From the NCBI RefSeq assembly GCF_002300555.2, contig NZ_NTHN02000039.1, positions 1-50,530 on the forward strand: a stretch of 50,530 nt of DNA, read 5' to 3'. Made by a program: the position numbers and the translations under genes. Shown piece after piece: positions 1-50,530 of this stretch. Every line of letters starts with the position of its first letter. Within the stretch, counting starts at the first letter, position 1. The stretch comes from Alloyangia mangrovi. Lineage in GTDB: Bacteria; Pseudomonadota; Alphaproteobacteria; Rhodobacterales; Rhodobacteraceae. A model generated the notes under the pieces. That model was not told the origin of the DNA. It saw nothing but the letters and a program-made list of their open reading frames with translations, and did not search any database.

Positions 1-100
1 CCTCTTCCAGCGCCCGCGCCGCGGCCCGGGCGGCCTCGCCCGGGGCCTGCGCCAGCGCCGGGCCCGCGATCAGGCAGAGGATCAGCGCCGCGGCTCTCAT
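1..100 (-). CDS. Murein hydrolase activator EnvC-like protein, N-terminus only
   Basis: Only the first 33 codons lie in the window. They encode a Sec signal peptide (MRAAALILCLIAGPALA, cleavage likely before QAP) followed by an Ala/Glu-rich stretch that looks like the start of a coiled coil. The ATG overlaps the gpmI stop in an ATGA, so translation is coupled. In Rhodobacterales the gene after gpmI is usually an EnvC/M23-type peptidoglycan hydrolase activator followed by a C-terminal protease. The EnvC name therefore rests on this context plus the signal peptide; the catalytic or LytM part is outside the window. Confidence 0.55.
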   Translation of the reverse strand, partial: MRAAALILCLIAGPALAQAPGEAARAAARALEE

Positions 101-1614
101 TTGTCGATCAGGCTCGTCCCGGTCATCTCCTCGGGCTGCGGCAAGTTCATCAGCTGCAGCAGCGTCGGGGCGACATCGGCGAGGATGCCGTCATGCACCA
201 TCGCGCCCTCGGGCCCGCCGAAGAGGATCACCGGCACCGGGTTGGTGGTGTGGGCGGTGTGCGGGCCATTGGTCTCGTCGTCCCACATGGTCTCGCAGTT
301 GCCGTGGTCGGCGATGACCACCATGGCGCCGCCCACCTTCTCGAGCGCCGCGACCACCTTGCCGAGGCCCTCGTCCACCGCCTCGCAGGCCTTGATCGCC
401 GCCTCGAGATCGCCGGTGTGGCCGACCATGTCGGGGTTGGCGAAATTGGTGACGATGAGATCATAGCCCTTCTCGATCGCGGCGACGAAGCGCTCGGCCA
501 CCTCGGGCTCGGACATCTCGGGTTGCAGGTCGTAGGTCGCCACCTTGGGCGACTTGGGCATGAAGCGGTCCTCGCCTTCCTCCGGGGTCTCCTTGCCGCC
601 GTTGAGGAAGAAGGTGACATGCGGATACTTCTCGGTCTCGGCGAGGCGGAACTGCGTGAGCCCGTGCTTGGCCACCCATTCGCCCAGCGTGTTGACGATC
701 ACCCGCTTGGGATAGGCGGTGGTCATGTAGGCGTTGTGCTTGTCGGAATACTCGACCATGCCGAGAAGCGCCGAAAGCCCGGGCTTCTCGCGCGCGAAGC
801 CATCGAAGTCGGGCGCGCCGATGGCGGCGAGGATCTCGCGCGCCCGGTCGGCCCGGAAGTTGAGGCAGAAGAAGCCGTCGCCCGCCTTGAGCCCCGCGTA
901 GCCACCCACGACGGTGGCCGGGATGAACTCGTCGGTCTTGTCCTTGGCATAGCTCTGGCTGACGGCGGTCACAGCATCGGGCGCGCTCTCGCCCTCTCCC
1001 TTGATCATCGCGTCATAGGCGGTCTGCACCCGCTCCCAGCGGTTGTCGCGGTCCATGGCGTAGTAACGGCCAATAACGGTGCCGATGCTGGCGCCCGCGG
1101 GCAGGCTCTCGGAGAGGTCCTTCACGAAGGCCTCGCCCGATTTAGGCGGAACGTCGCGGCCATCGGTGATCGCGTGCAGCACCACCTCGAGGCCCTGATC
1201 GACCAGCAGCTTCACCGCCGCCTTGATGTGCACGATATGGCCATGCACGCCGCCGTCCGAGACGAGCCCCATAAGATGCGCGCTGCCGCCAGCGGCCTTC
1301 ACCTTGGCAGCGAACGCGAGGATCGCCTCGTTCTTGAAGAAGGAGCCATTCTCGATCGCGAGGTCGATCTGCCCCAGATCCATCGCCACAACACGGCCCG
1401 CGCCGATGTTGGTGTGGCCCACTTCCGAGTTGCCCATCTGCCCGGTCGGCAGGCCCACGTCCGGCCCGAAGGTCACCAGCTTGGCGTGCGGGCAGGTGGC
1501 GTAGAGCTTGTCCATGGTCGGCGTCTTGGCCAGCGCCGGCGCGTTATACGCCGTCTCGTCACGCAGGCCCCAGCCGTCGAGGATGGTCAGGACAACGGGT
1601 TTCGGAGTGGTCAT
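97..1614 (-). CDS. gpmI: 2,3-bisphosphoglycerate-independent phosphoglycerate mutase
   Basis: This enzyme interconverts 3- and 2-phosphoglycerate in glycolysis and gluconeogenesis, using two metal ions and a phosphoserine. The 505-residue length is normal for the family. The N-terminal metal-binding ILDGWG contains Asp13, and the nucleophile Ser63 sits in GNSEVGH. Other metal motifs are NPDMVGHTGD and ADHGNCE in the C-terminal half, and HTTNPVP follows. The ATG at 1614 is chosen because AAGGG lies 9 bases upstream; a TTG six bases earlier has worse spacing. The gene ends in an ATGA overlap with the EnvC-like gene, so the two form one operon. Confidence 0.97.
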   Translation of the reverse strand: MTTPKPVVLTILDGWGLRDETAYNAPALAKTPTMDKLYATCPHAKLVTFGPDVGLPTGQMGNSEVGHTNIGAGRVVAMDLGQIDLAIENGSFFKNEAILAFAAKVKAAGGSAHLMGLVSDGGVHGHIVHIKAAVKLLVDQGLEVVLHAITDGRDVPPKSGEAFVKDLSESLPAGASIGTVIGRYYAMDRDNRWERVQTAYDAMIKGEGESAPDAVTAVSQSYAKDKTDEFIPATVVGGYAGLKAGDGFFCLNFRADRAREILAAIGAPDFDGFAREKPGLSALLGMVEYSDKHNAYMTTAYPKRVIVNTLGEWVAKHGLTQFRLAETEKYPHVTFFLNGGKETPEEGEDRFMPKSPKVATYDLQPEMSEPEVAERFVAAIEKGYDLIVTNFANPDMVGHTGDLEAAIKACEAVDEGLGKVVAALEKVGGAMVVIADHGNCETMWDDETNGPHTAHTTNPVPVILFGGPEGAMVHDGILADVAPTLLQLMNLPQPEEMTGTSLIDK

Positions 1615-1696
1615 GCTCAAACGCCCTTTTTCTCGCGAGGTTGTCGCAGGTGTAGCAGGGCCGCGCGGCGATGTGGAGGGCCGCCGCGCGCCGGGC

Positions 1697-2977
1697 TCAG
1701 CCGAAGATCAGTTTCGGGATGAAGAGCGAGATCTGCGGCAGGTAGGTGATCAGCAGCAGCACCAGGATGTTGACCACGACGAAGGGCCAGACCCCGGCGA
1801 TGATCTGCGACACCGGCTTGCCCAGCGTCGAGGAGGCCACGAATATGTCGAGCCCGAAGGGCGGCGTGATCATCCCCAGCGAGATGTTCAGCGTGACGAT
1901 CATGCCGAAATGCACCGGGTCGATCCCCAGCGACTGCGCCACCGGGAAGAGCGGCGGCACCAGCACCAGCAGCGCCGAGTTCGGGTCGATGAACATCCCT
2001 GCGATGAAGAAGCAGAGGTTGGCCACCATCAGGAAGGTGATCCAGCCCGCGTCCACCGACTCCAGAAGACCGATGATCGAATTGGGCACCTGCGCCAGCG
2101 TCACGAAGAAGGAGATCAGCCCGCCCATCGCCAGAAGCACGAAGATGATCGCGGTGTTGATGGCGCTGCGCTCGGTGATCTTGAAAAGGTCGTTCCACGT
2201 CAGGCTGCGCAGGATGAAGGCCTCGACGACGATGGCATAGACGACGCTGACCGCCGCCGCCTCGGTGGGCGTGATGAAGCCGGAATAGATGCCGCCGAGG
2301 ATGATGACCGGCATCCCCAGTGCCCATTTCGCCCGCCAGATGGCGCAGAGTCGCTCGGCCCACGGCACGCGCGGCTCGCGGGTCACCCCGCCCTTGCCGG
2401 CCTCGATCCAGACGAAGAGCGCGAAGGCGAGCCCAAGCACCAGCCCCACCGCGAGCCCCCCGGCAAAGAGCCGCGAGATCGAGGTGCCGGTCATCCAGCC
2501 GTAGACGATGAGGGTGATCGAGGGCGGGATCAACAACGAGGTCTCGGCGCTGGCGACCAGCAGGCCGAGGCTGAACTTGTCCGAGTATCCGGCCCGACGC
2601 ATCTCGGGATAGACCATCCGGCCCATGGCCGCGACCGTCGCCGGGGCCGAACCCGAGACCGCGCCGAAGGCCATGGAGCCGCCGACAACCACGTGGCCGA
2701 TGCCGCCGCGGGTGTGGCCGACGAGCGCCTTCACCACGTTAACCAGCTGCGCGGCGATCTGCCCCGCGCCCATGAGGTTGGCCGCGAAGATGAAGAAGGG
2801 GATGGCCAGCAGCGTCGTGTGGTCGATGCCGCCGACGATCTTCTGCACGATCGCGGGGTCCGGCAGCTTGGCGTAGAAGATTTCCTTGTAGGCCAGCGCG
2901 GGCACACCCAGCACCAGCAGCATCTCGAAGCCCGCAAGCAGCAGGAGCGCGGCGAGGAGAACGATCAGGATCAGCAT
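1697..2977 (-). CDS. TRAP transporter large permease subunit (DctM family)
   Basis: This is the large, about 12-helix membrane subunit of a tripartite ATP-independent periplasmic transporter, which uses an ion gradient to import an organic acid or similar solute. The product is 426 residues, the usual DctM length, with motifs such as GSAPATVAAMG and ETSLLIPPSITLIVYG. The start is set at 2977, where ATG overlaps the dctQ stop by one base (TGATG). The open frame runs further upstream, but that extension translates as arginine-rich shadow sequence. The genes dctP, dctQ and dctM are read in that order on the minus strand. The substrate cannot be told from sequence. Confidence 0.95.
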   Translation of the reverse strand: MLILIVLLAALLLLAGFEMLLVLGVPALAYKEIFYAKLPDPAIVQKIVGGIDHTTLLAIPFFIFAANLMGAGQIAAQLVNVVKALVGHTRGGIGHVVVGGSMAFGAVSGSAPATVAAMGRMVYPEMRRAGYSDKFSLGLLVASAETSLLIPPSITLIVYGWMTGTSISRLFAGGLAVGLVLGLAFALFVWIEAGKGGVTREPRVPWAERLCAIWRAKWALGMPVIILGGIYSGFITPTEAAAVSVVYAIVVEAFILRSLTWNDLFKITERSAINTAIIFVLLAMGGLISFFVTLAQVPNSIIGLLESVDAGWITFLMVANLCFFIAGMFIDPNSALLVLVPPLFPVAQSLGIDPVHFGMIVTLNISLGMITPPFGLDIFVASSTLGKPVSQIIAGVWPFVVVNILVLLLITYLPQISLFIPKLIFG

Positions 2978-3474
2978 CACTCGGCCTCCGCCTGCGCCGC
3001 GAAGCGGTCTATGACGCCGAAGAGGCTGAGCCCGTAGCGCAGCGCCAGCAGCAGGAAGCCGATGACCGGCGCGAGGTAGATCAGCCCCATGGGGATGCCC
3101 AGCGTCGGCGAGGTCTGGCCGGATTTCAGCACGAATTGCACCATCTGCACACCGAGCCATGCGACGTAGACCGAGAACAGCAGCCCGACCGTGTCGATAC
3201 CCCGCAGCAGCCAGCGCCGCGCGCCCTCAGGCAGCTTGTCCCGCAGGTTGGTGATGCCGACGTGCTTGCCGCGCTCCAGCGCGAGGCCGAGCGCGAGAAA
3301 GACCAGGAAGAGGTTCATCAGCCGCACCGCCTCTTCGATCCAGGCGAAGCGGCTGGCCATGGTGCCACCGAATTCCCGCACCACGACCGAGCCGAAGAAC
3401 AGCGCCACCATTGTCAGGAAGAGCACCACGAGGATCGTGCGCTCGACCTTTCGCAAGAGGGTGAGAAGGGGCAT
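2977..3474 (-). CDS. TRAP transporter small permease subunit (DctQ family)
   Basis: The 165-residue protein has four hydrophobic segments (around residues 12-32, 48-65, 88-108 and 130-155), as expected for the small TRAP membrane subunit that joins the large permease. The segment from WIEEAVRLMNLFLVFLALGLALERG onward is typical of the DctQ fold. It lies 99 bases after dctP and overlaps dctM by one base, which makes the M and Q subunits translationally coupled. A strong stem-loop occupies the dctP-dctQ gap. Confidence 0.93.
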   Translation of the reverse strand: MPLLTLLRKVERTILVVLFLTMVALFFGSVVVREFGGTMASRFAWIEEAVRLMNLFLVFLALGLALERGKHVGITNLRDKLPEGARRWLLRGIDTVGLLFSVYVAWLGVQMVQFVLKSGQTSPTLGIPMGLIYLAPVIGFLLLALRYGLSLFGVIDRFAAQAEAE

Positions 3475-3512
3475 GGGCGGTCTCCGGGTCTGTCGCGAGC
3501 GGCTTGCAAAGA

Positions 3513-3535
3513 GGCGCCCGAGAAACCCGGGCGCC
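3513..3535 (-). other. Stem-loop between dctP and dctQ
   Basis: A perfect 8-bp stem (3513-3520 with 3528-3535) encloses a 7-base loop. It lies in the 99-base gap after the binding-protein gene and has no T-run after it on the minus strand. It is therefore more likely an mRNA-stabilising or attenuating element than a full terminator. Such an element would allow more binding protein than permease to be made. Confidence 0.6.
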
Positions 3536-3573
3536 CTGTGTGGTCTTGGAATGTCTGCGGCGCGTGGCCCGGC

Positions 3574-4578
3574 TTACTTGGCGGTGGCCTCTTCGTAGGC
3601 GGCCAGCAGCGCCTTGCCCGCCTCACCGGCCATGGCGACATAGGCTTCCGAGGCCGGGCCCCAGGTCAGTTCGCGCAGCTCGGCGCGCTCTTCGGGAGAA
3701 GCGACGCGCACGTTGGTGCCGGAGTCCTTGATCACCTGCAGCGCCTCTTCGACGGCGGCGGCCTTGTGGGCGGTCAGCTCGGGGATGACCTCGGCGAAGG
3801 CACCTTTGATCACGTTCTGGTACTCGGCCGGCAGGCTCTCCCAGAACATCGGGTTGAAGAGCACCACGTCTTCCATCGCACCGTGATCAGAGATCACCAC
3901 GTTCTCCTGCACCTCGTAGAACTTCATGTTCTTGATGGTGTCGAGCGGGTTCTCCTCGCCGTCCACGACGCCGGTTTGCAGCGAGGTGTAGAGCTCGCCG
4001 AAGGGCAGCGCGATGGCCGAGGCACCCAGAGCGTTGAACTGCTCGATGAGGATCGAGCTGTCCATCACGCGGAACTTCTGGTCGGCGAAGGCGGCGAGAT
4101 TGTCCAGCGGCTTGTTCGAGGTGAACTGCTTCTTGCCGTTCGGCCAGAGCATCAGTGCGACCATTCCCTTGTCGGCGAAGGTCGCCAGCAACGCCTGGCC
4201 GAAGGGACCGTCGCGCAGCGCCTGCGCCTCGGCGGCGTCCTCAGGGATCAGGTAGGGGATGTCGAGGATCGAGACCGCCGGGTTGAAGCCGCCGAGGAAT
4301 GCGGCAGGGGCGACGGTGGCCTCGATGGTGCCGAGCTGCACGCCCTCGTTCATCTGGCGCTGGTTACCCAGCTGGCCCTGCGGGAAGATCTGCAGCTCGA
4401 CCGCGCCCTCGGTGCGCTCCTTGACCAGCGCGGCCACCTTCTCGAGGTGCACGTGGCGGCTCTGCGCGGTGCTTTCGAGGTGGCCGATCTTGGCCACGAA
4501 CTCCTGCGCCGAGGCGGCTCCGGATGCGAAGGAAAGCGCAAGCGCAAGCGCGGCGCCGGCAAAGCGGGTCATGACCAT
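3574..4578 (-). CDS. TRAP transporter substrate-binding protein (DctP family)
   Basis: This is the periplasmic solute receptor of the TRAP system, 334 residues. A signal peptide covers about residues 1-24 (cleavage after ASA, before QEF). The family's dicarboxylate-binding core is seen in segments such as LPFGELYTSLQTGVVDGEENP, which holds the signature around the substrate-contacting helix. The ATG at 4578 is preceded by GGAG with 8-base spacing; an in-frame ATG at 4572 is less well placed. It is the first gene of the dctPQM operon. The bound substrate is unknown; a C4-dicarboxylate, keto acid or sugar acid is possible. Confidence 0.95.
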   Translation of the reverse strand: MVMTRFAGAALALALSFASGAASAQEFVAKIGHLESTAQSRHVHLEKVAALVKERTEGAVELQIFPQGQLGNQRQMNEGVQLGTIEATVAPAAFLGGFNPAVSILDIPYLIPEDAAEAQALRDGPFGQALLATFADKGMVALMLWPNGKKQFTSNKPLDNLAAFADQKFRVMDSSILIEQFNALGASAIALPFGELYTSLQTGVVDGEENPLDTIKNMKFYEVQENVVISDHGAMEDVVLFNPMFWESLPAEYQNVIKGAFAEVIPELTAHKAAAVEEALQVIKDSGTNVRVASPEERAELRELTWGPASEAYVAMAGEAGKALLAAYEEATAK

Positions 4579-4608
4579 GCGGGGTACTCCAGAATTTTCA
4601 ACGCCACT

Positions 4609-4637
4609 AGCTATCGGCGGCGCAGGGCGCAAGTCAA
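4609..4637 (-). promoter_or_regulatory. Possible sigma-70 promoter of dctPQM
   Basis: On the minus strand TTGACT (4637-4632) is followed after 17 bases by ATAGCT (4614-4609). The -35 is good and the -10 weak. An inverted repeat, ACCGCC (4643-4648) with GGCGGT (4658-4663), sits just upstream of the -35 and could be a regulator site. Confidence 0.4.
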
Positions 4638-4766
4638 AGCGAACCGCCTATACGGAAGGCGGTCCCGATGCATAGGCCCGTTTCTTGGGCGCCCCGCCCC
4701 GCTTGCAGCGTCGGCGTGAGGCGCGGCTCAGAGATCGGCCCGCGGCGACCCGCGGGATCCGGGCAG

Positions 4767-4799
4767 AAAAAAGCGGCCCGCTCATGTGCAACGGGCCGC
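4767..4799 (-). terminator. Intrinsic terminator of the DUF6455 operon
   Basis: Read on the minus strand, an 8-bp perfect stem (4799-4792 with 4780-4773) is followed directly by six T (4772-4767). It lies 39 bases after the last DUF6455 stop codon, in the right orientation to end that operon. Confidence 0.8.
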
Positions 4800-4837
4800 A
4801 GTGAGATGCACTCCCCTCTCAAAAAAGTGCACCTGTC

Positions 4838-5092
4838 TCATCTCGCGCGCCTGAGCCGGGTCAACGGTGCCGAGATCCGGCATCCCGGCGGCGGCGCCTT
4901 GGCCAAGTCGCACTGGCTTGCCAGCCACTTTTCGCATTGTTCCACCAGCGCGCAGCTGCGGCAGGCGGCCACCATCACCTGATACTCCTCGGGCCGGAGC
5001 CGCCCCTTGTCGATCATCTCGCCAAGATTGAGCCCCATCACCCGCGCGACGCTGCGCGCCAGCCAGAAGTGCCGTGCCTGATCGCCCAGCAT
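4838..5092 (-). CDS. DUF6455 family protein, third gene of the triad
   Basis: An 84-residue cysteine-rich protein of unknown function. A helical N-terminal half (VARVMGLNLGEMIDKGRLRPEEY) precedes C44-x2-C47-x5-C53 followed by EKWLA, with a further C71 in PPGCRI. The same pattern occurs in the two genes just upstream, so the three are tandem paralogues. A longer overlapping frame (to 5099) is a shadow. It starts 3 bases after the preceding stop and is followed by a strong terminator. The four conserved cysteines suggest metal or Fe-S binding; that is inference. Confidence 0.85.
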   Translation of the reverse strand: MLGDQARHFWLARSVARVMGLNLGEMIDKGRLRPEEYQVMVAACRSCALVEQCEKWLASQCDLAKAPPPGCRISAPLTRLRRAR

Positions 5093-5095
5093 GAC

Positions 5096-5419
5096 TCATA
5101 CCTCGTGCCGAAGTTCATCCCGCAACATCTTGAAGGGGCGTCGGTTCACGCAGTCCTCGGGACAGGTGCGCGGGCCCTCCGCTTCGGCCTCGATCCCGGC
5201 CATGTGGTCGAGCCACCGCGCGCATCCCTCGGCCCAGAGACAGACCCGGCAGCGCCCGACCATCCCGGCCCAGTCGCGCTGCGGCAGCACGCCGCGGCGC
5301 TGCGCCTCGACGAGATCGACCCCGGTGGCCCGGGCCATGCGCTGCACGCGCCAGTAATGGGTGCGCTCGTCTCCCAGCGGAAACGGCCTCGGACCGCGCA
5401 GCATGTTGGCCGAGATCAT
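5096..5419 (-). CDS. DUF6455 family protein, second gene of the triad
   Basis: A 107-residue paralogue of its neighbours, with an N-terminal extension of about 20 residues. It has the shared core: RMARATGVDLVEAQRRGVL, then C57-x2-C60-x5-C66 followed by ARWL, then C86 and C90 in CPEDCVNR. It is separated from the gene before it by 4 bases and from the gene after it by 3, so all three must be one transcript. An internal ATG at residue 6 is an alternative start. The function is unknown; no transmembrane segment or signal peptide is seen, so it is probably cytoplasmic. Confidence 0.85.
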   Translation of the reverse strand: MISANMLRGPRPFPLGDERTHYWRVQRMARATGVDLVEAQRRGVLPQRDWAGMVGRCRVCLWAEGCARWLDHMAGIEAEAEGPRTCPEDCVNRRPFKMLRDELRHEV

Positions 5420-5423
5420 CGCC

Positions 5424-5681
5424 CTAGCCTCCGGTCAGGTCGCGGAAGAGATCGGCGTTGCGGCAGTAGCTCGGCGTGGCCGCCATGATGCCGTCGCGCG
5501 TGGCGAGCCAATGCTCGCATTCGCCGGGCTTGTGGCAGCCGGTGCAGGCCAGCACCGCATCCTCGAGACCGGCAAAGCTCAGCCGGCCGCGCAGCATCTG
5601 TTCTTCGAGATCGACGCCGAGCGCTCCGGCCATCTGGTCGACGAGACCGGCGTGGCGCTTGAAATCCTTTGCTCCGGGCAT
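5424..5681 (-). CDS. DUF6455 family protein, first gene of the triad
   Basis: An 85-residue protein and the first gene of the operon. The ATG at 5681 has a strong ribosome binding site (AAGGGAG, 7 bases upstream). It has the family core MAGALGVDLEEQMLRGRL, then C46-x2-C49-x5-C55 followed by EHWLA, and C73 in PSYCRNAD. The Cx2Cx5C plus late-Cys arrangement is kept in all three copies although the rest has diverged, which argues that the cysteines act together. A perfect Fnr-type box lies 75-88 bases upstream, so expression is expected to respond to oxygen. Confidence 0.87.
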   Translation of the reverse strand: MPGAKDFKRHAGLVDQMAGALGVDLEEQMLRGRLSFAGLEDAVLACTGCHKPGECEHWLATRDGIMAATPSYCRNADLFRDLTGG

Positions 5682-5727
5682 GGCAGTTCTCCCTTGTTGG
5701 CGGCCTTTTCGGCCTTGCCTCGGGATG

Positions 5728-5769
5728 AGCCTAGCACGGCAGGGCGGGGTCGCCCTTGATGCACATCAA
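5728..5769 (-). promoter_or_regulatory. FNR/FnrL-dependent promoter of the DUF6455 operon
   Basis: TTGAT-GCAC-ATCAA at 5756-5769 matches the FNR consensus (TTGAT-N4-ATCAA) at every fixed position. On the minus strand a TAGGCT at 5733-5728 stands where a -10 would fall if the box were centred at -41.5, the classical class II FNR activator position. That predicts a transcript start near 5721 and a leader of about 39 bases. The box begins two bases past the stop of the upstream M48 gene, so it can only serve the triad. Binding is inferred. Confidence 0.78.
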
Positions 5770-5771
5770 CG

Positions 5772-6497
5772 TCAGACGCCGCCGCCGGCCCGATATGCCT
5801 CTGCCGTGCGCCGTACGGTTTCGATTCTTTCGCTGTTCGGCGGATGTGTCCCGAGGAAGCGATTCCCCGGATCGGGCAGGCGCTCGAAGAAGCGCGCGCC
5901 GCGAATCGGATCGAAGCCGCTGCGCAGCGTGATCACCGTGCCCAACTCGTCCGCCTCCAGCTCGTAATTCTTGGTGAAGGTCCGTGCCCCCACCGACGCG
6001 CCGAATTCCTCGGCCGAGCGCACCGAAGCCTCGTCGGCGCCGGTCATCGCCGCGATGCCCGAGAAGATGATCGCGCCGATGGCGGCATCTTCCTGCACCC
6101 GGTCGAGGTGGCCGAGGATGTGGTGCGAGGCCTCGTGCCCCATGACAAAGGCCAGCTCGTCGGCATTCTGCGCCTCGCGGATCAGCGCAAGGTTGAAGGC
6201 CAGCACCGGCCGGCCCTGACTGTCGCGGGTCTGGAAGGCGTTCGGGGTCTCGTCGGGGCGGTCATCGACCACGATTAGGAAGTCGCAATTGGCCCCGTCG
6301 CGGGTGAAGGCGTGGCACTGGCTCTCAGCCACCGGCTCGACCCGGTGCACCACCTCGGTGAACTGCTGCGCGGCACGGGATTCGGCGCCCGAGAAGGGAT
6401 CGTTGCGGCCCGAGGGCACCGAAGAAATCGGCGCCACGGTACAGGCCGAAACGAGGGCCGAGGCGAAGACAAGGAAAACGGGCAGAAGTCGGCGCAT
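5772..6497 (-). CDS. M48 family metalloprotease, lipoprotein
   Basis: A 241-residue membrane-anchored zinc protease. The N-terminus MRRLLPVFLVFASALVSAC is a lipoprotein signal with Cys19 as the lipidated residue. The zinc motif HEASH (His121, Glu122, His125) is followed by the downstream glutamate in NYELEADELG (about residues 178-186), as in M48 proteases such as YggG/LoiP and BepA. No TPR domain follows, so it is closer to the short LoiP-like group. An ATG at 6524 would add nine residues; 6497 gives the standard lipoprotein n-region. A likely role is outer-membrane protein quality control. Confidence 0.9.
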   Translation of the reverse strand: MRRLLPVFLVFASALVSACTVAPISSVPSGRNDPFSGAESRAAQQFTEVVHRVEPVAESQCHAFTRDGANCDFLIVVDDRPDETPNAFQTRDSQGRPVLAFNLALIREAQNADELAFVMGHEASHHILGHLDRVQEDAAIGAIIFSGIAAMTGADEASVRSAEEFGASVGARTFTKNYELEADELGTVITLRSGFDPIRGARFFERLPDPGNRFLGTHPPNSERIETVRRTAEAYRAGGGV

Positions 6498-6676
6498 GCG
6501 GCGGGTCGCTCCGGTTCGGGTCATGGATCCAAGGATAGGCGGCGCCGCGTCCCGGCGCCAGTGCAGCGCGCATTCAGTGGCATCTTTGTGCTTTTTGCGT
6601 GTGCCCAGCTTCCCCGCCGCGCGTTGGTACATTTTGTGGATTGCGCGCCGCGGGGCGGCAGGTCTAGGCTAGGATC

Positions 6677-6922
6677 ATGTTCAGCATCGAGCACGAATTC
6701 GACGCCACCGTGGTGACCCTCGTCGACGAGGGAGAGCCGCATTTGCAGGAAGACGTGATCGTCTCGAGCTTCGAGGAATGCGTCACGGTCGAGCAATACG
6801 ACCCGCGCACCGACAGGGTGAACAAGATCACGCTCTCGATGACCCAGATGCGCGATCTCGCCGCCGCGATCAGCTTGCCCGAGGGCGTCTACACACGCCA
6901 AGAACCCGACGAGGAGGAGTGA
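6677..6922 (+). CDS. Conserved hypothetical protein, 81 residues
   Basis: A small acidic protein (MFSIEHEFDATVVTLVDEGE...) with AGGA just upstream of the ATG. I recognise no domain. The pattern of short beta-like segments with a C-terminal acidic tail (EPDEEE) suggests a small soluble fold. It is read away from the M48 gene and converges on the DUF167 gene with no base between the two stop codons; both stops lie in one palindrome. Confidence 0.75.
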   Translation: MFSIEHEFDATVVTLVDEGEPHLQEDVIVSSFEECVTVEQYDPRTDRVNKITLSMTQMRDLAAAISLPEGVYTRQEPDEEE

Positions 6923-6931
6923 TCACTCCTC
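6914..6931. terminator. 18-bp perfect palindrome across two convergent stop codons
   Basis: GAGGAGTGA-TCACTCCTC is self-complementary. Each half encodes Glu-Glu-stop on its own strand, so both convergent genes end with the same three codons. It may fold in either transcript as a weak bidirectional terminator; there is no T-run. Confidence 0.55.
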
Positions 6932-7180
6932 GACCCGGAAGGCCTTGTCCCGCGAGGTCGCACCGCGGGTCAGCGTGAGCCGTGACTTCGGCACCCCCAG
7001 CGCCTTTGAGAGCAGCTTGACCACCGCCTCGTTGGCCTTGCCGTTCTCCGGAACGGTGGTGACGTAGACGCGGATCTGCCCCTCCTCCTCGCGGATCTCG
7101 TTGCGCGACGCCTTGGGTGTGACGCGCAGCTCCAGCACAGTGCCGGGCGCGGCGAGGTGCGAGAGGTCGGTCTTGGCCAT
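6923..7180 (-). CDS. DUF167 family protein (YggU-like)
   Basis: An 85-residue protein with the DUF167/YggU core: LELRVTPKASRNEI, then RVYVTTVPENGKANEAVVKLLSKALGVPKSRLTLTRGATSRDKAF. The PENGKANEAVVKLL segment is the family signature. The ATG at 7180 has AGGAG 7 bases upstream; the longer open frame is not used. The biochemical role of the family is not established. Its end abuts the convergent 81-residue gene. Confidence 0.92.
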   Translation of the reverse strand: MAKTDLSHLAAPGTVLELRVTPKASRNEIREEEGQIRVYVTTVPENGKANEAVVKLLSKALGVPKSRLTLTRGATSRDKAFRVEE

Positions 7181-7332
7181 GGCGGAGCTCCTGTAACAAG
7201 GGTGCATGGCGTCATAGCAGGCCCTCGCGCCGCGGGCATCCTGTTCTTTCGGACGTCCCCCCGCGCGCCGCAACCGGTTGAATCCGCGCCGCCAAAGCCT
7301 GACATAGGGGGCAACTGAATGAGGAGACGGCG

Positions 7333-7911
7333 ATGCCCACCCCCAACCCGCAGGCGATGGATTTCCTGCTCAGCCGGCGCTCGCGCCCGGCCAAGACCCT
7401 GACCGGCCCGGCACCGGACCGCGCGGCGCTGCTGCCGCTGCTCACCGCCGCCGCCCGCACGCCGGACCACGGCAAGCTCGAACCCTGGCGCTTCATCGTC
7501 CTGGAGCGCGGCGCGCTCGACCGCGTGGCCGAGGCGGTCACCGCCCGTGCCGCCGCGCTCGAGATCGAGCCCGAGCAGGCCGCCAAGGCCCGTGCCGCCT
7601 TTGCCGACAGCCCGCTCTGCGTCGCAGTGATCGAGGTGCAGAAGCAAAGCCCCAAGATCCCGCCGCTCGAGCAGACCTACTCGGCGGGCGCCGCCTGCCT
7701 AGCCCTGCTCAATGCCGCGCTGGCCTCGGGCTGGGGCGCGAACTGGCTGACCGGCTGGGCCTCACACGACCGCACCTTCGTCGCCGAAACGCTGGGGCTG
7801 GCCGAAAACGAGCGCGTCGCAGGCTTCATCCACATCGGCACAGAGACCTCGGCACCGCCCGAGCGCCCCCGCCCCGACCTCGAGGCGATCACCACCTGGA
7901 TGGACGCATGA
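7333..7911 (+). CDS. Nitroreductase family protein (YdjA-like)
   Basis: A 192-residue flavin-dependent oxidoreductase of the nitroreductase fold, close in size to YdjA (about 183 residues). FLLSRRSRPAKTL near the N-terminus is the FMN phosphate-binding segment. TAAARTPDHGKLEPWRFIVL follows, and GAACLALLNAALASGWGANWLTGW corresponds to the conserved central helix. GAGGAGA precedes the ATG. The gene overlaps the next one in an ATGA, so they are co-translated. The physiological substrate is unknown. Confidence 0.93.
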   Translation: MPTPNPQAMDFLLSRRSRPAKTLTGPAPDRAALLPLLTAAARTPDHGKLEPWRFIVLERGALDRVAEAVTARAAALEIEPEQAAKARAAFADSPLCVAVIEVQKQSPKIPPLEQTYSAGAACLALLNAALASGWGANWLTGWASHDRTFVAETLGLAENERVAGFIHIGTETSAPPERPRPDLEAITTWMDA

Positions 7912-8609
7912 TCCCGGCGTCCTTCCTCGCCGCCATCGGCCAGATCGGCGATCCGCGCTTTCGCTCGGTGCTGCTCAAGGGGCTCGGCCTGACGGTCGGG
8001 CTCTTCGTGCTGATCTACTTCGTCTTCGTCACGGTGGTGGGATGGCTGGTCGGCGACACGGTCACCCTGCCTTGGATCGGCGAGGTGACCTGGGTCGACA
8101 CTGCGATCAGCTGGGGCGCGGTGCCGCTGATGATGCTGCTCTCGGTGGTGCTGATGGTGCCCGTCGCCTCGGCGATCACCTCGTTCTTCCTCGATGACGT
8201 GGCGCAGGCGGTCGAAGACCGGCACTACCCCGCGCTCGGCCCGGCCTACGAGGTGAGCTGGGGCGAGGCCATGCGCGACACGCTGAGCTTCCTCGGGGTG
8301 TTGATCGGGGCGAACCTCGTGGCGCTGGTGCTCTACATCTTCTTCGCCCCCTTCGCGCCCTTCATCTTCTGGGGGCTGAACGGCTTTTTGCTGGGGCGGG
8401 AATATTTCACCCTCGCCGCCATGCGAAGGGTCGGGCGCGAGCAGGCGGCGGTGCTGCGCCGCCGCCACCTGGTAACGATCTGGATCGCCGGGGTGCTGAT
8501 GGCGCTTCCGCTTTCGGTGCCGCTGGTGAACCTGCTGATCCCGATCCTCGGGGCGGCGACCTTCACCCACCTCTACCACCGGCTGCAGGGCGAACGCCCC
8601 GCAGGCTAG
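7908..8609 (+). CDS. EI24 domain-containing (CysZ-like) membrane protein
   Basis: A 233-residue integral membrane protein of the EI24/CysZ superfamily. Hydrophobic segments lie near residues 28-50, 68-92, 125-150 and 190-215, and the motif ALGPAYEVSWGEAMRDTLSFLG before the third is typical of the family. CysZ members are sulfate channels or transporters, but the Rhodobacterales branch is not experimentally assigned, so a sulfate role is only possible. It is coupled to the nitroreductase gene by an ATGA overlap. Confidence 0.9.
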   Translation: MIPASFLAAIGQIGDPRFRSVLLKGLGLTVGLFVLIYFVFVTVVGWLVGDTVTLPWIGEVTWVDTAISWGAVPLMMLLSVVLMVPVASAITSFFLDDVAQAVEDRHYPALGPAYEVSWGEAMRDTLSFLGVLIGANLVALVLYIFFAPFAPFIFWGLNGFLLGREYFTLAAMRRVGREQAAVLRRRHLVTIWIAGVLMALPLSVPLVNLLIPILGAATFTHLYHRLQGERPAG

Positions 8610-8632
8610 GCGAACAGTCTAAGCTGGCGGGG

Positions 8633-8926
8633 TCACTCGCCAGCCGTCACCGGCGGGCCCATCCGGTTGAACATCCAGCCGTCGATGTCCCGCACCGAGA
8701 TCATCCCGCTGAAGATGATCCCCGCGAAGATCCCCCACAGGACGACCGAGATCCCTGTGGTGATCCACGCCTTGCGCTTGAGGTTGTGCACCTCGGGGCT
8801 GCCGGCGTGGGTGCCGGGAACGATCTCGCCGAGATCCCCCTGCGTCTTCAGCCGCACGGGGATCACGCAGAGAAAGGTCATGAACCAGATGACCGCGAAG
8901 AGCACGATGCCGGAGGTGATTGCCAT
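8633..8926 (-). CDS. DUF1467 family membrane protein
   Basis: A 97-residue protein with two membrane segments (about residues 3-23 and 55-75) flanking a hydrophilic loop, PVRLKTQGDLGEIVPGTHAG, that marks DUF1467. It sits 9 bases after the methylmalonyl-CoA epimerase gene, an arrangement common in Rhodobacterales. Its function is not known. Confidence 0.92.
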   Translation of the reverse strand: MAITSGIVLFAVIWFMTFLCVIPVRLKTQGDLGEIVPGTHAGSPEVHNLKRKAWITTGISVVLWGIFAGIIFSGMISVRDIDGWMFNRMGPPVTAGE

Positions 8927-8935
8927 GACCCTGCC

Positions 8936-9340
8936 TCAGACCTGCTCGAGCTCGACCAGCGTGCCCTGGAAGTCCTTGGGATGCAGGAACAGCACAGGCT
9001 TGCCATGGGCGCCGATCTTCGGCTCGCCGCTGCCCAGCACCCGCGCGCCCTGCGCCTTCAGGTGGTCGCGCGCGGCGAGGATGTCCTCGACCTCGTAGCA
9101 CACATGATGAATGCCGCCCGAGGGGTTCTTGTCGAGAAAGCCCTTGATCGGCGAGCCCTCTCCAAGCGGGTAGAGCAGCTCGATCTTGGTGTTGGGCAGC
9201 TCGATGAAGACCACCGTCACGCCGTGATCCGGCTCGTCCTGCGGCGCGCCGACCGCTGCGCCCAGCGTGTCGCGGTACATCGCCGAGGCCGCCTCCAGAT
9301 CGGGCACGGCAATGGCGACATGGTTGAGACGACCGATCAT
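8936..9340 (-). CDS. mce: Methylmalonyl-CoA epimerase
   Basis: This enzyme converts (S)- to (R)-methylmalonyl-CoA in the propionyl-CoA to succinyl-CoA route. At 134 residues it is one pair of VOC (glyoxalase-fold) repeats. Metal ligands expected for the family are visible: His7 in NHVAIAV, Glu54 in KIELLYPL, His79 in GGIHHVCYEV and Glu130 in TLVELEQ. It is the first gene of a two-gene unit with DUF1467. The mutase and propionyl-CoA carboxylase genes are elsewhere. Confidence 0.94.
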   Translation of the reverse strand: MIGRLNHVAIAVPDLEAASAMYRDTLGAAVGAPQDEPDHGVTVVFIELPNTKIELLYPLGEGSPIKGFLDKNPSGGIHHVCYEVEDILAARDHLKAQGARVLGSGEPKIGAHGKPVLFLHPKDFQGTLVELEQV

Positions 9341-9505
9341 GACACTCTCCCTCGAATCCTCGCGTCGCCCGGTTATCGCGCGTGCGGCCCCTGCCCCGCA
9401 AGCCGGGTGCGTCCATTAACCGCCCATTAGCCAAGGGGGCGCAGGATGGACCGGCCCGGACGCCCCTTCGCGGCCCCGGCGCACAGCTCTATCGAGGAAG
9501 GCCCG

Positions 9506-10240
9506 ATGACCGACAGCGACATGACCGACAGCGACCGCAACACGCCCTTTCCGCCACGCCCCACCGCCACCAGACCCCTGCTCGGAATGACGATCCTTGC
9601 GGTGGAAGACAGCCGCTACGCCTGCGATGCGCTGCGCCTGATGGCCCTGCGCAGCGGCGCAAGGATCCGCCGGGCGGACTGCCTGCAGGCGGCGCGCCGG
9701 CACCTGTCGCTCTACCGGCCGACCGTCGCGGTGATCGACCTTGGCTTGCCGGACGGATCGGGCGCCGGGCTGATCGCCGAACTGGTGGCGCGCAGCCCGC
9801 GGCTGCCGGTGATCCTCGGCATCAGCGGCGATCCCTTTGCCGAGAACATGCTGCGCGCCGCCGGGGCGGACGGCTTCCTGGAAAAGCCGCTGCGCAGCCT
9901 GCTCGAGTTTCAGAACGCGATCATCGCCGCCCTGCCCGACAGCCGCAAACCAGGCGGCATCCGACTGGTCTCGGACGACCCGATCCATCCCGATCCGCTG
10001 GCCTACCAGGACGACATCGCCCATGCCGCCGCGCTATTGCAGGAGGCTGGAGAGCCCGGACTCTCCGACTATCTGGCGCAGTTTCTCGCGGGGCTGGCGC
10101 GCAGCGCCGGGGACAACGCGCTCGAACGCGCGGCGCGGGCGCTCGCCGCGGCGCGGGCCGAGCGGCGCCCGACGGCGCAGGCGCTCACCCAGCTCTCCGC
10201 ACTGCTGCACCAGCGTCTGGCGACCCGCATGGCTATCTGA
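9506..10240 (+). CDS. Response regulator receiver protein without a DNA-binding domain
   Basis: A 244-residue protein with a REC domain at about residues 28-140: acidic pair Glu34/Asp35 (AVEDS), phosphoacceptor Asp78 (VIDLGLPDG), Ser107 and Lys127 (EKPL). The C-terminal hundred residues are helical and Ala/Arg-rich, with no helix-turn-helix, GGDEF or methylesterase signature. This region loosely resembles an HPt-like bundle, but I see no clear phospho-histidine site. The ATG at 9506 has GAGGAAGG 4 bases upstream; the 9446 start gives no such site. No kinase gene is near. A hemerythrin gene follows 74 bases later. Confidence 0.85.
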   Translation: MTDSDMTDSDRNTPFPPRPTATRPLLGMTILAVEDSRYACDALRLMALRSGARIRRADCLQAARRHLSLYRPTVAVIDLGLPDGSGAGLIAELVARSPRLPVILGISGDPFAENMLRAAGADGFLEKPLRSLLEFQNAIIAALPDSRKPGGIRLVSDDPIHPDPLAYQDDIAHAAALLQEAGEPGLSDYLAQFLAGLARSAGDNALERAARALAAARAERRPTAQALTQLSALLHQRLATRMAI

Positions 10241-10314
10241 GCCGGATTCCCGGAACCCCCCCCGCCTCTCTCCGCGTTGCCTGCGCAATCGCCATCTGCA
10301 CGCGGAGAGCTGCC

Positions 10315-10791
10315 ATGACCTCGATCTACGACGCCATCAAGAAGGACCACGAGACCCATCGCGCCCTACTCGAGCGCATCGACGCAACCAGCGGCGACAG
10401 CCCAGAACGCCAGGAGGCCTGGGACGCCTTCTATCGTGACATCAAGTCCCACTCCGCCGCCGAGGAGGAGGAGTTCTATTCCGAGCTGATGAAGCACACC
10501 TGGGGCCAGGACGCAGCCCGCCATTCGGTGCATGAGCACGCCGAGATGGATGAGATTCTCGAGGAATTAAACGAGATGGACATGTCCTCGCCCGGCTGGC
10601 TGACCCGTTTCCGCACGCTCAAGCATGACTACGAGCACCACATGGACGAGGAAGAGGAAGAGGTCTTCGCCCGCGCCCGTGAGGTCGTCGGCGAAGAGGA
10701 CAACGACGCCTATGGAAAACGCTTCCTGGACCGCAAGGAAAAGGAGTTAGGGCTGATCGAGGAGAAGAAGGAAGATCATCTCGAGGACTGA
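10315..10791 (+). CDS. Hemerythrin domain-containing protein
   Basis: A 158-residue soluble protein with a hemerythrin/HHE four-helix bundle. Likely iron ligands are His12 (KKDHETH), His46 and Glu50 (HSAAEEEE), His75 (HEHAEMDE), and His104/His108 with an acidic residue in KHDYEHHMDEEEEE. GGAG precedes the ATG. The frame stays open upstream but that part is shadow sequence. The C-terminus is highly charged (KEKELGLIEEKKED). Such proteins bind O2 or NO, or protect against iron and oxidative stress; which applies here is unknown. Confidence 0.93.
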   Translation: MTSIYDAIKKDHETHRALLERIDATSGDSPERQEAWDAFYRDIKSHSAAEEEEFYSELMKHTWGQDAARHSVHEHAEMDEILEELNEMDMSSPGWLTRFRTLKHDYEHHMDEEEEEVFARAREVVGEEDNDAYGKRFLDRKEKELGLIEEKKEDHLED

Positions 10792-10809
10792 CCGCCAAGC
10801 TCTGCGAGA

Positions 10810-10850
10810 CGCCGCGCAGGAGGGAGTCCCGAGGACCTCCCGGCGCGGCG
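10810..10850 (+). terminator. Stem-loop after the hemerythrin gene
   Basis: An 8-bp GC-rich stem (10810-10817 with 10843-10850) is extended inward by imperfect pairing and lies 19 bases after the stop codon. There is no T-run, so it is a weak intrinsic or Rho-assisted end. Confidence 0.5.
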
Positions 10851-11029
10851 GCCCGCCCCGATGCGGCCCGCGCCATCTCTCTACCGGGGACCGCAACGTC
10901 GAGGCAATTTCCCGCGTTCCCCAGCGTCGAATCGTTCCATTTTTGTTCGCTCCCTGCCATAGAGCGCAAATCCCCCGCGCGCGCGAAAGCCGCGTGACAT
11001 TTGATCGATCCGGGGGCTATATTTCGACG

Positions 11030-11662
11030 ATGACACAAAGCGCCGCGCAACATCTATCCGAGTTCCTGGGGAACGACCGGTTCGCCACCGTGATGGCCGA
11101 TCCGCCGTGGCGGTTCACCAACCGCACCGGCAAGGTCGCCCCCGAACACAAGCGCCTGGCCCGCTATCCCACGATGACGCTCGAGGAAATCTGCGCGCTG
11201 CCGGTGGCCGACCACCTGCAGGACACGGCGCATTGCTATCTCTGGGTGCCGAACGCACTGCTGCCCGAGGGGCTGCAGGTGCTCCGCTCCTGGGGGTTCG
11301 AGTACAAGTCGAACATCGTCTGGCACAAGATTCGCAAGGACGGCGGCTCGGACGGGCGCGGCGTGGGCTTCTACTTCCGCAACGTGACCGAGCTGCTGCT
11401 CTTCGGAACCCGCGGCAAGAGCGCCCGCACCGAAGACGCGGGCCGTCGCCAGGTCAACATGATCCAGACCCGCAAACGCGAGCATTCGCGCAAGCCGGAC
11501 GAGCAATACGCGCTGATCGAGAGCTGCTCGAAGGGGCCCTACCTCGAAATGTTCGGACGCGGCGTGCGCGACGGCTGGACGGTCTGGGGCAACCAGGCCG
11601 ACGCCGACTACAAGCCAACCTGGAAGACCTACAGCTACAATTCGAGCGTCGCGGCCGAGTAA
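11030..11662 (+). CDS. MT-A70 family N6-adenine DNA methyltransferase
   Basis: A 210-residue methyltransferase. The catalytic motif DPPW is at residues 24-27 (VMADPPWRF), followed by YPTMTLEEICALPV, YLWVPNALLPEGLQVLRSWGF and KSNIVWHKI, all typical of bacterial MT-A70 enzymes. The C-terminal SKGPYLEMFGRGVRDGWTVWGN is the family end motif. The start at 11030 is chosen over the longer frame because homology begins just after it. The convergent neighbour is a BglII/BstYI-type nuclease, so this is most likely the protective modification enzyme of a type II system, with a GATC-core site as the probable target. Confidence 0.92.
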   Translation: MTQSAAQHLSEFLGNDRFATVMADPPWRFTNRTGKVAPEHKRLARYPTMTLEEICALPVADHLQDTAHCYLWVPNALLPEGLQVLRSWGFEYKSNIVWHKIRKDGGSDGRGVGFYFRNVTELLLFGTRGKSARTEDAGRRQVNMIQTRKREHSRKPDEQYALIESCSKGPYLEMFGRGVRDGWTVWGNQADADYKPTWKTYSYNSSVAAE

Positions 11663-11688
11663 CCGCCGCCAACTGCACGGATCAGCGC

Positions 11689-11716
11689 AGCGCCAGCCCG
11701 ACGGCTGGCGCTTTTT
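11689..11716 (+). terminator. Intrinsic terminator of the MT-A70 gene
   Basis: A perfect 10-bp stem (11689-11698 with 11703-11712) with a 4-base loop is followed by TTTT. It lies 26 bases after the methyltransferase stop and faces the end of the convergent nuclease gene. Confidence 0.9.
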
Positions 11717-11758
11717 GGTCAGTCTTGAACATTTCCGAAAATCCGGCGTCCCCAGGCG

Positions 11759-12490
11759 TCAGCCCAGCAGGATCGCGTCCGGCAGGCCGATCAGCACCAG
11801 CGGGCAGGGATTTCCGACGCCGCGGCGCACACGTTCCTCGAGCTTCGACCAATGCGTGGTGGCGGTGCCGAACTTGTCGGCGACGAACTTGCGGGCGAAG
11901 GCTTCGGGGAAAGACACGCCCCTGGCCACCTGCATCTCGACCGCCGAGCGCTGCTTGGCGGTGCGATCGCCGATGCCGAGCCGCTGCAGGTCTTCTTCCG
12001 ATTGCAGCCCGTTCGCCTCGAGCCAGCCGCGGATGCGCGGCAGCATGCGGTCCTGCAGCGTCGAGCCGCGGGTCACCACGATCCCCAGCGAGATCGCAGA
12101 CTGGGCGTGCAGGCGCTGGAAATTCTCGAGGTCGCGGTCGAAGAACGGATCCTTGTTGTTCCACTCGATCTCGAGCGCGAGCCGCCCTGCCCCGGCGCGG
12201 CGCACGTGGTCGATCTCGTGGGAAATCGCCTCGCGCTCGACGCCGTCGACGATGGTCTGGACAAGGAAGTTGTGCTTTTCCCAGCCGCGGGCGCTGAGCG
12301 CGCGCCGCAACCGCTGGGTCTGCCCCGACTCGCCGCCGCCGCCGGCGATCAGCTCAGAGAGTTCGATGGTGAACTCCGAAAGCGTCTCGACCAACTCGGC
12401 CGTTTCCTCGGGGAAGTCGACGCTCAGAATCGCCGCGGCATGGTTGCGCACTTCGACATCGAAGCCGCGGGTCCTGAGCGTCTCGAGCAT
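11759..12490 (-). CDS. BglII/BstYI family type II restriction endonuclease
   Basis: A 243-residue nuclease of the BglII/BstYI group (BglII cuts AGATCT, BstYI cuts RGATCY). The catalytic set is seen as Asp94 (HEIDHV) and Glu107-Ile-Glu109 in LALEIEWNNKDPFFDRDL, an ExE variant of the PD-(D/E)xK core as in BamHI. A preceding helical part (residues 20-60) may mediate dimerisation. The ATG at 12490 has AGGAG 8 bases upstream, within the last codons of aspS; a GTG at 12499 would overlap the aspS stop but lacks spacing. It therefore follows aspS in one transcript. The exact site is not provable by reading. Confidence 0.88.
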   Translation of the reverse strand: MLETLRTRGFDVEVRNHAAAILSVDFPEETAELVETLSEFTIELSELIAGGGGESGQTQRLRRALSARGWEKHNFLVQTIVDGVEREAISHEIDHVRRAGAGRLALEIEWNNKDPFFDRDLENFQRLHAQSAISLGIVVTRGSTLQDRMLPRIRGWLEANGLQSEEDLQRLGIGDRTAKQRSAVEMQVARGVSFPEAFARKFVADKFGTATTHWSKLEERVRRGVGNPCPLVLIGLPDAILLG

Positions 12491-12495
12491 CAAGG

Positions 12496-14277
12496 TCACT
12501 CCTGCGGGATGACCCGCAGGGAGAGCTCCATCAGCTGGTCCGGGCCCGGCACGGAGGGAGCCTGCATCATCAGGTCCTCGGCGCGCTGGTTCATCGGGAA
12601 CATGATGACCTCGCGGATATTCTGTTCATCCGCCAGCAGCATCACGATCCGGTCGATGCCCGCCGCGCAGCCGCCGTGCGGCGGGGCGCCGTAGTGGAAG
12701 GCCTGGTAGAGCGCGCCGAAGCGGTTCTTGACCTCCTCCTCGCCGTAGCCCGCGATCTCGAAGGCCTTGAGCATGATCTCCGGCTTGTGGTTCCGGATCG
12801 CGCCCGAGACAAGCTCGTAGCCGTTGCACGCGAGGTCGTACTGGAAGCCGCGCACATCCATCGGATCGCCCAGCAGCGCGTCCATGCCGCCCTGCGGCAT
12901 CGAGAAGGGGTTGTGCTCGAAGTCGATCTCGCCGGACTCTGCGTCCTTCTCGTAGATCGGGAAGTCGACGATCCAGGCAAAGGCGAAGCGATCGGTCTCG
13001 GTCAGGCCGAGCTCGGCACCGATCACGTCGCGCGCCTTGCCTGCCACGCGCTCGAAGCTCGAGGGCTTACCACCAAGGAAGAAGGCCGCGTCGCCGACAC
13101 CCAGGCCAAGCTGCTGGCGGATCGCCTCGGTGCGCTCGGGGCCGATGTTCTTGGCCAGCGGGCCGGCGGCCTCGATGCCTTCGCCCTGATCACGCCAGAA
13201 GATGTAGCCCATGCCCGGCAGGCCTTCCTTCTGGGCGAAGGCGTTCATCCGGTCGCAGAACTTGCGCGAGCCGCCGGTGGGCGCGGGGATGGCGCGGACC
13301 TCGGTGCCTTCCTGCTCAAGCAGCTTGGCGAAGATCGCGAAGCCGGAGCCGCGGAAGTGCTCGGAGCAGTCCTGCATCTTGATCGGGTTGCGCAGGTCGG
13401 GCTTGTCGGTGCCGTACCACTTGGCCGCGTCACGATAGGAGATCTGCGGCCATTCACCGGGCGCGTCGACCTTACGGCCACCGCCGAACTCCTCGAAGAT
13501 GCCCGCGATCACCGGCGAGATGGTGTCGAAGACGTCCTGCTGCTCGACGAAGCTCATCTCCATGTCGAGCTGGTAGAAGTCGGTCGGCGAGCGGTCGGCG
13601 CGCGGATCCTCGTCGCGGAAGCAGGGCGCGATCTGGAAGTACTTGTCGTAGCCCGACACCATGATCAGCTGCTTGAACTGCTGCGGAGCCTGCGGCAGCG
13701 CGTAGAACTTGCCCGGGTGCAGGCGCGACGGCACGAGGAAGTCGCGCGCGCCCTCGGGCGAGGACGCGGTGATGATCGGCGTCTGGAACTCGCGGAAGCC
13801 GTTGCCCCACATGCGGCGGCGGATCGAGGCGACCACATCCGAGCGCAGGGTCATGTTGCGCTGCATGCTCTCGCGGCGCAGGTCGAGGTAGCGATACCGC
13901 AGGCGGGTCTCTTCCGGGTATTCCTGTTCGCCGAAGACCATCAGCGGCAGCTCGTTGGCGGCGCCCAGCACCTCGATGTCGCGGACGAAGACTTCGACTT
14001 CACCGGTCGGCAGCTTGGCGTTCACCAGCTCGGGGTCGCGGGCCTTCACCTCGCCGTCGATGCGGATGCACCACTCGGAGCGCACCTTCTCGACCGCCGC
14101 GAAGGCGGCGCTGTCGGGGTCGCACAGGACTTGCGTGATGCCGTAATGGTCGCGCAGGTCGATAAAGAGAATGCCGCCGTGATCGCGGATGCGGTTCACC
14201 CAGCCGGAGAGACGGACGGTCTCGCCGACGTTGGCCTTGGTCAGATCTGCGCAGGTATGGCTGCGATAGGCATGCAT
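12496..14277 (-). CDS. aspS: Aspartyl-tRNA synthetase
   Basis: A class II synthetase of 593 residues, charging tRNA-Asp (and in many alphaproteobacteria also tRNA-Asn, as a non-discriminating enzyme). An N-terminal OB-fold anticodon-binding domain covers about residues 1-105. Motif 2, [21 protein letters not shown], is at 220-240, a bacterial-type insertion domain lies in the middle, and motif 3, [13 protein letters not shown], is at 536-548. A promoter-like sequence lies 40-68 bases upstream. The last codons carry the ribosome binding site of the restriction gene. Confidence 0.97.
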
Positions 14278-14316
14278 GGCTCTTGCCCTTCGGAAACTGC
14301 TGGAAAGTTAGGCGCC

Positions 14317-14345
14317 GATACACCGCTAGAGCCGCGGGAAGTCAA
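14317..14345 (-). promoter_or_regulatory. Probable sigma-70 promoter of aspS
   Basis: On the minus strand TTGACT (14345-14340) is followed after exactly 17 bases by TGTATC (14322-14317). The -35 is strong and the -10 partial. The predicted leader to the aspS ATG is about 33 bases. Confidence 0.5.
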
Positions 14346-14461
14346 GGGAGGCCCACGGTATTTGCCATATTTCGTTCATGTTGTAACGTCTGGGAACCTT
14401 TTTGCGATTCAAGCGGTTTTTCTGAGTTTTTTGCACTTCACGCAGTATAGGGGGGGCCGGC

Positions 14462-15694
14462 ATGTGGCAGACCTTGCTCGAACGGATCTTGAAAAGACTC
14501 ATTGTAGAAGGGCGCTTGCGAGTCACCTGGCCTGACGGCACCAGCCGCGACTACGGGCCCGGGGCCGGCCCGGAAGCCGAGGTCACGCTGACCGACGACA
14601 GCATCATCGGCGAGCTTTGCCAGAACCCCGCCCTGGCGCTTGGCGAGGGGTACATGGACGGCAGAATCGACTGCCCGCCGCACAGGCTCTATGCCTTCAT
14701 CGCGCTGCTGGTGCGCAACCAGCAGTCAGGCAAGATGCCAAGCTGGTTCTCGGCCAGGGACAGGATGCGCGTCGCTCTGCGCGGCATCGAGCAGCGCAAC
14801 AACCCGCTGCGTTCGCAGACCAACGTGAAGCACCACTACGACATCTCGGACGATCTCTACCGGCTCTTTCTTGACCAGGACATGCAGTATTCCTGCGCCT
14901 ATTTCACCGATCCGGGCATCAGCCTCGAAGCGGCGCAGAAGGCCAAGAAGGACCACATCGCCCACAAGCTGCTGCTGAAGCCCGGCATGCGCGTGCTCGA
15001 CATCGGCTGCGGCTGGGGCGGCATGGCGCTGACGCTGGCGCGCGACTACGGGGCGCAGGTGACCGGGGTGACCCTTTCCGAGAACCAACTCGCCACCGCC
15101 AGGCGCCGCGCCGAGGAGGCCGGGCTTGCAGACAAGACCGACTTCCGACTGCTCGATTATCGCAAGATCGAGGATCGCTTCGACCGGGTGGTCTCGGTCG
15201 GGATGCTCGAGCACGTGGGCTACCCGCACCTGCGCGAGTATTTTGCCAAGGTGCATGACGTGCTCGCCCCGGACGGTGTCGCGCTCATTCACACCATCGG
15301 CCACACCGCCCCGCCCGCGCCGACCTCGCCCTGGATCGACAAGTACATCTTCCCCGGCGGCTACATCCCCAGCCTCTCGGAAGTCTCGGCGGCGGTCGAG
15401 AAGTCCGGCCTCTGGACCTCCGATGTCGAAGTGCTGCGCGGCCACTACGGGCCGACGCTGAACCACTGGCGCCGCCGCTTCGAGGCGGCGCTGCCGAAGG
15501 TGCGCGAACTGGGCTACGACGAGCGCTTCATCCGCATGTGGCGGCTCTACCTTGTGGTCTGCGAGGCGGCGTTCGAGGAAACCCGGCAGGGGGTCTTCCA
15601 CGTGCAGCTGTCGCACAAGCAGTACGCCGTGCCGACCACCCGGGATTACCTCTACGGGACACACGAGCAGGAAATGCTGCACGCTGCGCAGTAG
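14462..15694 (+). CDS. cfa: Cyclopropane-fatty-acyl-phospholipid synthase
   Basis: This enzyme transfers a methylene from S-adenosylmethionine to unsaturated acyl chains of membrane phospholipids. At 410 residues it has the N-terminal lipid-contact domain and then a methyltransferase fold. The SAM motif VLDIGCGWGG is at 178-187, followed by VTGVTLSENQL, MLEHVGYPHLREYF and FPGGYIPSL, all Cfa hallmarks. A G-rich ribosome binding site precedes the ATG. The upstream 130 bases are unusually AT-rich for this genome and hold the promoters of both cfa and the divergent aspS. Confidence 0.95.
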   Translation: MWQTLLERILKRLIVEGRLRVTWPDGTSRDYGPGAGPEAEVTLTDDSIIGELCQNPALALGEGYMDGRIDCPPHRLYAFIALLVRNQQSGKMPSWFSARDRMRVALRGIEQRNNPLRSQTNVKHHYDISDDLYRLFLDQDMQYSCAYFTDPGISLEAAQKAKKDHIAHKLLLKPGMRVLDIGCGWGGMALTLARDYGAQVTGVTLSENQLATARRRAEEAGLADKTDFRLLDYRKIEDRFDRVVSVGMLEHVGYPHLREYFAKVHDVLAPDGVALIHTIGHTAPPAPTSPWIDKYIFPGGYIPSLSEVSAAVEKSGLWTSDVEVLRGHYGPTLNHWRRRFEAALPKVRELGYDERFIRMWRLYLVVCEAAFEETRQGVFHVQLSHKQYAVPTTRDYLYGTHEQEMLHAAQ

Positions 15695-15849
15695 GGTCTC
15701 GTAACCCGCCACCGCCTCGACCCTGGCCGCTCCACGGCCCGGCGCTTGCCGTTGAAATTCCGGGAAGACTTCGTGACCCAAGGGCAGCCTGCCGTCACGC
15801 CGCTGTCACCGCCATTTGCTTTGCAGAAGAAAACAAGGCGGATCTGGGG

Positions 15850-15877
15850 TTGCGTGGGCAAAGCTTCTGTCTATAAC
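15850..15877 (+). promoter_or_regulatory. Probable carB promoter
   Basis: TTGCGT (15850-15855) and TATAAC (15872-15877) are spaced by 16 bases. The -10 matches five of six consensus bases. Transcription would start near 15884, giving a leader of about 77 bases. Most of the 266-base gap from cfa to carB (15695-15960) is otherwise featureless. Confidence 0.6.
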
Positions 15878-15960
15878 GCACGACAATTTGCGGGGAGCGG
15901 CGACTCCAGCGCGTGCTGCCCCATGCCCGACCGCGACATACATGACATGAAGGTGCCCCC

Positions 15961-19332
<3,372 letters not shown>

Positions 19333-19351
19333 GCCACGGACCAGAGACAAG

Positions 19352-19382
19352 AAAGGGGCGGGAAATTTTCCCGCCCCTTTTT
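19352..19382 (+). terminator. Intrinsic terminator of carB
   Basis: A 10-14 bp perfect inverted repeat (19352-19365 with 19367-19380) has a T-run on its 3' side and an A-run on its 5' side. It lies 19 bases after the carB stop and could act in both directions. Confidence 0.92.
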
Positions 19383-19693
19383 GTATTCTAGAGACTCCCT
19401 TCGATCTAGATTTAGGAAGTGATCTCTCCGGAAAGCAATTTATAGACTCCGGCACCAATTGTTGAGGGAAGTTCTAATCATCCGGATAATTGTTGACTCA
19501 GCGGCGCCTTATTTACACCATTATCCGCAGACAGCTCCGGAGATTCGAAAGCCGCCCAAGCGGCCAGGCTTGAGCGGCTCGTTTTTCCGGTTCCGCCAAC
19601 CAATGAAGGTCGGGGCGGCATCCAGAGTACAAACCGAGTGAATCAACTCGAGTGCGGTGTGTCAACGGCCTTCGCAAACAACGGAGACCTGCG
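19383..19693. other. Gene-free AT-richer stretch between carB and the small-gene pair
   Basis: About 310 bases without a credible gene. It is visibly lower in G+C than the flanks. It holds a 9-base direct repeat AATTGTTGA at 19457-19465 and 19488-19496 (31 bases apart), the second copy giving a TTGACT -35-like hexamer. It also holds a full intrinsic terminator at 19550-19586. The open frame at 19459-19641 has no ribosome binding site and no coding look. Confidence 0.6.
19550..19586 (+). terminator. Orphan intrinsic terminator
   Basis: A 12-bp stem with one mismatch (19550-19561 with 19568-19579) and a 6-base loop is followed by CG and five T. No gene ends in front of it, so it marks the 3' end of an unseen short transcript or is an attenuator for the downstream small genes. 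Confidence 0.7.
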
Positions 19694-19900
19694 ATGGCTC
19701 GATATTACCTTAACGACAACGCTCAGGCGAATGGCGATCACGAAGTGCACAAGGAAGGCTGTGCTTGGATGCCGCTAACCTACAACCGCACTTACTTGGG
19801 AATTTTCGGCTCTTGCCGACAGGCGGTACAGCAAGCGCGCCGCCACTACAGTTCTGTCAACGGTTGCTATTACTGCAGCACCGATTGCCACACGAGCTGA
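19694..19900 (+). CDS. Small cysteine-rich protein, 68 residues, unknown function
   Basis: The sequence begins MARYYLNDNAQANGDHEVHK and ends with a cysteine cluster C58-x2-C61-x3-C65-His66 (CYYCSTDCHTS); further cysteines are C23 and C41. GGAGACC precedes the ATG. I recall similar short proteins (NAQ-NGDHEVH at the start, NGCYYCS-DCH at the end) scattered in unrelated bacteria, which suggests horizontal spread, but no function is known to me. The cysteine and histidine pattern suggests zinc binding. It is followed 8 bases later by a second small gene. Confidence 0.78.
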   Translation: MARYYLNDNAQANGDHEVHKEGCAWMPLTYNRTYLGIFGSCRQAVQQARRHYSSVNGCYYCSTDCHTS

Positions 19901-19908
19901 GGTGCAAG

Positions 19909-20082
19909 ATGGCGACAAATCCTCCTAAAGGCGATGGCCACCGAAACGGTGCTGTTCGCGGCAGATCGCAAACTCAATCACCCAACGGGAATTGGGTGAA
20001 GAGGGACACAAAGACTGGCCGCTTCTTGGATCAGAAGACGTCCAGCAAGACTCCGTTCAAAGGCGTCAGAAAAGAGAAATGA
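19909..20082 (+). CDS. Small basic protein, 57 residues, unknown function
   Basis: The sequence MATNPPKGDGHRNGAVRGRS through KGVRKEK is rich in Arg, Lys, Gly and Asn, with central NGNWVKRDTKTGRFLDQK. There is no hydrophobic core long enough for a membrane span, and it may be disordered or nucleic-acid binding. GAGG lies 6 bases before the ATG, overlapping the end of the preceding gene's region, so the two are one operon. I recall similar DGHRNGAVR...KRDT...PFKGVR proteins next to the cysteine-rich partner in other genomes; that is memory, not a search. Confidence 0.75.
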   Translation: MATNPPKGDGHRNGAVRGRSQTQSPNGNWVKRDTKTGRFLDQKTSSKTPFKGVRKEK

Positions 20083-20087
20083 GAGGC

Positions 20088-20107
20088 GCGGGGCAGCAAT
20101 GCCCCGC
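20088..20107. terminator. Convergent terminator hairpin with GCAA tetraloop
   Basis: A perfect 8-bp GC stem (20088-20095 with 20100-20107) is closed by a GNRA-type loop. It lies between the stop of the 57-residue gene and the end of the convergent Liv operon. On the minus strand pyrimidine-rich sequence follows, so it can serve both sides. Confidence 0.7.
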
Positions 20108-20122
20108 CCTACTCGACAACCG

Positions 20123-20809
20123 TCAAACCCCCAGGTAGCGCTCCGCGACCTCGCCCTTCACCTCGGCGAACACCCCGTCCCAGACCGAGCGCCCGCGTTC
20201 GAGGATCACCGCGCGGTCGGCAACCTGCGCCAGTTCCGCCAGCGCCTTGTCGACCACCAGGATCGACAGCCCGCTCTCGCGCTTGAGCACCCCGAGCGCG
20301 TCCCAGATCTCCTGACGCACCAGCGGGGCGAGCCCCTCGGTTGCCTCGTCCAGCACCAGAAGTCGCGGGTTGGTCATCAGCGCCCGGCCGATGGCGAGCA
20401 TCTGCTGCTCGCCGCCCGACAGCGTGCCCGAGATCTGCGTGCGGCGCTCAGCCAGCCGGGGAAACAGCGCCTCGACCCGCGCCTGGTCCCAAGGGCCCGG
20501 CCGGGCGGCGGCGATCAGGTTCTCGGTCACTGTGAGGTCGCGGAAGCACCGGCGGCCCTCGGGCACCAGACCGATCCCCAGCCGCGCCACCTTGTGCGAG
20601 GGCAACTTGCCGATGTCCTGCCCGGCAAAGCGCCGGACACCCCCCGCCGCCATCATCCCGCACAGGCAGCGCACCGTGGTGCTCTTGCCCATGCCGTTGC
20701 GGCCCATGAGTGCCAGAACCTCGCCCTCGGCGATCTCCAGGGACACGCCGAAGAGCGCCTGCGACGCGCCATAGGAGGCGGTCAGATCGTGCAGTTCCAG
20801 AAGGCTCAT
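20123..20809 (-). CDS. Branched-chain amino acid-type ABC transporter ATP-binding protein (LivF family)
   Basis: A 228-residue ATPase of a Liv/HAAT-family importer. It shows Walker A GRNGMGKST, the signature LSGGEQQ, Walker B LLVLDEA and the family segment GIGLVPEGRRCFRDLTVTENL. It is the last gene of the five-gene operon binding protein-H-M-G-F and overlaps LivG by four bases (ATGA). The substrate may be a branched-chain amino acid, another amino acid or an aromatic compound. Confidence 0.93.
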   Translation of the reverse strand: MSLLELHDLTASYGASQALFGVSLEIAEGEVLALMGRNGMGKSTTVRCLCGMMAAGGVRRFAGQDIGKLPSHKVARLGIGLVPEGRRCFRDLTVTENLIAAARPGPWDQARVEALFPRLAERRTQISGTLSGGEQQMLAIGRALMTNPRLLVLDEATEGLAPLVRQEIWDALGVLKRESGLSILVVDKALAELAQVADRAVILERGRSVWDGVFAEVKGEVAERYLGV

Positions 20810-21555
20810 TCGGCATCTCCAAGGTAGGCGTCGCGCACCTCCGGGCTGCGCCGGATCTCATCCACCGTGCCGGTGGCGACGATGCGCCCATAAACCAGCA
20901 CCGAAATCCGGTCGGCCAATGCGAAGACCGCGTCCATGTCGTGCTCGATGAGCAGGATCGGCGCCTCGGCGCGCAGCCGGTCGAGGATGCTGGTCAGCTG
21001 CTGCGAGCCCTCGCCGCCGAGGCCGGCCATCGGCTCGTCCATCAGGAAGGCCCTGGGCTGCAGGGTCAGCGCCACCGCCACCTCGAGCTGACGGCGCTGG
21101 CCGTGGCTGAGCTCGCTGACCACAGTGGCGGCATGACCCGCCAGCCCCATGCGCTCGAGCGCGGCCATGGCCCGGTCACGCAGCTCTGCCCGCTTCAGCG
21201 CGGGCCGGAAGAAGCGGTAGGGTGAACTCGTGGCCCCCAGCGCGCCCAGCACCGCGTTCTGCAGCACCGTGTCCTCCATCGCCAGCGCCGAGACCTGGAA
21301 GGTGCGCGCCAGCCCCATGCGAGCGCGGGCCATGGTGCTGAGCCCGGTGACATCCTTGCCGAGGAAATGCACCGTGCCCTCGTCAGGCGCGATGTTGCCC
21401 GAGAGCTGCTTGATCATCGTCGACTTGCCCGCGCCGTTGGGACCGATCACCGCGTGGATCTCGCCGGGACGCAGGTCGAGCGTGATGCCGTCCGAGGCGC
21501 GCAGCGCGCCGTAGGTCTTCACCAGCCCGCGGGTTTCGAGAATGGCCTCAGTCAT
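20806..21555 (-). CDS. Branched-chain amino acid-type ABC transporter ATP-binding protein (LivG family)
   Basis: A 249-residue ATPase partner of LivF. Walker A is GPNGAGKST, the variant signature is LSHGQRRQLE and Walker B is AFLMDEPMAGL. The LSHGQ form is usual in LivG. The ATG at 21555 is chosen because GGGAG lies 7 bases upstream; the frame can be extended seven codons to 21576. The start lies inside the last codons of the livM-like gene (8-base overlap). Confidence 0.93.
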   Translation of the reverse strand: MTEAILETRGLVKTYGALRASDGITLDLRPGEIHAVIGPNGAGKSTMIKQLSGNIAPDEGTVHFLGKDVTGLSTMARARMGLARTFQVSALAMEDTVLQNAVLGALGATSSPYRFFRPALKRAELRDRAMAALERMGLAGHAATVVSELSHGQRRQLEVAVALTLQPRAFLMDEPMAGLGGEGSQQLTSILDRLRAEAPILLIEHDMDAVFALADRISVLVYGRIVATGTVDEIRRSPEVRDAYLGDAE

Positions 21556-22531
21556 GGGCGCGCTCCCGTCCTGCAATCAGCCCGACAAGGCCGCCCCGCG
21601 CAAAGAGCACCACGGCGAGCAGCAGAACGCCCAGCCAGATGTGCCAGTATTCCGACATGTCGCCAAGCCAATGCTCTAGCATCACGAAGACCGCCGCGCC
21701 GACCACCGGACCGAAGAGCCGCCCGACGCCGCCGAGGATGATGAAGACCATGATCTCGCCGCTGGTCTGCCAGCTGAACATGGTCGGGCTGACAAAGCGG
21801 TTGAGATCGGCAAAGAGCGCCCCCGCAAGGCCGGTGATTGCACCAGAGATGACGAATCCCACCAGTCGCAGCCGCTTGGGGTCGAGCCCCACCGCCTGCA
21901 CCCGGTCCGGGCTCTGCCGCGCCGCGCCGAGGGCGAGGCCGAAAGGGCTGCGCGCCAGCAGGTGCGCGCCCAGCAGCACGAGGCAGAGCACCGCGTAGCA
22001 CAGGCCGAAGAACTGGATCGGGTCGAGCGTGTTGAGCCCCGGGAAGCCGTTGCGCACGTAGATCGACATGCCGTCCTCGCCGCCGTAGCGGCTCCAGGAG
22101 ATCGAAAAGAAGTAGAACATCTGCCCGAAGGCGAGCGTGATCATGATGAAGTAGACGCCCGAGGTGCGCAGCGCCAGCAGGCCGATCAGCAGCGCCACCA
22201 GCGCCGACGCCAGCACCGCCACCAGCCAGATGACCGGCATCGAGGTGGACCCCTCGAAGAGAACCGGCCATTCGAACATCGGTTCGTAGTTCTGCACGTG
22301 GCTAGCGAGGATGCCCATGGCATAGCCGCCGATGCCGAAGAAAGTGGCGTGGCCGAGGCTCACCAGACCACCGAGGCCGAGCGCGATGTTCAGCCCCACG
22401 GCGGCAAGCGCGAGGATCGCGGCGCGCGTGGCCAGCGTGATGGTGAAGGGCTCGCCCATGAGATGCGCGGCCAGCGGCACGAGACCGAGCGCCAGCAGCA
22501 CCACGGCTCCCAGAAGACGTTCGCGGCTCAT
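21548..22531 (-). CDS. Branched-chain amino acid-type ABC transporter permease (LivM family)
   Basis: A 327-residue permease with about nine to ten hydrophobic segments and the LivM signature region GLNIALGLGGLVSLGHATFFGIGGYAMG near residues 46-73. A second conserved stretch, GAITGLAGALFADLNRFVSPTMFSW, lies at about 230. It is coupled to LivH by ATGA and to LivG by an 8-base overlap, so the subunits are made together. Confidence 0.94.
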   Translation of the reverse strand: MSRERLLGAVVLLALGLVPLAAHLMGEPFTITLATRAAILALAAVGLNIALGLGGLVSLGHATFFGIGGYAMGILASHVQNYEPMFEWPVLFEGSTSMPVIWLVAVLASALVALLIGLLALRTSGVYFIMITLAFGQMFYFFSISWSRYGGEDGMSIYVRNGFPGLNTLDPIQFFGLCYAVLCLVLLGAHLLARSPFGLALGAARQSPDRVQAVGLDPKRLRLVGFVISGAITGLAGALFADLNRFVSPTMFSWQTSGEIMVFIILGGVGRLFGPVVGAAVFVMLEHWLGDMSEYWHIWLGVLLLAVVLFARGGLVGLIAGRERAHD

Positions 22532-23448
22532 GATTTCGCTCCGAATAGTCCGGTGGGCTTCCAGACGAGCACCGCCGCCATCAGCACGTAGATCGCCATC
22601 GACGCCAGCGCGGCGCCGGTCTGCGTGGCGGCGGCGGGGTCCATGAAAAGCCCGAAGATCTGCGGCAGGAAGATGCCGCCAAGCGTGTCGGTGAGGCCCA
22701 CGAGGATGGCGCCGACGAGTGCCCCCTCGATCGAGCCGATGCCACCGATGACGATGACCACGAAGGCGAGGATCAGCACCGGCTCGCCCATGCCCACCTG
22801 CACCGACTGGATGGCGCCCACGAGTGCACCCGCCAGCCCCGCCAGCGCCGCGCCGAGCGCGAAGACCAGCGTGTAGAGCCGGGCGATGTCGACGCCGAGC
22901 GCGGCGATCATCTCACGGTCGTTCTCGCCCGCGCGGATGCGGATGCCGAGCCGGGTGCGGGCGATCAGCCAGAACAGCAGCGCGGCCACCACGAGGCCCA
23001 TGCCGATGATGAAGAGCCGGTAGAGCGGATACTGGATGCCCCCCGGCAGGGTAACCGGCCCCGAGAGCGCCTCGGGAATGTCGAGATAGAGCGGGAAGGA
23101 GCCGAAGATCCAGCGCGTGCCTTCCGAGAAGATCAGGATCAGCGCGAAAGTGGCCAGCACCTGATCGAGGTGGTCTCGGTCGTAGAGCCTGCGGATCACC
23201 AGCCGCTCGACCAGCGCACCCGCGGCGGCTGCGGCGGCGAGTGCCGCGACCAGCGCCAGCAGGAACGAGCCGGTGACGGCGGCGGTGGCGGCAGCGGCAA
23301 AGGCGCCGACCATGTAGAGCGAGCCATGGGCGAGGTTGATCAGCCCCATGACGCCGAAGATCAGCGTCAACCCGGCGGCCATGAGGAACAGCATCACGCC
23401 CGATTGCAGGCCGTTCAGGACCTGCTCGGCGATGAGGATGGGGGTCAT
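22528..23448 (-). CDS. Branched-chain amino acid-type ABC transporter permease (LivH family)
   Basis: A 306-residue permease with about eight membrane segments. LMAAGLTLIFGVMGLINLAHGSLYMVGAF near residues 22-50 is the LivH hallmark, and VIGGIGSIEGALVGAILVGL near 235 is the conserved loop. It begins 112 bases after the binding-protein gene, beyond a strong stem-loop, and overlaps LivM by four bases. No strong ribosome binding site is seen before the ATG. Confidence 0.94.
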   Translation of the reverse strand: MTPILIAEQVLNGLQSGVMLFLMAAGLTLIFGVMGLINLAHGSLYMVGAFAAAATAAVTGSFLLALVAALAAAAAAGALVERLVIRRLYDRDHLDQVLATFALILIFSEGTRWIFGSFPLYLDIPEALSGPVTLPGGIQYPLYRLFIIGMGLVVAALLFWLIARTRLGIRIRAGENDREMIAALGVDIARLYTLVFALGAALAGLAGALVGAIQSVQVGMGEPVLILAFVVIVIGGIGSIEGALVGAILVGLTDTLGGIFLPQIFGLFMDPAAATQTGAALASMAIYVLMAAVLVWKPTGLFGAKS

Positions 23449-23517
23449 TCTGTGGTCCGTCTCAATTCAGCAGCGGGGCGTCGCCCGCGATGCCCGACCC
23501 GCGGGCCGGGATGGAAC

Positions 23518-23549
23518 GCGGCCCTCCAAGCAAATGCTCGGAGGGCCGC
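23518..23549 (-). other. Stem-loop between the binding-protein gene and LivH
   Basis: A perfect 10-bp stem (23518-23527 with 23540-23549) encloses a 12-base loop in the gap after the binding-protein gene. There is no T-run. As in the TRAP operon, this could stabilise or partly end the transcript and raise the ratio of binding protein to permease. Confidence 0.65.
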
Positions 23550-23560
23550 ACCCGTCTGAA

Positions 23561-24691
23561 TTACATCTTGCACTCGTCCTCGTAGGCGTGGCCACGATCC
23601 TCGATCGCCGTGCCGACGATCTTGTTGGTGAGGATGTCGCCTTCCTTGATCACCTCGCGGACGTAGATGTCCTGGATCGGGTGATGGCTGGCCGAGAACT
23701 TGAATTCGCCGCGAACCGAGGCGAAATCGGCCGCTTCCAGCGCGGCGCGGAAGGCGTCCTTGTCGCTGATGTCGGCCTTGTCCATCGCCGAGAGCAGCAG
23801 CAGCGCGGTGTCATAGCCCTGCGCCGAGTAGAGCGAGGGCAGGCGGTCGTACTTGGCGAGATAGGCCTCGACGAAGTGGGCATTGGACTCGTTCTCGAGA
23901 TCCTTGTTCCACTGCGAGGTGTTCTTCACGCCGAGCGCCGCGTCGCCCACGGCCTGCAGGATGTTCTGGTCGAAGGAGAAGGCCGGGCCCACCAGCGGCA
24001 GATCAACGCCGCTGTCGGCATATTGCTTGAGGAAGGAGATCCCCATGCCGCCGGGCAGGAAGAAGAACACGCTGTCGGCACCCGAGGCGCGGATCTGCGC
24101 GATCTCGGCGGCGTAATCGGTCTGTCCAAGCTTGGTATAGATCTCGCCGGCCAGCTCGCCCTTGAAGAAGCGCTTGAAGCCGTTGAGCGAATCCTTCCCG
24201 GCCGGGTAGTTCGGCGCGAGGATGAAGGTCTTCTTGAAGTCGGCGCTGGTGGCATAGGCGCCCGCCGCCTCGTGCAGGTTGTCGTTCTGGTAGGAAACCG
24301 AGAAGTAGTTGGGGTTGCAGCCCTTGCCCGCCAGCTGCGCCGGTGCCGCGTTGGTCGAGAGGTAGAACAGGCCCTGCGCGGTCGCCGAGGGCACCACCGC
24401 CATGGCGAGGTTCGACCAGACGATGCCGGTCAGCAGGTCGACCTTGTCGGACTGGATCATCCGGTCGGCGATCTGCACCGCGACGTCGGGCTTCTGCTGG
24501 TCGTCCTCGACCACCACTTCGAGATCGTCGCGGCCTGCCTCTTCGACGGCAAGCATGAAGCCGTCGCGGGTGTCGATGCCGAGCCCGGCGCCGCCGCCGG
24601 AGAGCGTGGTGATAAGCCCGACCTTGACCTCGGCAGAGGCCGCGGAGGCGCAGGCGATGAGCGCCGCGGAAGCGAGAAGTTGTTTGAGCAT
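23561..24691 (-). CDS. Periplasmic substrate-binding protein of the Liv-type ABC transporter
   Basis: A 376-residue type I periplasmic binding protein. The signal peptide is MLKQLLASAALIACASAASA with cleavage before EVKVG. The mature start, VGLITTLSGGGAGLGIDTRDGFMLAVEEA, is the classic Leu/Ile/Val-type beta strand and helix. The ATG at 24691 has GGGAG 6 bases upstream; the longer open frame is not used. It is the first gene of the operon. Amino acids, amides and aromatic acids are all known ligands of this family, and the binding pocket cannot be assigned by eye. Confidence 0.93.
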   Translation of the reverse strand: MLKQLLASAALIACASAASAEVKVGLITTLSGGGAGLGIDTRDGFMLAVEEAGRDDLEVVVEDDQQKPDVAVQIADRMIQSDKVDLLTGIVWSNLAMAVVPSATAQGLFYLSTNAAPAQLAGKGCNPNYFSVSYQNDNLHEAAGAYATSADFKKTFILAPNYPAGKDSLNGFKRFFKGELAGEIYTKLGQTDYAAEIAQIRASGADSVFFFLPGGMGISFLKQYADSGVDLPLVGPAFSFDQNILQAVGDAALGVKNTSQWNKDLENESNAHFVEAYLAKYDRLPSLYSAQGYDTALLLLSAMDKADISDKDAFRAALEAADFASVRGEFKFSASHHPIQDIYVREVIKEGDILTNKIVGTAIEDRGHAYEDECKM

Positions 24692-24881
24692 GAATGACTC
24701 CCTGGTTGTCTTCGGGACCGCCTCTTGCGTGCGGCCCGCAATTTTTGTGAGCATCAGTCTTCGCCAGACGCACGTGAAATACAATGGAAGAAAAGCCGCT
24801 CTGCCGCCTTACGTGAACTTTTCGCCCTGCCGCCGGGTCATGTGCTTGCCAGTCCACCGGCGATGCGGGAAGACTTTAAAC

Positions 24882-25286
24882 ATGAAAGAGTCCAGACCCG
24901 AGACGCAATGCCCGCCGAGACTGCGTCTGCGCATCCTCTTCGGCACCGACGCAATGCTCGGCCCCGGCAAGGCCGACCTGCTGGAGCACATCCGCGAGAC
25001 CGGTTCCATCGCCGCCGCGGGGCGTGCCATGGCGATGAGCTACAAACGCGCGTGGAGCCTCGTCGAAGAAATGAACCACGCCTTCCGCGCGCCGCTGGTC
25101 GACAGCAGCCGCGGCGGTGCGAAGGGCGGCGGTGCACATCTTACCGAGACCGGCGAGGAGGTTCTGGCCAACTATCGCGCCCTCGAAGAGACCATCGCCG
25201 AAGCCGGGGCCGATCGGATCGAGACGCTGCGGGGGCTGCTGCGCGACGCGCCGGAATCGCCCCCCGATATTCCCGAGGGGAAATAA
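24882..25286 (+). CDS. Winged helix-turn-helix regulator of the ModE N-terminal type
   Basis: A 134-residue DNA-binding protein matching only the N-terminal half of ModE. LRILFGTDAMLGPGKADLLEHIRETGSIAAAGRAMAMSYKRAWSLVEEMN is the LysR-like winged helix of that family, followed by GAHLTETGEEVLANYRALE. The molybdate-binding TOBE/Mop domains of E. coli ModE (262 residues) are absent. It is read divergently from the Liv operon and stands directly before a Mo-box and modABC. It probably represses modABC; how it senses molybdate without TOBE domains is open. GGGAAG lies 9 bases before the ATG. Confidence 0.88.
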   Translation: MKESRPETQCPPRLRLRILFGTDAMLGPGKADLLEHIRETGSIAAAGRAMAMSYKRAWSLVEEMNHAFRAPLVDSSRGGAKGGGAHLTETGEEVLANYRALEETIAEAGADRIETLRGLLRDAPESPPDIPEGK

Positions 25287-25312
25287 CGCTTGCCCGGGCG
25301 GAGCTTGATTGC

Positions 25313-25334
25313 GATATGTTTTAAGAAACATATC
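25313..25334. promoter_or_regulatory. Mo-box (ModE-type operator) before modA
   Basis: GATATGTTT-TAAG-AAACATATC is a perfect 9+9 inverted repeat with a 4-base spacer, similar to ModE boxes. It lies between a TTGATT -35-like hexamer (25305-25310) and a CATATC -10-like hexamer (25329-25334), so a bound regulator would block the promoter. The modA ATG is 21 bases further on. Confidence 0.75.
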
Positions 25335-25355
25335 ACTTTCCAAGGCTTTCCTTCC

Positions 25356-26144
25356 ATGCATTTTCTCCGCCTCCTCCGACCGGCGCTGACCTCTGCGCTA
25401 CTCTGCGCCCTGCCCCTCGCCGCGCAGGCCGAGGAGGTGGTGGTCTTTGCCGCTGCAAGCCTGAAGACCGCGATGGACGAGATCGCCCCTGCCTTCGAGG
25501 CGCAGACGGGACATGAGGTCACCGTCTCGCTCGCCGGCTCCTCGGCGCTGGCGCGGCAGATCGAGCAGGGGGCGCCCGCGGATATCTTCATCTCGGCCAA
25601 CGAGGCCTGGATGGACACGCTGGAAGAGGACGGGCTGCTCGCGCCTGGCAGCCGCAGCGATCTTCTGCGCAATTCCATCGTGCTGATCGCCCATGGCGCC
25701 GATGCCGTGCCCGTCGAGATCAGCCCCGCGCTCGATCTGCCCGGACTGCTTGGCGAGGGGCGCCTTGCCATGGCGCTGGTCGACGCGGTGCCCGCGGGAA
25801 TCTACGGCAAGGCAGCGCTGGAGAGCCTCGGCCTCTGGGACACCGCCCTGCCGCAGGTGGCGCAGGCGGACAACGTGCGCGCCGCTCTGGCACTGGTCTC
25901 GACCGGCGAGGCACCGCTCGGCATCGTCTACGCCACCGACGCCGCCGCCGATGACAATGTCTCGGTGATCGGCACCTTCCCCGAAGACAGCCACCCGCCC
26001 ATTGTCTACCCGGTGGCCGAACTGGCCGGGCGGGAGGGCGCGGCGGCGGTGGCCTTCCTCGCCTACCTGCACGGCTCCGAGGCTCGCGCCGCCTTCGAGG
26101 CGCAGGGCTTCGAGGTCATTTCCCAGCCCGGCGCCGGCGACTGA
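25356..26144 (+). CDS. modA: Molybdate ABC transporter substrate-binding protein
   Basis: A 262-residue periplasmic molybdate (and tungstate) receptor. The signal peptide ends at about AQA25 before EEVVVFAAASL, which is the ModA mature start with AAASL contacting the oxyanion. GSSALARQIEQGAPADIFISAN and DAVPAGIYGKAALESLGLW are further ModA motifs. The start at 25356 is preferred over an upstream GTG-type extension because it gives a clean signal peptide; the ribosome binding site is weak. It is followed by modB after 3 bases. Confidence 0.96.
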   Translation: MHFLRLLRPALTSALLCALPLAAQAEEVVVFAAASLKTAMDEIAPAFEAQTGHEVTVSLAGSSALARQIEQGAPADIFISANEAWMDTLEEDGLLAPGSRSDLLRNSIVLIAHGADAVPVEISPALDLPGLLGEGRLAMALVDAVPAGIYGKAALESLGLWDTALPQVAQADNVRAALALVSTGEAPLGIVYATDAAADDNVSVIGTFPEDSHPPIVYPVAELAGREGAAAVAFLAYLHGSEARAAFEAQGFEVISQPGAGD

Positions 26145-26147
26145 GGC

Positions 26148-26840
26148 ATGGAGTGGCTGGGCCCCGAAGAATGGCAGGCGGTGCGGCTCTCGCTGCGGGT
26201 TTCCTTCTGGGCCACGCTCTCCGGACTGCCACCGGCGCTGCTGGCAGCCTATGCGCTGGCGCGCTGGCGCTTCCCAGGCAAGCAGCTGCTCAACGGACTG
26301 GTGCACCTGCCACTGATCCTGCCACCGGTGGTGACCGGCTACCTGCTGCTTCTGACCTTCGGCACCCGCGGCCCCATCGGTTCGGTGCTGCAGGAGATCG
26401 GCCTCGTCTTCGCCTTCCGCTGGACCGGCGCGGCGCTGGCCGCGGGGATCATGGCCTTTCCGCTGCTGGTGCGTGCCATGCGCCTGTCGCTCGAAGCCGT
26501 CGACCCCAAGCTTGAACAGGCCGCCGCCACGCTTGGCGCCTCACGGCTCTGGGTCTTTGTCACGGTGACCCTGCCGCTCATTCTGCCCGGCATCATCGCA
26601 GGGGCGGTGCTCGGCTTTGCCAAGGCGATGGGCGAGTTCGGCGCGACCATCACCTTCGTTTCGAACATCCCCGGACAGACCCAGACCTTGCCCTCGGCGA
26701 TCTACGCCTTCCTGCAAGTTCCGGGCGGAGAACACGCCGCGCTGCGTCTGGTGGCGGTCTCGGTCGCCGTCGCCATGTCGGCACTGCTGCTGTCGGAATG
26801 GCTGGCGCGGCGGGCGCAGCGGCGGGTGTCGGGCACATGA
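26148..26840 (+). CDS. modB: Molybdate ABC transporter permease
   Basis: A 230-residue membrane subunit with five to six hydrophobic segments. The EAA-loop motif, EQAAATLGASRLWVFVTVTLPLILPGI, which contacts the ATPase, lies near residues 123-149, and FAKAMGEFGATITFVSNIPGQTQTL follows, a ModB hallmark. It starts 3 bases after modA and overlaps modC by four bases (ATGA). Confidence 0.96.
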   Translation: MEWLGPEEWQAVRLSLRVSFWATLSGLPPALLAAYALARWRFPGKQLLNGLVHLPLILPPVVTGYLLLLTFGTRGPIGSVLQEIGLVFAFRWTGAALAAGIMAFPLLVRAMRLSLEAVDPKLEQAAATLGASRLWVFVTVTLPLILPGIIAGAVLGFAKAMGEFGATITFVSNIPGQTQTLPSAIYAFLQVPGGEHAALRLVAVSVAVAMSALLLSEWLARRAQRRVSGT

Positions 26841-27940
26841 CGCTCTCGGTCGACCTGCGCCACCGGTTCAAGGGATTCGAGCTCGACGCGCGCTTTGAGG
26901 CTCCGAAGGGGATCACCGTGCTTTTCGGCCGCTCTGGCTCGGGCAAGACCACCATCGTCAACGCCGTCGCCGGGCTGCTGCGCCCCGATGCAGGTCGGGT
27001 CGCGGCCGACGATCTCGTGCTCTTCGACACCGCGCGGAGCCTCTGGTTGCCACCACACCGGCGCCGCATCGGTTATATCTTCCAGGAGGGGCGGCTCTTC
27101 CCGCACCTCTCGGTGCGTCAGAACCTGCGCTACGGCGCCTGGTTCTCGCCGAAGCGCGTGACACCCGCGGAGGTCGACCGCGTGGTCGAGATGCTGGGCA
27201 TCGGCGGGCTGCTCGAACGCCGCCCCGGCGCGCTCTCGGGAGGCGAGAAACAGCGCGTCGCCATCGGTCGCGCGCTGCTCTCCTCACCGCGCATGATCCT
27301 TGCCGACGAGCCCCTGGCCGCCCTCGACGAGGCGCGCAAGTCCGAGATCCTTCCCTATTTCGAGCGGCTGCGCGACGAGGCGGAGATTCCAATCCTCTTT
27401 GTCAGCCACTCCGCCGCCGAGGTCGCCCGGCTCGCCACGACGGTGGTCGTGCTCGAGGGCGGGCGCGTCACACGGCAGGGGCCGGCGGTCGAGGTTCTTG
27501 CTGACCCCGCCGTCACCCCGCTTGGCGCGCGGGCGGCGGGCGCGGTGCTCAGCGCGCGCGTGGCGCGGCACCACGAAGACGGTCTGACCGAGCTCGACGC
27601 GGGCGGCACCGCACTCTTCATTCCCCGGCTCGAGGCGGCACCTGGCACCCCTGTGCGGGTCCGCATCGCCGCGCATGAGGTGATCCTTTCGCGGCAGCGG
27701 CCAGAGGGGCTCTCAGCGCTGAATATCATCAGCGGCGAGGTGCAGGAGATCCGCGCCGGCGAGGGTCCGGGCATGCTGGTCTCTCTGGACACCAAGGCGG
27801 GCCGGGTGCTGGCGCGCATCACCCGCCGGTCTGCCAAGGCGCTGCAGCTCGCCCCCGGCACCCCCTGCCATGCGGTCATGAAAACTGTTGCCGTCGCGCC
27901 CGAGGACATTGGCGGGCAAGGCAGGGACGTGAGTAAGTGA
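26837..27940 (+). CDS. modC: Molybdate ABC transporter ATP-binding protein
   Basis: A 367-residue ATPase that powers molybdate import. Walker A is GRSGSGKTT (31-39), the signature LSGGEKQRVAIGRALL, and Walker B MILADEPLAALDE. The C-terminal 80 residues (from LSALNIISGEVQEI) form a TOBE/Mop domain that can bind molybdate. The ATG overlaps the modB stop; the frame is open further upstream only as shadow. The usual length is about 350-370. Confidence 0.96.
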   Translation: MTLSVDLRHRFKGFELDARFEAPKGITVLFGRSGSGKTTIVNAVAGLLRPDAGRVAADDLVLFDTARSLWLPPHRRRIGYIFQEGRLFPHLSVRQNLRYGAWFSPKRVTPAEVDRVVEMLGIGGLLERRPGALSGGEKQRVAIGRALLSSPRMILADEPLAALDEARKSEILPYFERLRDEAEIPILFVSHSAAEVARLATTVVVLEGGRVTRQGPAVEVLADPAVTPLGARAAGAVLSARVARHHEDGLTELDAGGTALFIPRLEAAPGTPVRVRIAAHEVILSRQRPEGLSALNIISGEVQEIRAGEGPGMLVSLDTKAGRVLARITRRSAKALQLAPGTPCHAVMKTVAVAPEDIGGQGRDVSK

Positions 27941-27998
27941 TTGCAGGAACGACAGGTTCCCCCTAACCTATGGCTGCGTAAAGTACGGGTATTGTGTC

Positions 27999-28688
27999 AT
28001 GGTTCTCCGCGTTGCGCCTTCGGCGGATATCGGATCTGATCTGCCGCCGGTCCGAAAGGTCTTCTTAAGCCTGCGCGACTGCATTTCGCGCAATCGGCTT
28101 CCGGCAGGGACCCTGATCGTGCTTTCCAGCATAGCCCAAGAGCGCGACCTCTCTGTCGAGACCGTGTCGGGCGCCGTCCTGATGCTGAGCCTGGGAGGCC
28201 TCGTGGAGCGCACCGCAGAAGATGAGGCGCGTGTGCTGCCAATCTCGGAGCAGCGCCTTCGGAACGCGGTCTTTCTCCGCGAGCAGTCCGAAGTCGAGAT
28301 CGTGCGGCGCCTCGCCCGCAGCGCCAACGGTGATTTCCTGAACGACCTGCGCGAGCTGATCCTGCGCCAGAAGCTCGTCGGTATGCGCGGTCCGCGCGAC
28401 CTGCTGCGGCTCGACGCCCGGTTCCATCGCACGCTGGCCGAACGCGCCGGGCTGGGCACGCTCTGGCCCTGGCTCGAGGAATGGAAGCTATGCATCGACC
28501 GCGTGCGCTTCACGGTCGAAGGCAGCCTCGCCCCGGAAGAGATGATCAGCCAACACAGCGGAATCGTTGATCGGATCATCATGCGCGACGCCGACGGCGC
28601 GGCGGCGGCGACCCGTTATCACTTGTCCGGCGTGCTGCGGCAGCTTCCGGAGTACCGCAGAACACACGCCGGGCAGTTCTGCGACTGA
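27999..28688 (+). CDS. GntR family regulator with FCD domain
   Basis: A 229-residue repressor or activator. A winged helix covers about residues 17-75, with a diverged recognition region (ERDLSVETVSGAVLMLSLGGLVER). The C-terminal FCD ligand domain has the metal quartet Asp139, His143, His186 and His208, so it likely binds a carboxylate via a metal. It starts 58 bases after modC. That gap contains GGAAC-GACAG-GTTCC (27946-27960), which may be a hairpin or its own operator. Its targets are unknown; the convergent DMT exporter is one candidate. Confidence 0.85.
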   Translation: MVLRVAPSADIGSDLPPVRKVFLSLRDCISRNRLPAGTLIVLSSIAQERDLSVETVSGAVLMLSLGGLVERTAEDEARVLPISEQRLRNAVFLREQSEVEIVRRLARSANGDFLNDLRELILRQKLVGMRGPRDLLRLDARFHRTLAERAGLGTLWPWLEEWKLCIDRVRFTVEGSLAPEEMISQHSGIVDRIIMRDADGAAAATRYHLSGVLRQLPEYRRTHAGQFCD

Positions 28689-28694
28689 GCCGGT

Positions 28695-29610
28695 TCAGCC
28701 CTGCGGGGTCATCCCCGGACGCGCCTTGAACCGCTTCAACCCGAGCGCGCGCTCGCGCAGGATGATTGCAATTCCCGAAGAGACGACGATCGCCGAGCCC
28801 ACGAGCATCAGCACCGTCGGCACCTCCTCGAAAACCACGTAGCCGATCAGGATCGCGAAGAGGATCGAGGCATAGTCGAACGGCGCCAGAAGCGCCGCCT
28901 CTGCGCCCTTATAGGCCGAAGTCAGCAGGATTTGTGCCACCCCGCCGATCAACCCGGTACCGATCAGCAGCGCCAGCGTGCCGGGCTCCGGCATGACCCA
29001 GCCGAAGGGCAGGCTCAGCAACGACAGCACCGTGGTGGTCAGCGAGAAGTAGAAGACGATGGCCGAGGTTGCCTCGGTCTGCACCATGCGCCGGATGTGG
29101 ATCTGCACCAGCGCCCGCAGCACCGCCGAGGTCAGCACGAAGCCGATGCCCCAAAGCACCGCCGGGCTCACCTCCGATACCGTGAGCATGGGCAGCATGA
29201 TCACCAACACGCCCAGGAGCCCGATGAACACCGCCGAGATCCGGAACAGCCGCACCTTCTCGCCCAGCAGCAGCGCCGCGAAGACCACCGTCAGCGGCGG
29301 CGCGGCATAGTCGAGCGCGGTCACCTCGGGCAGCGGCAGAAGTCCCAGCGCGGCGAAGCTGAAAGCCATGGCCCCGCCGCCGATTATGCCGCGCAGGAAA
29401 TGCGCCATCGGACTGGCGACCTTCAGCCCGGTCTTCAGCTTCCCGGTCCATACCAGCCAGGCAAAGATCACTGGGATCGCGAAGAACGACCGGAAAAAAA
29501 ACCACCTCGCCGGTCGGGACCTCGTCGGAGACCGATTTCACGATGGCGGACATGATAACGAAGAGCACCACGGAGGTGAGTTTCAGCGCAATGCCGCGCA
29601 AGGGGGACAT
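28695..29610 (-). pseudogene. EamA-type (DMT) transporter, frameshifted in a T8 tract
   Basis: The N-terminal part (MSPLRGIALKLTSVVLFVIMSAIVKSVSDEVPTGEVVFF) is in one frame and the rest (from IFAWLVWTGKLKTG) is in another. The switch is at eight T on the minus strand (29494-29501). With seven T the protein would read through as EVVFFRSFFAIPVIFAW, giving a normal 304-residue, ten-helix EamA/RhaT-type exporter. The rest looks intact, with no second lesion. It may be a sequencing error, a recent mutation or a phase-variable tract. Confidence 0.85.
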
Positions 29611-29676
29611 GATGACTCCGGGCGACGCGCCGAAAGAGAAAAATCTCGGGCACACTGGCGCTTGGCCGCGGCAAGG

Positions 29677-30063
29677 TCAACCAGCCGTGGGGCCCTCTGT
29701 CTCGAGGCAATGGCGGCGGAAGGCGCGCTTGAGCATGTCGAGCTCGGCGCGCAAGAGCGACATCTCGGCCCGGATGTCCTCGCCCATGGGTTCGCCGGCG
29801 ATCAGGGTGAAACTTTCGAGCAGCGCGCCGCTCGCCGCCTCGGTTATGAGGAAGGTCCGCACCCCGTCGCCGACCGCCTCGAGCGGCACCGGCACCTCCA
29901 GCGCCCATTGCCCTCGTGCGTCCATCTCGGTCAGCTTGACCCCGCGCAGCGGCGCGTCGTCGAGCGTGACGGCGATCTCGGGTTGGCTTCCGGCCGGGCC
30001 GGACAGCAGCCCGTGCCAGACACCTTCGCGGAAGTGGGTCTTGGTCAGGGTGTAATCGCTCAT
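29677..30063 (-). CDS. Conserved hypothetical protein, 128 residues
   Basis: A soluble protein beginning MSDYTLTKTHFREGVWHGLL, with a beta-rich core (EIAVTLDDAPLRGVKLTEM, ALEVPVPLEAVGDGVRTFLI) and a helical end (AEMSLLRAELDMLKRAFRRH). I recognise no named domain. It lies 13 bases after the DUF6478 gene, so the two are probably co-transcribed. Confidence 0.75.
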   Translation of the reverse strand: MSDYTLTKTHFREGVWHGLLSGPAGSQPEIAVTLDDAPLRGVKLTEMDARGQWALEVPVPLEAVGDGVRTFLITEAASGALLESFTLIAGEPMGEDIRAEMSLLRAELDMLKRAFRRHCLETEGPTAG

Positions 30064-30076
30064 CTGTCTCTCCGAC

Positions 30077-30853
30077 TCAGAACTGCGCCCGCGGGCTGCG
30101 GCTGAAGGTCAGATCCCGCAGGATCACCTCGTTCATCTCCGGACCCTCGAAGATCAGGTCGAGCCACATGCCCTCGACCCGCTTTTCATTGAGCCGGGTG
30201 TAGGCGAGGTCGAACTCGACAGCGATCTCCTCGGCGTTCAGCGGCAACTCGCGGACGATCTGCTCGGTGTTCGGCCCGTGGCGAATGTTGAGCCGGGCGA
30301 AGATCTCTAGTGGCTTTTCCATCTCGACGATGGTCTGGGCCCGGATCAGGTGGCGGCGCGAGAGCCCGGCGCAGGCCTCGGCGGGCAGGTCGACCGCAAG
30401 CGACAGGTAGGAACCGCTGAAACGGAAAACATCAAGCCGAAGCCCGTAGGGGGCAACGTCGGCTTCGCGCAGGTTGCGGATCTGGCGCAGGGTGATCTCG
30501 GAGCGCGGGCAGTCGTGGAACAGCGTCGCCTCGGCGCCGAGCTTGGCCTTTTCGGGCACCGAGGCGATGCCGGGTTGTGGCAGCGGCCCGCGCCAGAGTT
30601 CGGGGCGCCATGCCCAGTCGGCATCGGCCGGGCGCGGAAAGGCCTGGTTGCCGGTCAGAGGCAGCGCCAGTCGCTCCTCGGCCACGTGCAGCAGGTCGTC
30701 GAGGCGGGCGCGCAGGCGCCGCGCGGCGCGGCGCTGGTTGCGCAGCTCGGGCAGCGCCATGCCGGGCGCCTCGGTCGCCAGCCGCGACCAGCGCCGCAGC
30801 GATGCCGCCTGCAGCGCCTGCCGCATCCATCCGCCGCCCCATTTCCTTGCCAT
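30077..30853 (-). CDS. DUF6478 family protein
   Basis: A 258-residue protein of unknown function, lineage-typical for Rhodobacterales. It has a basic helical N-terminus (ALQAASLRRWSRLATEAPGMALPELRNQRRAARRLRARLDDLLHVAEERL), then TDWAWRPELWRGPL-like and GTSLFHDCPRSEI-like segments, and a beta-rich end. The start at 30853 (GGGGACGC before the ATG) excludes 72 residues of shadow extension. It is the first gene of a pair. Confidence 0.83.
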   Translation of the reverse strand: MARKWGGGWMRQALQAASLRRWSRLATEAPGMALPELRNQRRAARRLRARLDDLLHVAEERLALPLTGNQAFPRPADADWAWRPELWRGPLPQPGIASVPEKAKLGAEATLFHDCPRSEITLRQIRNLREADVAPYGLRLDVFRFSGSYLSLAVDLPAEACAGLSRRHLIRAQTIVEMEKPLEIFARLNIRHGPNTEQIVRELPLNAEEIAVEFDLAYTRLNEKRVEGMWLDLIFEGPEMNEVILRDLTFSRSPRAQF

Positions 30854-30962
30854 GCGTCCCCGGTCCCTCGCCCATCCCCCGTCGCGCGCTGTGTCGCGCA
30901 CGTTCCGGTTCTTATGGCAAATCCCGAAGGTCGAATAAACGGGGCCGCGATCGGTGGGGCGG

Positions 30963-31559
30963 TCAGCGTTGCACCGCCGCCTCGGGACTGAGCCGGGTGA
31001 TGTGCGCCCGCACCGCCTGCAGCATCGCCGCGCCGTCGCGCCCGGCCAGCGTGCCGTCCTTCGGCGCATAGAGCGCCATGAGCACCAGCCGCCCGTTCAG
31101 CCGGAAGGCGCCGCGCCAATAGCGCGGGTCGCCCTCGGGCAGCACCCGGTTGCCACCCGCCGCCAGATGTACCAGCGACAGCCCGTCCACCACGCCGCCG
31201 CCGGCGATCACCCTCTGCCCCGCCTCCGCGGCCATTGTCTCGGGCGAGGGCAGATCCGCGGCACCCTCCACCGGGCCGACCGTCACCGTCAGCATCATCG
31301 GATCGACGAAGGCGCCGCTCTCGCCGCCGCTGAGGATCTGGCAGGAGGCCAGCACCGCGAAGCCCCGCCCGGCGCGACGTTCAAGCGTTACCGGGTCGAT
31401 GCAATATCCGCCGGGACCGGCGACGATTACCGCGCCCTCCTCGAGCGCCGCCCGCTGCAACGGCGCACGGCCCGTCGTGGCCTCGCAGGAGGCCAGTGCG
31501 ACAAGCGCCAGCAGCGCCATGCCGCGCAGGGCGCGGCTCTTTCCGAGGATCGACATCAT
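30963..31559 (-). CDS. Putative lipoprotein
   Basis: A 198-residue protein with a lipoprotein signal (LLALVALASC, Cys25). The mature part has segments such as GGYCIDPVTLERRAGRGFAVLASCQILSGG and two internal cysteines. I recognise no catalytic motif. A second ATG one codon downstream is equally possible. It ends 109 bases before the DUF6478 start, in the same direction. Confidence 0.75.
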   Translation of the reverse strand: MMSILGKSRALRGMALLALVALASCEATTGRAPLQRAALEEGAVIVAGPGGYCIDPVTLERRAGRGFAVLASCQILSGGESGAFVDPMMLTVTVGPVEGAADLPSPETMAAEAGQRVIAGGGVVDGLSLVHLAAGGNRVLPEGDPRYWRGAFRLNGRLVLMALYAPKDGTLAGRDGAAMLQAVRAHITRLSPEAAVQR

Positions 31560-31750
31560 GCGAATGGGTTAGCGAAGCCCCCGAAATCGCACAAGCAACA
31601 AAGCCGAGGGCGCCGCGTGATGGTCACGGAGCCGCGCATTGACAGCCGGGCACAAGCACCTGACCATCGGTGCAAAAGGACACCCTCCATGCGCCCCGAG
31701 CGAGCCAACTCCCCCGCCCCTCCGGCGCGCCCCTGCCCGCAGGCCCCGCA

Positions 31751-32638
31751 ATGAGATATGCCCCCTTCGCCATGCTGACCGGACCCGCGCGGCGAACGCA
31801 GCTTTGGCGGCTGGCGGTCGGCATCGGGATGGTGCTGGCGGTGACCTTCCTGCTCGGGCAGCTGCTCTTCGGCCTCGTGCTGATGCTGGCGCCGCAGCAC
31901 GGCAGCGCCGCGCTGGCCGAGGCGATCCACCGCGCCGACACGCCGCTCGGGATGCTGATCCTGCTGGTTTCGATGGGCGCGCTGGGGATCGGCGCCGCGA
32001 CCGCGGCGCGGGTCGTGCACGACCGCGACCCCCGGACCCTCATCGGCCCGCTGCCGCTGGCGCTCTCGCAGTTCCTGCGCACCGCGGCGGCGGCGGGGCT
32101 TGCCGCCCTGCTCGGCGCAGCGCTGATGATCTGGGCCACCGACGGAGGGCCGGGGCCCGGACTCACCCCGCTGCGCTGGCTGGCGCTGCTGCCGCTCACC
32201 CTGCCCGCAATCCTGATCCAGACCACCAGCGAGGAACTCTTGTTCCGCGGCTACCTGCAAAGCCAGCTTGCCGCCCGGCTGCCGCAGCCCTGGGTCTGGC
32301 TGACCGTGCCGTCACTGCTTTTCGCGCTCGGGCACTACGCCCCCGGCACCTATGGCAGCGCCGCCACCAGCGTGGCGATCTGGGCCTTTCTCTTCGGCCT
32401 CGCGGCGGCCGACCTGACCGCCCGCTCGGGTACGCTCGGCCCCGCGATAGGCCTGCATTTCGTCAACAATATCATAGCACTGGCGCTCATCTCCCCGCAA
32501 GGCGACATGTCCGGCCTCGCACTGATGCTCTGGCCCTTCGGCCCCTCGGACACCGAGGCGCTGCTGCGCATGCTGCCGATGGATCTGGTGACCCTGCTGA
32601 TCAGCTGGCTCGCCGCCCGGCTCGCCCTGCGGCGCTGA
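31751..32638 (+). CDS. CPBP family intramembrane metalloprotease
   Basis: A 295-residue membrane protein with about eight helices and the CPBP/CAAX-protease motifs: Glu161-Glu162-x3-Arg166 (SEELLFRG), FALGHY and LHFVNN. In other bacteria the family is linked to bacteriocin immunity or prenyl-type processing; here the role is unknown. The start at 31751 is preferred over a GTG at 31670. A perfect TTGACA (31639-31644) lies upstream but lacks a good -10. Confidence 0.88.
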   Translation: MRYAPFAMLTGPARRTQLWRLAVGIGMVLAVTFLLGQLLFGLVLMLAPQHGSAALAEAIHRADTPLGMLILLVSMGALGIGAATAARVVHDRDPRTLIGPLPLALSQFLRTAAAAGLAALLGAALMIWATDGGPGPGLTPLRWLALLPLTLPAILIQTTSEELLFRGYLQSQLAARLPQPWVWLTVPSLLFALGHYAPGTYGSAATSVAIWAFLFGLAAADLTARSGTLGPAIGLHFVNNIIALALISPQGDMSGLALMLWPFGPSDTEALLRMLPMDLVTLLISWLAARLALRR

Positions 32639-32779
32639 GGACGTTGCGGCCCGCCAAAGCCCCGCGCGGCGCCGCCGCGCAGGCCGCGATTGCATTTCCC
32701 CTGCCTCTTGCTTAAGTCAGCGCCAACACAAAAACGCTGAACGCCGCACGGAACGCTCGGAACACAAGGGCAGCACCGC

Positions 32780-33730
32780 ATGAACTGGATTACCAACTAC
32801 GTCCGTCCCCGGATCAACTCGATCTTCTCGCGCCGCGAGGTGCCCGAGAACCTGTGGACCAAATGCGACTCCTGCGGGACGATGCTCTTCCACCGCGAGG
32901 TGGCGGACAACCTCGGCGTCTGCACCAGCTGCGCCCACCACATGAACATCACCCCGCGCGCCCGCTTCAGCGCGCTCTTCGACGGCGGCGTGTTCAACGA
33001 GATCGCCGTGCCCGAGCCGATCACCGATCCGCTGCAGTTCCGCGACCAGAAGAAATACCCCGACCGGATGAAGGCGGCGCAGAAATCCACCGGTGAGCGC
33101 GAGGCCATGCTGGTCGCCGCCGGCGAGATCAACCGCACCCCCGTTGTCGCCTGCGCGCAGGACTTCTCGTTCATGGCAGGCTCCATGGGCATGTACGTCG
33201 GCAACGCCATCGTCGCCGCCGCCGAAGAGGCGGTGAAGCTGAAGCGCCCGCTGATCCTCTTCTCCGCCGCCGGTGGCGCGCGCATGCAGGAAGGGATCCT
33301 GTCGCTGATGCAGATGCCGCGCACCACCGTGGCCGTGCAGATGCTGCGCGAGGCGGGCCTGCCCTACATCGTCGTTCTGACCCACCCCACCACCGGCGGC
33401 GTCACCGCCTCTTACGCGATGCTGGGCGACGTGCAGATCGCCGAGCCGGGTGCGCTGATCTGCTTCGCCGGTCCGCGCGTCATCGAGCAGACCATCCGTG
33501 AAAAGCTGCCCGAAGGCTTCCAGCGCGCCGAATACCTGCTCGAGCACGGCATGCTCGACCGGGTGACCGACCGCCGCGAGCTGAAGGGCGAGCTGACCAC
33601 CATCCTGCGCATGCTGCTGGGCCTGCCGCCCGCCGTTTCCGGCGATCTGCCTGCGCCGGCCGCAGACGCCGAGGCCGCGCCCGCTCCTGCCGCCGAAGAC
33701 AAGCCCGCGAAGAAGACAACCGCCAAGTGA
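32780..33730 (+). CDS. accD: Acetyl-CoA carboxylase carboxyltransferase subunit beta
   Basis: With AccA, this 316-residue subunit moves carboxyl from biotin to acetyl-CoA, the committed step of fatty acid synthesis. The four-cysteine zinc finger is at C29, C32, C48 and C51. Crotonase-fold motifs follow ([53 protein letters not shown]). The last 35 residues are a low-complexity Ala/Pro/Lys tail. The gene overlaps folC in GTGA. A GC-rich hairpin without T-run (32664-32680) precedes it. Confidence 0.97.
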
Positions 33731-35022
33731 CCAGCGTGACCAGCGCGCCCCGCACCGCCGGATCGGACATCATCCTCGAGAGGATGATGTCCTTGCACCC
33801 CAAGATCATCGACCTGACCCTCGACCGGGTCTGGCGGCTGCTGGAGGCGCTGGACCACCCAGAGCGCGCCCTGCCCCCGGTGATCCACCTTGCCGGGACC
33901 AACGGCAAGGGCTCGACCCAGGCGATGATCCGCGCCGGGCTCGAGGCCAGCGGCAAGCGCGTGCACGCCTATATCTCACCCCATCTCGTGCGCTTCCACG
34001 AACGCATCCGCCTCGCCGGAGAGCTGATCTCGGAAGACGCCCTGAGCGCCGTGCTCGACGAGTGCTGGGAGAGGAACGGCGGCGCGCAGATCACCTATTT
34101 CGAGATCACCACCTGCGCCGCGCTGCTGGCCTTTGCCCGCACGCCCGCCGATTACACGCTGCTTGAGACCGGCCTCGGCGGCCGGCTCGACGCGACCAAC
34201 GTGGTCGCGCAGCCAGCGTTGACCATTCTCACGCCGATCTCGCTCGATCACCAGCAGTACCTCGGGGAGACGCTGGCCGAGATCGCCGGCGAGAAGGCCG
34301 GCATCCTCAAGCGCGGTGTGACCTGCGTGGTCGGCCCGCAGCCCGAAGCGGCGATGGAAGTCATCGAGGCCCGCGCCGCCCAGCTCGGCGTTCCGCTCCT
34401 GGCGCATGGCCAGCAGTGGCACGTCTGGGAAGAGCGTGGCCGCATGGTCTATCAGGACGAGACCGGCCTGCTCGATCTGCCGCTGCCGAACCTGCCGGGC
34501 AAGCACCAGCTCTTCAACGCCGGTGCGGCGCTCGCGGCGCTGCGCCATCTCGGCCTCGACGAACCCGCCTGCGAGGCGGCGGTGACCTCCGCCGACTGGC
34601 CAGCCCGCATGCAGCGCCTGACCCGCGGGCCGCTGATCTCGGCAGCGCCGCTGGCAGAGCTCTGGCTCGACGGCGGCCACAACCCGGCGGCGGGAGAGGC
34701 CCTGGCCGAGCACATCGCCCGGATGCCGCGCCGTCCGACGCATCTGATCTGCGGCATGCTGAACACCAAGGATGTCGGCGGCTACCTGCGTCCGCTCGCC
34801 GCCGTGGCCGACAGCCTGACCTCGGTCTCGATCCCCGACGCCCCGGCGACGCTGGAGGCAGAGGAGACCGCGCGCATCGCCCGCGCCTCCGGGCTGCGCG
34901 CCCATGCCGCCGCTGACGTCTCCGCAGCCCTCGCCGCAATCACCGCCGAGGAGCCCCGTGCGCGGGTCCTCATCTGCGGCTCACTCTACCTTGCGGGCAC
35001 GGTTCTGCGCGAAAACGGCTGA
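33727..35022 (+). CDS. folC: Bifunctional folylpolyglutamate synthase/dihydrofolate synthase
   Basis: A 431-residue Mur-ligase-type enzyme that adds glutamate to dihydropteroate and tetrahydrofolate. The P-loop [11 protein letters not shown] is at 54-64, followed by [26 protein letters not shown] and LDGGHNPAA. The GTG at 33727 overlaps the accD stop; a second GTG three codons on is possible. accD-folC is a common bacterial pair. A hairpin at 35057-35073 may end the transcript. Confidence 0.96.
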
Positions 35023-35056
35023 CTTTCAGGCTGCCGAGAGGGCACCAAGACTGGTG

Positions 35057-35073
35057 GTCCGAAAAAATCGGAC
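35057..35073 (+). terminator. Small hairpin after folC
   Basis: GTCCGA and TCGGAC pair perfectly around an A5 loop, followed by TCTTAG. It lies 34 bases after the folC stop. The short T content makes it a weak terminator. Confidence 0.45.
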
Positions 35074-35101
35074 TCTTAGGGTTCGTTTAACCAACTATAT
35101 C

Positions 35102-35131
35102 TTGACGGATCACGCGAACGTCACCTAGGCT
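35102..35131 (+). promoter_or_regulatory. Probable promoter of the structured RNA locus
   Basis: TTGACG (35102-35107) and TAGGCT (35126-35131) are spaced by 18 bases. It lies in AT-rich sequence with no gene downstream on this strand, so it should drive a non-coding transcript starting near 35138. Confidence 0.55.
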
Positions 35132-35137
35132 TTGAGG

Positions 35138-35385
35138 TGTAAGGTTTTGCTTCACTGCAATCTGCGCGGCGAAGCACATCGGGGACAGACAGAGCTACGG
35201 GGCAGTGCCAGCCAAGACGGCACTGGAGGGACAGATCGGCCACGCACAATTCCTGTGTGGCCTCCGCTACCGAACTCTCTGCGATGCCCACGACCCCTCG
35301 GGGTCGAAGTGAATTTCTATCGCAGGCAGAAGACTTTAAAAAAAAATCGAGCAGTTAGAAGGGTCCCTAGGGACCCTTCCTTTTT
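35138..35385 (+). ncRNA. Candidate structured small RNA of about 248 bases
   Basis: The 415-base gap between folC and zapE has no credible gene. It contains, in order, a promoter, hairpin A (35203-35209 with 35219-35225), hairpin B (35238-35243 with 35257-35262), a nested hairpin C (outer 35279-35285 with 35319-35325, inner 35291-35296 with 35301-35306), a run of nine A and a perfect terminator. Perfect stems of 6-9 bp in this order are more than expected for spacer DNA. It does not look like tmRNA, 6S, SRP or RNase P RNA. The function is unknown; a trans-acting sRNA is the simplest reading. Confidence 0.6.
35358..35385 (+). terminator. Strong intrinsic terminator of the RNA locus
   Basis: A perfect 9-bp stem (35358-35366 with 35371-35379) with a CTAG loop is followed by CTTTTT. 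It is the best terminator in this gap and faces the end of the convergent zapE gene. Confidence 0.9.
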
Positions 35386-35437
35386 ACGTTCGCCGCACGA
35401 CTTGTCGCGGCGCGCATCGGGCCGAACGGCCCTGTCC

Positions 35438-36499
35438 TCAGATCGGCTTGCCCCACTCCGCGTCCTGCATTTCGCGCAGGCGGCTGGCGGTACGCTCGAA
35501 TTCGAAGGCCCCCGCCCCCTCGATATAGAGGCTTTCGGGCTCGTCCACCGCGCTGGCGATCAGCTTCACCTTGGCTTCGTAGAGCGCGTCCACCAAGGTC
35601 ACGAAGCGCTTGGCCTCGTTGAAGTTGCCCCGGCCGAGACGCGGGATGTTCTCGATCACCAACACCCGCACCGCATCGGCCAGCGCGAGGTAATCCGCCG
35701 GGCCCAGAGGTTGGCCGCAGAGGTCGTAGAAAGACGCCCGGGCAACGCCGTTCCAGTAGCGCGGCAGCTCGACCTTGCGGGTCTTGATGTGCAGCGTCAG
35801 CACTTCCTCGTGGCCGTGGGTCAGTTCCTGCCAGACGTGGTCGATCTGCGCCCGTGTCTCGGCGGTCACCGGGCAGAAGTAGACCTGCGCCCCCTTGAGA
35901 CGGTCCTGCCGGTGGTCCTTCTCGGAGACCAGCTCGCGCACCTCGAGCTTCTCCTTGATCTGCTTGATAAAGGGCAAGAAGAGCTGGCGGTTGAGACCAT
36001 CCTTGTAGAGCTCGTCCGGCACCCGGTTCGAGGTGGTCACCACCACCGTCCCCGCCGCGAAGAGTTGCTCGAAGAGCCGCCCCACGAGCATCGCATCGCC
36101 GATGTCGGTGATCTGCATCTCGTCGAAGGCCAGCACCTTCACCGCGTCCGAAACCTTCTTGGCCATTGGCACCACCGGGTCCGACACGCCCTCGCCGCGC
36201 AGCCGGTGCAGCTCGGACTGCATCTCCTGCATGAAGGCGTGGAAGTGCACCCGGCGCACCGGCACCTGCAGGCTCTCGACGAACATGTCCATCAGCATGG
36301 ACTTGCCGCGCCCCACCCCGCCCCAGAGGTAAAGCCCCTTGGGCGGCTCGGGGGCCTTGCGGAAGAAGCTCTTCTTCACCGGCTTGGCAAGCTCGGTACG
36401 GATGCGCTCGAAATGGGGCAGCGCCTCTTCCTGCGCGGGATCGCGCAGCAACAGGCCCTCGGCCACCTTCTCGTCATAGAGGTCCATCAGCGTGGTCAT
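35438..36499 (-). CDS. zapE: Cell division protein ZapE (AFG1-like ATPase)
   Basis: A 353-residue P-loop ATPase of the AFG1/ZapE family, linked to Z-ring dynamics and mitochondrial-type protein quality control. Walker A is GGVGRGKS (60-67), Walker B LAFDEMQITD, then TTSNRVPDELYKDGLNRQLFLPFI and LPRYWNGVARASFYDLCGQPLGPADYLALA, all family hallmarks. The ATG at 36499 is chosen because homology begins there (MTTLMDLYDEKVAEG). Confidence 0.95.
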   Translation of the reverse strand: MTTLMDLYDEKVAEGLLLRDPAQEEALPHFERIRTELAKPVKKSFFRKAPEPPKGLYLWGGVGRGKSMLMDMFVESLQVPVRRVHFHAFMQEMQSELHRLRGEGVSDPVVPMAKKVSDAVKVLAFDEMQITDIGDAMLVGRLFEQLFAAGTVVVTTSNRVPDELYKDGLNRQLFLPFIKQIKEKLEVRELVSEKDHRQDRLKGAQVYFCPVTAETRAQIDHVWQELTHGHEEVLTLHIKTRKVELPRYWNGVARASFYDLCGQPLGPADYLALADAVRVLVIENIPRLGRGNFNEAKRFVTLVDALYEAKVKLIASAVDEPESLYIEGAGAFEFERTASRLREMQDAEWGKPI

Positions 36500-36665
36500 G
36501 CCCGCGCCATAGCGCGGCGCGGCGGGATTGTGTAGAGCCAGCCGCGGCCTGCCCGTGCAGCACGGCGGCAATCATTCCGATCCGTGATGTTTTTCATCAA
36601 GATCCGAGAATTGACGCCGCGTTCAGATGCCGTAAAGCTGCCGCGGCGCAGCAGGAGCCTCCCCA

Positions 36666-37904
36666 ATGAGCCGCACCCCTCTCTTCACGCCCGTCCTGAT
36701 GGTGGGCTGCCTGATCATCCTGATCTCCTTCGCGATCCGAGCCAGCTTCGGCGTATTCCAGATCCCGATCGCAACGGAGTTCAACTGGCCGCGCGCCGAG
36801 TTCAGCCTTGCCATCGCCATTCAGAACCTCGCCTGGGGCATTGGCCAGCCGATCTTCGGCGCGATGGCCGAGAAGATCGGCGACCGCAAGGCGATCATCC
36901 TCGGCGCGCTGATCTATGCCGCGGGCCTCGTGCTTTCGAGCTTTGCCGTCAGCCCGGTGCAGCACCAGATGTACGAAGTGCTGGTGGGCTTCGGCGTCGC
37001 AGGCACCGGCTTTGGCGTGATCCTCGCCGTCGTGGGCCGCGCCTCGTCGGACGAGAATCGCTCGATGAGCCTTGCGATCGCCACCGCCGCGGGCAGCGCC
37101 GGGCAGATCTTCGGCGCGCCGGTGGCCGAGTGGATGCTGGGCATCATGCCCTGGCAGCAGGTGTTCCTCGTGTTCACCGCGGCGATCCTTGCCGTGCTGC
37201 TCTTCCTGCCGCTGATGCGCGCCCCTGCCGCCAGCAAGGCCGAACTCGAGGAAAGCATGGGCACCATCCTCGGCCGGGCCTTCCGTGACCCGTCCTTCGC
37301 GCTGATCTTCCTCGGCTTCTTCTCCTGCGGCTACCAGCTGGCCTTTGTCACCGCGCATTTCCCGGCCTTCGTCACCGAGCTCTGCAGCCCCATCGCCGCA
37401 GGCAGCGTGCTGGCCAATATCGGCATCACCAGCACCTCGGCGCTCGGCGCGCTGTCGATCGCGGTGATCGGGGTGGCCAACGTCGGCGGCACGCTGCTGG
37501 CCGGCTGGGCTGGCAAGCGCTGGCCGCGCAAGTACCTGCTGGCGCTGATCTACCTGGGGCGGACCATCGCCGCGGGGCTGTTCATCATGCTGCCGATCAC
37601 CCCGGTCAGCGTGCTGGTCTTCTCGGTGGTCATGGGCTCGCTCTGGCTCGCCACCGTGCCGCTCACCTCGGGGCTCGTCGCGCATCTCTACGGGCTCCGG
37701 TACATGGGCACGCTCTACGGGATCGTCTTCTTCAGCCACCAGCTCGGCGGCTTCCTCGGCGTCTGGCTCGGCGGACGGATGTACGACATCTACGGCGATT
37801 ACACGCTGGTGTGGTGGATCGGCGTCGGGGTCGGCGCGCTGAGCGCCATCGTCCACCTGCCGGTGCGCGAGACACCCCGCGTGGCCGTCGCCCAGCCGGT
37901 CTGA
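36666..37904 (+). CDS. Major facilitator superfamily transporter
   Basis: A 412-residue, 12-helix carrier. Its MFS loop 2-3 motif is seen as GAMAEKIGDRKAIILG near residues 64-79. The pattern of a C-terminal GLRYMGTLYGIVFFSHQLGGFLGVWLGG resembles the oxalate/formate-type and monocarboxylate MFS group. AGGAG lies 7 bases before the ATG. It is read away from zapE and stands alone. The substrate is unknown. Confidence 0.92.
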   Translation: MSRTPLFTPVLMVGCLIILISFAIRASFGVFQIPIATEFNWPRAEFSLAIAIQNLAWGIGQPIFGAMAEKIGDRKAIILGALIYAAGLVLSSFAVSPVQHQMYEVLVGFGVAGTGFGVILAVVGRASSDENRSMSLAIATAAGSAGQIFGAPVAEWMLGIMPWQQVFLVFTAAILAVLLFLPLMRAPAASKAELEESMGTILGRAFRDPSFALIFLGFFSCGYQLAFVTAHFPAFVTELCSPIAAGSVLANIGITSTSALGALSIAVIGVANVGGTLLAGWAGKRWPRKYLLALIYLGRTIAAGLFIMLPITPVSVLVFSVVMGSLWLATVPLTSGLVAHLYGLRYMGTLYGIVFFSHQLGGFLGVWLGGRMYDIYGDYTLVWWIGVGVGALSAIVHLPVRETPRVAVAQPV

Positions 37905-37935
37905 GACCGGCCGGGCGCCCCACGCGGGGTGGCCC

Positions 37936-38877
37936 TCAACCAAACCCGCGCAGGGCTTCCTTGGCGCAGATAAGCCGTGCCAGCTCGCTGGCATGGGTGT
38001 GCGGGATGCCGTGCCAGGCATCCTCGATCAGTCGCTGCTCGGCATGGGGATTCCACGTCGAGAGCTGCTCCATGGTTCCGGCGCGGACCATCTGGTCCTG
38101 CCCGCCCCAGATCGCCAGGACCGGGATCCCCAGACCGGCAATGCGCCTATGCTGCGCCTCCTGAGGCTCCTGCAGGCAGCCACGCAGGCTCGAGAGCACC
38201 GAGCGCACGTAGCCGCGCCGGTCCAGCTCGGCGAGGTGCAGTCGGTCGATCTCGGGCACCTCCGAGCGCGAGTCCGAGCTCTCGAAGACGTTCTGGCGAT
38301 GCGCCTTGGGGAAGACCATGTGGAACAGCCAGTCCCCCAGACCCCGGTGCTGCGCCGTCCAGTCGACGATCGGCGAGAGCTCCGACTCGATCCCCGCCGG
38401 CGCCAGCAGCACCAGCCGCGAGACCCGCTCGGGCATCTCGGCGGCGAATTGCACCGCCACCGTCGCCCCCAGCGAATATCCAAGCAGCGTGACCGGCCCC
38501 TGCAGCTGCAGCGCCGAGAGCAGCTCATGCAACTGGCGGGTCAAGAAGGCCGGGGTCTGCAGCGCGTGCGGGCGATCGGAATAGCCGCGGCCGTAAAGAT
38601 CGTAGATCAGCACCCGCTTGCCCTCTGCCGCGAGATGCCGCGCCAGCGCCTTGAACACGACCGAAGGCGCGGTGAGCCCATGGATGCAGACCACCAGCTC
38701 CCCCGTCTCCGGGCCGAGCAGGCTGTAATGGGTGTCGCCCAGAGAGAGCCGGGCGAATTGCCCCGTGGCTTCGATGCGACGGCTGTTGTCGAGCTTCCGG
38801 CGGCGGAGTTCCCCAATCCCCGGAAGCGCTGCGAGCAGCGGAAGCGCCACCCCGATGGCGCCCAGCATATAGCTCAT
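37936..38877 (-). CDS. Alpha/beta fold hydrolase
   Basis: A 313-residue esterase- or lipase-like hydrolase with nucleophile Ser135 in GYSLG, an oxyanion-hole HGLTAP, the YDLYGRGYSDRP strand and a late HGIPHTH histidine. A short hydrophobic N-terminus (residues 4-20) could anchor it in the membrane. It is the last gene of the operon fghA-DUF188-HAD-hydrolase and overlaps the HAD gene by four bases. Confidence 0.9.
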   Translation of the reverse strand: MSYMLGAIGVALPLLAALPGIGELRRRKLDNSRRIEATGQFARLSLGDTHYSLLGPETGELVVCIHGLTAPSVVFKALARHLAAEGKRVLIYDLYGRGYSDRPHALQTPAFLTRQLHELLSALQLQGPVTLLGYSLGATVAVQFAAEMPERVSRLVLLAPAGIESELSPIVDWTAQHRGLGDWLFHMVFPKAHRQNVFESSDSRSEVPEIDRLHLAELDRRGYVRSVLSSLRGCLQEPQEAQHRRIAGLGIPVLAIWGGQDQMVRAGTMEQLSTWNPHAEQRLIEDAWHGIPHTHASELARLICAKEALRGFG

Positions 38878-39494
38878 GCGGCGTCGCGCTCCGGCAGCAG
38901 CCCATGCGCGATCAGGCTGCGCTCCCAGCCCTCCGGTCCCTCGAAGAGATGCACCTGCCAGCCGCGCGCGGCGGCGGCGGCGATGTTGTCCTCGCGGTCA
39001 TCCGTGAACAGCAGCCGCCCCGGCGCCACCCCGCTCTCGGTCTCGAGCCGCGCGTAGATCTCGGCATCGGGCTTCGTGACGCCCATGTGCCCCGAGATAA
39101 ACCGGCGGTCGAAGTCCTTGAGGAACGGGTAGGCCTCCTCGGCAACCTCGAAGGTGCCGATGCCGAAGTTGCTCAACGCAAAGACCGGCACGCCGCGCCC
39201 CCGGAGCGCCCGCAGGAGCGCCACGGTCTTCGGGATCTCCGGGCTCGCCAACTCGATCCAATGGTCGTGCCAATGCCGGATTTCGTCCCGCCACTGCGGG
39301 TACTGCTCGGCCAGGGTGTAGACTTCGTCGTGAAAGTCCTGGCCCTGGTCGACGCGTTCGTTCATTTCGTGAAGATCGACCTCTGCAAAAAGCGCTTTGC
39401 GCCTCTCCTCTCCCAGAAGGCGATCGAAGTATCGCTCGGGCTGCCACTCGATGAGCACGTTCCCGATGTCGAAGACAACAGCTTCGATGGTCAT
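38874..39494 (-). CDS. HAD family phosphatase (YihX-like)
   Basis: A 206-residue HAD hydrolase with nucleophile Asp9 in VVFDIGNVLIEWQPERYF. As in YihX (glucose-1-phosphate phosphatase) the residue two positions on is Gly rather than Asp. Motif II is ALSNFG and motifs III/IV are KPDAEIY and LFTDDREDN. It starts 3 bases after the DUF188 gene and overlaps the hydrolase gene (ATGA). The natural substrate is unknown; a sugar phosphate is likely. Confidence 0.92.
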   Translation of the reverse strand: MTIEAVVFDIGNVLIEWQPERYFDRLLGEERRKALFAEVDLHEMNERVDQGQDFHDEVYTLAEQYPQWRDEIRHWHDHWIELASPEIPKTVALLRALRGRGVPVFALSNFGIGTFEVAEEAYPFLKDFDRRFISGHMGVTKPDAEIYARLETESGVAPGRLLFTDDREDNIAAAAARGWQVHLFEGPEGWERSLIAHGLLPERDAA

Positions 39495-39497
39495 TTC

Positions 39498-39947
39498 CTA
39501 GTCCCCTGCAGCGCGCACCTCGCGCTCTAGAGCATTTAGGAAACGGGAGCGGTCATTCTTTGTAAAGCTCCGGCCTTTCCCGCTCTGGTAGAAAGGATCC
39601 GAAGCGCGGATATCTTGCATCAGGTCGCGCATCGCCAGCTGCGCGCCGATATTGCCGGGGGTGAAGATCTCGCCATCCGGGCGCAGCACCCGCGCGCCAC
39701 CCTCGATGCAGCGCGCCGCCAGCGGAATATCGTTGGTCACAACCACGTCGCCCCTGCCCGCGCGCTCGGCGATCCACATGTCAGCCTCGTCGGGCCCGGC
39801 GGCGACGGTGACCACCTCGACCAGCGGATTGCGCGATGGGCGCAACCCGCCGTTCGACACCAGCACCATCCGCAGGCGGTGGCGGGTCGCCACGCGCTCC
39901 GCCTCCTCCTTCACCGGGCAGGCATCGGCGTCGATATAGAGTGTCAC
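39498..39947 (-). CDS. YaiI/YqxD family protein (DUF188)
   Basis: A 149-residue PIN-like protein: [61 protein letters not shown] and [19 protein letters not shown] are the DUF188 signature. The start is a GTG that overlaps the fghA stop in GTGA. The family is widespread and uncharacterised; a nuclease role is suggested by the fold only. Confidence 0.94.
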
Positions 39948-40774
39948 GCGTAGAGCGCCTCGGCGTGGAACGCGACGTGCTCTTCCATGAAGGTCGAGAC
40001 GAAGAAGTAGCTGTGGTCATAGCCCGGCTGGGTGCGGAAGCTGCCCGCCTGCCGCTTCGCCGCCATCGCCTCGGCCAACGCCTCGGGCTTGAGCAGGTGC
40101 AGGAACTGGTCGTTGCCGCCCTGGTCGATCAGCACCGGCCCGTCAAAGCCTTTCTCGCGCATCAGCAGCGTCGCGTCATGCGCCGCCCATTTGGTTTCAT
40201 CCGCGCCGAGGTAGGCACCGAGCTGCTTGCGACCCCAATCGCTCTGCGTCGGGTTGGCGATGGGCGCAAAGGCCGAGACCGAGCGGAAGCGCCCCGGCAG
40301 CGACATGGCCAGCGTCAGCGCGCCATGGCCGCCCATCGAATGTCCGGTGATCGCCTGCCGCTCCATGTCGACCGAGAACTCCTGCCCGATCAGCGCCGGC
40401 AGCTCTTCGGCCACGTAGTCCCACATGCGGAAATGCGGCGCCCAGGGCGTTTCGGTGGCGTTGACGTAGAAGCCCGCGCCCTTGCCGAGGTCATAGGCCT
40501 CGTCATCGGCCACGCCCTCGCCGCGCGGCGAGGTGTCGGGGAAGACCAGCGCCACGCCCGCCTCGGCGGCCCAGGCCTGCGCCCCGGCCTTGGTCATGGC
40601 ATTCTCGTGGGTGCAGGTGAGCCCCGAGAGATACCACAGCACCGGCACCTCCATGTCCTTGGCGATCTCGGGCAGGAAGAGCCCGAAGGTCATGTCGCAG
40701 GCGCAGGCCTCGGAGGCGTGGCTGTAGACGCCCTGCACGCCGCCGAAGCAGCGGTTCTTGGATTTGGTTTCCAT
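39944..40774 (-). CDS. fghA: S-formylglutathione hydrolase
   Basis: This enzyme hydrolyses S-formylglutathione to formate and glutathione, the second step of glutathione-dependent formaldehyde detoxification. The 276-residue length is normal. The nucleophile Ser146 sits in GHSMGG, and [16 protein letters not shown] and [12 protein letters not shown] carry other esterase D hallmarks, the latter with the catalytic His. The ATG at 40774 has AGGAG 5 bases upstream; the frame upstream is shadow. The usual partner adhC is not nearby. Confidence 0.95.
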
Positions 40775-40869
40775 GGGCACTCCTGTCTGGGTTTTCTGCG
40801 CCGGTTCCGGTTCGGCCCAAGGGCTACCCTGTCGGGGCGCCGCCGCGCAAGCGAAAGACGGGTTGTGGC

Positions 40870-41796
40870 TCAGGGATGCACCCAGGCGATCACCGCGCTG
40901 ACGGTGACGATGCTCGCGACGGTCGAGATCAGGATCGCCGCCGAGACCCGCTGCGGCGCGATGCCGTAATGCTGCGCCAGGATAAAGACGTTGCCCGCCA
41001 CCGGCAGCGCTGCCGCCGAGACCATCACCGCCGCCTGGTAGCTGGTCACCGGGAAGAGGAAGAAGGCGCCGATGCCGACAAGGGCCGGATGCAGCACCAG
41101 CTTGCAAACGCTCAGCCAGCCCGCCACCGCCAGCCGCTCGGCACTCTTCGAGGCCAGCGAGGCACCGATGGCGAAAAGCGCGCCCGGCGTTGCGGCATTG
41201 CCGAGGATGGTCAGGAATTCGGTGACCGGCGCGGGCAAGGGGATCCCCGATGCCGACACGCAGAGCCCTGCGGCGATCGAGACGATCATCGGGTTCTGCA
41301 CCAACCCCAGCCCGACCCGCTTCAGCGTGGCGGGCGTAAGCCGCCCTTCACGCGAACCGGTGACGAGGATGACCAGCAGCGTCGAGAAGACGATGAGGTC
41401 GATCGACAGCATCAGGATGATCGGCCCCACCGCCGCCTGCCCCAGCAGCACCGCCAGCATGGGTACCCCGAGAAAGCCGGTGTTGCCGATGGCCGCGCAT
41501 TGCGCCTCGATGGCGGTGGTCTGCACATCCTGCCGCCGCAGCAGGCCCACCACGGTCGCCACGGCATAGACCGCGGCGGTGCCGAACAGATAAGCCGAAG
41601 CCACGCGCGGATCGAAGATCTCGGAGATCGACAGCGTCGCGGAAAAGCGGAAGAGCATCGCGGAAAGGGCGAAATAGAAGACGAAGCGGGTGATCGCCGC
41701 CACCGACTGCTCGGAAAAGAACCGGATCCGCGCGGCCCCGTAGCCGAGGCCGATCAGCGCGAAGAACGGCAATACCTTGAGAAAGACGGCGAGCAT
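40870..41796 (-). CDS. AEC family transporter (auxin efflux carrier-like)
   Basis: A 308-residue membrane protein with about ten hydrophobic helices, the duplicated five-helix AEC fold, with FALIGLGYGAARIRFFSEQSV at the start and GNTGFLGVPML near residue 104. Members export malonate, malate or other organic acids. It is read in the same direction as fghA, 95 bases before it. Confidence 0.92.
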   Translation of the reverse strand: MLAVFLKVLPFFALIGLGYGAARIRFFSEQSVAAITRFVFYFALSAMLFRFSATLSISEIFDPRVASAYLFGTAAVYAVATVVGLLRRQDVQTTAIEAQCAAIGNTGFLGVPMLAVLLGQAAVGPIILMLSIDLIVFSTLLVILVTGSREGRLTPATLKRVGLGLVQNPMIVSIAAGLCVSASGIPLPAPVTEFLTILGNAATPGALFAIGASLASKSAERLAVAGWLSVCKLVLHPALVGIGAFFLFPVTSYQAAVMVSAAALPVAGNVFILAQHYGIAPQRVSAAILISTVASIVTVSAVIAWVHP

Positions 41797-41825
41797 GAAC
41801 CGGGGTCAGATGGCCCGTCGGGCGC

Positions 41826-42020
41826 TCAGACCTTGCCCTCGAAATCCCGGCCCTCAAAATCCTTGTGCACGTAGCGCGCATCGCAATAGGGGCATTCGAC
41901 GACGCCGGTCTCATGCGGCAGCGAAAGCCAGACGCGCGGGTGTCCCAGAGCCCCCTCGCCGCCGTCACAGGCGATGCGGTAGCTGTCGACGATTTTGGTC
42001 TCGGGCGCCTCGGTGGCCAT
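41826..42020 (-). CDS. Zinc-finger CHCC domain protein (NDUFS6-like)
   Basis: A 64-residue protein with a CHCC zinc site: Cys18 (RIACDGG), His27 (GHPRVWL), Cys43 and Cys46 (VECPYCDARY). This is the domain of the NDUFS6 accessory subunit of mitochondrial complex I, whose homologues occur in alphaproteobacteria such as Paracoccus. It may thus be a complex I subunit or assembly factor. It is read 29 bases before the AEC gene. Confidence 0.9.
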   Translation of the reverse strand: MATEAPETKIVDSYRIACDGGEGALGHPRVWLSLPHETGVVECPYCDARYVHKDFEGRDFEGKV

Positions 42021-42094
42021 GCTCCGGTTCCCTTTTCACTGGCTTTGCACTACCTGCGTTATGAGACAAGTAAGGCACGGGAGCAAGGCTCGGC

Positions 42095-43021
42095 ATGAGT
42101 GATGACGCGATCCGCATCGAGGGGCTGCGAAAGACCTACGCAAGCGGCAAGCAGGCGCTGAAAGGCATCGACCTAAACGTGCCCCGGGGCTCGATCTTCG
42201 GCCTCCTCGGCCCCAACGGGGCGGGCAAGTCGACGCTGATCAACATCCTCGCCGGGCTGGTGGTGAAAAGCGCCGGCAAGGTGTCGATCTGGGGCTGGGA
42301 CCAGGACCGCAACCCGCGCCAGTCGAGGGCCTCGATCGGGGTGATGCCGCAGGAGCTGAACCTCGATCCCTTCTTCTCGCCGCGCGGCGCGCTCGAGGTG
42401 CAGGCCGGGCTCTACGGCGTGCCGAAGCGCGACCGCCGCACCGACGAGATCCTCGAGCTGGTGGGCCTCGAGGACAAGGCCGAGGCCTATGCCCGCACCC
42501 TTTCAGGCGGCATGCGCCGCCGCCTGCTGCTCGGCAAGGCGCTGGTGCATAACCCGCACATCCTCGTGCTCGACGAGCCCACCGCCGGCGTCGACATCGA
42601 GCTGCGGCAGATGCTCTGGCGCAACGTGCGGCGGCTCAACCGCGAGCGCGGCATGACGATCATCCTCACCACCCACTACCTCGAGGAGGCCGAGGAGATG
42701 TGCGACGAGATCGCCATCATCAACCACGGCGAGGTGGCTGCGCGCGACAGCACGGCGAACCTGCTGGGCAATATCGACGCCAAGACCATGGTGATCACCC
42801 CCGAGACCATGCCCGAGGTGCTGCCCGAGGCCCCCGGCATCAAGGCCGAGCGCCGCGAGGGCGGACTGATCGCGCTAAGCTACCATGCCCGCGAGACCTC
42901 GGCCGAGGATGTGCTGACCCTCGTGCGCGAACGCGGCATCCGCCTGCGCGATGTGCGCACCGAGCAGGCCGACCTCGAGGATGTCTTCCTCGAGCTGACC
43001 CGCAGCCGCCCCGCCGCCTGA
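42095..43021 (+). CDS. ABC transporter ATP-binding protein (ABC-2 type, YadG-like)
   Basis: A 308-residue ATPase with Walker A GPNGAGKST (39-47), Q-loop MPQELNLDPFFS, signature LSGGMRRRLLLGKAL, Walker B HILVLDEPTAGVD and a C-terminal regulatory tail. The LNLDPFF segment resembles YadG of ABC-2 exporters. The expected permease gene (YadH-like) is not adjacent: the next gene is convergent. It must pair with a permease elsewhere. Confidence 0.92.
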   Translation: MSDDAIRIEGLRKTYASGKQALKGIDLNVPRGSIFGLLGPNGAGKSTLINILAGLVVKSAGKVSIWGWDQDRNPRQSRASIGVMPQELNLDPFFSPRGALEVQAGLYGVPKRDRRTDEILELVGLEDKAEAYARTLSGGMRRRLLLGKALVHNPHILVLDEPTAGVDIELRQMLWRNVRRLNRERGMTIILTTHYLEEAEEMCDEIAIINHGEVAARDSTANLLGNIDAKTMVITPETMPEVLPEAPGIKAERREGGLIALSYHARETSAEDVLTLVRERGIRLRDVRTEQADLEDVFLELTRSRPAA

Positions 43022-43028
43022 CAACCAA

Positions 43029-43059
43029 GAGGGCGCCGCCCGATCCCGGCGCCGCCCTC
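43029..43059 (+). terminator. Hairpin after the ABC ATPase gene
   Basis: A 7-bp stem (43029-43035 with 43053-43059), extended inward by GC pairs with a bulge, lies 7 bases after the stop codon and is followed by TCTCTG. Confidence 0.6.
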
Positions 43060-43106
43060 TCTGCGAAGCTCCGGCAGGAGCGCCGCGCCCTTGCCCTCTT
43101 CTCTTT

Positions 43107-43129
43107 GAAAATACGCCCGCCTGAGGCGG
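43107..43129 (-). terminator. Terminator of the HIT gene
   Basis: On the minus strand a 5-bp GC stem (43129-43125 with 43121-43117) is followed by GCGTATTTTC. I recall this GC hairpin plus TATTTT form as a common intergenic terminator motif in Rhodobacterales. It lies 36 bases after the HIT stop. Confidence 0.6.
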
Positions 43130-43164
43130 TCCCGCCCGCATGGCTCGCGCGGCGGCGCGATGGC

Positions 43165-43533
43165 TCAGCCGCGCTCGAGCATCCGACCCAGCGACCGGCC
43201 GGCAAGGATGTGCACGTGGAGGTGCGGCACCTCCTGCACCCCCTCCTCCCCGGCGTTGGAGATCAGCCGGAAGCCGTTCGCCGCCACGCCTTCCATCTCG
43301 CAGACCTTGCCGATGGCACGGGTGTAGTCGAGGATCTCGGCGTCCGAGGCGTTCAGCGCGAAATCGTCGTAGCAGACGTAGGCGCCTTTGGGGATCACCA
43401 GCACATGGGTCGGTGCCTGCGGGCGGATGTCGCGGAAGGCGAGGCTGTGCTCTGTCTCGAGCACGGTGTCGTTGGGGATCTCGCCCCGCAGGATCTTCGC
43501 GAAGATGTTCTGGTCGTCGTAGCTGTAGGCCAT
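43165..43533 (-). CDS. HIT family protein (histidine triad nucleotide-binding)
   Basis: A 122-residue hydrolase of the HINT type with the triad His104-x-His106-x-His108 (HLHVHILAG). NIFAKILRGEIPNDTVLE and FRDIRPQAPTHVLVIPK are the nucleotide-binding strands. The ATG at 43533 has GAGGG 5 bases upstream; the longer frame is shadow. It follows the DUF5928 gene by 8 bases. Confidence 0.95.
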   Translation of the reverse strand: MAYSYDDQNIFAKILRGEIPNDTVLETEHSLAFRDIRPQAPTHVLVIPKGAYVCYDDFALNASDAEILDYTRAIGKVCEMEGVAANGFRLISNAGEEGVQEVPHLHVHILAGRSLGRMLERG

Positions 43534-43541
43534 GGGAACCC

Positions 43542-45116
43542 TCAATCGGAATAGAGTTGGTCGTCGGAGACGATCTCCCGCGCGAGCTCGGGGGAGATCG
43601 AAAGGAATTGCGCCACTGCCTGCACCTGCGCCTCGCACGGATCAAGCTCGCGCAGGTGGAAGTGGTCCGGAAGCTGCGCGTCGCGCAAAGCGTCGCTCTC
43701 GTGGAGGAAGTCGTTGCGGATCGTCGGCAGCAGCCGCGCCATTGCCGTCTCGGATGTCCGCTCCCCCGCCAACCCGATGCGGGTTGCGTGCCCGGCGAGG
43801 AACGCGTCCGAGAAGGCGCAGTCGATCTGCAGCAGCCGGGTGCTGGCGCGGTCGCGGCAGAAATCCTCGATCAGGTCGAGGTTGCCGGGATCGAGGCAGA
43901 TCACCAACCGGTCGCAGCCGTAATAGTCGTAGAGCATGCGTATCAGCGCGCGGCGGTGGCGGTGGCGCTTGTCCATGGTCGACTGGACGCCGCCGAGGTC
44001 GGGTAATTCGCAGCTCTCCTCGTTGAAGAGGTAGTCGATGCAGGGCAGCCCGGTCGCCTCGCGGATACGCCCGATCAGCCGCTTGGCCACGTGCCATTTC
44101 TTGCTGACCACGATCAGCAGCTCGCGCTCGCGGCCGAGCGTGCTTTCGGTCTCCCAAAAGCGCGGCGCGAAGCGGTGGCCGTCGCGGCCCTTCTCGGTCA
44201 GGAAGCTGTAGAGCGCGCGCCCCTCGCCCGAGATCTGGAACGTCACCCGCTCGGAGGAATAGAGCACCGCGAGCCGCCGCTTCAGGTCGAGCGCACCGGG
44301 GCTGATCTTGCGGGCAAAGAGGTAATCCTGCGCCAGCAGCAGGTCGTAGTGGTCGTTGTAGAAGGTGACCGGCATCCCGTAGTCCGAGAACATCAGGAAA
44401 GTCAGCGTTCGGTTCTCGATCTCGGACCCGGGAACGAGATGCCGCACCAGCGTCTGGAAGAAGGTCTCGTCGGGGATCCAGGTGCCGCGGAAGAAGCGCA
44501 GCACGTCGGGCCGCCCGGCGATGAACTGCAGGATCGCCTCGACCGTGCGCCGCCGCAGGCACCACCATTGCGAGCCGATCATCACCTCGAGATCGGCGGG
44601 GATTTTCCGCTTCAGCCCCAGCCGCTTCTGCAGCTCGAACATGGCGTAGAACCGCCGCGTCTGAGTGCGCTCGTTGAAGGGGTGGCGGTAAATCAGCCGT
44701 TCTTCCTTCCAGCCGGTCTTGATCCAGCCGGAGGAGAAGAAATCGACGCTCTCGATGTAGTCGATCTCGCGCGCGTCGAGCCTTTCGTGGGCGTATTCGG
44801 CGGATTTGATCGCCATGCAGTCGCCCGAGACCATGTAGAAATGCGTCGCGCGCGGAAAGCGCTCGAGCGCTGCCTCCAAGGCATTCAGCGTCGCCTGCAC
44901 CAGCGACCAGGCGCCCCAACCGCATTTCACCCGCCGCGCGAATGTCACATTGGGATTGTCCTCGAGCGCCGCGCGGATGCGGTCGTAATCGGCCTGCGGC
45001 GCGCTGGCATCGAAGTGGATGGCCATGCAGTCGCCAACGGCGGTCAGGCTCTGCGCCTGCTTGATGATCGCCTCGGGATCCTTGTGGCACAGCAATATAA
45101 AGGCAATCTTCGCCAA
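43542..45116 (-). CDS. Glycosyltransferase family 14-like protein with DUF5928 domain
   Basis: A 524-residue two-part protein. Residues 1-270 are a core-2/I-branching (GT14) glycosyltransferase: KIAFILLCHKDPEAI, HFYMVSGDCMAI, SQWWCLRRRTVEAIL and WIPDETFFQTLV. The C-terminal half is a DUF5928-type domain. No ATG is near, so translation begins at a TTG; 45116 gives the conserved AKIAFILLCHK start, and a TTG at 45134 is the alternative. It probably builds a surface or exopolysaccharide. It diverges from a sulfotransferase gene. Confidence 0.88.
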   Translation of the reverse strand: MAKIAFILLCHKDPEAIIKQAQSLTAVGDCMAIHFDASAPQADYDRIRAALEDNPNVTFARRVKCGWGAWSLVQATLNALEAALERFPRATHFYMVSGDCMAIKSAEYAHERLDAREIDYIESVDFFSSGWIKTGWKEERLIYRHPFNERTQTRRFYAMFELQKRLGLKRKIPADLEVMIGSQWWCLRRRTVEAILQFIAGRPDVLRFFRGTWIPDETFFQTLVRHLVPGSEIENRTLTFLMFSDYGMPVTFYNDHYDLLLAQDYLFARKISPGALDLKRRLAVLYSSERVTFQISGEGRALYSFLTEKGRDGHRFAPRFWETESTLGRERELLIVVSKKWHVAKRLIGRIREATGLPCIDYLFNEESCELPDLGGVQSTMDKRHRHRRALIRMLYDYYGCDRLVICLDPGNLDLIEDFCRDRASTRLLQIDCAFSDAFLAGHATRIGLAGERTSETAMARLLPTIRNDFLHESDALRDAQLPDHFHLRELDPCEAQVQAVAQFLSISPELAREIVSDDQLYSD

Positions 45117-45251
45117 AGGATCAGGTCCGCCCAATTTTCGCCCGCTTCTTCACCTTTACCCCGGCGAAGACATTGAACAGGCCGATGTCTTTTGCTTTTT
45201 TGCATGCAGAGGGAGCCCGCGACAAGCCGGGCGGTACGAGGAGCGGGCGGT

Positions 45252-46070
45252 ATGGGATTTCCGGGCACATGGATGACCGAAAGCGAAAGCATGGTCTATC
45301 GGGTTGTGCCGAAATGCGCCTGTTCGACCATCGGCCAGATCATGTACTACGCCGACCACGGCACCTTCTACGACGGTGACATCCATGACGCGACCGAGGG
45401 CCTGCACAAATGGGCCCGCGAGGAGAGCCAGAACCCGATCCGCGCCAACGTGAAGACCCGCGGCGCCTATGCCTTCACCGCCGTGCGCAACCCCTACAGC
45501 CGCATCCTGTCGAGCTTCTTCGACAAGATCTGCGGCATCCAGCGCAATGGCAACCGCTACCGTGGCAACCTCGTGCCGCTGCTGGTGCAGAAATACGGGA
45601 TCGAGGTCGGCGGGCCGGACGGCAAGGACGAGTTCGACCAGATCCGCTCCTTCCGCCGCTTTCTGCTGTTTGCCCGCGACACCATCCGCTGGCGCCGCCC
45701 GATGGACCCCGACATCCATTGGTCGGCGGTCTCGGGGCATGTTTCGACCTTCATCGCGGGCGGCGGGCGCTACGACAGCATCTTCTGGACCGAGAAATTC
45801 GACGAGGGCATGCAGGGTGTGCTGGACCGGGTGCAGACCCGGCATCCGGTCGACCTCTCGGCCATCCCCCGCTTCAACGAATCCGAGGGGCACGGGCCGA
45901 AGCGCGCGCATCCCGTCGAAGACTATTTCGACGACCTGTCGATGCATCTGGTCTACGAGATCTACAAGCGCGACTTCGAGCTCTTCCGATATGATGTCGA
46001 GAATCCGGCGAACAAGCTGCCGACCGGCGAGATCGACCTCGACGAGGTGCATGCCAAGCTCGGCGACTGA
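45252..46070 (+). CDS. Sulfotransferase family protein
   Basis: A 272-residue PAPS-dependent carbohydrate sulfotransferase (sulfotransfer-2 type). The 5'-phosphosulfate loop is PKCACSTIG (20-28) and the 3'-phosphate motif RNPYSRILSSFF (79-90). The ATG at 45252 has AGGAG 9 bases upstream. There is no signal peptide or membrane anchor. It is divergent from the DUF5928 glycosyltransferase across a 135-base gap, so the two probably make and sulfate one polysaccharide. Confidence 0.9.
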   Translation: MGFPGTWMTESESMVYRVVPKCACSTIGQIMYYADHGTFYDGDIHDATEGLHKWAREESQNPIRANVKTRGAYAFTAVRNPYSRILSSFFDKICGIQRNGNRYRGNLVPLLVQKYGIEVGGPDGKDEFDQIRSFRRFLLFARDTIRWRRPMDPDIHWSAVSGHVSTFIAGGGRYDSIFWTEKFDEGMQGVLDRVQTRHPVDLSAIPRFNESEGHGPKRAHPVEDYFDDLSMHLVYEIYKRDFELFRYDVENPANKLPTGEIDLDEVHAKLGD

Positions 46071-46073
46071 GCC

Positions 46074-46676
46074 TCAGACCTCCAGCTCCTCCGAGGGGAT
46101 CATCGGAAAGAACTCCCCCGAGGACCACAGGCCGAACCAGCGCGCGCCGTCGTGATCGTGGTGCGCGCCCAGCTCGACCAGCCGGTAAAAGCTCTTGCGG
46201 TCGATCAGCGCCTCGAGGTTGCGCCGCACCAGGATGTAGGGCGCGGGCTCGCCGGTCTCGGGATCGCGCACAACGCGGATCGGGTGCTCCCGCCCCGCGA
46301 CGGCGAAGTCGCCGACATGGGTCTGGAAGGTCAGCACCTGCGTGCTGCCTTCCCCCTCCGCTTCGAAGTCGATGGCGACGAAAGGCACGTCCTCGACGGT
46401 GATTCCGACCATCTCGACCGGGGTGACGAGGAAATATTTATCGCCGTCTTTCCTCAAGATGGACGAAAACAGCTTCACCAGCTCGAACCTGCCGATGGGG
46501 GTTCCGAGGTAGAACCACGTGCCGTCGCGGGCGATCCGCATGTCGAGATCGCCGCAAAAGGGCGGATTCCAGCGCTCGACCGGCGGCAGGCCCTGCCCCG
46601 AAGCGGCGCGTGCTGCAGCAGCAATGCCGTCAGCCGAAGGTGTCACGTAATTTTGTGTGCGCATTGCTTTTGCCAT
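46074..46676 (-). CDS. DUF1285 domain-containing protein
   Basis: A 200-residue protein of the DUF1285 family, seen in VERWNPPFCGDLDMRIARDGTWFYLGTPIGRFELVKLFSSILRKD and the late RNLEALIDRKSFYRLVELG. The ATG at 46676 (G5 about 6 bases upstream) is preferred over one four codons later. It faces away from moxR with 58 bases between and converges on the sulfotransferase gene with 3 bases between stops. The family function is unknown. Confidence 0.93.
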   Translation of the reverse strand: MAKAMRTQNYVTPSADGIAAAARAASGQGLPPVERWNPPFCGDLDMRIARDGTWFYLGTPIGRFELVKLFSSILRKDGDKYFLVTPVEMVGITVEDVPFVAIDFEAEGEGSTQVLTFQTHVGDFAVAGREHPIRVVRDPETGEPAPYILVRRNLEALIDRKSFYRLVELGAHHDHDGARWFGLWSSGEFFPMIPSEELEV

Positions 46677-46734
46677 TTTTCACCCCCGCGATACACTCGC
46701 TTCGGTAAAGGATTTACGCAAGGGAGTCTCCCCC

Positions 46735-47732
<998 letters not shown>

Positions 47733-47736
<4 letters not shown>

Positions 47737-48611
47737 TCACCCCCGTCGCCCAGCTCCGCAAGAGCGCGCAGGAAGAGGCCACCCGTTTCCCGGCCCTGCT
47801 GGCCCGTGCCGAACACCTCGCGGGCACCGTGCTGCTGGGTGAGCACGGGCGGCGGCGGTCGGGGCTCGGCGACGATTTCTGGCAATACCGGCCGCTGCGC
47901 CCCGGCGACACCTACCGCTCGATCGACTGGCGCCGCTCGGGCCGCGGCGACGAGCAATACGTGCGCGAGCGCGAGTGGCAGATCGCGCAGAGCGTGCAGC
48001 TCTGGGTAGATTCCGGCGCCTCAATGCGCTTTTCCTCGCACAAAGACCTGCCGACCAAGGGCGACCGGGCCCGGCTGGTGGCGCTTGCGACCTCGATCCT
48101 GCTGATCCGCGGCGGCGAAAGGGTGGGCTTCACCGGCTGGTCCCTGCCGCCGCGCAACGGCGATATCCAGATCCTGCGCCTCGCCGAGGCACTGACCAAG
48201 GATGGTGACGAAGATTACTCCGAGCCCGAGGCGCGCGGCATGATCCCCCATGCACGCGCCATGTTCGTTTCGGACTTCCTCGGCGACATTGCCCCGATGG
48301 AGGCTGCGTTGACGAAGGCCGCCGACCGCGGCGTGCGCGGGGTTCTGCTGCAGGTTCTCGACCCTTCGGAAGAGACCTTCCCCTTCAAAGGTCGTACGAT
48401 TTTCGAAAGCGTTGGCAAGACCTTGGCCCATGAGACCCTGAAGGCGGGCGATCTGCGCGAACGCTATCTCGAGCGCCTGGCCGAGAGAAAAGCCCGGATT
48501 GACCACCTATCTCGCTTAACTGGTTGGCAATTTCTGTGCCATCATACCAGTGACAGCGCGCAGAACGCCCTGCTCTGGGTCTACCGCGCGATGGACGGAG
48601 GGCACGGATGA
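47733..48611 (+). CDS. DUF58 domain-containing protein
   Basis: A 292-residue partner of MoxR with the DUF58 core GLGDDFWQYRPLRPGDTYRSIDWRRSGRGDEQYVREREW and a vWA-like LWVDSGASM. The start is a TTG that overlaps the moxR stop (TTGA); no better start exists nearby. It ends in an ATGA overlap with the next gene, so the three proteins are made together. Confidence 0.92.
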
Positions 48612-50530
48612 CGGTTCTCGGCCCCCTGGGCTTCACCGCCCCCTGGCTGTTGGTTGGATTGCTGGCGTTGCCGGTGCTCTGGGTGATCCTGCGCGCCGTG
48701 CCCCCGGCGCCGATCCGCCGGCTGTTTCCCGGCGTCGTGCTGCTGCTGGGCCTCAAGGATGACGACCAGGTCACCGACCGCACGCCCTGGTGGCTGCTGC
48801 TGCTGCGCCTGCTGGCCGTGGCGGCGGTGATCATCGGCCTCGCCGGGCCGATCCTGAACCCCGAGGACGAGGCAGAGGCCGCCGGAACCGGACCGCTGCT
48901 GGTGGTGATGGATGCGAGCTGGTCTTCCGCCGCCGACTGGCGCGCGCGGCAGACCGCGCTCGACGCGCTGCTCTCCCGCGCCGAGCGCGAGGCGCGCCCG
49001 GTCGCCGTGCTGCGCCTGACCGAACCCGAGGTGCCGCAATTCCAGCAGGCCGCCGTGCTGCGCGCCCGCCTCAGCGGCCTGCAGCCTGAACCCTGGGAGC
49101 CGGGCGAGGCGCATGTCACCCGCGCCCTGTCGATGCTGCCCGAGGGCGATTTCGACAGCTACTGGATGTCCGACGGGCTCGCCCGCGACAGCCGCGAGCC
49201 GATGCTCAACGCGCTGATGGACCACGGGCAGGTCACCGTCTTCGAAAGCCCGCGCAACCTGACCGCGGTGCTCCCACCTGCCTTCGCGGACGGCCACGTG
49301 CAACTCACGGCGCGCCGCCTGCATGCCGGGGCCGAGCGCGAAATCTCCATTGCCGCGCATGGGCTCGATCCGGCCGGCAATCCGACCGTGCTGGTCCGCG
49401 CCCCGATCACTTTCGCCGAGGGTGCCTCGGAGGGCGAGCTTGACCTCTCGCTGCCGGCCGAGCTGCGCGCCCGCATCACCCGTTTCGAGATCGACGGCGC
49501 CCGGAGCGCCGGGGCGGTCAGCCTGCCCGACGACAGCCTGCGCCGCCGCGAGGTCGCGCTGATCGCCGGGAACGAGAACCGCGAGGGGCTCGAGCTGCTC
49601 TCGCCGCTCTACTACCTGCACAAGGCGCTGGAAGAGGATGTCGACCTGCTGGACGGCGCGCTCACCGAAGTGCTGCCCGCCAACCCCGATGTCATCGTGC
49701 TGGCTGACGTGGCGACGCTCGGCCCGGGCGAGGCAGAGGGCGTGGCCGACTGGGTCGAGAAGGGTGGCACGCTGCTGCGCTTCGCCGGGCCGCGGCTTGC
49801 CGCCTCGGATGTCTCGCGCGACCGCGAGGACCCGCTGATGCCGGTGCGCCTGCGCGCCGGTGGCCGCTCGGTCGGCGGCGCGATGAGCTGGGGCGAGCCG
49901 AAATCCCTGGCCCCCTTCCCCGAAGGCAGCCCCTTCGAAGGTCTGGCCATCCCCGGGGACGTGACCGTCACCAGCCAGGTCATGGCCCAGCCCGACCCCA
50001 CGCTGGCCGAGCGGGTCATTGCCCAGCTCAGCGATGGCACGCCGCTGGTCACCCGCAAGCGGGTCGGCGCCGGGCAGGTCGTGCTCTTCCATGTCACCGC
50101 CAACGCCGAATGGTCGACCTTGCCGCTCTCGGGGCTCTTCGTGCAGATGCTCGAGCGGCTGGCGATTTCGGCCATGCCCGCCACCCCCGAGCCCGAGGAG
50201 CTTGCCGGCACCATCTGGCAGCCGATCCGCGTGCTCGACGGCTTCGGCGCGGTGGTCGATGCCGGCACCCTGCCGGGCGTGCCCGGCGAGGCGCTGCTGA
50301 CCGGCGATCTGGGCCCCGAGCTGCGCCCCGGCCTCTACCAGGGCGAAGAGCGCAGCCTCGCCCGCAACGTGGTCACCCCCGACAGGGTGCTGCAGCCCGC
50401 CGCCTGGCCCGACACCGTGCCGGTCGAGGGCCTCAGCCGCCCGCAGGAAACCCCGCTCGCCGGTTGGCTGCTGGCGCTGGCCATCGCGCTGCTGCTGGCC
50501 GACGTGATCGCCTCGCTGGCGCTCTCGGGC
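48608..50530 (+). CDS. DUF4159/BatA-type membrane protein, C-terminus outside the window
   Basis: The frame is open from the ATG at 48608 to the last base, 641 codons. The N-terminus (LGPLGFTAPWLLVGLLALPVLWVILRAVPPAP) is the BatA-type paired helix, a second helix WWLLLLRLLAVAAVIIGLAGP follows at about residue 60, and then a degenerate vWA-like VVMDASWSS. A GATase-like ADVATLGPGEAEGVADWVEKGG lies in the middle and another helix (WLLALAIALLLADVIASL) near residue 625. This is the architecture of the DUF4159 proteins that follow moxR-DUF58 in Rhodobacterales; the DUF4159 domain itself would be beyond the edge. Confidence 0.85.
   Translation, partial: MTVLGPLGFTAPWLLVGLLALPVLWVILRAVPPAPIRRLFPGVVLLLGLKDDDQVTDRTPWWLLLLRLLAVAAVIIGLAGPILNPEDEAEAAGTGPLLVVMDASWSSAADWRARQTALDALLSRAEREARPVAVLRLTEPEVPQFQQAAVLRARLSGLQPEPWEPGEAHVTRALSMLPEGDFDSYWMSDGLARDSREPMLNALMDHGQVTVFESPRNLTAVLPPAFADGHVQLTARRLHAGAEREISIAAHGLDPAGNPTVLVRAPITFAEGASEGELDLSLPAELRARITRFEIDGARSAGAVSLPDDSLRRREVALIAGNENREGLELLSPLYYLHKALEEDVDLLDGALTEVLPANPDVIVLADVATLGPGEAEGVADWVEKGGTLLRFAGPRLAASDVSRDREDPLMPVRLRAGGRSVGGAMSWGEPKSLAPFPEGSPFEGLAIPGDVTVTSQVMAQPDPTLAERVIAQLSDGTPLVTRKRVGAGQVVLFHVTANAEWSTLPLSGLFVQMLERLAISAMPATPEPEELAGTIWQPIRVLDGFGAVVDAGTLPGVPGEALLTGDLGPELRPGLYQGEERSLARNVVTPDRVLQPAAWPDTVPVEGLSRPQETPLAGWLLALAIALLLADVIASLALSG

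Follow-up and report, generated by a model that had tools for sequence, protein, structure and literature searches.

What three small cysteine-rich genes lying side by side behind a perfect FNR/FnrL box might do for their host is the question raised by positions 4838-5769 of the window, the 50,530-nt stretch of Alloyangia mangrovi DNA analysed here (Table 1). The original prediction spoke of three adjacent paralogues of 85, 107 and 84 residues spaced 3-4 bases apart, and this is borne out both by the open reading frames, with gaps of 4 bases between A and B and 3 between B and C, and by the Pfam search, in which all three proteins exceed the curated PF20056 cut-off of 23.7 bits (A 107, B 77.5 and C 67.8 bits) and hence belong to DUF6455, a family to which the Pfam description assigns no function. 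They are the sole DUF6455 matches found in the host genome, have no match in NCBIfam and share 30-32% pairwise identity. Each carries, as had also been claimed, a C-x2-C-x5-C motif and a late cysteine, arranged in paralogue A as C46-x2-C49-x5-C55-x17-C73, and, judged by eye, none of the three has a signal peptide, catalytic motif or membrane segment. The terminator announced for the end of the triad is likewise found, as a terminator-like hairpin at 4799-4773. Among the best 80 of 130 matches, the closest titled relatives of paralogue A are those of Salipiger mangrovisoli (92%) and Alloyangia pacifica (86-87%), and nine comparisons of A, B and C with these two species give dN/dS values of 0.09-0.25 (dN 0.04-0.15, dS 0.41-0.79), indicative of purifying selection; all 107 codons of paralogue B can be aligned in Salipiger and Alloyangia.

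Table 1. Features of the DUF6455 locus, in window coordinates.
Feature	Position	Strand	Remarks
Terminator-like hairpin (intrinsic)	4773..4799	-	10 pairs, loop of 7, T run; 3' of paralogue C
DUF6455 paralogue C (last), 84 aa	4838..5092	-	Above PF20056 cut-off; AF2 pLDDT 96.6
DUF6455 paralogue B (middle), 107 aa	5096..5419	-	Above PF20056 cut-off
DUF6455 paralogue A (first), 85 aa	5424..5681	-	Above PF20056 cut-off; AF2 pLDDT 91.0
-10-like hexamer TAGGCT	5728..5733	-	22 bases past the box, class II spacing
Perfect FNR/FnrL box TTGATGTGCATCAA	5756..5769	-	TTGAT-N4-ATCAA
M48 metallopeptidase gene	5772..6632	-	Lipoprotein-like N-terminus (by eye); upstream neighbour, outside the FNR-controlled unit

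The box preceding paralogue A is the one perfect TTGAT-N4-ATCAA of the window, where 0.02 would be expected, and the 5.53-Mb host genome contains 12 such boxes against none for a reversed control pattern. If the hexamer TAGGCT, which agrees with TATAAT at three of six positions, occupies -12 to -7, the box is centred at -41.5 and thus in the class II position, just as had been proposed from the perfect box and the placement of the hexamer, and on sequence grounds the triad can be counted with the FNR/FnrL regulon by virtue of a box at functional distance from a -10-like element. A consensus scan of 4500-6000 found no full sigma-70 promoter, which is what is expected of a class II activated promoter that does without a -35 element.

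That this arrangement extends well beyond the window is evident from two collections of DUF6455 loci. The main set joins the window to 80 loci from 149 sampled genomes of its family, and its 150 genes form 84 clusters (41 with one gene, 23 with two, 17 with three and 3 with four); it represents 80 of about 85 clusters among the matches listed and leans towards the better-scoring members, leaving out weaker matches and five clusters (in G111, G017, G104, G022 and G028). The second set holds 172 DUF6455 genes at 80 loci from titled records, which are the best 80 of 130 confirmed matches obtained with paralogue A patterns. Of the 84 main-set clusters, 82 are preceded within 200 bp by a box matching at least 8 of 10 positions and 66 by one matching at least 9 of 10, whereas the rate of boxes of at least 8/10 is 6-7% in the controls (291 of 4200 windows drawn at random from these loci, and 71 of the 1114 regions that precede other ORFs). 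All 80 clusters of the second set have the box as well, and in the union of the two sets, which have 12 clusters in common, it precedes 150 of 152 distinct clusters at 8/10 or better within 200 bp, so that the check for a box at orthologous loci across relatives comes out positive; the two boxless clusters (L091 and L092) are both from a single genome, G040. Furthermore, within 150 bp the box is found before 81 of 84 first genes and 4 of 66 inner genes in the main set, and before 80 of 80 first genes and 9 of 92 inner genes in the second, which argues that it marks the cluster as a unit. Alignment of 82 clusters by their boxes brings out a -10 pattern with class II spacing, in which 61% have A at position -11 and 68% have T at -7. 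As far as sequence can tell, the conserved box is real, far beyond chance and not a local peculiarity.

The box might still be associated with the triad merely passively, belonging in truth to a neighbouring gene such as that of the M48 peptidase, which precedes 64 of the 84 clusters in the same orientation. This is made hardly credible by the narrow distance at which the box stands before DUF6455, by the 20 clusters that have no M48 gene upstream, at most two of which lack the box, and by a control in DUF6455-negative genomes, 15 of 60 of which were queried and 11 of which had a strong M48 orthologue: a box of at least 9/10 is found within 1500 bp downstream of M48 in none of these 11, as against the 66 of 84 DUF6455 clusters that have one within 200 bp. 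Boxes of 8/10 occur within 1500 bp of M48 in five of the 11, two of them within 200 bp. The absence of boxes of at least 9/10 beside M48 in these genomes indicates that the box goes with DUF6455, and the M48 adjacency is mainly a matter of conserved gene order. Two Thioclava plasmids have an M48 and a DUF2254 gene ahead of two DUF6455 genes, and on a Pseudosulfitobacter plasmid the relative has no M48 gene within 5 kb.

Some further neighbours deserve mention. Divergent from the M48 gene, an 81-residue protein without a Pfam match is encoded at window positions 6677-6922 (+), and the Thioclava plasmids, too, have hypothetical proteins of like size encoded divergently from M48. The frame at 9382-10791 (+), some 4.6 kb away from the triad, encodes a C-terminal hemerythrin HHE domain that is possibly oxygen- or NO-related, with no perfect FNR box near it, and a response regulator ORF is present at 9446-10240. 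Farther on, an MT-A70 methyltransferase (10943-11662, +) faces a BglII-type restriction endonuclease (11759-12499, -), both above their Pfam cut-offs, and the two look like a type II restriction-modification pair.

DUF6455 occurs in 89 of the 149 genomes of the family sample (80 of the 132 more complete ones), and the 60 same-family genomes in which no match was found imply that it is dispensable. It matched 14 of 289 genomes in a class-wide sample and 12 of 249 in a phylum-wide one, all 12 within the same class; a class-sample match in G340 looked unconvincing and was dropped. Members outside the family are often longer owing to N-terminal additions, and a box of at least 9/10 precedes the gene at 7 of 14 such loci, one of the other seven having 8/10. 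At one locus outside the family the gene lies near genes for a CBS-BON protein and a P-type ATPase, and at another (L247, 6571-7717) it adjoins a gene of the VIT family of iron/manganese transporters, each of the two having its own FNR-type box, a possible iron link outside the family. At L241 (5061-6932) the DUF6455 match falls, by eye, within a glycosyltransferase-like frame and is apparently a natural fusion. Inside the family sample, ccoN is present in 88 of 89 DUF6455-positive and 49 of 60 negative genomes (p=2e-4) and nosZ in 39 of 89 and 7 of 60 respectively (p=2.5e-5), both by a statistic that ignores phylogeny, the nosZ threshold of E < 1e-50 having been chosen because the model's own cut-off was passed in only 3 of 149 genomes; 50 of the 89 positive genomes are without a full nosZ match.

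In the literature searched, which covers few subscription journals, the family is named in one line of a table, where an Azospirillum brasilense DUF6455 gene is raised by ethylene (log2 1.67, adjusted p 0.0487; PMC11819568), and otherwise not at all. The word DUF6455 is likewise absent from five papers on FnrL or FixK (PMC2908626, PMC4263372, PMC5398030, PMC4634722 and PMC4999443); older papers would use locus names.

The regulator most readily at hand is FnrL. The host encodes an FnrL-like protein (G000:C11:53124-53369) that matches HTH_Crp_2, lies about 3 kb from ccoN and carries CNECPIRHRAVC near its N-terminus, and thus possesses the N-terminal cysteine ligands of an FnrL. Pfam annotation of the neighbours covered nine perfect host boxes besides that of the window (L215 and L221 being left out), and four of these adjoin the universal stress protein gene and ccoN (cbb3), a COX1-family gene, the gene for cytochrome bd subunit I and that for cytochrome c peroxidase. 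The others adjoin M20 peptidase, luciferase-like monooxygenase, alpha/beta hydrolase, PmbA/TldD protein and resolvase genes, neighbours without an obvious oxygen link. In R. capsulatus the FnrL targets obtained by ChIP-seq and RNA-seq have boxes of the form TTGA[CT]-N4-[AG]TCAA, and several are annotated as hypothetical proteins (PMC4634722); the window box resembles variants reported in the same source for direct targets in R. capsulatus and R. sphaeroides, which places it close to the FnrL/FNR regulon of Rhodobacter and its relatives. Among the direct targets given there as hypothetical proteins are RCC00435 (+9.19), RCC00901 (+6.87), RCC00747, RCC00424 and RCC02321, any of which could be a DUF6455 protein.

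It could also be imagined that NO-responsive regulators of the Dnr/NnrR type are the chief readers of the box, in which case the genes would serve nitric oxide defence and not a response to oxygen. Such regulators are possible in denitrifying relatives, given that FnrL and Dnr share overlapping sites in D. shibae (PMC5398030), and the enrichment of DUF6455 with nosZ is in agreement with this. However, while the host does encode FnrL, it yields only short, weak hits for nosZ (the best at E 9.8e-5, where genomes with NosZ reach 1e-54 or better) and for nirK a best hit that is partial, at 50.1 bits against a cut-off of 296.3; judged by these two genes, an NO-led denitrification regulon is unlikely in this organism. 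In addition, the R. capsulatus FnrL targets identified by ChIP-seq carry the same box variants (PMC4634722), and we regard a mainly NO-dependent reading as decidedly improbable. Control of the triad by a regulator of the FNR type, by contrast, appears almost certain from its upstream region.

If the box joins the three genes, the question is whether they are interchangeable. A tree of the 150 main-set proteins sorts by gene position, needing 34 changes as against 81.0 in label shuffles, and places the window's three genes in three different groups: one of 33 rows with paralogue A (27 first and 6 single genes, support 95/88), one of 27 rows with B (17 middle, 5 first, 3 last and 2 single genes, support 98/84) and one of 32 rows with C (28 last and 4 middle genes, support 97/82), the tree being built from few columns, with many forks unsettled and the groups impure. 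At the level of this tree, first, middle and last genes are three old paralogue groups in a recurrent order. The original prediction had the paralogues keep their cysteines and little else, which proves too modest, for in the relatives each position has a conserved signature of its own; this favours specialised roles, and A, B and C are probably specialised. They are possibly subunits of a heteromer, a notion to which the conserved order of A, B and C and the separate paralogue groups lend plausibility.

These observations also bear on the idea that, as small Fe-S proteins, they carry electrons or donate clusters for anaerobic or micro-oxic respiration or for haem enzymes. The promoter is of the type that serves oxidase and peroxidase genes, and the co-occurrence with ccoN and nosZ would fit, but a Pfam scan of 30 proteins encoded recurrently beside DUF6455 clusters turned up no respiratory enzyme, and three divergent paralogues kept together agree better with specialised partners than with a single carrier, so that we consider such a function distinctly unlikely.

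A clue to what the proteins contain lies in the cysteines, the conservation of which the original prediction had made a point to be checked. All four are kept in 150 of 150 main-set genes, and the one gene of 172 in the second set that lacks the full complement (L211) is apparently cut by the end of a contig. In the alignment the columns of C46, C55 and C73 are invariant and that of C49 is conserved in 92%, and in the 12 genes where C49 seems lost the cysteine has moved two residues on, giving C-x4-C-x3-C, while 136 genes have C-x2-C-x5-C and 2 another spacing between the second and third cysteine. A compensating shift of this kind is as expected of a ligand under selection, and by analogy it is likely that the four cysteines hold a metal centre. 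Thus, while regulation of the FNR type, one part of the earlier claim of an oxygen-controlled metal or Fe-S protein, is strongly supported by the sequence evidence, the metal part leans on the four cysteines and on the analogy of their motif. The AF2 models of A and C have the same five helices in a confidently predicted, all-helical fold, to which Foldseek found no match in the PDB; the matches listed by Foldseek and VIA likewise include no Fe-S protein or Wbl protein.

The motif is shared with FNR, the cluster ligands of which are C20, C23, C29 and C122 (PMC4214427), that is, a C-x2-C-x5-C and a distant cysteine as in DUF6455. It is likewise found in WhiB1 (C9, C37, C40 and C46; PMC6282962), a four-helix protein whose cluster is required for sigma factor binding, reacts with NO and is described as O2-stable and NO-sensitive (PMC5741622). 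Indeed, like DUF6455 proteins, the Wbl proteins are helical, have about 80-140 residues and several paralogues per genome (PMC6282962, PMC5741622), and have four invariant cysteines including a C-x2-C-x5-C. In Wbl proteins, however, the lone cysteine precedes the CxxC, whereas the lone conserved cysteine of DUF6455 follows it, and a cysteine 8-40 residues before the first of the motif is present in just 16 of 150 DUF6455 genes. The G[VI]WGG motif that follows the last cysteine in Wbl proteins is moreover found in 0 of 150 and 0 of 172 genes of the two sets, and we conclude that DUF6455 proteins are akin to WhiB-like proteins in kind and are not members of that family.

Identity with FeoC (PF09012) was considered and rejected. 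FeoC is an O2-sensitive [4Fe-4S] protein and, judging from five FeoC loci, resembles DUF6455 in being small with clustered cysteines, but paralogue C alone gave a match, at 16.6 bits (18.8 in the genome search) against a cut-off of 21, and the profile similarity reached an hhalign probability of 0.6%, the FeoC profile consisting of five sequences only.

What the cysteines hold need not be iron. The proteins could be FnrL-induced structural zinc proteins, in which four cysteines bind Zn and which act as stable, non-sensing adaptors; zinc sites use CxxC too, and a small, helical protein in which four cysteines are invariant would suit such a role. Against this, there is a single CxxC pair, the C-x2-C-x5-C is the spacing of the [4Fe-4S] ligands of FNR and WhiB1, and a promoter of this type links expression to scarcity of oxygen, a condition in which labile clusters are stable, all of which leaves the zinc reading somewhat unlikely in our judgement. 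For an Fe-S centre, argued from the likeness of motifs, the chances appear about even.

The reading that we tentatively favour, at a little under an even chance for the whole, is that the triad encodes FnrL-induced cytosolic four-cysteine proteins, probably [4Fe-4S] proteins, that act as sensors or adaptors; given an Fe-S centre, the sensor or adaptor role itself would be somewhat more likely than not. Low oxygen would lead FnrL to switch on A-B-C as one operon, and the four cysteines would bind a metal centre, for which a [4Fe-4S] cluster is the likeliest candidate, being favoured by the correspondence of the C-x2-C-x5-C and distant cysteine to the ligand pattern of FNR and by the WhiB-like pattern, in which the lone cysteine comes first. 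The small size and the lack, by eye, of a signal peptide, catalytic motif or membrane segment lead us to propose action by partner binding; the partners may be transcription, RNA or respiratory proteins, with binding set by the state of the cluster. Oxygen or nitric oxide would then both halt synthesis and inactivate the protein already made. A bolder version, in which DUF6455 is an alphaproteobacterial counterpart of the WhiB-like proteins that evolved separately, its members being small helical [4Fe-4S] sensors or adaptors made under FnrL, and a heteromeric A/B/C switch retunes transcription or RNA metabolism with O2 or NO, is in our view unlikely.

To Pfam's description of DUF6455 the present analysis adds regulation of the FNR type, the triad of A, B and C, the shifted cysteine and a predicted fold. 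With an FNR-type box before the first gene in nearly all clusters examined, a family without an assigned function gains a firm physiological address, and DUF6455 looks like a part of the way in which these bacteria cope with low oxygen. Culturable roseobacters offer a direct way to test its role, among them Ruegeria lacuscaerulensis, which has three of the genes (L212), and Ruegeria pomeroyi, which has two (L210). If labile Fe-S clusters are indeed bound, DUF6455 would be a family of adaptors that respond to oxygen or NO downstream of FnrL, and should the proteins prove to be counterparts of the WhiB-like proteins, a second layer of Fe-S sensing would lie beneath FnrL.
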